Source of the DNA: a virus
IMG/VR virus record: IMGVR_UViG_3300049595_002773
Span: 1-24,990 of that record
Strand: one strand, 5' to 3'
Length of the DNA: 24,990 bases
Shown here: piece after piece, positions 1-24,990 of the stretch
Layout: each line of letters starts with the position of its first letter
Position numbering within the stretch: the first letter of the stretch is position 1
The notes under the pieces: generated by a model
Told to the model about the DNA's origin: nothing
The model's input: only the letters and a program-made list of their open reading frames with translations
The model's database searches: none
Translations under genes and position numbers: made by a program

Positions 1-2
1 CA

Positions 3-1028
3 CAGTTCGCCAGCGAGATCGGCACGGCAGCGACGGCCGCCGCAGAGTTTGGAGAGGCCGGGTTTCAGGCGGCCCTCGCCTATCAAGAGTCTCTGGAGCA
101 GATCGCCCAGCTGCAGGCCGACAACACGCTGACGGCCGAAGAGGCCAAGAAGATGGCCGAGCAGGAGAAGACCGCGTTTGAGGCCAAGATCGAGACGTTG
201 GACCAAGAGGCCCAGGCCCAGGCTGCCGCTGCTGAAGCGGCACAGAAGGCCGCCGATGAAAAGATCGCAGCGGCCGAGCGTGCCGCAGCTGCTGCCGTCG
301 AGGCCGACCGCAAACTGGCTGACGCGTTTATCTCTGCCCAAGGGCTTGGCGGCAGCGAGCAGGCCACGGCCGCCGACACGCTGCTTGCTATCACTCGGCA
401 GATCGAGGAGACCGAGGCGGCCATCGCCGAGGCTCGCGCCGCTGGCGATGCAGCCGCCGAGCAGGCTGCCACCCGCCGTCTGGCCGTGCTGGACCAGGCC
501 CAGGCCGCGGCGGAGGAGACGGCACAGTTCGGCTTCTCGACACAGGACGCCGAGCGGGCTATCGCGTCCGTACGTGAGGATCTCGAGGAAACGTTCTCGG
601 CCACCAATTTCGAGCTTGCCCCGGAGGCTTTCGCTGCCGCCCAAGAGCAGCTGTCCCAGCTCGAGGCCGACCTCGATGCCAAGGTCATCGACCCTGAGAC
701 GTTTGAGCAGGCGGCCGACGCAATCCGAGAAGGCTTTGAAGACGCTCTGGCGACGGCCCAGAAGATTGCCGACCTGAACGAGCAATACGCCAACCGTGCT
801 GCCGAGATCGAGGCCGACCGGCTGGACGCTCTATCGCAGGTCTCGCAACAGCCCGTGCAAGCGACCGACGTACGCACGAGCGAGGGAGTCAGCGAGTTCC
901 TGCGGCTGGCGACCGGCCGAGAAGATCCGGCGATTGCCGAGTATCGGAAACAGCTTGGCGAGCTTCAGAAGATTAAGGCCGAGATTGGCAAGCTCGGCGG
1001 CGTGGTTGACATCGTGGGAGCAGCGTAA
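3..1028 (+). CDS. probable tail tape measure protein, C-terminal part (5' truncated)
   Basis: The reading frame is open from the first bases of the window, so the gene begins upstream; about 341 residues are visible. The product is dominated by Ala, Glu, Gln, Asp and Lys in long heptad-like stretches (roughly visible residues 40-130 and 190-270), so it should be a long coiled coil. The C-terminus ends in a further helical Lys/Glu-rich segment and a small hydrophobic tail. A coiled-coil protein read into tail or fibre genes fits the tape measure protein of a siphovirus-like tail, which sets tail length. No transmembrane or peptidase segment is visible in this part. The stop codon overlaps the ATG of the next gene (TAATG), so the two are translationally coupled. 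The family is inferred from composition and position; another structural coiled-coil protein is possible. Confidence 0.6.
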   Translation, partial: QFASEIGTAATAAAEFGEAGFQAALAYQESLEQIAQLQADNTLTAEEAKKMAEQEKTAFEAKIETLDQEAQAQAAAAEAAQKAADEKIAAAERAAAAAVEADRKLADAFISAQGLGGSEQATAADTLLAITRQIEETEAAIAEARAAGDAAAEQAATRRLAVLDQAQAAAEETAQFGFSTQDAERAIASVREDLEETFSATNFELAPEAFAAAQEQLSQLEADLDAKVIDPETFEQAADAIREGFEDALATAQKIADLNEQYANRAAEIEADRLDALSQVSQQPVQATDVRTSEGVSEFLRLATGREDPAIAEYRKQLGELQKIKAEIGKLGGVVDIVGAA

Positions 1029-1900
1029 TGGCCGTACTGACCTACCGCGAGGTCATTCCGCGGACGTTCACGCATAAGTTCGGCGAGTCGCCGACGGCGG
1101 AGATCAAGTACCACTGCACGACGAACGGTGCAACGTCGACGCAGGAGGTGCTGGACTCCATCGGGATATTCCACGGTGCCAGCCATCCCGAGTACGGCTA
1201 CCTCCTCTGCGTTCAGGGAGCGGTCAACGAACTCGACCCTTACCACGTAGAGGCCACGTATTCCTACGAGGTGCCAGCGATCGGCACCGCTGACTCCGCT
1301 CCGAACCCACTTGCTCGCGCAGACATCTGGTCGTTCTCGACAGGTGGTGCCGCCGTCCCTGCCCTGGCGTACTACGAGGGCAGCGGAAACGGAAACGTAT
1401 TGCCGCTGATAAACAGTTCCTTTGACTTCTTCGAGGGCGCGATGACCGAGGAAGCGGAGTTGCGTGCAACGATTTCAGGCAACCGCGAAGTGTTTCCTAT
1501 CGGTGTCGCTGCGAGCGTCACGAACGCAGTGAATTCCGACGGATATCTGGGTGCAGCGCCGTACCAATGGAAATGCCAGGGTATCTCTGGCCAGCAACAG
1601 ATTGAGGTGGTCGACGGCACCGAGATCAAGTTTTGGGCCGTGTCGGTTGAGTTGGCCTTCCGGCAGAGCGGCTGGCGGTTGATGCTCCCGAACGTGGGCT
1701 ACAACTACATCGAGGGCAGCCAGAAGAAACGGGCCTACGTCATCGACCCTGAAAGCGGAGAGAAGCTGGCCTCGTCCAACCCGGTCGCGCTGAACGCCAA
1801 CGGCTCGCTCAAAGGGCCGGGCGTCGCACCCGACATTCTCTACCGGCGGGTCCACGCTGAGGTGGCGTTTGAGCCGTTGTTCGGCACGCCGCCGTTCTAA
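1028..1900 (+). CDS. tail/baseplate-associated structural protein, unrecognised family
   Basis: This 290-residue soluble protein has no signal peptide or membrane segment. It starts at an ATG overlapping the tape-measure stop. It is rich in Tyr, Phe, Gly and beta-prone segments, with YSYEVP near residue 80, a repeated Ala/Val/Pro stretch around 100-120 and an FDFFEGAMTEE segment near 138. The C-terminus carries basic KKRAYV and ends in PLFGTPPF. I do not recognise a named domain. Its position directly after the tape measure, where distal tail and baseplate hub proteins are usually encoded, suggests a tail-tip role. That is inference from order only. It is co-transcribed with its neighbours, followed by a 32-base gap holding the next ribosome binding site. 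Confidence 0.55.
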   Translation: MAVLTYREVIPRTFTHKFGESPTAEIKYHCTTNGATSTQEVLDSIGIFHGASHPEYGYLLCVQGAVNELDPYHVEATYSYEVPAIGTADSAPNPLARADIWSFSTGGAAVPALAYYEGSGNGNVLPLINSSFDFFEGAMTEEAELRATISGNREVFPIGVAASVTNAVNSDGYLGAAPYQWKCQGISGQQQIEVVDGTEIKFWAVSVELAFRQSGWRLMLPNVGYNYIEGSQKKRAYVIDPESGEKLASSNPVALNANGSLKGPGVAPDILYRRVHAEVAFEPLFGTPPF

Positions 1901-1932
1901 AAGCACTTTGATACACCGAGTAAGGTGACGTT

Positions 1933-2298
1933 ATGGCACAGTTTCTCGCACTTCCGGGCACGCTCGACATTTCCCTCACGGTGGGCGATGAGTTTGGGAT
2001 GTTGGCCGACCTGAGCATCGACACCACCGGGTTCACGTGGACGGCAATCGTCTACCAATCCTCGACCAGCGTGTCGTTCGTCAACCCGTCCGGCGTCGCA
2101 ACGCAGGGCGCGACCGCGGCCACGTTTGCCGTCACCGTCGTAAACGCTGCGGCGGGGCAGCTGAACCTGTCCCTGACTGAGTTGCAGACCTCGACGCTCG
2201 TGTCGGCACAGACCTACCGCTGGTATCTGCGTGGCGTCTCGTCGGGCCTCGTCACCCGCACCTACCTCTCTGGCACACTGCGAGCGTTCGCACCATGA
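1933..2298 (+). CDS. small beta-rich tail protein, possibly baseplate/fibre-attachment
   Basis: The product is 121 residues. It begins with a strand-like segment ending in DISLTVGDEF, followed by alternating Thr/Val/Ser/Ala strands and a C-terminal Tyr/Arg/Ser/Thr stretch. This pattern resembles the small beta-sandwich N-terminal domains of phage baseplate-upper or fibre-attachment proteins, where a polarised substrate term (TWTAIVYQ) is typical. No exact family is claimed. The start is supported by AAGGTG a few bases upstream. Its stop overlaps the start of the long fibre gene by ATGA, so it is coupled to that fibre and probably attaches or caps it. Confidence 0.6.
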   Translation: MAQFLALPGTLDISLTVGDEFGMLADLSIDTTGFTWTAIVYQSSTSVSFVNPSGVATQGATAATFAVTVVNAAAGQLNLSLTELQTSTLVSAQTYRWYLRGVSSGLVTRTYLSGTLRAFAP

Positions 2299-4430
2299 GC
2301 ATCTCCGTCGTTGTCTCTAGCACCGCTGCGGGCGTGAGCGTGTCGGGCGGCACAGCCGTGTCGATCGAGGTCGGCGGCGGCATCGGCCCGGCTGGCTTTG
2401 TTGTCGCTCCTGGCACGGCAACCAACGCTTTCGGCACGTTTCAGCTGGCGGCGGGCGACGGCATCACGATTTCCACCAGTGCTTCGCAGTTCCTGATTGC
2501 GAGCTACGGGACGGCGGCCGTCTCCAGCCTGGCTCCTGTGCAGTCGGTGGCCGGGCGTGTGGGTGCGGTGCAGCTGCAGGCCGCGGACGTAACGGCTGGC
2601 ACGTTTGCCATCGCACGTATTCCGACGATCTCATACACCGCCCTGGCCAACGTGCCGGCCACGTTCGGCCCATCGGCCCACACGCACTCGACCAGCGACG
2701 TGGTGTCGTTCACGGCTGCGGCGGCGGCCGCTGCTCCCGTGCAGAGCGTAGCTGGCCGCCAGGGTGCGATCTCGCTGGCGGTGGCTGACGTTAGCGGCTT
2801 AGCCGCAGTTGCCTCTAGCGGGTCATATACGAGCCTGCAGCACGTGCCAGCTACCTTCGCACCTGCGGCCCACACGCACGGCACGGCAGATATCGTCGGG
2901 ATCTCGAGCTCGTTCGCGGCAGCCAGCCACACGCACGACGCCGCGGCGATTTCCAGCGGCGTGCTCGCGCTCGCTCGCATCCCGACCATTGGCTACACGG
3001 CATTGAGCGGCGTGCCGTCGACGTTCGCACCGCAGGCCCATACCCACAGCACGGCCGACGTGGTGGGCCTCACGGCATCGTTCTCACAGGTCGGCCACAC
3101 GCACGACTATGCGGCGTCGATCCACACGCACTCCACGGCCGACATCGCCGGATACACAAGCCTGCCCGCCCAGGGCGGCAAGGCCGGGCCGCTGGTCACC
3201 GACGGCACGGCGGCCAGCTGGGCCAATCGTTTCAGCATCGTCGACCCGGTGCTGGTCCAAGGTGCGGGCATGACCTTGAGCCGCGACACGGCGGCCGGGT
3301 CGATCACGGTGGCGTTTGCGGGCGGCACGTCCGGGATTGTCGTGAGCAGTGCCACGCCGCAGCCGCTGGGCACAGCAGCGGCGGGTACAAGCGGAGACGC
3401 GTCACGGGCCGACCACGTGCACTTGATGCCCTCGGCGGCAGACGTTGGAGCCGCTCCTGCCAGCCACTCGCACGACTACGTTCAGGTGCTCAACGGCCTG
3501 ACGGGCACTGTGTCGATTACCGGCGGTGCTGGCGTGACGGTCAGTACGGCGAGCAGCTCGATCACGATCGCGGCGGCTGGGTCATTTGTGCTGCCAACCG
3601 CATCCGCGTCTGTGCTTGGCGGCGTCAAGGTCGGCAGCGGCTTGACGATTACAGACGGCGTGTTGGCGGCGACAGGCGGCGGCTCGCTCTCGGGCAGCGT
3701 GACGATCCCGGCGAGCGGGGATACACAGTGGCCGAATACAGTAATCCTGCTCAAGGGCGACGACGGACTGCTTCAAGACGCCACCGGGCGTGCGTGGACT
3801 GCCGTGGGCTCTCCGAGCGTTTCTACATCGGTGAAAAAGTTCGGCAGCTCGTCGCTCGCATTTCCAAACTCGCCACTCAGCTACCTGTCGACTGCGCGCA
3901 CCAGCCAGCTAGAGGTCGGGACAGGTGATTTCACGCTGGAATGGTGGTTGCATCCCACGGCGTATCCGTCTGGAACAGCAGGCCAATACAACAGCAGCAT
4001 TTTTGGCACGCGAGGAGATAACGGTGCAGCCTCCGGTCTCATTTGCGCGATGAACCCCGCTGGCAAGCTCACATTGTTCATGGACGGCGGATCGCAGACG
4101 TGGGGGCTGTTTGCTGGCACCACGCTGACAACGTCGGCGATTCCTCTGAATGAGTGGACACATATTGCGCTGACGCGCAGCGGCAGCACATGGCGGGGAT
4201 TCTATAACGGCCAGCTTGAGGTGACTGTTACGCAGTCTGGGACGCCGAGCGTTGGTATAGGCAACATCACAATCGGCGGTGACGATAGTGGCGAGCGGTT
4301 TGTCGGCTACATGGACGACGTGAGGTACACGCGGGCAGTGCGATATACGTCTACGTTCACGCCGCCCACGGCGACATATGGCACCGGAACATACGCCGCC
4401 GCTCAGACGCTGCCCGTGGTGTTCTCATGA
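2295..4430 (+). CDS. tail fibre/spike with HxH repeats and C-terminal LamG-like domain
   Basis: This 711-residue protein is built in three parts. Residues 1-100 are a Gly/Ser/Val-rich beta region. Residues about 90-400 are degenerate repeats: twice a PVQSVAGR-x-GA unit, several ARIPTI-x-YTAL / VPxTFxPxAHTH units, and eight His-x-His motifs at about residues 129, 193, 212, 249, 268, 277, 374 and 391. In T4 the gp37 fibre tip uses HxH pairs to bind iron along a trimeric needle, so a metal-stabilised trimeric shaft is a reasonable inference. Residues about 485-695 look like a concanavalin A-like/LamG_3 lectin domain, with GDFTLEWWLHP, NEWTHIALTRSG, a FYNGQ turn and GYMDDVRYTRAVRY. That domain probably binds a surface glycan and sets host range. 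The gene overlaps both neighbours by ATGA. Confidence 0.85.
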   Translation: MSISVVVSSTAAGVSVSGGTAVSIEVGGGIGPAGFVVAPGTATNAFGTFQLAAGDGITISTSASQFLIASYGTAAVSSLAPVQSVAGRVGAVQLQAADVTAGTFAIARIPTISYTALANVPATFGPSAHTHSTSDVVSFTAAAAAAAPVQSVAGRQGAISLAVADVSGLAAVASSGSYTSLQHVPATFAPAAHTHGTADIVGISSSFAAASHTHDAAAISSGVLALARIPTIGYTALSGVPSTFAPQAHTHSTADVVGLTASFSQVGHTHDYAASIHTHSTADIAGYTSLPAQGGKAGPLVTDGTAASWANRFSIVDPVLVQGAGMTLSRDTAAGSITVAFAGGTSGIVVSSATPQPLGTAAAGTSGDASRADHVHLMPSAADVGAAPASHSHDYVQVLNGLTGTVSITGGAGVTVSTASSSITIAAAGSFVLPTASASVLGGVKVGSGLTITDGVLAATGGGSLSGSVTIPASGDTQWPNTVILLKGDDGLLQDATGRAWTAVGSPSVSTSVKKFGSSSLAFPNSPLSYLSTARTSQLEVGTGDFTLEWWLHPTAYPSGTAGQYNSSIFGTRGDNGAASGLICAMNPAGKLTLFMDGGSQTWGLFAGTTLTTSAIPLNEWTHIALTRSGSTWRGFYNGQLEVTVTQSGTPSVGIGNITIGGDDSGERFVGYMDDVRYTRAVRYTSTFTPPTATYGTGTYAAAQTLPVVFS

Positions 4431-4555
4431 TCCGCCTCCGCCTCTTCCTCGCCGCCCTCGCCGTCGCCGGTGCCGCCGCGCTGGTGCTATCGGCTCGCGC
4501 CGGAGCGGCGGCGATGCGGTGGGCACTTGGCAGGGTAATCCTGAGCTACTGGTAG
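4427..4555 (+). CDS. small hydrophobic 42-residue protein
   Basis: A short open frame starts at an ATGA overlap with the fibre stop and ends just before the next structural gene. It encodes a basic start (MIRLRLFL), one Ala/Val/Leu-rich membrane or signal segment (residues 6-21) and a short tail with RWALGRV. The overlap and hydrophobic profile argue for a real gene. It could be a membrane-anchored accessory protein or a vestigial signal peptide. No family is recognised and the high GC content makes small open frames easier to find, so confidence is moderate. Confidence 0.5.
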   Translation: MIRLRLFLAALAVAGAAALVLSARAGAAAMRWALGRVILSYW

Positions 4556-4561
4556 TCCCAC

Positions 4562-5221
4562 ATGGCAAAGAAACCCGACGGCGCATCTGCTGGCACGCAG
4601 CGAGTGACTTTTACGAAGCCCGCAGCTGAGCGGATCGGCAAGGTCGTTCGCGAGGTGGAAGCCGGGAACCGCGACCTCGGGCCGCTGGAGTGGGGGCCGA
4701 GAGGTGTTGGCGGCTCGTCGAGCAAGGTTTTCCGGGTGGCGACGGTCAGCGGTGCGTGGGAGTTGAACACGCTGCGGACTGTGCTTTTCCAGAACCAGAC
4801 AACGACGCCGAACACGGCCAGCGTCATGAATCACATCATGCCGCTGCCTGCGATGAAAAGCACTGGCGCGAGCCGGATCGTGAACATCGCCAAGGACCAT
4901 ACCCAGTGGTACCTCGTCTCGTTCCCGCTGATGACCGCCACGGCGATCATGTCCACGGGCACGCAGACCATCACGTTTATGGGCACAGGTGCTACGCAGA
5001 CAATTTCTTTCGCTACTGTCGGTGCAGACGTAAACGCAATTACGGACGTTTCCGCCGTCCTAAATACTACTAATTGCAGCATCACCGTCAGTAAGACAAC
5101 GACAGCAGTGCGGACAGTCGGGATAACGCAGACCGCCACGATCCTGTCCATGTCGAGCACGCAGACTGCGACCGTGTTTTCAGGCACGTTCACGGCAACG
5201 TACATCACGCTGGAGCTGTGA
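4562..5221 (+). CDS. putative virion/tail-associated protein, unrecognised
   Basis: The 219-residue product has two halves. Residues 1-70 are basic and polar with a predicted helix (PAAERIGKVVREVEAGN). Residues 80-219 are strongly Thr/Ser/Val/Ile-rich with repeated TQT, TIT and TAT strands and few charges, typical of a beta-helix, beta-sandwich or fibre-like domain. It sits six bases after the 42-residue gene and one base before the next gene. The ribosome binding site is weak, so translation may depend on coupling. The Thr-rich half and the location after the fibre suggest a fibre partner or decoration protein; this is inference and no named domain is seen. Confidence 0.55.
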   Translation: MAKKPDGASAGTQRVTFTKPAAERIGKVVREVEAGNRDLGPLEWGPRGVGGSSSKVFRVATVSGAWELNTLRTVLFQNQTTTPNTASVMNHIMPLPAMKSTGASRIVNIAKDHTQWYLVSFPLMTATAIMSTGTQTITFMGTGATQTISFATVGADVNAITDVSAVLNTTNCSITVSKTTTAVRTVGITQTATILSMSSTQTATVFSGTFTATYITLEL

Positions 5222-5222
5222 C

Positions 5223-5846
5223 ATGGTTTGCCCGTGTTGCCTGCCGAGGTGCTGCCCAGCGTTTCGTGCGTTTGACGGCACGAACAAGTTTTACCGCTAC
5301 TTCACATACTACGACTGGGACATTCCAACATTTGGAGTCCACCAATACGTTTTGACGCCGCAAGATCAAGACTTTGCGATCATGGACCCGTCCGGGACGC
5401 CCGCGCCTCCTGGGCGACTTGTCGACGGGCACGTGGTTGCAGACGCGCTGTCGCTTTGTCCGGGATACCCGGAGGCTTCGCTTCCTTCGGTGACGGGTGG
5501 GCCAAGGTATCCGCCGGGTTCGTATGGTAATAGGAGTCCAGCAAACTCTCCGAGTCGTGGATTGCTGGGTGGAGAACCCAGCCCGTATATCCCGTCTCGT
5601 CGGCCCACCATATTTAACCGAGGAGGTGGGCTTTCAAACATGCCCGGCGGTGGTCGTGAGTTGTCGGAGTCTTATATTCCAGCCTCGGGCGACCCTGATT
5701 GGTTTGCTTACCTTCTTGGAAGTCCGCAGGTGCCGACCAAGCAAAAGGATGGCTTTTCTCTGATTCGCTCTGAGTTGAGCGGCGAGTATTCGTCGCCGCC
5801 CAGCCCGTACTGCCACATAAACTCGTTGGACAACCCGCTGCCGTGA
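5223..5846 (+). CDS. Cys- and Pro/Gly-rich protein of unknown function
   Basis: The 207-residue product opens with a dense cysteine cluster (CPCC, then CC, by residue 11) that could bind zinc or form a lipid- or disulphide-linked anchor. A Tyr/Phe-rich segment follows (FYRYFTYYDWD), then about 100 residues rich in Pro, Gly and Ser with no clear secondary structure. GGAG lies about seven bases upstream of the ATG. The stretch around 5520-5720 is less GC-rich than the flanks, a possible sign of separate origin. The stop is overlapped by the next GTG. Function is not recognised; a late-gene location suggests a virion or assembly role. Confidence 0.5.
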   Translation: MVCPCCLPRCCPAFRAFDGTNKFYRYFTYYDWDIPTFGVHQYVLTPQDQDFAIMDPSGTPAPPGRLVDGHVVADALSLCPGYPEASLPSVTGGPRYPPGSYGNRSPANSPSRGLLGGEPSPYIPSRRPTIFNRGGGLSNMPGGGRELSESYIPASGDPDWFAYLLGSPQVPTKQKDGFSLIRSELSGEYSSPPSPYCHINSLDNPLP

Positions 5847-6298
5847 ACACAGTCAGTTGCCGCCGCGAGCACCTTGAAGAGCGTTGCGCCGAGCGAGGCT
5901 ACACGCTGGAAGAGGTGATGCCGTGCGTTGTCTCGCAGGCTGCCGACGAGTGGATCGTCGACACTGAAAGCCCGTGGTATCCGAGGACGCTGAAGCCGGG
6001 TTACAGCGTGGAAGACGCGGCCGTAGCAACGCAGCTTTCCAGGCACGGCACGCCGTCGTTTCTGACCAAGGTGCGAAATCTCGCATCCGCCAGCGTCTCG
6101 CACGTCGCCGCAGGCATGCCGATGGCGTCCGACGCCGAGATCATCCGGCGCCACGACATCTGCTTGACGTGCGAGCACCTCCAAAACAACGCCTGCAACC
6201 TCTGCGGATGCCCGGTGTCGAGGGTGGCGGGCTACGTCAGCAAGCTGTCCTGGGCCGACCAAGCCTGCCCGGCGGGCAAGTGGGGTCCGGTCGCTTGA
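5843..6298 (+). CDS. phage protein with C-terminal Cys cluster (zinc/metal-binding knuckle)
   Basis: The 151-residue product starts at GTG in a GTGA overlap with the previous stop. The N-terminus has a helix-rich segment (HLEERCAERGYTLEEVM). Residues about 103-147 hold a conserved-looking cysteine array: C-x2-C, then C-x2-C-G-C, a spacer of about 20 residues and a final C-P-A-G-K-W. This tail resembles short phage proteins ending in CPxGKW that are thought to bind zinc or another metal. The tail-end location beside structural genes and the metal knuckle suggest a structural or assembly role, not an enzyme; the exact function is unknown. Confidence 0.6.
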   Translation: MNTVSCRREHLEERCAERGYTLEEVMPCVVSQAADEWIVDTESPWYPRTLKPGYSVEDAAVATQLSRHGTPSFLTKVRNLASASVSHVAAGMPMASDAEIIRRHDICLTCEHLQNNACNLCGCPVSRVAGYVSKLSWADQACPAGKWGPVA

Positions 6299-6319
6299 CG
6301 CTCCTGCCACGCTGGGTGC

Positions 6320-6508
6320 ATGGGACGCGCCAAGCATCAGCCGAAGCCCGACGCGGTAATCCTGCCGCCCGAGCTCGACGATGACGAGGATTGCGGCGGC
6401 GGCGGCATCCCGGATGAGGATGGCTGGATCCACGTACAGGAGAAACCTCGTGACGAAGAAAAGCCCAAGCGGCGGCCTGCTCGACGCCGTTCGCAAGGAG
6501 ATGGCTGA
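6320..6508 (+). CDS. small acidic-then-basic protein, unknown
   Basis: A 62-residue frame with an acidic middle (ELDDDEDCGGGG, PDEDGW) and an Arg/Lys-rich C-terminus. The start lacks a strong Shine-Dalgarno sequence. Its last 59 bases overlap, out of frame, the start of the next gene, whose own ribosome binding site lies inside it. The strong charge segregation is not what a random frame in this GC-rich DNA would normally give, which supports coding. It may be a small adaptor protein. The alternative is that only the following gene is real. Confidence 0.4.
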   Translation: MGRAKHQPKPDAVILPPELDDDEDCGGGGIPDEDGWIHVQEKPRDEEKPKRRPARRRSQGDG

Positions 6509-6713
6509 GGTTCGGCATGGACCACCCTCCTGGTGGGAACGCGTCGCGCCGGAACACCTAGCCGAACTCAGTGCGATCAAGGCTGCGTGGCAGTCGGGCG
6601 AGCTTGGCAGCCGCAAAAAGACGCTGGCCCGCACCATCTCCAACAACCTGCGTGCTCGTGGCATCTCTGATATCGGGACGCAAGGAGTCCTTACATGGCT
6701 CGACGTAGCCTGA
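6450..6713 (+). CDS. small helical protein, possible DNA-binding, unknown
   Basis: The chosen start is GTG (VTKKSPSG...), because AGGAGA lies six to seven bases upstream; a more upstream ATG in the same frame has no such site and adds a non-native-looking Arg/Ala stretch. The 87-residue product is helical and basic, with a Trp-Trp pair (PPSWWERV), a predicted helix (EHLAELSAIKAAW) and a C-terminal helix-turn-helix-like segment around TLARTISNNLRARGISDIG. A role as a small regulator or terminase-like accessory is possible but not shown. It overlaps the start of the metallophosphoesterase gene by 19 bases. Confidence 0.55.
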   Translation: MTKKSPSGGLLDAVRKEMAEVRHGPPSWWERVAPEHLAELSAIKAAWQSGELGSRKKTLARTISNNLRARGISDIGTQGVLTWLDVA

Positions 6714-7765
6714 GCGATGATGTCGCCAGCGACCTGGCCGCCGCGTCGCAACTCGCCACCGATGCCGAGATCGCACGGCTGCGGTCGGAGCTGGCCTCGT
6801 ACCGAAATCGGTACAAGGCCGCCCTGTCGCAGATCGACCGGGAGCGCGAGCGGGCCGACGCTATATCGTCGCTCCAAGGCGTGCAGCCGGTGCCCTTGAC
6901 CAAGGTTGTCAAAGGCAAGAAGAGGGCCAAGCACTCGGCCACGGCGATCCTCATGCTGTCGGACGTGCACTGCGAAGAGCGCGTACTTCCTGAGACCGTA
7001 AATAACGAAAACGACTACTCGCTCGACGTATGTCAATCGCGGCTGGCCGAGCTCGAGGAGCGGTTTTTGGATTGCCTGCACCACGAACGCAACCAGGCCG
7101 ACATCCGCCGCGTGCTGATTTGGTTGGGCGGCGACTTCATTACGGGCCATATCCACCCGGATTGCGTCGAGGTGGCCCAGCTTTCGCCCATGAACGCCAC
7201 GCGGTGGATCGCCGAGCGGCTGCGTGGACTCATCGACAACGTGGCTCAGCACGCCGACGAAGTGGTGGTCTGCACCAACGCAGGCAACCACGGAAGATCC
7301 ACAGAGAAAAACCGCATTGCCACGGAGCTCGACCACTCGTGGGAACAGTTGATGTTTTTCACGCTGGCCCGCGAGGAGAAAAACAAAAACGTGCAATGGA
7401 AGATAGCCGAGGGCCACCTGGGCTACGTCGACCTCGACGGCTTCCTCGTACGCACGACCCACGGCCACTCCATCCGGTTCGCTGGTGGTGTCTACGGACT
7501 GGCCCTACCGGCCTCCAAGGCCATCGCCCGGTGGGACGCGGGACGCAAGGCGAATCTGACGATCTTCGGCCATTACCACTCGTTCGGCTGGCTGCGTGGT
7601 GCACGCTACGTGGCGAACGGGAGCGTCATTGGCCACAGCCCATACGCCGAGAGGGTCGCCTCACCAGAGAGGCCATGCCAGGGCATGGCAATCATCGACC
7701 ACGGCCGCAACGAGGTGACGCGTGCGTATCCACTGTTCTGCGACCGCGACCTACGGACGCGTTGA
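6695..7765 (+). CDS. calcineurin-like metallophosphoesterase
   Basis: The 356-residue product has an N-terminal coiled coil (residues 20-60, QIDRERERADAI) and then a metal-dependent phosphoesterase domain. The hallmark motifs occur in order: D-x-H in LMLSDVHCEE (about residue 89), GGDFITGHIH (about 144), GNHGR (about 198), THGHS (about 256) and a final GHYHSF (about 292). These supply the Asp, His and Asn ligands of a dinuclear metal site. Substrates in this family include nucleotides, phosphoproteins and DNA ends; the sequence does not choose between them. The start is supported by AAGGAG seven bases upstream. In phages such enzymes are usually accessory and may act in nucleic acid processing or host modulation. 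Confidence 0.85.
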   Translation: MARRSLSDDVASDLAAASQLATDAEIARLRSELASYRNRYKAALSQIDRERERADAISSLQGVQPVPLTKVVKGKKRAKHSATAILMLSDVHCEERVLPETVNNENDYSLDVCQSRLAELEERFLDCLHHERNQADIRRVLIWLGGDFITGHIHPDCVEVAQLSPMNATRWIAERLRGLIDNVAQHADEVVVCTNAGNHGRSTEKNRIATELDHSWEQLMFFTLAREEKNKNVQWKIAEGHLGYVDLDGFLVRTTHGHSIRFAGGVYGLALPASKAIARWDAGRKANLTIFGHYHSFGWLRGARYVANGSVIGHSPYAERVASPERPCQGMAIIDHGRNEVTRAYPLFCDRDLRTR

Positions 7766-7768
7766 CGC

Positions 7769-8464
7769 ATGGTTTACGACTTGAGCGACGACTACATCGC
7801 CGAGGCTCGCAAACGAGCGTATCGGTACCAAGGACAGTGGACTGGCACAGCAGGATCACTGGCGGCCGATGTCGCCAGACTCATCATCGAAAGGAAACGC
7901 ATGCAAGGAACAATCACGGACCTCGAGGACACCAACGCACAGCTGCGGGCAGCCGTCGAGAACCGGCTGGCCGGCCAGCCCAGCGTCGACGAGACCGACG
8001 CCGCGGGTGGCGAGTATGCCGACTGGATGCGAAACACATCTGGCGGCTGCTGCGACGGTGGTAAGTGCCACACGCCAGAAGACAAAGCGCCGGAGCGGTG
8101 GCGCGAGATCACGCAGGCGTCTGCCGAGAAGTACGCCGAGCGGTTCACGGGAGACAGCCTGCTGGCGGACCAGGGCGACATCAGCCCAGCCGAAAGGTTG
8201 CTGTTGGATGCCATCGACGTTGTGCGTGACCGACGCCCAAAGTACGGCGGCCCACGCCATCACTTTCGTCGCACCATCGGGATGATCAACGCCGCTTTTG
8301 CCGACGTTCTAAAACGTCCGCTCACTGAAAGCGACTGGGCGATCTTCATGACGTTCGATAAGGTCGCTAGATTCCTTGGCCCAAACAAAACAGCAGACGG
8401 GCCGATCGACTTGGCTGGATACGCAGCCTGCCTTGCCGAGTGTGAAGCGGCAGGGCCGGAGTGA
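7769..8464 (+). CDS. DUF6378-domain phage protein
   Basis: The 231-residue product has an N-terminal helical/coiled-coil part (RLIIERKRMQGTITDLEDTNAQL, written here in short form as residues 37-60), a Cys-rich linker (GGCCDGGKC near residue 95) and a C-terminal domain from about residue 145. That domain has the pattern of the phage DUF6378 family: RRPKYGG, a helix with FADVL, then W-x-IFMTFDKVAR and D-x-AGYAACL. Members are small all-helical phage proteins of uncertain function; a MazG-like all-alpha fold has been considered. The ribosome binding site is weak, and three bases separate it from the previous stop. Confidence 0.65.
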   Translation: MVYDLSDDYIAEARKRAYRYQGQWTGTAGSLAADVARLIIERKRMQGTITDLEDTNAQLRAAVENRLAGQPSVDETDAAGGEYADWMRNTSGGCCDGGKCHTPEDKAPERWREITQASAEKYAERFTGDSLLADQGDISPAERLLLDAIDVVRDRRPKYGGPRHHFRRTIGMINAAFADVLKRPLTESDWAIFMTFDKVARFLGPNKTADGPIDLAGYAACLAECEAAGPE

Positions 8465-8546
8465 TCGTATCGGCAAACGTCGCTTTTTCGTCGCTTTTGG
8501 GATACGTCTCGGGGACGTGTCGCTACGCACAACGTGACGCTAGTGG
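8465..8546. other. short intergenic region between convergent genes
   Basis: This 82-base gap lies between a rightward and a leftward gene. It holds two tandem copies of CGTCGCTTTT (8478-8487 and 8489-8498) and a small ACGTC/GACGT hairpin (8503-8517). No strong intrinsic terminator with a following T-run is visible. At 8534-8550 there is GTGACGCTAGTGGCTAC, a variant of the 16-mer operator-like motif seen near the early promoters; it overlaps the 3' end of the leftward gene. Confidence 0.5.
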
Positions 8547-8756
8547 CTACTTAGTGTGCAGTCGCTCCAGCAGCGAGCGGAGCGTGTCGGCGTATTCGTG
8601 AGGCGGGTCGTCGTCGGCGTGAATGTCTGCGAAAAACTCAATCGCCTCCCGCTCCTCGGCGGTGATCTGCACCCAGCCGTAATCTGCCAGCACTTCTAGC
8701 TCATCGTCGCCTGCAACAATGCGACCGTGAGCGTGTTGCAGCCAGTGTTCGCTCAT
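8547..8756 (-). CDS. small acidic protein, ER-A-F/TLRSLLER family, unknown
   Basis: The 69-residue acidic product is read leftward. The start is supported by a GAGGG ribosome binding site about six bases upstream. Residues about 30-66 read as ITAEEREAIEF, then an acidic loop, then TLRSLLERL. The same arrangement appears at the C-terminus of the 116-residue protein encoded at 18937-19287 (LTKKERKAVAF ... TLRSLLERM), so the two are paralogous over this part. The motif is a predicted two-helix unit; function is unknown. It is the last gene of the leftward lysogeny-side group. Confidence 0.6.
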   Translation of the reverse strand: MSEHWLQHAHGRIVAGDDELEVLADYGWVQITAEEREAIEFFADIHADDDPPHEYADTLRSLLERLHTK

Positions 8757-8791
8757 TCTGCCCTCAGTTTTTTTGCTAAAAACCTTGACAC

Positions 8792-9004
8792 TCAGTCATC
8801 GAGTAACCCCGGACTGTCCCTGAGTATCTCGCGTATGTGCTCTAGGTGATGCCGCGTTTCCGGTGTCGGTTCGCCGTGCTTGAGGACGCCACGGCAATAC
8901 TGATCGACCTGCCAGATCACCGATTTGGCGTCGGCACCCTGGAGGGCGGCGGTCAGTTCGGTCTGCTCATCGGGCAGTCGGAAGCGAAGGATGACGTGAG
9001 GCAT
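8792..9004 (-). CDS. small phage protein with LRFRLPDE N-terminal motif, unknown
   Basis: I chose the ATG at 9004 (MPHVILRFRLPDEQ...), giving 70 residues. This resembles a widespread phage family that starts with an LRF-x-LPEE-like strand and continues with a helical ALQG...VIWQVDQYCRGVLKHGE segment. The family is of unknown function and is often found in early phage regions. The frame continues upstream without a stop to a TTG at 9109, directly after the integrase stop and in the same frame, but that extension lacks a good ribosome binding site and overlaps a repeated DNA segment. So the upstream start is possible but less likely. Confidence 0.55.
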   Translation of the reverse strand: MPHVILRFRLPDEQTELTAALQGADAKSVIWQVDQYCRGVLKHGEPTPETRHHLEHIREILRDSPGLLDD

Positions 9005-9024
9005 TCCAGATTCCAAAATGAGAC

Positions 9025-9093
9025 GCCGCCCGGCTGGGTCGGCGACACGGGTTATATGTCCGCTGCCTGCCAGCCGGGCGACGTATGGGCATT
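9025..9093. repeat. dispersed repeat copy A (partner at 19359-19427)
   Basis: By hand alignment, this 69-base segment matches 19359-19427 at roughly four positions in five, with two compensating one-base shifts. The best blocks are GCCGCCCGGC, GGCGACACGG, GTCCGCTGCC and GCCGGGCGACG. Both copies have the same orientation on the + strand. Each lies beside a gene with the ER-A-F/TLRSLLER motif. In all three + frames the copies differ in coding quality, so it is unclear whether a peptide or the DNA is conserved. Confidence 0.6.
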
Positions 9094-9112
9094 TGACAGA
9101 ACTGGTCAAGGG

Positions 9113-10033
9113 TCACGCGGCTGGCGGCTCGTGCGGCCTGTCGAGATCCGGCAGGTAGTCCAGGTTGGACTCCCGTCCGGTGATCTCCTCATCGTAGTAG
9201 TGGTTCTCGGCCATTTCCTCGGACGAGTGGCCCAGCTGCTTCCTGGCCGAGATCCCGGCCCGCTTCAGGTACGAGGCCGTCGATTTGCGGATGGCGTGGA
9301 ATGGCTTGTAGTCCACGCCGGCCACCCGGCAGAGCACCCGCAGGCTGTTGTACGCAGACAGCGGCTCCCGGTCGTCCAGCCAGGGCCATACGCGAGCCTC
9401 TGGCGGGCCTTTCTGGGTCGCCAGCATCTTTGCTAGGTCGGGCGTGATCGGCCGCGTAATCGTCTCCCTGTGGCCCTTGCGGGTGGCAGCCAGGAACGTC
9501 AGCGTGTGCCGCTCGAGGTCCACCTCCGACCAGCGGATCTGCAACACCGCACCGATCCTCTCGCCGGTCTGAAACATGGCCATGATTTTGGTCGGCCAGT
9601 ACCAGGCCGCCGGCACGCCCGAGACCAGGCCCTTCCGCTGCCGGCCGACCTCCACCAGCCGTACGAGCTCTTCGGCCTTGTAGGCTTTCGGCACGGGCCG
9701 CGGGACCTTCGGCCTGGCGTAGTCGGGGAACTCGATCATCTGGCCGTCTGACCGCTTCCACCGCTTCTTGGCCAGCCAGTTCCACAAGGTGCGGATGTGG
9801 GCTGAGTCTTTTGCCAAGGACGCCGGGCTGATTAATTTCCAGCGTGAGTGCTGGGTGACACGCCGCCACCGCAGAAACTTGGCGATCGTCAGATCGTCGA
9901 GGTCGTCTACAGTCGGCTCCCGGCCCAGGAAGTCCCGCAGGCGGGCCAGCGTTGCCACGTACATCGCCACCGTCCGGTCGCACAGGTCCTTGTGTGGGGC
10001 AAATCGGTCAATCAACAGGTCTTTCAGCTGCAT
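9113..10033 (-). CDS. int: tyrosine recombinase (phage integrase)
   Basis: This 306-residue site-specific recombinase would integrate and excise the phage genome at an attachment site. The start is the ATG at 10033, because AGAGGAG lies directly upstream; an in-frame ATG 60 bases further up lacks a site. The N-terminal part (residues about 1-110) is the SAM-like core-binding domain. The catalytic domain shows Arg I in TGERIGAVL (about residue 159), a Lys in ATRKGH, His-x-x-Arg in FHAIRKS (about 245-248), LGHSS (His about 268) and the nucleophilic Tyr in ENHYYDEE (about 278). All essential residues are present, so it should be active. It reads leftward, divergent from the HTH gene at 10348, with a shared control region between them. 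Confidence 0.92.
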   Translation of the reverse strand: MQLKDLLIDRFAPHKDLCDRTVAMYVATLARLRDFLGREPTVDDLDDLTIAKFLRWRRVTQHSRWKLISPASLAKDSAHIRTLWNWLAKKRWKRSDGQMIEFPDYARPKVPRPVPKAYKAEELVRLVEVGRQRKGLVSGVPAAWYWPTKIMAMFQTGERIGAVLQIRWSEVDLERHTLTFLAATRKGHRETITRPITPDLAKMLATQKGPPEARVWPWLDDREPLSAYNSLRVLCRVAGVDYKPFHAIRKSTASYLKRAGISARKQLGHSSEEMAENHYYDEEITGRESNLDYLPDLDRPHEPPAA

Positions 10034-10109
10034 CTTCGCTCTCCTCTTTGGTGTTTGAGGGGCGATCCTAGCGGGTAGTGTACAGACGTTCAAGTTTTCG
10101 GCTCAAGGG

Positions 10110-10302
10110 TACGGACCAAGGTTGGCCGTCCGCTCAATCCGCTTGAAACTCTGCACACCTTGTACAGAGGTTCAATCTGCACCCCATCCGCTAGAACAAT
10201 CGCCCCATTTGGGATGAGGTGATAGTGTACAGCGTTTCCAGTGAACGGAGCAAAGCAGGAATCCGAAGCGGCGCCTACCTCGTGAAATACGGACCAAGGT
10301 TG
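10110..10302 (+). repeat. pair of 15-bp direct repeats TACGGACCAAGGTTG
   Basis: Identical copies lie at 10110-10124 and 10288-10302, with starts 178 bases apart. They bracket the TGTACAG-type dyad and one single copy. Such a bracketed arrangement suggests a protein-binding array, for example Int arm-type or Xis/repressor sites. The identity is seen directly; the role is inferred. Confidence 0.8.
10143..10175. promoter_or_regulatory. 33-bp dyad in the int region (candidate Int core or operator)
   Basis: TTGAAACTCTGCACA (10143-10157) and TGTACAGAGGTTCAA (10161-10175) are inverted 15-mers separated by CCT; 13 of 15 positions pair. Related single copies lie at 10079-10093 (TGTACAGACGTTCAA) and 10226-10240 (TGTACAGCGTTTCCA). 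Tyrosine recombinase core sites are inverted arms of 11-13 bp around a 6-8 bp crossover, and this dyad, taken with slightly shorter arms, has a comparable shape. A repressor operator is an equal alternative. Confidence 0.55.
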
Positions 10303-10313
10303 TCCGCGTATGT

Positions 10314-10341
10314 TTGACACTAGAACCGCTAGCGTTACATT
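10314..10341 (+). promoter_or_regulatory. promoter P0 with embedded operator-like 16-mer, upstream of HTH gene
   Basis: -35 is TTGACA (10314-10319), the spacer is 16 bp and -10 is TACATT (10336-10341). GAACCGCTAGCGTTAC (10323-10338), a near-perfect palindrome around GCTAGC, starts four bases after the -35 box and covers the spacer and part of the -10 box. The ATG at 10348 lies where transcription would start, so the mRNA may be leaderless. Confidence 0.65.
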
Positions 10342-10347
10342 GCAGGA

Positions 10348-10611
10348 ATGATTGCCGTGGCCTCGCCAGACAAAGAATGGATCACAGTCGCCGAAGCAGT
10401 GAAGCTCTGCGGCTGCACCGAGGGCTACATCCGGCGGCTCTTGATCGCCGAGGATCCCCGGCTGACCGGCTGGAAGGCCGGCCAGCGGGCTTGGCTGGTC
10501 AAGCGGGCCGACGCCGTGGCCCTCAAGGCCAGCCTGTCCACCCGCTCTGTCGGCAGGCGGGCCGAGAAGCCGGCGGCACCCAAGCCCAGCCGCAAGCGGA
10601 AGCCCTCGTAA
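10348..10611 (+). CDS. excisionase/MerR-like HTH DNA-binding protein
   Basis: The 87-residue product has an N-terminal winged-helix DNA-binding domain of the excisionase/MerR type (residues about 10-60): EWITVAEAVKLCGCTEGYIRRLL is the helix-turn-helix, and the wing and recognition area follow with GWKAGQRAWLVKRADAVAL. The C-terminus is a Lys/Arg/Pro-rich tail. It is divergent from the integrase across a repeat-rich region, the classic place for Xis or a small lysogeny regulator. It may direct excision, repress the early promoters or do both. AGGA lies too close to the ATG to be a normal ribosome binding site, consistent with leaderless translation from P0. Confidence 0.7.
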   Translation: MIAVASPDKEWITVAEAVKLCGCTEGYIRRLLIAEDPRLTGWKAGQRAWLVKRADAVALKASLSTRSVGRRAEKPAAPKPSRKRKPS

Positions 10612-10654
10612 TCCTCGAGGAAAGCCGCACCCAAAGAAATCTTCTCAAGAGCCC

Positions 10655-10682
10655 TTGCACGAAGTAACGATAACGGTACACT
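10655..10682 (+). promoter_or_regulatory. promoter P1 with embedded operator-like 16-mer
   Basis: -35 is TTGCAC (10655-10660), the spacer is 16 bp and -10 is TACACT (10677-10682). GTAACGATAACGGTAC (10664-10679) starts four bases after the -35 box, as in P0 and P2. It should drive the gene at 10735. The rest of the 10612-10734 gap holds a small CCTCGAGG palindrome (10615-10622) but no clear terminator. Confidence 0.65.
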
Positions 10683-10734
10683 AGGGCCGAGCGAGCAACC
10701 GAGACTCGCGGACCTCAAGCAGAAAGACGAAACT

Positions 10735-11019
10735 ATGAGCTCTAGTAAGTACCTTCGCCAGCAGATCGACGGCATGGCTTCCGGCGAGTGCCGCTACATC
10801 GGCCGCCCAGACGTTCACGTTTACTGCCATAACCCGCTCGTGCGAATCACTGGCATTGACGGCCGGGAACGGTGGCAGCGGCAGCCTGGGGCTGCTCGCT
10901 ACAGCGTTGCGTGCCCAGCGGCTGGCCTGCGGTACGGCACTTGGGTTACGGCCTCCGAGGCCGCAAGCACCGTCGGCGGCATCCTGCAGGGCTTTGCCGT
11001 CACGGTTAGCGCTGCCTGA
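10735..11019 (+). CDS. early small protein, unknown
   Basis: The 94-residue soluble product has no recognised domain. It opens with a helix (SKYLRQQIDGMAS) and continues with strands rich in Tyr, His and Cys (YIGRPDVHVYCHNPL; Cys near residue 67). A Gly/Ala-rich segment near the end could be a short helix. It lies directly behind promoter P1, so it is probably the first gene of the rightward early transcript. The ribosome binding site is purine-rich (AGAAAGACGAA) but not canonical. A regulatory or host-takeover role is typical of this position, but nothing in the sequence proves it. Confidence 0.55.
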   Translation: MSSSKYLRQQIDGMASGECRYIGRPDVHVYCHNPLVRITGIDGRERWQRQPGAARYSVACPAAGLRYGTWVTASEAASTVGGILQGFAVTVSAA

Positions 11020-11090
11020 AAACACGACTCGCCTGCCGGCCGCAGTGCCAGCGGGCTCACAGGATTCTCTCGGCCAAGGAGGGCTAAGCG

Positions 11091-11234
11091 GTGAAACAGA
11101 AACTCGACCGGCTGATTCAAGCCCTCGTCTTCATCCGCCTCGGCCAGCAGCTGGGCACTGACTCGGACCTCGCCCAGGCGATCGCCAAGTGCATCGACCT
11201 GGTTGTTTCCACGCTCTCCCGATTTCTTGCTTGA
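11091..11234 (+). CDS. 47-residue small helical protein
   Basis: A short GTG-started frame has a textbook ribosome binding site (AAGGAGGG at 11076-11083, seven bases before the start). The product is one or two amphipathic helices: KQKLDRLIQALVFIRL, then DSDLAQAIAKCIDLVVSTLSRFLA. The strong initiation signal in DNA with few such sites makes this a real gene. Function is unknown. Its stop codon lies within the -35 box of promoter P2. Confidence 0.7.
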   Translation: MKQKLDRLIQALVFIRLGQQLGTDSDLAQAIAKCIDLVVSTLSRFLA

Positions 11235-11285
11235 CAGAAGTAACGCTATCCGTACTCTCTCGCACCCAAGTGACGTTAGCGGCAC
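11231..11285 (+). promoter_or_regulatory. promoter P2 with two operator-like 16-mers
   Basis: -35 is TTGACA (11231-11236), the spacer is 16 bp and -10 is TACTCT (11253-11258). GTAACGCTATCCGTAC (11240-11255) starts four bases after the -35 box. A second copy, GTGACGTTAGCGGCAC (11270-11285), starts exactly 30 bp further on, about three helical turns, and lacks good promoter hexamers. The paired spacing fits cooperative repressor binding. Confidence 0.65.
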
Positions 11286-11354
11286 ACGCAAACCCACGAG
11301 TGATGAACGCAGTTTCTAGTCCTCATTTCGCCAACTGGAATCCCTATCCACTAA

Positions 11355-11382
11355 TTGACTCACAACTGGTCAGACGTACACT
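11355..11382 (+). promoter_or_regulatory. promoter P3 upstream of the 81-residue gene
   Basis: -35 is TTGACT (11355-11360), the spacer is 16 bp and -10 is TACACT (11377-11382), the same box as P1. The 16-mer operator is absent here, so this promoter may be constitutive or under other control. It lies 30 bases upstream of an ATG with an AAAGGAG site. Confidence 0.55.
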
Positions 11383-11412
11383 TCCACCCCACAAGCAAAG
11401 GAGACGAACTAC

Positions 11413-11658
11413 ATGGATGCTCATGATCGTGAATACGCCGGAGCCGTCGCCGGGATGTCAGAAACCTACGGCAGCGACGTGAACGCCTTTGCCATCGGCA
11501 CGGGAGTCACCTTCCGCCTCGCCGGCTGGCCTCATAGCTCGTTCGACGACGGCGATGTGATCGGCCACCACAACGGCAAGCTGCTCGTCGAGACCGCCGA
11601 CGACATCGTGGAGGTCGACCCGCGGGCGTGGCCCGAGGGCAACGTACTGCCCTGGTAA
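11413..11658 (+). CDS. small acidic protein, unknown
   Basis: The 81-residue product has a net negative charge. The N-terminal half is polar (DREYAGAVAGMSETYGSDV). The C-terminal half looks like a small beta-barrel: VTFRLAGW, DGDVIGHHNGKLLVETADDIVEVDPRAW, where the alternating hydrophobic and polar pattern suggests an SH3- or KOW-like fold. The start is supported by AAAGGAG. It is placed between promoters P2/P3 and the recombination ATPase. I do not recognise a family. The following 141-base gap holds no obvious gene, only a ribosome binding site for the ATPase. Confidence 0.6.
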   Translation: MDAHDREYAGAVAGMSETYGSDVNAFAIGTGVTFRLAGWPHSSFDDGDVIGHHNGKLLVETADDIVEVDPRAWPEGNVLPW

Positions 11659-11799
11659 TCGCACAGGAACGGCCAGCGGTGGAACCGTTGGTCGGAAGGA
11701 GCGGCGACGGAGTCGCCAGCAGCAAGGACGCACAGTATTGCCCGCCGAGCAGGAAGCGGAGCGGGTTTCCAGATTCGCGAAACACGAAAGGACACGGAA

Positions 11800-12756
11800 A
11801 TGGCAGTGAACATCAGAAAGGCCCGTCGCAGTGCCACAAAACTGCGGCTTTTGTTGGAAGGCCCAAGCGGATCAGGCAAGACGTACGGTGGCCTGACAGT
11901 TACCAAGGGACTTGGCTGTCAGCACGTCATCGTTATCGACACCGAACAGGGATCGTCGGACCTCTACGACTCCATCCTCCCGTTTGACGTGATCGACCTT
12001 TCGCCGCCGTTCACGCCAGAGAAGTACATCGAAGCCATCGAGGCTGCCGAGCAGGCTGGAGCCGACTGCATCATTATCGATTCCATCTCGCACGAGTGGA
12101 ACGGAAAAGGCGGCTGCCTCGAGCTGGTCGACGAGATTGCCAGGGCCAAGTTCAAGGGAAACACCTGGTCGGCCTATAGCGAGATCACGCCGCGGCACCG
12201 GGCGTTTATCGACAGGATGCTGCGGTCGTCTGCCCACATCATCGCGACCACACGCAGCAAGACCGAGACCGCCCAGGTGAACGAGGGTGGTCGCACCAAG
12301 GTCGTGAAACTCGGCATGAAGGCGGAGACCAGGGACGGCGTCGAGTACGAGTTCACGACTTGCCTCAGCTTGGTTCACGACGGCCACTTTGCCGTCGCGT
12401 CCAAGGATCGCACCGGCTTGTTCTCTGGCGATCCCAAGCCAATCACCGTGGATACCGGCAAACGGCTGGCCGATTGGCTGGCCGGCGGGCTCCCGTCCCC
12501 TGTGGCGTCGGCGCCGACGCCTGCAAGAACTGCCGACGCTACCGGCGGTACAGGGGCCGGCCAGCCTGCCCGAGGCGGCTGGCTGGAGCGTGTGAACACC
12601 GCGGCCACCGTCGAGGAGCTCGGCACCATCGGCGATGAGGCGGACGAGGCCGTGTCGACCGGCGAGTTGTCGCCCACTCAGCGGGCGCGGCTCGACAAGC
12701 AGATCACCATACGCCACCAGCAGATCGAGCCGGAGGTGGCGAATGGCGTGGCATGA
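11800..12756 (+). CDS. RecA-like AAA ATPase (Sak4-type recombination protein)
   Basis: The 318-residue product is a P-loop ATPase. Walker A is GPSGSGKT (residues 21-28), a Walker B-like strand is CIIIDS (about residues 89-94), and a following segment (SHEWNGKGG) may sense nucleotide. The C-terminal 100 residues are a Pro/Ala/Thr linker and a short helical domain, probably for protein contacts. Phage RecA-core ATPases of this Sak4/AAA_24 group help single-strand annealing, usually with a phage SSB; such an SSB-like gene follows at 12809. It would act in recombination-dependent replication. AAAGGA lies about seven bases before the ATG. Confidence 0.8.
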   Translation: MAVNIRKARRSATKLRLLLEGPSGSGKTYGGLTVTKGLGCQHVIVIDTEQGSSDLYDSILPFDVIDLSPPFTPEKYIEAIEAAEQAGADCIIIDSISHEWNGKGGCLELVDEIARAKFKGNTWSAYSEITPRHRAFIDRMLRSSAHIIATTRSKTETAQVNEGGRTKVVKLGMKAETRDGVEYEFTTCLSLVHDGHFAVASKDRTGLFSGDPKPITVDTGKRLADWLAGGLPSPVASAPTPARTADATGGTGAGQPARGGWLERVNTAATVEELGTIGDEADEAVSTGELSPTQRARLDKQITIRHQQIEPEVANGVA

Positions 12757-12808
12757 CTCGTGGGCATCGATGAAGCGGAAGAAACCACCACAGGAGAGGA
12801 ACGACGAT

Positions 12809-13303
12809 ATGGATATCGAATGGACGATGGACGAGGCGGCGGACGTACACGGCACGAGGCCCGAGGAGTACGACATCGTCCCGGTCGGCACCCACCGGCT
12901 GAAGATCGTGTCGGCCGAGGTAGGCCCGAACCAGTGGAAGACGGATGAGAAGGTCAACCCTGACGGCATCTGTCTGAAGCTGCGGCTTGAGCTCGACGCC
13001 ACCCACAAGCACATCTACCACGACCTGCCAAAGCACCGCCCGTACATGGGCGCCGAGTTGGCCAAGGCAATCGGCCTGGAAGCCGACGGCAACACGCTGC
13101 GAGTGTCGCCCGAGGCTGTGCTCGGCCAGGTGGTGATCGCCATGGTCGAGCACTACACGAGCAAGGCCGGCAAGGTCAGCGCCGTGATCAAGAAGTACCT
13201 GCCTGGGCCTGTGCCGCCGCAGGCCGCCAAGCCGGCACGAACTCCGGCAGCAAAGGTGCGGGCGGCGTCGCCTGCGATCGGCTCCGACGACATCCCGTTC
13301 TAG
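12809..13303 (+). CDS. SSB-like DUF669-type single-stranded DNA-binding protein
   Basis: I chose the ATG at 12809 (MDIEWTMDEAAD...), supported by AGGAGAGGA; longer frames begin inside the preceding gene. The 164-residue product has an OB-like beta core (VGTHRLKIVSAEVG ... ICLKLRLELD ... VVIAMVEHYTSKAGKVSAVIKKYLPG), a Pro/Ala-rich linker and an acidic C-terminal tip DDIPF. That tip is the hallmark of bacterial and phage SSB, used to recruit partner proteins. With the ATPase just upstream this forms a recombination pair. The DUF669/SSB assignment rests on layout and tail, not on a search. Confidence 0.75.
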   Translation: MDIEWTMDEAADVHGTRPEEYDIVPVGTHRLKIVSAEVGPNQWKTDEKVNPDGICLKLRLELDATHKHIYHDLPKHRPYMGAELAKAIGLEADGNTLRVSPEAVLGQVVIAMVEHYTSKAGKVSAVIKKYLPGPVPPQAAKPARTPAAKVRAASPAIGSDDIPF

Positions 13304-13312
13304 GAGCAACAC

Positions 13313-13543
13313 ATGAGCAACCAACTCGCAGACGTAGGGCACGTTCGCTACGTGAGGAAATGGCTGAAACACAACGCCGAGCGGATTGCCGCAGCGGTCG
13401 AGCCGCCTGAAAAGGTGGACCAACACCTGAGCGGTGCTGACTTCGTGCGGTGGCTGGAAAAGCTCATGGAGTCGCATCAGCGAGTGTGCCAACAGGAGTA
13501 CGACCGATCAGGACGGATCGGGCCGGTTTGGACCGGCGACTAG
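13313..13543 (+). CDS. small helical protein, unknown
   Basis: The 76-residue product is helical with a positive N-terminal half (VRYVRKWLKHNAERIAAAVE) and a Trp-containing second helix (DFVRWLEKLMESHQRVCQQEYD). AGGAGCAACAC precedes the ATG, a good initiation signal. It lies ten bases after the SSB gene. No family is recognised; a small helical partner of the recombination proteins is possible. Confidence 0.6.
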   Translation: MSNQLADVGHVRYVRKWLKHNAERIAAAVEPPEKVDQHLSGADFVRWLEKLMESHQRVCQQEYDRSGRIGPVWTGD

Positions 13544-13613
13544 AAGACTGACAAACAGCGAGACGTTGGTGGGCGTGTTGCCCGTTGTTCGATGGTTCCA
13601 AGGAGGGATCTAC

Positions 13614-13928
13614 ATGAGATTCGCAATGTTGATGGTTTGTGTGCTGTCGTGCTGTGCTGCCACGGCCAAGGCCGAGCAGGTGATCACGGTAACGACGATC
13701 GTTTCGGCGCAGGAAGCGGCCGAGCGTATGGCCCGTACCGGCGTGCTGGCGCATTGCGGCCGGGCTGGAGGCCGTCGGGAGGGAATCGGCTTCTCCTCGA
13801 GCTCGCCGGACGCTGCGTTCCGCAGCTGCTGCTTCTACCAGGACGCCCAGCGTGGGCGCTACCGCATTGTCGAACGAGGCGTGGCCCGCGGGCCTCGCGG
13901 TTGGTTCGCAGTGATTCGCTACGAGTGA
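13614..13928 (+). CDS. secreted Cys-containing small protein
   Basis: The start is the ATG at 13614, because AAGGAGG lies directly upstream (13600-13606); longer in-frame starts overlap the previous gene. The 104-residue product has a clear Sec signal peptide (MRFAMLMVCVLSCCAATAKA, cleavage expected after about residue 20). The mature part is Ser/Gly/Arg-rich, with Cys residues near 52 and a CC pair near 76, so a disulphide is possible. It ends in the strand YRIVERGVARGPRGWFAVIRYE, written here only as positions 83-104. An exported early phage protein suggests an envelope or superinfection role, but no family is recognised. Confidence 0.6.
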   Translation: MRFAMLMVCVLSCCAATAKAEQVITVTTIVSAQEAAERMARTGVLAHCGRAGGRREGIGFSSSSPDAAFRSCCFYQDAQRGRYRIVERGVARGPRGWFAVIRYE

Positions 13929-14096
13929 TCGACGGACCGGCCCACCCTGGCCGCAGCGGCGTCTGCATCCGCCGCACGGGTCGTCTCGCGGGCGTGACGC
14001 CATACCACCGCAGTTCGGGCTGGGAAGCCTTCCCCGGTGACCGAGCCGTATGCCGCACGACACGCGGCCAATACACCAAAGACGAGGAGAGCACGA
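13929..14096. other. 168-base gap without a confident gene
   Basis: This interval separates the secreted protein gene from the winged-helix gene. A GTG-started frame continues from 13925 out of the previous gene and through the next one, but it has no ribosome binding site and runs antiphase to the better-supported gene at 14097. I see no repeat or terminator. Only the GAGGAG site at 14083-14088 is clear. Confidence 0.5.
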
Positions 14097-14408
14097 ATGA
14101 GCGACTACTACCCAGACACGATCGCCACGCTGCCGCTGTTCGCAGCCGCCAGGGCATCAGGCCCGGCGACATCGCACGCGGCTGCAGAACAGGCCGGCGG
14201 TTTGGCTACGCGGCACCAGCGGCAGATCCTCGCGGCGCTGCTCGACGGCCCGGCTGGGGCCAGCGGCATCGCGGCACGGTGCGGGCTGCTGCCTCACCAG
14301 ATCGGCAAGCGGATCCACGAGCTGGCCAAGGCTGGCCGGATCGTGGAGACGGGCAGGACCGTGACGAGCTCGAGCGGTAGGGGCGAGAGGGAATGGAGGA
14401 CTGCATGA
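14097..14408 (+). CDS. MarR-like winged-helix DNA-binding protein
   Basis: The start is the ATG at 14097 (MSDYYPD...), supported by GAGGAG. The 103-residue product has a polar N-terminus and a winged helix-turn-helix from about residue 38: RHQRQILAALLDGPAGASGIAARCGLLPHQIGKRIHELAKAGRIVETGR (given only by its ends, residues 38-86). A one-domain regulator of this size may act on phage or host promoters. The stop is overlapped by the next ATG (ATGA), and the GGAGG site for that gene lies inside this one. Confidence 0.65.
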   Translation: MSDYYPDTIATLPLFAAARASGPATSHAAAEQAGGLATRHQRQILAALLDGPAGASGIAARCGLLPHQIGKRIHELAKAGRIVETGRTVTSSSGRGEREWRTA

Positions 14409-15046
14409 ACATTGAAGACATGAAGACCCCCCAGCACATGGAGTTCAAGGCCTACGCAGCGTTTTCGTCGCGACTCATGGTCGGATTCAATCTGCAGGGG
14501 CGATACCTCCAGATGACTGTGAACAACCGCCCGACATCAGAGCGTGACGCCGCAAAGTTCAAGATCGACGCGAGGATCACACTCGACGGAGAAGAGATTG
14601 GCGTTCTCGACCTGGAGAGGAAAACACAATGGCAGGGCGGCGCGTGGCCGTATCGAAAGATAAACGTGCCGTACAGGCCGTTCGCCGTCTTCGAGAACAA
14701 CGAAAACGGTCGCGGGCGATTCAGTTCTAAGGTCCGCGAACTGCACAAGGCCTACGCAGCCGGAAGGCCTGGATTTTGGGTCGGCTATTCGTCGCCAATC
14801 GCGGACGCGAGCGGCCAGACCACGTTTGTCTCGCGGCAAGCCTGCCTTGTTGTCCCCGCTTCACACATCTTCTCCGACAGATTTAATCCTCGCGCTGAAA
14901 CGCAGCCAAACAGATTCGGCCCTCCGATCAGTGTCATCTCGTTGGACAACGACGCCGGGATCATTTGCTTTTCGGAGGATGAATTTACTGAGGTGATTGT
15001 TGGGACCGTTACGGAATGGATGAACACGCAAGGAGCCGCGATATGA
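14405..15046 (+). CDS. putative PD-(D/E)XK-like nuclease-fold protein
   Basis: The 213-residue product starts at the ATG at 14405, with GGAGG five to six bases upstream. Around residues 50-75 a strand-turn-strand reads KIDARITLDGEEIGVLDLERKTQW. Its D...D-x-E-R-K pattern is what the PD-(D/E)XK nuclease core looks like (Asp, then Glu-x-Lys on a beta hairpin). The rest is beta-rich with a conserved-looking NVPYRPFAVFEN block. No signature outside that core is seen, so nuclease activity is a hypothesis. The stop is overlapped by the ATG of the ParB-methyltransferase gene, so the two are probably coupled. Confidence 0.45.
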   Translation: MNIEDMKTPQHMEFKAYAAFSSRLMVGFNLQGRYLQMTVNNRPTSERDAAKFKIDARITLDGEEIGVLDLERKTQWQGGAWPYRKINVPYRPFAVFENNENGRGRFSSKVRELHKAYAAGRPGFWVGYSSPIADASGQTTFVSRQACLVVPASHIFSDRFNPRAETQPNRFGPPISVISLDNDAGIICFSEDEFTEVIVGTVTEWMNTQGAAI

Positions 15047-16428
15047 AGATTGACAAGGAATTTGAGGCCCGCATACCAAAACTGAAGCCGGGCGAGCTGG
15101 CTGCCCTTGAGGCGAGTATCTCGGCCGAAGGATGCCGAGACCCTCTGGTCGTATGGTCTCGAGACGGCAAGGACGACGTGCTGGTTGACGGCCACAACAG
15201 GAAGGCCATCTGCGACCGGCTCGGCGTTCAATACAAAACGACGCGGATGTCGTTTGAAAACAGGCAGGCGGTGATTGATTGGATGCTGCGGCATCAGCTT
15301 GGCCGGCGGAACCTGTCGAAGGAGGCCGCTGCGGACCTGATCGGCCAGGTATACAACCAGCGGAAGATGCCACACGGAAGGCCAGAGAAAAGTCCTCAAA
15401 ATGAGGACTTTTCAGGGAAGACCTGCCAGGCCGTAGCCGACGAGCTCGGCGTGGGCCGCGCCACCGTTGAGCGTGCCGGGGCCTACGCGTCGGCGATCGA
15501 CCGCCTGACATCGCTTCTTGGCTTGATGCGAGACGAGCTGCGGGAAAGCGAGTTCATCCGCGACGGCGAGACAGTCAGGGGGCGGAAACTGCGGATGGCT
15601 GACGTGATTGATCTTGGCAAGCGGCCAGGCACCTATGAGGCAGGCAAGAAGGCAGGCAAGGCATACGGCCTGTCTGACGAGGACGCGGCGGCCGTCTGGA
15701 AGAAGCTGACCAATGAAGGCGATTCATGCACGTCAGTAAAGGCGGCCATTCGCGAACTGCGGAACGAAAAGGCCGCGCGAAAGGTGAAGACGGCAAAGGA
15801 CGAGCTGGTCGAGGTGCGGCTTGGTGATTTTGTGGAGATTGCTAAGGACATACCGGATGGCAGCGTAGACATCATTATCACCGATCCGCCGTACCCTCAC
15901 GAATTCATCGGCTGCTGGTCGCAGCTCTCTGAGGTGGCGGCACGAATTCTTAAGCCTCACGGATTGTGCATTGCCTACAGCGGCAAGCTGCACCTGGATC
16001 AGTGCATGGCGAGGATGGGGGAGCACCTGTCGTTCTACTGGCAGATCGTATTCATGCAGACCGTCATGCCGACAATTCACCCGAGAAGGGTGAACACGAA
16101 ATACAAGCCGATCCTTGTGTTTCAGAACGTGCCGGCCGGCCAAAAAGTGCAGGCTCACGAACGCTATTTCATCGACGTGATTGAGGGAGAGAAGGTCGAG
16201 AAAGACGCACACGAATGGCAGCAGAGTGCAGACGGTGTCGAGAAGCTGATCGACATTTTTACAAACGTAAACGATCTGATCTTTGAGCCGTTTTCTGGTG
16301 GGGGGACTACGGCGCTGGTGGCTCGTCAGATGAATCGCAGGTGCATCGCCTGCGAGATCGACAAGAAGGCCCACGAGGGGTCGATCGCTCGCGTCTTTGG
16401 AGCCACGGAGGCCACGGATGGCCGGTGA
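15043..16428 (+). CDS. ParB-domain/DNA methyltransferase fusion
   Basis: The 461-residue product starts at the ATG at 15043, with an AAGGAG site and an ATGA overlap. Residues 1-100 are ParB-like: PGELAALEASI, then VDGHNRKAICDRLGV (about 48-62). A middle helical part (about 110-250) contains an HTH (QAVADELGVGRATVERAG). The C-terminal part is an amino-methyltransferase of the beta order: catalytic DPPY in IIITDPPYPHEF (about 281), then the SAM site FEPFSGGGTTALVARQ (about 413). It should methylate adenine N6 or cytosine N4 in phage DNA. Such ParB-MTase fusions are common in phages and may protect DNA from host restriction. The preceding nuclease-like gene makes a defence/antidefence pair possible. 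Confidence 0.88.
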   Translation: MKIDKEFEARIPKLKPGELAALEASISAEGCRDPLVVWSRDGKDDVLVDGHNRKAICDRLGVQYKTTRMSFENRQAVIDWMLRHQLGRRNLSKEAAADLIGQVYNQRKMPHGRPEKSPQNEDFSGKTCQAVADELGVGRATVERAGAYASAIDRLTSLLGLMRDELRESEFIRDGETVRGRKLRMADVIDLGKRPGTYEAGKKAGKAYGLSDEDAAAVWKKLTNEGDSCTSVKAAIRELRNEKAARKVKTAKDELVEVRLGDFVEIAKDIPDGSVDIIITDPPYPHEFIGCWSQLSEVAARILKPHGLCIAYSGKLHLDQCMARMGEHLSFYWQIVFMQTVMPTIHPRRVNTKYKPILVFQNVPAGQKVQAHERYFIDVIEGEKVEKDAHEWQQSADGVEKLIDIFTNVNDLIFEPFSGGGTTALVARQMNRRCIACEIDKKAHEGSIARVFGATEATDGR

Positions 16429-17266
16429 GTGGGTTCCCTACGACGTTTGCCTGCCCCAGAAGCCCGAGGTGCTCGAGATCGTCGACTCGACCGGTTTGCC
16501 GGTCGACCAGGTCGTCGGGCGGCTCCTCATGCTCTGGGGCTGGGCCTCGCTGAACAGTGCAGACGGCACCGCCCGGATGTCAGTCCGGCTCCTGGGCCGG
16601 ATCTGTGGCGGCGACGAGGCGTTCTGGTTGGCGGTCCAGGAAGTCGGCTGGTTGGTGATTGACGCGGAGAACGGAACTGTGGCGATCCCCGGATGGGAGC
16701 GTCGGTTCTCGCAGGCCGCAAAATCACGGGCTTTGCACGCCTCTCGGGCCTCTGGTGCGCGTGGGCGCACTACCGCGTGCGCTCAAGCGCACGCACCCGT
16801 GCGCTCCGGCGCACCAGATAGAAGAGATAGAAGAGATAGAAATTCTTCTTCTTCCCACGGGAGCGCTGCGCTTTCGCAGGAGGAACCGGCGGGCTGGGAG
16901 ACGCTACGGAAGGCTTGGGCTACCGGCACTGGCCGGCCGTGGAAGCTACCGGCGCCGCCGGACAAGGTGGCCGACCGGCTGGCCGAGGAGGGCTGGTTCG
17001 AGAAGGCCCTGGCGGCCATCGACGCCCTGCCGAGGTGCCGCTACTTCCGTGACCCGGTAACGCTTCCGCAGCTGCTGGCTCCAGGCTTCGTCGACAAGGT
17101 GTTGGGCGGCCAGTTCGACAACCCACGGGACCAGCGGCCGGCGGGCGGCTACCGCGGCCCGGACGACAAGCCACCGGCCGAGGGATTCAAGGGCAAAGAC
17201 GCCGACGACTTTGAGTACACGCGGCGGAAGATGGTCGACCAATTGCGCAAGGAGGTCACCACATGA
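16418..17266 (+). CDS. phage replication initiator/replisome organizer-like protein
   Basis: The start is the ATG at 16418 (MAGEWVPYD...), with GGAG upstream; it overlaps the methyltransferase end by 11 bases. The 282-residue product has an N-terminal winged-helix-like domain (residues 1-105: KPEVLEIVDSTGLPVDQVVGRLLMLWGWA) typical of phage replisome organizer N-domains. A low-complexity linker follows (about 110-150: Arg/Ala/Ser-rich, then PDRRDRRDRNSSSSHG), and then a C-terminal helical DnaD-like or helicase-loader-type domain. The linker DNA carries a 68-nt hairpin and tandem 9-mers, as in lambda O where the origin lies in the gene. The protein would bind the origin and bring in the host helicase. 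The assignment rests on fold style and position. Confidence 0.65.
   Translation: MAGEWVPYDVCLPQKPEVLEIVDSTGLPVDQVVGRLLMLWGWASLNSADGTARMSVRLLGRICGGDEAFWLAVQEVGWLVIDAENGTVAIPGWERRFSQAAKSRALHASRASGARGRTTACAQAHAPVRSGAPDRRDRRDRNSSSSHGSAALSQEEPAGWETLRKAWATGTGRPWKLPAPPDKVADRLAEEGWFEKALAAIDALPRCRYFRDPVTLPQLLAPGFVDKVLGGQFDNPRDQRPAGGYRGPDDKPPAEGFKGKDADDFEYTRRKMVDQLRKEVTT
16751..16842. repeat. 68-nt hairpin plus three 9-nt repeats: candidate replication origin
   Basis: TCTGGTGCGC (16751-16760) pairs with GCGCACCAGA (16809-16818). Inside it GGGCGCAC (16763-16770) pairs with GTGCGCTC (16799-16806, one wobble). At the tip GCGTGCGCT (16775-16783) pairs with AGCGCACGC (16786-16794). Directly after it AGATAGAAG occurs three times (16816-16842, last base changed), followed by AATTCTTCTTCTTC, the only clearly AT-rich patch nearby. 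It lies in the linker region of the initiator gene. The structure is seen directly; origin function is inferred. Confidence 0.7.
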
Positions 17267-17487
17267 CGATGCCATCCGAGCGCACTGCCGCGATCGTCTG
17301 GACGCGCGCGTTTCTTGTGCGGCTATCGAGCCCGTACGTGCCGGACGGTCTCAAGGGCATCCCTGCGGTCGTCCGGCAGGAGGCCCGGCGGCTGCTCAAG
17401 CACTACCCGCATACGTTCGACCTGGCCCAGGGCGACTCGTTGTGCCAGGAGACGGCCACGAAATTGTTGGACGAGGTGACACCATGA
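17263..17487 (+). CDS. BPSL0761-like phage protein
   Basis: The 74-residue product begins MTMPSERTAAIVWTRAFLVRL and continues VPDGLKGIPAVVRQEARRLLKHYP. This order (MTMP-x-ERT, a Trp/Arg helix, then EARRLLKHYP) fits the BPSL0761 family of small phage/prophage proteins of unknown function. It is helical. The ATG overlaps the previous stop (ATGA), and its own stop is overlapped by the next ATG. It lies directly between the replication initiator and a LexA-type regulator, so it is part of one early operon. Confidence 0.65.
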   Translation: MTMPSERTAAIVWTRAFLVRLSSPYVPDGLKGIPAVVRQEARRLLKHYPHTFDLAQGDSLCQETATKLLDEVTP

Positions 17488-17723
17488 CGCAGGAGCAGCA
17501 AATGACCACGGCAGAGAAAGCGCCGCTGACAGCGCGGCAACAACAGGTTTACGAGTTCATCGTGGCGAACATCGAGCTCTACTCGCCGACCGTGCGGGAG
17601 ATCGCCACAGCGTTGGCGATCAAATCGCCGCACGGCGTAACTGTGCACTTGGACGCCTTGGAGAAAAAAGGCTGGATCAGCCGCAAGCCTCACGCGGTGC
17701 GTGGGATCAAGGTGAACGCATGA
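17484..17723 (+). CDS. LexA-type winged-helix regulator lacking a peptidase domain
   Basis: The 79-residue product matches the LexA N-terminal DNA-binding domain: LTARQQQVYEFIVANIE, then SPTVREIATALAIKSPHGVTVHLDALEKKGWISR as the HTH and wing (positions 30-63), and RGIKVNA at the end. No Ala-Gly cleavage site or Ser-Lys peptidase follows, so it cannot self-cleave like LexA or CI. It could compete for SOS-type operators or act as a phage regulator released in another way. The start is taken at the ATG at 17484 in an ATGA overlap; an inner ATG at 17502 is possible. Confidence 0.75.
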   Translation: MTQEQQMTTAEKAPLTARQQQVYEFIVANIELYSPTVREIATALAIKSPHGVTVHLDALEKKGWISRKPHAVRGIKVNA

Positions 17724-17920
17724 CTGTCGAAAACGCAGTGTTTGTGGCTACTGGTGTTCTGGTCAACGGATTGACTTTTGCCCTCGGCATCGCCGTGGGT
17801 GCGTCCCTCAAGCGAAAGGATTCTTCACATGGGTACGACTACCAAAAATCGCAATGGCATCGTGTTGAGCGTCGCGGCGCTCAAGGCGGCATTTTCGATC
17901 GTGAAAAGCGCGGTGACTGA
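17720..17920 (+). CDS. small one-pass membrane protein, overlaps dnaN start
   Basis: A 66-residue frame starts at an ATGA overlap and overlaps the clamp gene by 92 bases in another frame. Residues about 6-29 form a membrane segment (AVFVATGVLVNGLTFALGIAVG, given by positions 6-27), followed by a basic KRKDSSHG part. The coupling argues for a real gene. The C-terminal 30 residues are read from the same bases as the clamp N-terminus and may be unconstrained. Confidence 0.45.
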   Translation: MTVENAVFVATGVLVNGLTFALGIAVGASLKRKDSSHGYDYQKSQWHRVERRGAQGGIFDREKRGD

Positions 17921-18932
17921 CCGCACGCCGCGGCCGATTCTCCGCAACGTGCTGATCTCGGGCGGCCAGGTGGTCGGCACCGACCTCGAGGTGCAGGTGA
18001 CGGCGGCCGTGCCGTTCGACGGCCCGGCGCTCTTGCTGCCGTTCGCACGGGTCTGGTCGATCCTGACCGAGTGCCGCGACGACGAGATCACGATCACGCC
18101 GCAGGACACCAGCTGCGTGCTGTCGACCAAGCGAGGCTCGTGGACGCTGCCGACGGAAGATCCGGCCGAGTTTCCGACCATGACGGCCGAGCACGCGGCC
18201 AACCGGATCAAGCTTCCGGCCGACCAGTTCGCCGGACTGGTGCATGCCGTGGTGGAAGCCTGCGACATGAAAAGCACCCGGTACGCACTGGGTGGCGTGA
18301 TGGTCGAGGTCAAGGGCGATAAGGTCTCTGTCGTGGCCACAGACGGCCGGCGGCTCACGATGGCAGAGGCCGAGCACGACCTGGCCGTCGATGACTCCGA
18401 GACGTTGATTCCGCAACGTGTAGCCAAGATGCTGGCCGAGATCGCCAAGGAGGCCGGCGGCGAGGAGCTCGTGGAGCTCGAGGCCAGTACGAACACGCTG
18501 GTCTGTACCATCGGGTCTACCGTGGTGACGGCCAGGCTTGTCGAGGGCCGGTTTCCGCGGTGGCGAGATGTGTTCCCGAAGAACTCGACCAAGGCGACGA
18601 CTGTGAGCCGTGGGCTGCTGGCTGATGCCACGCGGGCCGCTGCCATCACGACGAGCGAGTCGAGTAAGGGAGTGGATTTCTCGTTCTCTCAGCAGGGCCT
18701 GCACCTCCACGCTCAGAGCAGCGAGGCTGGCGAGTCCAGCGTGACGTGCGACATCGTAGAGTTCGGCAACGCTGCCACAGTGAAGCTCGACCCGAAGTTC
18801 CTGCTAGACTTCCTGGCTGGCTTGGCCAAGGACAGCGAGCCGGATGTGGAGATTCAGGCCGCGAAGCCGGGCGATGCCGTGCGGCTCAAGTGCGGCGACG
18901 TTCACGGCGTGATCATGCCGCTGGCAGAGTGA
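17829..18932 (+). CDS. dnaN: DNA polymerase III beta subunit (sliding clamp)
   Basis: The 367-residue product is a full-length bacterial-type beta clamp. I chose the ATG at 17829 (MGTTTKNRNGIV...) because AAAGGA lies about eight bases upstream. The three clamp domains are visible: domain 1 to about residue 115 (RPILRNVLISGG), domain 2 from about 128 (RYALGGVMVEVKGDKVSVVATDGRRL) and domain 3 to the end (MPLAE, the usual C-terminal MPL tip). Clamps encircle DNA and tether polymerase and repair factors. No phage DNA polymerase lies in this window, so the clamp may direct host Pol III to phage DNA. Divergence from host clamps cannot be judged here. Confidence 0.9.
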   Translation: MGTTTKNRNGIVLSVAALKAAFSIVKSAVTDRTPRPILRNVLISGGQVVGTDLEVQVTAAVPFDGPALLLPFARVWSILTECRDDEITITPQDTSCVLSTKRGSWTLPTEDPAEFPTMTAEHAANRIKLPADQFAGLVHAVVEACDMKSTRYALGGVMVEVKGDKVSVVATDGRRLTMAEAEHDLAVDDSETLIPQRVAKMLAEIAKEAGGEELVELEASTNTLVCTIGSTVVTARLVEGRFPRWRDVFPKNSTKATTVSRGLLADATRAAAITTSESSKGVDFSFSQQGLHLHAQSSEAGESSVTCDIVEFGNAATVKLDPKFLLDFLAGLAKDSEPDVEIQAAKPGDAVRLKCGDVHGVIMPLAE

Positions 18933-18936
18933 CGAC

Positions 18937-19287
18937 ATGACGCAACAACACAAAAACGGCGACACGTCGCCGGATCGTGTCGCCAACGGCGACATCGTTG
19001 AACGACTTCGAACGTGGTTTAGAGACGTGAACGCCGTTTCGGCAATCGACGTGATGGACGAGGCCGCGAACGAGATCGAGCGGCTGCGGCAATTTGATAG
19101 GTCACAGCCTATCGAACCCGCCGACGCTACACCCGCCACGCACGCTACACCGTGCGAGGGTAGCTTGCAGGGCGAGGGTACGCTCACAAAGAAGGAGCGA
19201 AAGGCCGTCGCGTTTGCCGCAGAGCATTTCGGAGCATTCAAGAGCCAAGCCGCCACGCTCCGCTCGCTGTTGGAGCGGATGCCGTGA
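18937..19287 (+). CDS. 116-residue protein with ER-A-F/TLRSLLER motif, unknown
   Basis: The product has an N-terminal helical part with IVERLRTWFRDVNAVSAI and DEAANEIERLRQ, a Thr/Ala/Pro-rich linker (about residues 55-80) and a C-terminal unit LTKKERKAVAF...TLRSLLERMP. The last unit is shared with the leftward gene at 8547-8756. It may be a small protein-interaction module. It starts four bases after the clamp stop, with a weak site. Its stop is overlapped by the next GTG. Function is not recognised. Confidence 0.6.
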   Translation: MTQQHKNGDTSPDRVANGDIVERLRTWFRDVNAVSAIDVMDEAANEIERLRQFDRSQPIEPADATPATHATPCEGSLQGEGTLTKKERKAVAFAAEHFGAFKSQAATLRSLLERMP

Positions 19288-19442
19288 ATCGTGGCGTGTG
19301 CCATCGTTGCGGCGGAAACTGGAAACGCTGCTGGTGGTGTCAGCCGCGACGATCAACGGCCGCCCGGCGGGTGTGGGCGACACGGTTTATCAGTCCGCTG
19401 CCGTCCCGCCGGGCGACGCTGTGCATTGTGGCGAGGGCGTGA
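19284..19442 (+). CDS. 52-residue CxxC/CxxC mini-protein
   Basis: A GTG start in a GTGA overlap with the previous stop opens a 52-residue frame: two close C-x2-C pairs (CHRC, CWWC) within residues 6-19, then an Arg-rich tail. Four clustered cysteines with Trp/Arg neighbours suggest a small zinc-binding nucleic-acid-binding protein. Its second half runs through the dispersed repeat copy B, and its stop lies in the left arm of the inverted repeat. Coding is probable because of the coupling, but unconfirmed. Confidence 0.45.
   Translation: MNRGVCHRCGGNWKRCWWCQPRRSTAARRVWATRFISPLPSRRATLCIVARA
19359..19427. repeat. dispersed repeat copy B (partner at 9025-9093)
   Basis: By hand alignment, this segment matches 9025-9093 at about four positions in five, same strand. 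It lies within the C-terminal part of the CxxC mini-protein frame. The two copies are the only such pair I found in the window. The frame that is best conserved across both copies reads VGDT-x-Y-x-SAA-xx-PGD. Confidence 0.6.
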
Positions 19443-19500
19443 AGCGTGACAAAACCTCGGTCGCAAGAAACAAGAGCCTAGGTTTTGTCACACTTCACGC
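19437..19500. repeat. 21-bp inverted repeat with 22-nt loop
   Basis: The left arm GCGTGAAGCGTGACAAAACC plus T (19437-19457) pairs with the right arm (19480-19500) at 20 of 21 positions; the loop is 19458-19479. In RNA the single mismatch becomes G-U or A-C depending on strand. There is no T-run behind it, so it is not a canonical intrinsic terminator. It separates the clamp operon from rusA and covers the stop of the mini-protein. Confidence 0.85.
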
Positions 19501-19520
19501 TCGCTGCTGGCCCGCTTAGC

Positions 19521-19546
19521 TTGACACGGCCGCCAATATCGGCGGC
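19521..19546 (+). promoter_or_regulatory. possible promoter/operator next to the rusA start
   Basis: TTGACA (19521-19526) is followed by GCCGCCAATATCGGCGGC (19529-19546), a palindrome with 6-bp arms around AATATC that ends one base before the ATG. No good -10 box lies at 16-17 bp and no ribosome binding site is visible. It could be an operator, or an RNA hairpin that hides the start. Confidence 0.4.
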
Positions 19547-19945
19547 ATGTCCATCACGTTCAGCGTAGACGGCGAGCCGGTTCCTCAGCCTCGGGCAAAG
19601 ATCACTACTCGTGGCAAGTTCCCGCACGCCTACGTCGAGAAAGGTCACGCCGTCCACGCGTACCGCAAGGCGTTGCAGCTCGCCGCAGTCGACGCCGGCC
19701 TACGGCCCACCACGGCCACGGTCGAGGTCGTGATCGACGCGGTGTTCGTCCGGCCCAAGTCACACGCGAACAAAAAAGGGCTCAAGGCAACAGCACCGGA
19801 GGCACCGCTGCCGGACGTGGACAACGTGGCGAAGGCTGTGCTGGATGCCATAGGCCCAATCATCGGCAACGACAAACAGGTGCGGCGGCTGGTGATCGAG
19901 AAGAGCTACGGCACGGAGGCACGTACAACCGTGCGTGTCACGTGA
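19547..19945 (+). CDS. rusA: RusA-type Holliday junction resolvase
   Basis: The 132-residue product is a RusA-family endonuclease, which resolves Holliday junctions in phage recombination and late replication. The hallmark block PDVDNVAKAVLDAIGPIIGNDKQV (residues about 89-112) carries the catalytic Asp residues and the DN-x-x-K element. The N-terminus begins with a strand ITFSVDGEPVPQPRAKI, as in RusA. It would process branched DNA formed by the ATPase/SSB system. The start is the ATG at 19547 with no strong ribosome binding site, adjoining a palindrome. The stop is overlapped by a GTG. Confidence 0.88.
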   Translation: MSITFSVDGEPVPQPRAKITTRGKFPHAYVEKGHAVHAYRKALQLAAVDAGLRPTTATVEVVIDAVFVRPKSHANKKGLKATAPEAPLPDVDNVAKAVLDAIGPIIGNDKQVRRLVIEKSYGTEARTTVRVT

Positions 19946-20568
19946 GGGTGGCTGTAGTCACGAGCGTCTCGGCCAACGTCGCGGACCTGGCCGCGATCAC
20001 TGTGCCCAACAAGCTCGAGTATTGCCTTCGGCACGGATACACGCTGATCTGTGACAACCAGCCCTACGACCAGGCGGTGGCCAATCTCGACCTACTGTGC
20101 CACTACCTCGACCGGTTCGACATGCTGTGGACGCTGGACTGTGACGCTGTCATCACGGACATGCGGCAGCCAATACACGAGCTCGCGTGCATCGGGCCGC
20201 ACGTCACGGTTTGCGAGGAAGGAATCGTTTCTTGGAACCGGCTCAACTGCGGCAGCATGGTCTGGCGCGACACAATCAAAGCACGTGCTCTCCTGCAGAC
20301 GATCTCCGAAGACCGTGACCGCTGGGCGGGATTGCCGTGTGGGTGGCAGACCCTACTTGGCGAGTTTGCGTCGCTGGGCGTGGACGTTCTGACGGTGGCG
20401 CCGCTTCGGGCGTTCAACTCGTGCGTGTGGAATCGACCCGCAAACGAGCGGGCCGAAGTCGGCGGCCACTGGCAGCCGGGAGATTTCGTGTACCACCCGT
20501 GCGGCGTGTTTCCGATGGCTGAACGCACGCGGTGGATCGCCAAGGCACTCGACGAGGTAGTCCGGTGA
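19942..20568 (+). CDS. GT-A-type glycosyltransferase-like protein
   Basis: The 208-residue product starts at GTG in a GTGA overlap. It opens with the strand MRVAVVTSVSANV and a helix, then LWTLDCDAVITD (about residues 66-77), a DxD-type metal and sugar-nucleotide motif, and later SWNRLNCGSMVWR, resembling the acceptor-side loop of GMA12/MNN10 (GT34-like) enzymes. The C-terminus has GGHWQPGDFVYHPCGVFP. It would transfer sugar, perhaps to phage DNA, virion proteins or the host surface; the substrate is not visible. It is coupled to a second glycosyltransferase gene. Confidence 0.65.
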   Translation: MRVAVVTSVSANVADLAAITVPNKLEYCLRHGYTLICDNQPYDQAVANLDLLCHYLDRFDMLWTLDCDAVITDMRQPIHELACIGPHVTVCEEGIVSWNRLNCGSMVWRDTIKARALLQTISEDRDRWAGLPCGWQTLLGEFASLGVDVLTVAPLRAFNSCVWNRPANERAEVGGHWQPGDFVYHPCGVFPMAERTRWIAKALDEVVR

Positions 20569-21452
20569 AAATTCCACAGCACCTCCTCTGCCCGTCGCCG
20601 CCGTTCGTCGAGTCGTACGACCGGCACGTGGCGGCCGCCTCGGGCAGGCTTGCGAGGTCGAAGGTGGCGTTCGTAGGGCTGGCCAGAAACTGCGGCCTGT
20701 CGCTGCGGCAAAACCTCCTGCGGCTCGGGCAGATAACATCGCGGTGCCGGGAGTGGGCGTGCCACATCGAATCGAACGACTGCACGGATGACACCGTAGA
20801 GGTGCTGACGGAGTTTGCAGCCAAGCACCGGCAGATCACTTTCGGCTACCAAGTGCTCGGCCGCCAGCAGTTCTCCACGGAGTTCGCGGGCCGCCGCACA
20901 GAGGCCCTGGCTGAGTACCGCACGGCCTGCCAGCGGTGGGTCCGGGACTGCGCCGCCGACTCGGACTACGTGGTGGTTGTCGACCTCGACGCGTGGGGCG
21001 GCTGGTCGGCCGATGGTTTTTTGAACGGCATCGGCTGGCTGATGGACATGCCGGAATGCTACGGCATGGCCAGCGTGTCGCTGCTACAGCATCCGGCCTA
21101 CGAGACGAACGCCGAGGGTCACACACGGCCGATTGCTGCGTGGCTGCACTACGACTGCTGGGCACTCCGGCTGAACTCCTACTGGGATGACTACACGAAC
21201 GGCGTTGGCGGTTGGAAGCACCACTGGCTGCCTCCGGTGGGCAGCCCACCTGTGCCTGTGTGTAGTGCGATGGGCGGCCTGTGCATCTACCGCACCGACG
21301 CCTACCTGGCTGGCACCTACGACGGTGCCGACTGCGAGCACGTTCCGTTTCACGAGAGCATCGCCAAGGCGACCGGGCTTGGGTTGTATCTGAACCCGTC
21401 GCAGAGGTGCGTCATGAGGTGGCTCGATGCCGGGCAACACGGCGAGGATTGA
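20565..21452 (+). CDS. second glycosyltransferase-like protein (GT-A fold)
   Basis: The 295-residue product starts at GTG in a GTGA overlap (VKIPQHLL...). Residues about 33-80 form a nucleotide-binding start: VAFVGLARNCGLSLRQNL, then HIESNDCTDDTVEVL. DYVVVVDLDAWGGW (about 138-150) is the DxD motif, and HYDCWALRLNSYWDD follows. This layout resembles CAP59-type mannosyltransferases. With the preceding gene it would make a two-enzyme glycosylation cassette. The targets may be a DNA base, virion proteins or host polysaccharide; surface modification that blocks superinfection is one known phage use. Confidence 0.65.
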   Translation: MKIPQHLLCPSPPFVESYDRHVAAASGRLARSKVAFVGLARNCGLSLRQNLLRLGQITSRCREWACHIESNDCTDDTVEVLTEFAAKHRQITFGYQVLGRQQFSTEFAGRRTEALAEYRTACQRWVRDCAADSDYVVVVDLDAWGGWSADGFLNGIGWLMDMPECYGMASVSLLQHPAYETNAEGHTRPIAAWLHYDCWALRLNSYWDDYTNGVGGWKHHWLPPVGSPPVPVCSAMGGLCIYRTDAYLAGTYDGADCEHVPFHESIAKATGLGLYLNPSQRCVMRWLDAGQHGED

Positions 21453-21786
21453 TCTGAACCTCCTGCGGGTTCAGTGGGACTCTCACTCAGCCATGGTGGC
21501 GATCTGCACGCATTGGACGATAACCAAAGACCAGCTCATTCGGCTGAAGTCTGTCGTGCCGCTCGCTCCTCGGCACGACAGGCGATTCCGGTTCAAGCCA
21601 AAAAGAAGCGAGCAACGCGACCCGACGCCGGCAGAGATCCGGGACGCCACCAGCCGGATCAGGGCAGCCTGGGACGAGGCCACGGAGCAAGAGCGGCGTG
21701 TAGTGAAGCGGCAGGGCTTTCAGCTGCGATCCTGCGAAGTCCCAGCCGAACTGCAAGACATGGCGGGATTAGAGCCAGATTGGTAG
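21427..21786 (+). CDS. small HTH-like (GcrA-type) protein, unknown
   Basis: The 119-residue product starts at an ATG that overlaps the previous gene by 26 bases, with GAGG upstream; an inner ATG at 21493 is an alternative. MVAICTHWTITKDQLIRLKSVVPLAPR (residues about 23-49) looks like a GcrA-type helix-turn-helix, followed by a basic stretch (RRFRFKPKRSEQRDPT) and a helical tail (DATSRIRAAWDEATEQERR). It could be a DNA-binding regulator at the start of the late/lysis genes. Recognition is from pattern only. Confidence 0.5.
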   Translation: MPGNTARIDLNLLRVQWDSHSAMVAICTHWTITKDQLIRLKSVVPLAPRHDRRFRFKPKRSEQRDPTPAEIRDATSRIRAAWDEATEQERRVVKRQGFQLRSCEVPAELQDMAGLEPDW

Positions 21787-21800
21787 GTGGAGGTGCCCGC

Positions 21801-22103
21801 ATGAGTTTCGAACTGACAGCCGCGGAAGCGGCAGAGTACGGCGAAAGCCTTTCCATCTGGCAGAAGATCGCACTCGTGCAGGCGTATGCACCGCTCATCG
21901 GCTACGGCCAGCGGTTCGCACAAGAGTCGGACCCGTTTAAACGCGGTCTGATCGTGGCCGACGCTTGCGAGTGGATCGCGTCCAAGACGAACAGCCGGGC
22001 GGATGACGAGTTCATTCGGCATCTCGCAGCCGTTCTGCGGACAGCCGAGGGCGAGTCGATGGTTCGGTGGTGCCTGCTACAGGCGGAGGCGCTCAAGGGA
22101 TGA
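21801..22103 (+). CDS. 100-residue helical protein, unknown
   Basis: The ATG at 21801 follows an AGGTGGAGG site. The product is all-helical and acidic: ELTAAEAAEYGESLSIWQKIALVQAY, FKRGLIVADACEWIAS, DDEFIRHLAAVLRTAEGESMVRW. No membrane segment is clear and no family is recognised. It is coupled by ATGA to a small membrane protein and so opens the lysis-like cassette. Confidence 0.55.
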   Translation: MSFELTAAEAAEYGESLSIWQKIALVQAYAPLIGYGQRFAQESDPFKRGLIVADACEWIASKTNSRADDEFIRHLAAVLRTAEGESMVRWCLLQAEALKG

Positions 22104-22372
22104 CCGATGCCGCTATTCGACTCGTTGCCGGGCTGGCGGCTGTGGGTCTTGTTGCTGCGCCAGCAATCATGGCTGGACTACGTAAAGCCTATGCCTGGGC
22201 ACGAACGCTGCGAACCCAAGAGCCCGCCGCAGCCTCCTCGGTCGGACTCGGCGAAATGCGTGTGGTCCTTGACCTGGCCAACAAAATGCGGGCCGTCGGC
22301 ATGGAAGACGGCGTGGCACTGTGCCAGCAGCTGCTCGACGTGATGCTTCGCAATGGCAAGGGCTCCAAATGA
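22100..22372 (+). CDS. small one-pass membrane protein, cassette member
   Basis: The 90-residue product starts in an ATGA overlap. The N-terminus is hydrophobic (TDAAIRLVAGLAAVGLVAAPAIMAG, residues 2-26), then a basic ARTLRTQEP and a C-terminal helix (EMRVVLDLANKMRAVGMEDG). Such a short hydrophobic N-terminus followed by a soluble helix is seen in phage holin-like or anchor proteins. The stop is overlapped by the ATG of the next gene. Role inferred from position. Confidence 0.5.
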   Translation: MTDAAIRLVAGLAAVGLVAAPAIMAGLRKAYAWARTLRTQEPAAASSVGLGEMRVVLDLANKMRAVGMEDGVALCQQLLDVMLRNGKGSK

Positions 22373-22839
22373 CTGCTCTCCGGTTTGCTCTGGCGATTGC
22401 GTTGGCGGCCATTGCCGTTGGCGGACTGCCGCCCGTAAAGAGCCTGGCACCGCCAGCCGTTGAAACACCTCGTGACGATATGCAACGCCTTGTTACGCCT
22501 GTCGTGGAAGCCCTGAAGTCTGCACCGATTGGCGACAAGCTGCTGTGGCAGCAGTTGTGGGAGAAAACGGCCGTTGTGGTGGCCGGCGATGCCGTGGCCA
22601 CCGACGTTGTGTTCACAGATACCCGCAGCCTGCGGGCGTTCACCATCCTTGCTCTGGACATCGGCTGGCGTCGGATCGGCGAGCACAAGCCGGGCGCCTA
22701 CCAGGGCCTGCGGGAGGCCGTCGAAACGGCCATGGAGTCGGTGCTGTCGCTCGAGGTCAAGCCGGTCGACGCCGACGTACGCAAGGCGTATGTCGAAGTC
22801 TGTCGGGCGATCGCATGGGCTGGAATCGCCAAAGGGTGA
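22369..22839 (+). CDS. exported or membrane-anchored helical protein, unknown
   Basis: The 156-residue product has a cleavable-looking signal or anchor (MTALRFALAIALAAIAVGGLP, residues 1-21) and a helical outer part (DDMQRLVTPVVEALKSAPIGDKLLWQQLWEKTA ...). It begins in an ATGA overlap and ends three bases before the peptidase start. A partner or inhibitor of the following peptidase is possible. No family is recognised. Confidence 0.55.
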   Translation: MTALRFALAIALAAIAVGGLPPVKSLAPPAVETPRDDMQRLVTPVVEALKSAPIGDKLLWQQLWEKTAVVVAGDAVATDVVFTDTRSLRAFTILALDIGWRRIGEHKPGAYQGLREAVETAMESVLSLEVKPVDADVRKAYVEVCRAIAWAGIAKG

Positions 22840-22842
22840 CAC

Positions 22843-23763
22843 ATGGCAGTTCCCGCCTTTGGCTACGATCCAGATCCAGCAGGCGCCGAGGCGTTTGTCT
22901 CGTCGCTTGCGCGGCCCACGCTCGCACAGGCCGGGCCTGACCTGACAACCGACGAGAAGACGGACGTTTTCTTGTACGAGTCGCTGCTGAAGTGCATGCC
23001 CTCGTGGAAGCGTGGCAGCCAGGGAAACGTCGGGTCATGCGTTGGCTGGGGTGCGGCTCTCGGTATCGACATGCTGGCGGCCTGCGACATCCACTGGCGG
23101 CGCGAGTCCGAGCAGTGGGGCGGCCGGACTGTAGAGGCGAGCATCTATGGGTTCAGCCGGGTCGAGGCCCGCGGCCAGAAGGTGAACAACGGCGGCGACG
23201 GCAGCACCGGGTTTCACGCTGCCAAGACCGTGAGGGACTTGGGCTGTCTGCACTACGGCCAGGACTACGGCGGCACTCGGATCGACTCGCATTCCTCGGC
23301 CAGAGAGCGCGAGTGGGGCCGGGATGGTGTGCCGAATGAGCTTGAGCGGTTCGCGTCCTTGCGACGTTGCAGCGAGACCACGCTGGCCACATCGTTTGTC
23401 GAGGCTGCTAAGGCGATCGCTAACGGATACCCGGTCGTGGTGTGCAGTGGCCAAGGCTTTTCGATGAGCCGAGATGACGATGGGTTTTGCAAGCCCGGCG
23501 GCGTCTGGTGGCATTGCATGACGCTTGGCGGCCTGCGCTGGGGCAAACGGCCCGGCCTGCTCTGTTTCAATTCGTGGGGAAGGTCCAACACGGTCGGAAA
23601 GCACTTCCCGGAGAACATCCCGGAAGAGGTCAAGGCGTGCAGCTTTTGGATCGACGCTGCCGTCTGCGACAAGATGCTGTCGGGCCGTGACTCATACGCA
23701 TACGCGGGATACAGCGGCTTCCAGGCGTCCAAGATGCCCAACTGGACCGGAGTAGCGCTATGA
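22843..23763 (+). CDS. papain-like (C1-type) cysteine peptidase
   Basis: The 306-residue product has the C1 catalytic layout in order. SQGNVGSCVGWG (Gln60, Cys66) is the oxyanion Gln and nucleophile. VWWHCMTLGG has the His (224). CFNSWGRS has the Asn (243). The N-terminus is polar and lacks a signal peptide, and a helical insert (about 75-150) precedes the second lobe. In a cassette with membrane proteins and no recognised muramidase or amidase, it could be the phage lysin, acting on a protein-rich cell wall. Alternatively it matures virion proteins. The ATG at 22843 has AAAGGGTG upstream; the stop is overlapped by the next ATG. Confidence 0.82.
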   Translation: MAVPAFGYDPDPAGAEAFVSSLARPTLAQAGPDLTTDEKTDVFLYESLLKCMPSWKRGSQGNVGSCVGWGAALGIDMLAACDIHWRRESEQWGGRTVEASIYGFSRVEARGQKVNNGGDGSTGFHAAKTVRDLGCLHYGQDYGGTRIDSHSSAREREWGRDGVPNELERFASLRRCSETTLATSFVEAAKAIANGYPVVVCSGQGFSMSRDDDGFCKPGGVWWHCMTLGGLRWGKRPGLLCFNSWGRSNTVGKHFPENIPEEVKACSFWIDAAVCDKMLSGRDSYAYAGYSGFQASKMPNWTGVAL

Positions 23764-24005
23764 GGTGGGCTGGCCTGCTCGTGATCTGTCTGGCCGGCTG
23801 CGGCACTGCTGCCGATCGCAGCGGCATGTACGCAGACCTCGCGTGTGAGACGGCATACGCCGTGACGCGTCTGCGTTCGCAGATCACGCCAACGCCTGCA
23901 CCAAAGCCCTCGGGCAAGTGCGACAACTGCAACGGCACAGGCATCATCGGAGACGGCACCGTGAAGATTAAGTGCCCAGAGTGCAAAGGAACCGGAAAAC
24001 GATGA
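23760..24005 (+). CDS. lipoprotein with DnaJ-type zinc ribbon (spanin candidate)
   Basis: The 81-residue product has a lipoprotein signal (WAGLLVICLAGC, lipobox Leu-Ala-Gly-Cys with Cys14) followed by a helical segment (YADLACETAYAVTRLRSQ) and a Pro-rich turn. The C-terminus holds two C-x2-C-x-G-x-G units (CDNCNGTG, CPECKGTG), the zinc motif of DnaJ. A small lipoprotein directly after a lysin candidate is the usual place of an o-spanin; the zinc ribbon is unusual. The ATG overlaps the peptidase stop, and the next gene overlaps this one (ATGA). Confidence 0.7.
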   Translation: MRWAGLLVICLAGCGTAADRSGMYADLACETAYAVTRLRSQITPTPAPKPSGKCDNCNGTGIIGDGTVKIKCPECKGTGKR

Positions 24006-24361
24006 ATCTCGACGGCCTGCAAAAGCACGTGTGGCGTTCCTTGCCAGCCCGGCGGCTTCTCGCCGGACGCTCCACGGTGAACGACCTTGTGCAGCTCACA
24101 ATTGAGGCATGGCCCACTGACTACATGAACGCGGCCGTGTCGGATGAGGAGCGGGCTATCGTGGCGGCCGACATCGAGCGATCGGTAAAGCGTCTGCATC
24201 ACGCCTGTACCAATGTGGATTCCGCCTCTTACGGCATGCTCTGGGCGTTCCTGCTCCAGGGCCTCGTCACGTTGATCGTGCAGAAGATCATCGAGTGGTG
24301 GCTGGAGCATCGAGCGAATCGGGCTTTTCTCATTGTCATGAAACACGAGTTGACCAAATGA
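24002..24361 (+). CDS. 119-residue membrane protein, holin-like candidate
   Basis: The start is the ATG at 24002 in an ATGA overlap. The first 75 residues are soluble and helical (DGLQKHVWRSLPARRL, NDLVQLTIEAWP). Residues about 80-103 form a membrane segment (MLWAFLLQGLVTLIVQKIIEWWLE, positions 80-103), then a basic tail with HRANRAFLIVMKHELTK. This is compatible with a holin-type or anchor protein. It is coupled to the next membrane protein by ATGA. Function is inferred from position only. Confidence 0.6.
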   Translation: MNLDGLQKHVWRSLPARRLLAGRSTVNDLVQLTIEAWPTDYMNAAVSDEERAIVAADIERSVKRLHHACTNVDSASYGMLWAFLLQGLVTLIVQKIIEWWLEHRANRAFLIVMKHELTK

Positions 24362-24636
24362 GCGACGAAGTCAAGGCGACACTGGCCACCATCATCGAGC
24401 GGTGGGGCTTTCCTGTGCTTGTTGCGGTGGCCTGCGGCTGGATGCTGCGGCAGGACGTGCTACTGCCACTAGTGCAGGCTCATACCAAGTTCCTCGAGCA
24501 GTTAGGCGACACGCAAAAAGACATCTCCACGGCGCTCGGTGAGCAGACTCGGCTCCTGTATGCGTTGCAGCCACGCACGGGCGAGCGTGGTTACGTGTCC
24601 AGCGCGGCAGAACCCAACACTGAGACAAAGAACTAA
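24358..24636 (+). CDS. 92-residue one-pass membrane protein with coiled coil, holin-like
   Basis: The start is the ATG at 24358 in an ATGA overlap. The product begins SDEVKATLATIIERW, then a membrane segment GFPVLVAVACGWML (residues about 16-30), then RQDVLLPLVQAHTKFLEQLGDTQKDISTALGEQTRLL, a coiled-coil helix. This topology, an N-terminal membrane helix and soluble coiled coil, is like BhlA/UviB-type holin-related proteins of phages and bacteriocin loci. It ends at TAA overlapping the ATG of the HNH gene (TAATG). Confidence 0.65.
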   Translation: MSDEVKATLATIIERWGFPVLVAVACGWMLRQDVLLPLVQAHTKFLEQLGDTQKDISTALGEQTRLLYALQPRTGERGYVSSAAEPNTETKN

Positions 24637-24990
24637 TGCCCAGCAGGATGCCCACACACAGGCCGCCGCGGCTGCGTACGCGTTACATGCGTGACGACAG
24701 CACCAGGCCGAGCGCCTCGGTGCGTGGCTACACCGACAAGCGGCACCGCCTGTGGCGGCAGGCTGTGCTCACGCGTGACGCATGGGCATGCGTGGACTGC
24801 GGACGCATCGACCAAGCCAACCACGCAGACCACATCGTCCCGGTGAGTCAACGGCCCGACCTGCGGTACGACGTGAACAACGGCGCGTGTCGATGTCGCT
24901 CGTGTCACTCACGCAAGACCATCCGCGAGCGCCCGCCGTCGCGGAAGGGGGAGGGTGCCTCCCATCACGGGGGGGTGCGGTCTGGCGAAC
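24636..24990 (+). CDS. HNH endonuclease, 3' end cut by window edge
   Basis: The frame starts at the ATG of a TAATG overlap and stays open to the end of the window. It begins with a basic Arg/Pro-rich N-terminus, then RGYTDKRHRLWRQAVLTRDAWACVDCG, an upstream zinc pair (CVDC), HADHIVPVSQ (His-His metal and catalytic block), NNGACRCRSCHSRKT with the second cysteine pair and the final His. This is the complete HNH core of phage packaging-linked nucleases, which cut DNA and cooperate with terminase. The terminase genes would be expected just beyond the window. Confidence 0.82.
   Translation, partial: MPSRMPTHRPPRLRTRYMRDDSTRPSASVRGYTDKRHRLWRQAVLTRDAWACVDCGRIDQANHADHIVPVSQRPDLRYDVNNGACRCRSCHSRKTIRERPPSRKGEGASHHGGVRSGE

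Follow-up and report, generated by a model that had tools for sequence, protein, structure and literature searches.

Inverted repeats in the serial early promoters of a temperate, uncultivated phage: a winged-HTH protein as their probable repressor

Four inverted repeats at the head of an early operon, at positions 10323, 10664, 11240 and 11270, are probably the operators of one phage-encoded repressor, the small winged-HTH protein encoded at 10348-10611. They lie in a window of 24,990 bases at 63% G+C, the viral record IMGVR_UViG_3300049595_002773, whose source is an uncultivated temperate phage. The HTH protein is singled out as the likely repressor because the sequence of the sites changes in step with it across about 40 contigs. 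Two features of a repressor system occur together: near-identical sites are repeated over early promoters, and the specificity of these sites covaries with the HTH protein.

The gene for the HTH protein, an 87-aa protein of the HTH_17 / Xis-MerR type proposed to read the operators, is on the plus strand and is divergent from a tyrosine integrase gene (9113-10033, minus strand); the gap between the two contains widely spaced direct repeats. Beyond the HTH gene lie a gene at 10735-11019, a 47-aa ORF (11091-11234, plus strand) that is present in many relatives, a gene at 11413-11658 and an AAA / Sak4-like recombination ATPase gene (11800-12756, plus strand), a replication/recombination gene downstream of the putatively regulated promoters. 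Farther along, the window encodes a MarR-like protein (about 14097-14408), a ParB-methyltransferase-like protein (15016), a LexA-like protein (17484-17723) and a beta-clamp-like (DnaN-like) protein (17778), the labels at 15016 and 17778 coming from our own reading of the sequence. Hints of a host are scattered: the closest genome matches of the AAA gene are spread over many phyla, the HTH profile finds weak matches only, in Planctomycetota, and the peptidase at 22843 has a 43% match in a Planctomycetota genome, in a region that yielded nothing convincing for the other window genes tried.

The sequence-only reading had placed related 16-mers at 10323, 10664 and 11240, each in a promoter with a 16-base spacer, and all three are present there on the plus strand. 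Promoter P1 (10314-10341, TTGACA - 16 - TACATT, with its -35 box at 10314-10319) is upstream of the HTH gene and contains O1, GAACCGCTAGCGTTAC (10323-10338), whose promoter-distal half is degenerate. P2 (10655-10682, TTGCAC - 16 - TACACT, -35 box at 10655-10660) precedes the gene at 10735-11019 and contains O2, GTAACGATAACGGTAC (10664-10679). P3 (11231-11258, TTGACA - 16 - TACTCT, -35 box at 11231-11236) contains O3a, GTAACGCTATCCGTAC (11240-11255), and the stop codon of the 47-aa ORF falls within its -35 box. O1, O2 and O3a start three bases past the -35 box, run through the spacer and end on the third base of the -10 box. The copy at 11270 had also been counted among the promoter sites; it has no promoter of its own and is a candidate second operator, O3b, GTGACGTTAGCGGCAC (11270-11285, plus strand), 30 bp after O3a, 3' of the P3 -10 box and near the expected start of the P3 transcript. 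Because of the gene order after the HTH gene, P1, P2 and P3 are to be seen as standing in series at the head of one early operon, not at unrelated gene starts as had been suggested. A fourth promoter-like sequence, P4 (11355-11382, plus strand, TTGACT - 16 - TACACT), lacks an operator; it is followed by the gene at 11413-11658 and occurs at the corresponding place in most relatives.

The near-palindromic character ascribed to the sites holds in the form of a half-site, four variable bases and an inverted half-site, GTAACG-N4-CGKTAC for the window as a whole, while the supposed GCTAGC centre is particular to the site at 10323. A symmetric matrix built from the four sites was used to scan the whole window and 200 shuffled windows. 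The four are the top-scoring of about 25,000 window positions, at 19.0-23.0 bits; the best scores in the shuffled windows average 11.4 bits and reach 17.0 bits at most. When each site was left out of the matrix in turn, it still ranked between 1 and 5. Matches are not as common inside genes as in promoter regions: four of the top five positions are in promoter regions and one is genic. The genic one, at 6799 (17.7 bits, a perfect dyad in six-base arms), had been overlooked before; it lies inside the gene at 6695-7765 and was rejected as an operator, since only 7-12 of its 16 bases are kept in homologues at 61-68% protein identity. The variant proposed at 8534 drops out of the family: it lies between convergent genes and scores 9.2 bits, rank 10, under the mean maximum of the shuffled windows. 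A degenerate pattern, TAMCGNNNNCGKTA, searched with one mismatch in 22 contigs, was too loose and gave no excess over a reversed-pattern control; conservation of position was used in its place.

Homologues of the HTH protein are found in about 40 distinct viral contigs, most of which share one layout: an integrase gene, a divergent winged-HTH gene and three promoters in series, each with a site inside it. P1 precedes the HTH gene (in clade C it lies about 70 bases ahead of the aligned start), P2 follows it and P3 precedes the third small gene. The sites hold the same place between the -35 and -10 boxes, with spacers of 16-18, and counterparts of O3b lie 21-33 bp past the P3 site in clades A, B, C, D, E and F. 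The sequence of the site is specific to the clade, and all sites of one genome change together. Clade A, to which the window belongs, has GTAACG-NTAN-CGKTAC, and L007 has CTAACG-N4-CGTTAG; clade B has CTACCG-AYRT-CGGTA, with CTGCCGACATCGGCAG as its second P3 site; clade F (L013 in G014, L044 in G013) has TTCTARCCACATCYC. In clades C (CTACCGMTAGSCTA), D (GTTGCGATACTGCTAC) and E (STGACGMTACC) the sites are only partly palindromic. The HTH protein of clade F is B-like, and its operators were considered as B-like too; they turned out to be about equally similar to those of A and B. When O2, O3a and O3b were paired by genome across six clades, 216 matches resulted, a count that none of 20,000 random pairings reached, the operator sequences having been entered by hand and the permutation being uncorrected for phylogeny. 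Among the clade A operators O1 scores lowest, its distal half being degraded (10-18 bits, against 18-25 for the other sites), and the P1 sites of clade B keep mainly the proximal half. Conservation in place across about 40 contigs, together with concerted change, supports the earlier proposal of one trans-acting factor that acts on an operator shared by several early promoters.

The same data bear on whether the sites are operators at all. Their position in P1-P3, within the spacer and reaching into the -10 box, would also suit elements of the promoter itself, read by RNA polymerase or by a phage or host sigma factor, but this is very unlikely: O3b lies outside any promoter, the sites form inverted repeats, P4 combines the same type of -35 and -10 boxes with no site between them, and the spacer sequence differs by clade more than the boxes do.

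If the sites are operators, the comparative evidence makes the HTH protein their likely reader in preference to the LexA-like and MarR-like proteins, which had also been put forward. The distance between operators correlates with the distance between HTH proteins at r = 0.894 in the 16 contigs with all data and at 0.86-0.90 in other sets, in all cases with operators read off and typed by hand and with genomes that are not phylogenetically independent. The HTH effect persists when other proteins are held constant: 0.885 given the LexA-like protein (16 contigs), 0.84 given the integrase (21 genomes), 0.82 given the 47-aa ORF (20 genomes), 0.86 given the AAA protein (18 genomes) and 0.80 given the integrase and the ORF together (18 genomes). 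The integrase and the ORF retain small residual effects of 0.19-0.25, as linkage would produce. No more than about 1 kb separates the HTH gene from the operators, and so some of their covariation is due to linkage, which the integrase and ORF controls reduce and do not remove.

Particular genomes separate the candidates. G014 is nearly identical to the window over the AAA protein (99%), gene 12803 (98%), the ParB-methyltransferase-like protein (100%) and the DnaN-like protein (98%), and it has another integrase, another HTH protein and TTCTARCCACATCYC operators at P2, at P3 and after P3: it comes close to a natural swap of integrase, HTH protein and operators. G002 presents the converse case, with integrase and HTH protein at 99% and A-type operators beside an AAA protein at 43%. 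In G005 an HTH protein at 91% again goes with A-type operators.

These genomes speak directly to an SOS-type reading of the promoters, in which the LexA-like protein or the LexA of the host would recognize the sites. LexA proteins commonly bind inverted repeats, the phage protein carries a LexA DNA-binding domain and its relatives occur in 18 of 23 contigs; yet operators do not track it. It is 97% identical in G014, where the operators differ, but 79% identical in G002 and 39% in the full-length copy of G005 (a second copy there, which the end of the contig truncates, has about 70% identity), where they are of the A type, and its effect on operator distance given the HTH protein is r = -0.16. 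The LexA of a host, for its part, would leave the different operators of G001 and G014, two closely related phages, without explanation, and we consider this whole reading very improbable. Recognition by the MarR-like protein is more improbable still: relatives of this protein, a weak HTH_20 match, occur in all nine of the groups compared, and it is closer to the window's copy in G014 (91%) than in G001 (84%), yet it is G001, not G014, that shares the operators.

The family of the HTH protein is that of excisionases. Its PHROGs match is excisionase and transcriptional regulator (phrog_66, E 8.7e-5), its family profile matches Pukovnik Xis at E 2.6e-4, and Pfam HTH_17 matches 16 of 23 family members at E <= 0.1 (best 6.6e-8; the window's copy, 0.015). 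A model of the monomer is a winged HTH with a mean pLDDT of 75 and no obvious dimerization coiled coil; its top Foldseek match has E 0.02, and the folds closest to it are those of Pukovnik Xis, BldC, CarH and MerR-type DNA-binding domains at Z about 6-7, values that, according to the tool's own note, may reflect merely a common arrangement. As expected of an excisionase/RDF gene, the HTH gene encodes a member of the winged-HTH family and adjoins a tyrosine integrase gene. The promoter sites were not classed as RDF sites because they are inverted repeats and lack the direct repeats about one turn apart that such sites have.

This kinship would also fit a different role for the same protein: it may read the sites as an activator, or be an excisionase that shuts off early genes secondarily while the true immunity repressor is encoded elsewhere. 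Apl, Cox and XisF combine excision with regulation beside a separate repressor, and MerR-type activators also bind between the -35 and -10 boxes. However, MerR activators work on promoters whose spacers are long (19-20 bp), whereas those here are 16-18, which fit RNA polymerase with no MerR-type distortion; and no separate CI-like repressor was recognized among the part of the window genes that was scanned. We judge this alternative unlikely, though it has to be taken seriously.

Repression by the HTH protein is the simplest reading because the sites take up the spacer and reach the -10 box, so that a bound protein would exclude RNA polymerase. From the comparison of sequences we infer that the protein binds directly and as a dimer, represses rather than activates, and has a role in lysogeny. 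Seated between the -35 and -10 boxes, the HTH protein would keep RNA polymerase off P1, its own promoter, as well as off the early promoters P2 and P3, and O3b, the second copy just past P3, would strengthen the block. P1 would be repressed less than P2 and P3, escaping full repression because the distal half of O1 is degraded; with the early operon shut down, this weaker repression would keep the amount of HTH protein steady. A switch from lysogeny to early gene expression through these operators is plausible. Counting against the repressor reading are the missing coiled coil, the preference of well-studied Xis/Apl-type proteins for direct repeats and the imperfect palindromes of clades C, D and E.

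A broader proposal is more tentative, and we think it somewhat doubtful as a whole. The excisionase-type winged-HTH protein may be the only immunity repressor of these phages, acting through inverted-repeat operators in three serial early promoters and repressing its own gene more weakly; it may pass between phages in a single integration-immunity cassette that also carries the integrase and the operators, and the operator clades may be separate immunity groups. The analysis offers a testable wiring diagram for lysogeny control in phages that have never been cultured, proposes which protein is likely to be the repressor and provides several pairs of repressor and operator from nature, between which cross-reaction is not expected; immunity groups are predicted on the basis of sequence alone. 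It also poses the question of how an excisionase-type fold, normally found on direct repeats, could read inverted ones.

Literature searches on this operator system found no description of it, and among known systems several offer partial parallels. Apl of phage 186 and Cox of P2 are, like the HTH protein, small winged-HTH proteins linked to an integrase, and they pair a role in recombination with repression of phage promoters (PMC7498355). Well-studied Apl/Xis-type proteins bind with low specificity to direct repeats 10-11 bp, or one turn, apart (PMC7498355); Apl and Cox use arrays of direct repeats beside a separate immunity repressor, whereas the sites described here are inverted repeats inside three promoters of the same direction. 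In the XisF4 / Pf4r switch of Pf prophages an excisionase likewise controls the lysis-lysogeny decision (PMC7379572), but there it opposes a repressor whose gene is divergent, and here the divergent gene is the integrase. In Cluster A mycobacteriophages, a repressor and its many sites are described as setting immunity specificity across a phage group (PMC6550527, PMC9283540); their operators and stoperators are asymmetric, numerous and genome-wide, in contrast to four inverted sites confined to the early region. Pukovnik Xis (PDB 4J2N), RdfS and BldC share a sequence profile and a fold with the HTH protein. Head-to-tail binding is reported for BldC and RdfS (PMC11963761), and the known HTH_17 / MerR-type winged-HTH members assemble in this way on direct repeats; the literature on proteins of the Pukovnik Xis, RdfS and BldC type yielded no inverted-repeat operators of this kind. 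The operator system would belong to a known conceptual class, within which inverted repeats would be a variant for Xis/Cox/Apl proteins.

The interval between the integrase gene (9113-10033, minus strand) and the divergent gene for a small winged-HTH protein (10348-10611, plus strand) contains, at 10076-10306, three 15-mers resembling TGTACAGnnGTTCAA and two copies of TACGGACCAAGGTTGnCCG spaced 178 bp apart. These repeats are possible arm sites for the integrase or an excisionase or, alternatively, a portion of the attachment site. At L013, a locus in a related contig with a swapped cassette (a different integrase, HTH gene and operators), the integrase-HTH interval holds an apparent tRNA gene 3' end (GGTTCGAGCCCAGCGGGGTG, about 3985-4010 of L013), flanked by repeated GGTTCCnGTA motifs; this tRNA-like 3' end is a likely attachment site.

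The stop codon of a 47-aa ORF (11091-11234, plus strand) lies within the -35 box (TTGACA, 11231-11236) of the operator-bearing promoter P3 (11231-11258, plus strand), an arrangement common to L018, L022 and L007, loci in related viral contigs. Another promoter-like site, at 11355-11382, lacks an operator and precedes the gene at 11413; most relatives have such a site at the equivalent position, and through it the third gene may be expressed independently of the operators.

The 17484-17723 product is a phage LexA DNA-binding domain from which the peptidase half is absent, with relatives in 18 of the 23 contigs. The product of 17778-18932, judged by its sequence, looks like a phage-carried beta sliding clamp (DnaN).

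What the first reader, a model, noticed from the sequence alone, without database searches (positions are those of the whole stretch)
16751..16860. Origin-like structure inside the replication initiator gene
A 68-nt near-perfect hairpin (16751-16818), three tandem AGATAGAAG units (16816-16842) and a short AT-rich patch lie together in the low-complexity linker of a replisome-organizer-like gene. Lambda O carries its origin within the gene in the same way. The hairpin could be a binding or melting site, and the AT-rich repeat a site of unwinding. The protein linker is poorly constrained, which leaves room for DNA function.
Basis: partly seen in the sequence, partly recalled or inferred. Interest (0 to 1): 0.75.

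Follow-up and report, generated by a model that had tools for sequence, protein, structure and literature searches.

The report
Phage replication origin inside initiator gene
A virus of bacteria seems to carry its DNA-copying start site inside the gene for the protein that recognises it, and among relatives the site changes together with the short piece of protein that probably reads it.

Summary
The structure is real but is better described as three tandem 16-bp dyads, GTGCGC-N4-GCGCAC (16755-16770, 16777-16792, 16799-16814), one every 22 bp; the 68-nt hairpin follows from repeating a palindrome. The copies are read in three different codon frames. A strand-asymmetric purine tract (16816-16842) follows, in the least stable 40-bp duplex of the window. 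The gene (16418-17266) encodes a phage 'replication initiation protein' (phrog_2509), related to Rac YdaU, not detectably to lambda O. Among 175 distinct relatives the same linker holds dyad arrays (clear in 128, weaker or unclear in 47) and a purine tract of 20 nt or more (165). The half-site changes between genes, mostly as a set: 13 provisional types. Best reading: an intragenic iteron origin (binding array plus unwinding element), working like lambda ori or RepA_N replicons. New here: the site type follows residues 105-111, a basic helix just after a winged-helix domain, better than it follows the winged helix; in a few close pairs a block of about 120 bp holding this helix and its sites has been exchanged between otherwise near-identical genes. 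Binding and replication are inferred, not measured; there is no GC-skew switch at the site.

The parts
16418..17266 (+). initiator gene, 282 aa, ATG start; overlaps the end of the upstream ParB-like/methyltransferase ORF (15016-16428)
   Evidence: translation; phrog_2509 'replication initiation protein' E 2e-21; hhalign of the N-domain profile to Rac YdaU prob 97.8%, E 7e-13
16418..16705 (+). codons 1-96: winged-helix domain; its helix 67-76 is acidic and alike across site types
   Evidence: AF2 model, block means of pLDDT 89-98 for residues 11-90; winged-helix matches; charge and conservation
16706..16753 (+). codons 97-112: basic helix proposed to read the dyads; residues 107 and 111 follow the half-site type
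   Evidence: helix 101-117 predicted at moderate confidence, block means of pLDDT 66-70
16755..16770 (.). iteron 1, GTGCGC-GTGG-GCGCAC
16777..16792 (.). iteron 2, GTGCGC-TCAA-GCGCAC
16799..16814 (.). iteron 3, GTGCGC-TCCG-GCGCAC
16816..16842 (+). purine tract (the AGATAGAAG units), proposed unwinding element
   Evidence: lies in the least stable 40-bp duplex of the window, 16814-16853; rare codons frozen in relatives
16843..16856 (+). pyrimidine tract TTCTTCTTCTTCCC, role unknown
   Evidence: codons TCT TCT TCT TCC conserved in the window's group; a pyrimidine tract follows the purine tract in 112 of 167 scorable relatives
16889..17263 (+). C-terminal part of the initiator; aligns poorly in L074-L076, whose N-domain is alike
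   Evidence: alignment A1

Best explanation
It is the phage's replication origin, an iteron type lying inside the initiator gene. Proposed working: the initiator, probably as a dimer, binds each dyad (inferred from two-fold symmetry); three dyads 22 bp apart, about two helical turns, put the proteins on one DNA face (inferred); the complex strains the adjacent weak, strand-asymmetric purine tract, which opens (inferred from lambda); the C-terminal part of the initiator then recruits the helicase or its loader (inferred). Specificity lies mainly in a basic helix (about residues 97-112) that follows the winged-helix domain, rather than in the winged helix's own recognition helix (comparative evidence). 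Because that helix is encoded directly upstream of the iterons, a recombination of about 120 bp can replace reader and sites together, so that a phage changes origin type while the rest of the gene stays the same (exchange-like patterns seen in sequence in a few pairs; the selective reason is inferred).
For: Array beyond chance and at DNA level: 0 of 2000 synonymous shuffles reach it; copies start in codon frames 1, 2 and 0, so it is no protein repeat. Architecture kept: of 175 distinct genes 128 have two or more dyads at up to 1 mismatch, neighbours 21-25 bp apart in 187 of 188 gaps, and 165 have a purine tract of 20 nt or more against 0 of 175 in the first 260 nt of the same genes. Copies of one array mostly share one half-site while genes differ: 13 provisional types. 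DNA constraint on the tract: in 66 aligned genes of the window's group Arg is AGA 66/66 at two positions (background 1%), Ser TCT 66/66 at two positions (4%), Asp GAT 58/58 (7%). Reader helix: of 233 close pairs (88% or more identical in residues 1-96) of different type, residue 107 differs in 98% and 111 in 94%, and none is identical at both; in 326 same-type pairs 21% and 0%. L183 and L201 have identical residues 1-96 but sites TGTCCG versus GTGACG. Exchange: in 4 of the 233 pairs both flanks are 90% or more identical in DNA while the array is 51-60%; in L305/L307 identity is unbroken up to codon 106, broken from codon 107 through the array, and unbroken again from the purine tract. Near-minimal pair: L293 (H107, CCGGCGC) and L295 (Q107, CCGACGC), all four half-sites changed alike. 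Fewest type changes on a winged-helix-codon tree of 160 genes: 30.
Against: No binding, melting or replication was measured. No GC-skew switch at the site. 47 of 175 genes gave fewer than two clear dyads by the strict method, among them the phage GTAACG and most TGTCCG types; some arrays mix half-sites (for example the CCGATG type). The types were set by me by eye before genes were assigned to them. The helix rule is not strict: L298 has GTGCGC sites with A107, L305 has CCGACG with D107, and four close D/E-type pairs share H107. Other columns also go with type: residue 62 differs in 53% of different-type and 11% of same-type close pairs; helix 56-63 is only 0.44 identical between type consensuses; column 24 explains 0.54 of class entropy against 0.74 for 111 and 0.63 for 107. 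Only 1-4 phylogenetically independent supported pairs per contrast, each too few for significance; the pairs overlap. Two-sided exchange is clear in only 4 of 233 pairs, 12 at 85% flanks; in the rest the downstream flank has also diverged (median 0.69). No helicase loader was identified next to the gene in the window.
Confidence: 0.8

Rival explanations
1. The array is an operator: the initiator (or another regulator) binds it to control expression, and replication starts elsewhere.
For: Tandem dyads are also typical operators and many initiators regulate themselves (general knowledge). Nothing here measures replication.
Against: It lies about 340 nt inside the coding region; it is joined to a frozen, weak purine tract, as in lambda ori.
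Confidence: 0.1
2. It acts as one long hairpin or cruciform, or as an RNA hairpin in the mRNA.
For: Strong fold, z -5.4 (DNA) and -6.1 (RNA).
Against: Spacers that would pair in the long stem match at only 32% of positions (49 genes) and the outer loops at 34% (31 genes) (no chance level computed); the copies change to the same half-site, which the self-paired centre of a hairpin does not need.
Confidence: 0.04
3. Site type and residues 105-111 vary together only because they are neighbours inherited together; the winged helix or another part reads the DNA.
For: They lie within about 60 bp; exchanged blocks carry both; few independent contrasts; helix 56-63 and residue 62 also vary with type.
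Against: Winged helices identical in residues 1-96 go with different sites (L183/L201), so these residues alone cannot set the type; helix 67-76 is acidic and shared between types; L293/L295 differ within 105-111 only at 107 and at one base of every half-site.
Confidence: 0.2
4. A partition (parS-like) or methylation-controlled site for the ParB-like/methyltransferase encoded just upstream.
For: The upstream ORF has ParB-like and N6_N4 methyltransferase matches.
Against: A match to that ORF was found in only 30 of 151 relatives with more than 1500 nt upstream, whereas the array stays with the initiator.
Confidence: 0.03
5. A low-complexity protein linker whose DNA repeats are a by-product of amino-acid repeats.
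For: The AGATAGAAG unit is 9 nt and reads DRR DRR DRN in frame.
Against: Dyads repeat out of frame; the purine tract starts in all three frames among relatives (40, 54 and 81 of 175) and encodes different peptides; codon choice is far from background.
Confidence: 0.02

Closest known systems
Phage lambda ori inside gene O (also lambdoid Stx phages)
   Same: Tandem near-palindromic initiator-binding iterons with starts 20-24 bp apart in the middle of the initiator gene, followed by an AT-rich region with purines mostly on one strand (record annotation; passages of PMC5043065, and of PMC7466680).
   Different: Initiators not detectably related (hhalign prob 0.76%; no Phage_rep_O match); GC-rich iterons; the tract here is 30% GC and is followed by a pyrimidine tract.
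RepA_N plasmid initiators (pSK41/pSK1 type)
   Same: Winged-helix N-domain binding Rep boxes that lie centrally in rep; the linker is encoded by the origin; pPR9 carries a natural replacement of N-domain plus origin (passages of PMC5703833). Fold rows 5kbj, 4pql and 4pt7 over residues 1-92.
   Different: No RepA_N match in Pfam at E up to 1; fold Z about 6.5, tied with CRP-like winged helices. In pPR9 the replaced block is about 500 bp and includes the whole N-domain; here it is about 120 bp and starts at or near the helix after the winged helix.
PLE satellites of Vibrio cholerae (RepA_N and ori)
   Same: RepA N-domain and iteron origin covary and swap as a module (passages of PMC8263062).
   Different: There the origin is described as noncoding and the module is the RepA_N domain; here the sites are inside the gene.
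Rac prophage YdaU and similar phage genes
   Same: Homologous N-domain; the same place holds GTAACGC half-sites, some as clear dyads, then a purine tract in Escherichia, Xanthomonas, Pseudomonas, Klebsiella and Enterobacter phages; followed by a DnaC-like gene in several.
   Different: My paper searches showed no description of iterons in this family. Rac has an origin called oriJ (PMC3945230 passage); whether it is this site I could not test.
Eukaryotic bZIP basic region (analogy only, recalled)
   Same: A basic helix with small and basic residues that would read half-sites of a palindrome.
   Different: No relationship was tested; half-sites here are separated by several bp.

Membership tests
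Iteron-type replication origin inside an initiator gene (kind) | tandem repeats of one site in or next to the initiator gene | tested here: met
   kept in relatives
Iteron-type replication origin inside an initiator gene (kind) | helically phased spacing | tested here: met
   22 bp here; 187 of 188 detected gaps are 21-25 bp
Iteron-type replication origin inside an initiator gene (kind) | adjacent easily melted element | tested here: met
   rank 1 least stable 40-bp duplex of the window at 16814-16853, by computed energies only
Iteron-type replication origin inside an initiator gene (kind) | initiator binds the repeats and replication starts there | not testable with these tools
   no binding or replication data
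Lambda O / Phage_rep_O (PF04492) | sequence membership in the family | tested here: not met
   no Pfam match at E up to 1, while lambda O matches at 5.7e-36; hhalign prob 0.76%
RepA_N plasmid initiators | sequence membership in the Pfam family | tested here: not met
   no Pfam match at E up to 1
RepA_N plasmid initiators | winged-helix N-domain fold of the RepA type | tested here: inconclusive
   5kbj_C Z 6.6, rmsd 2.8, 83 residues, tied with CRP-like rows
phrog_2509 / YdaU-type phage initiators | N-domain homology | tested here: met
   phrog_2509 E 2e-21; YdaU hhalign 97.8%; 32 phage records at 28-35% identity over 41-44% of the protein

The most novel reading that the evidence does not exclude
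A widespread, little-studied family of phage initiators carries its origin as a self-contained 'reader plus sites' cassette: a winged helix whose own recognition helix does not set the sequence read, a following basic helix that reads the half-site with residues 107 and 111 as main determinants, and the iterons encoded directly behind it. Short recombination tracts exchange the whole specificity in one step, giving many origin types, perhaps under pressure from co-infecting phages, satellites or origin-directed nucleases.
Probability: 0.5. Interest if true: 0.75.

Novelty: new variant of a known kind. Interest (0 to 1): 0.62.

Why it matters
It gives a natural set of about 13 site types with their matching initiators (175 genes), in which the specificity of a replication initiator has changed many times, including a pair that differs within the helix at one residue and at one base of each half-site. 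That makes the question of how initiators and origins change specificity without losing function directly testable, and suggests an answer: reader and sites sit next to each other and can move together. It also predicts origins in many uncultured phages, one of them linked to a Planctomycetota metagenome assembly, and in relatives of a well-known E. coli prophage.

Tried and rejected
GC skew as origin marker: no switch at the site. Whole-hairpin reading: disfavoured by the spacer test. Lambda O homology: not found. Pfam and NCBIfam gave no family for the initiator at E up to 1. PDB by sequence: four hits at E 0.034-0.71, none convincing. Foldseek: no hit at E up to 0.001 for either model. I first called the YdaU family DUF1376 from memory; Pfam gives YdaU no match, so my paper searches with that term were misdirected. 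A one-letter helix-to-base code was looked for and not established; exceptions L298 and L305 are told. Independent pairs on the tree were too few for a formal test.

Choices and dropped rows: 13 of 79 loci, cut before or within the N-domain or before the linker, were not printed. The search for related loci kept only the best 80 of 263, 105 and 109 relatives. 15 of 32 phage hits were fetched. Genes with identical first 480 nt were collapsed (344 matches to 171); 4 phage genes missed by my start pattern were added by hand, giving 175: the window, L098, 15 phage genes and 158 virus-contig genes. Site types were defined by me from the printed sequences; automatic assignment put L267 and L268 in doubtful types, I reassigned them by eye and recounted; the nonredundant set of 117 was made with the first labels.

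Not done: no host was established beyond L098, and the window was not searched exhaustively for a helicase loader.

Full report
WHAT IS THERE. The gene runs from ATG 16418 to 17266 (282 aa); its start overlaps the end of the ParB-like/methyltransferase ORF 15016-16428. Its best families are phrog_2509 (E 2e-21) and phrog_9474, both 'replication initiation protein', over residues 1-154 and 3-147 of the form without the first Met. In its linker lie three exact copies of GTGCGC-N4-GCGCAC, 22 bp apart, then AGATAGAAG AGATAGAAG AGATAGAAA, then TTCTTCTTCTTCCC. It follows from repeating a palindrome: the unpaired parts of the fold fall in dyad cores and spacers.

NOT CHANCE, NOT A PROTEIN REPEAT. Synonymous shuffling of the gene never gave three such dyads in 2000 tries. 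Since 22 is not a multiple of 3, the copies start in frames 1, 2 and 0, at residues 113, 120 and 128. No 300-nt tile away from the site has two or more tandem dyads by the same measure.

RELATIVES. Scans of virus contigs gave 79, 263, 105, 109 and 56 relatives, overlapping between scans, at most 80 kept from each. With one metagenome locus and 15 of 32 GenBank phage hits, collapsing identical genes left 175. By a strict search 128 of 175 have two or more dyads and 58 three or more; 187 of 188 gaps between neighbours are 21-25 bp, one is 42. The other 47 have weaker or unclear arrays, for instance GTAACGC in Escherichia, Xanthomonas and Pseudomonas phages and TGTCCG types. The half-site differs between genes and is mostly shared by the copies of one array: 13 provisional types (two genes reassigned later).

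UNWINDING ELEMENT. The 40-bp stretch 16814-16853 is the least stable of 24,950 windows of that length by nearest-neighbour energies; the same place is first at 30 and 50 bp. A run of 20 nt or more with at most 12% pyrimidine lies in the 260 nt from the helix codons in 165 of 175 genes and in none of their first 260 nt. It starts in all three frames (81, 54, 40) and encodes peptides as different as DRRDRRDR, EEEEEED and REEKRREEK. In 66 aligned genes of the window's group the codons are fixed on rare ones (Arg AGA, Asp GAT, Ser TCT). In lambda the AT-rich region also has almost all purines on one strand (PMC5043065, passages seen); in the lambda record the 41 nt after iteron 4 are 73% purine and 22% GC.

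WHO READS THE SITE. Residues 11-90 are predicted with high confidence and look like a winged helix; 101-117 is a helix with moderate confidence. The helix that would be the HTH recognition helix, 67-76, has mean net charge -1.5, and types F and G share GGDEAFWLAVERV as their commonest form; residues 101-111 have +2.9. Identity between type consensuses is 0.72 for 67-76 and 0.35 for 105-111, but also only 0.44 for helix 56-63 (55 pairs). Among 233 close pairs of different type, 107 differs in 98% and 111 in 94%, and none shares both; in 326 same-type pairs the figures are 21% and 0% (pairs overlap and are not independent). By type: B has H111 in 37 of 37, C N111 in 6 of 6, G Q111 in 19 of 19, F K111 in 19 of 19, A A111 in 26 of 26 and H107 in 25 of 26. 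In the window's gene, residues up to 112 are encoded before the first dyad, so this is not a coding side effect of the dyads here.

EXCHANGE. In all 233 close different-type pairs the median DNA identity is 0.87 for codons 1-96, 0.79 for 97-104, 0.48 for 105-111, 0.56 for the next 97 nt and 0.69 further on. Both flanks are 90% or more in 4 pairs (L151/L176, L183/L201, L183/L212, L305/L307) and 85% or more in 12. In L305/L307 the alignment is unbroken to codon 106, differs from codon 107 through the array, and is unbroken again from the purine tract on; in L183/L201, whose residues 1-96 are identical, the break starts near codon 97. L293/L295 differ within residues 105-111 only at H107Q, with CCGGCGC against CCGACGC in all four half-sites. 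The fewest type changes on a quick tree of winged-helix codons for 160 genes is 30.

COMPARISON. It works like lambda ori and like RepA_N replicons with the origin inside rep (PMC5703833 passages), but by sequence it is a member of neither. Exchange of N-domain plus origin is known in pPR9 and in PLEs (passages). Searches of open-licence papers showed no description of such iterons in the YdaU-type family; subscription papers are mostly not held, and two of those searches used a wrong family name.

LIMITS. No binding or replication data; skew gives no support; the helix rule has exceptions (L298, L305, four D/E pairs); phylogenetic independence is weak; some winged-helix columns also carry class information; two-sided exchange is clear in few pairs.

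Noticed in passing
16843-16856: A pyrimidine tract follows the purine tract in 112 of 167 scorable relatives; its C content follows the G content of the purine tract (r 0.68, clades not controlled), as if the two could pair. Unexplained.
   Followed up: partly
L074-L076 versus window 16889-17263: The C-terminal half of the initiator aligns poorly in these relatives while N-domain and purine tract remain: initiators look modular.
   Followed up: no
15016-16428: ParB-like plus N6_N4 methyltransferase ORF overlapping the initiator start; a match lies in 30 of 151 relatives with enough upstream sequence.
   Followed up: partly
17505-17723 and 17778-18932: A stand-alone LexA DNA-binding domain (72 aa) and a phage-encoded DNA polymerase III beta clamp close to the initiator.
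   Followed up: no
12803-13303: ORF ending in SDDIPF, resembling the acidic tail of single-stranded DNA-binding proteins (recalled), after a Sak4-like ATPase.
   Followed up: no
L092 1492-2496 and 3877-4749: In Vibrio phage 1.211.A two C5-cytosine methylase genes lie on either side of the initiator.
   Followed up: no
17339-17378: A second inverted repeat, 18-nt arms, 78% complementary, 4 nt apart, in the next small ORF.
   Followed up: no
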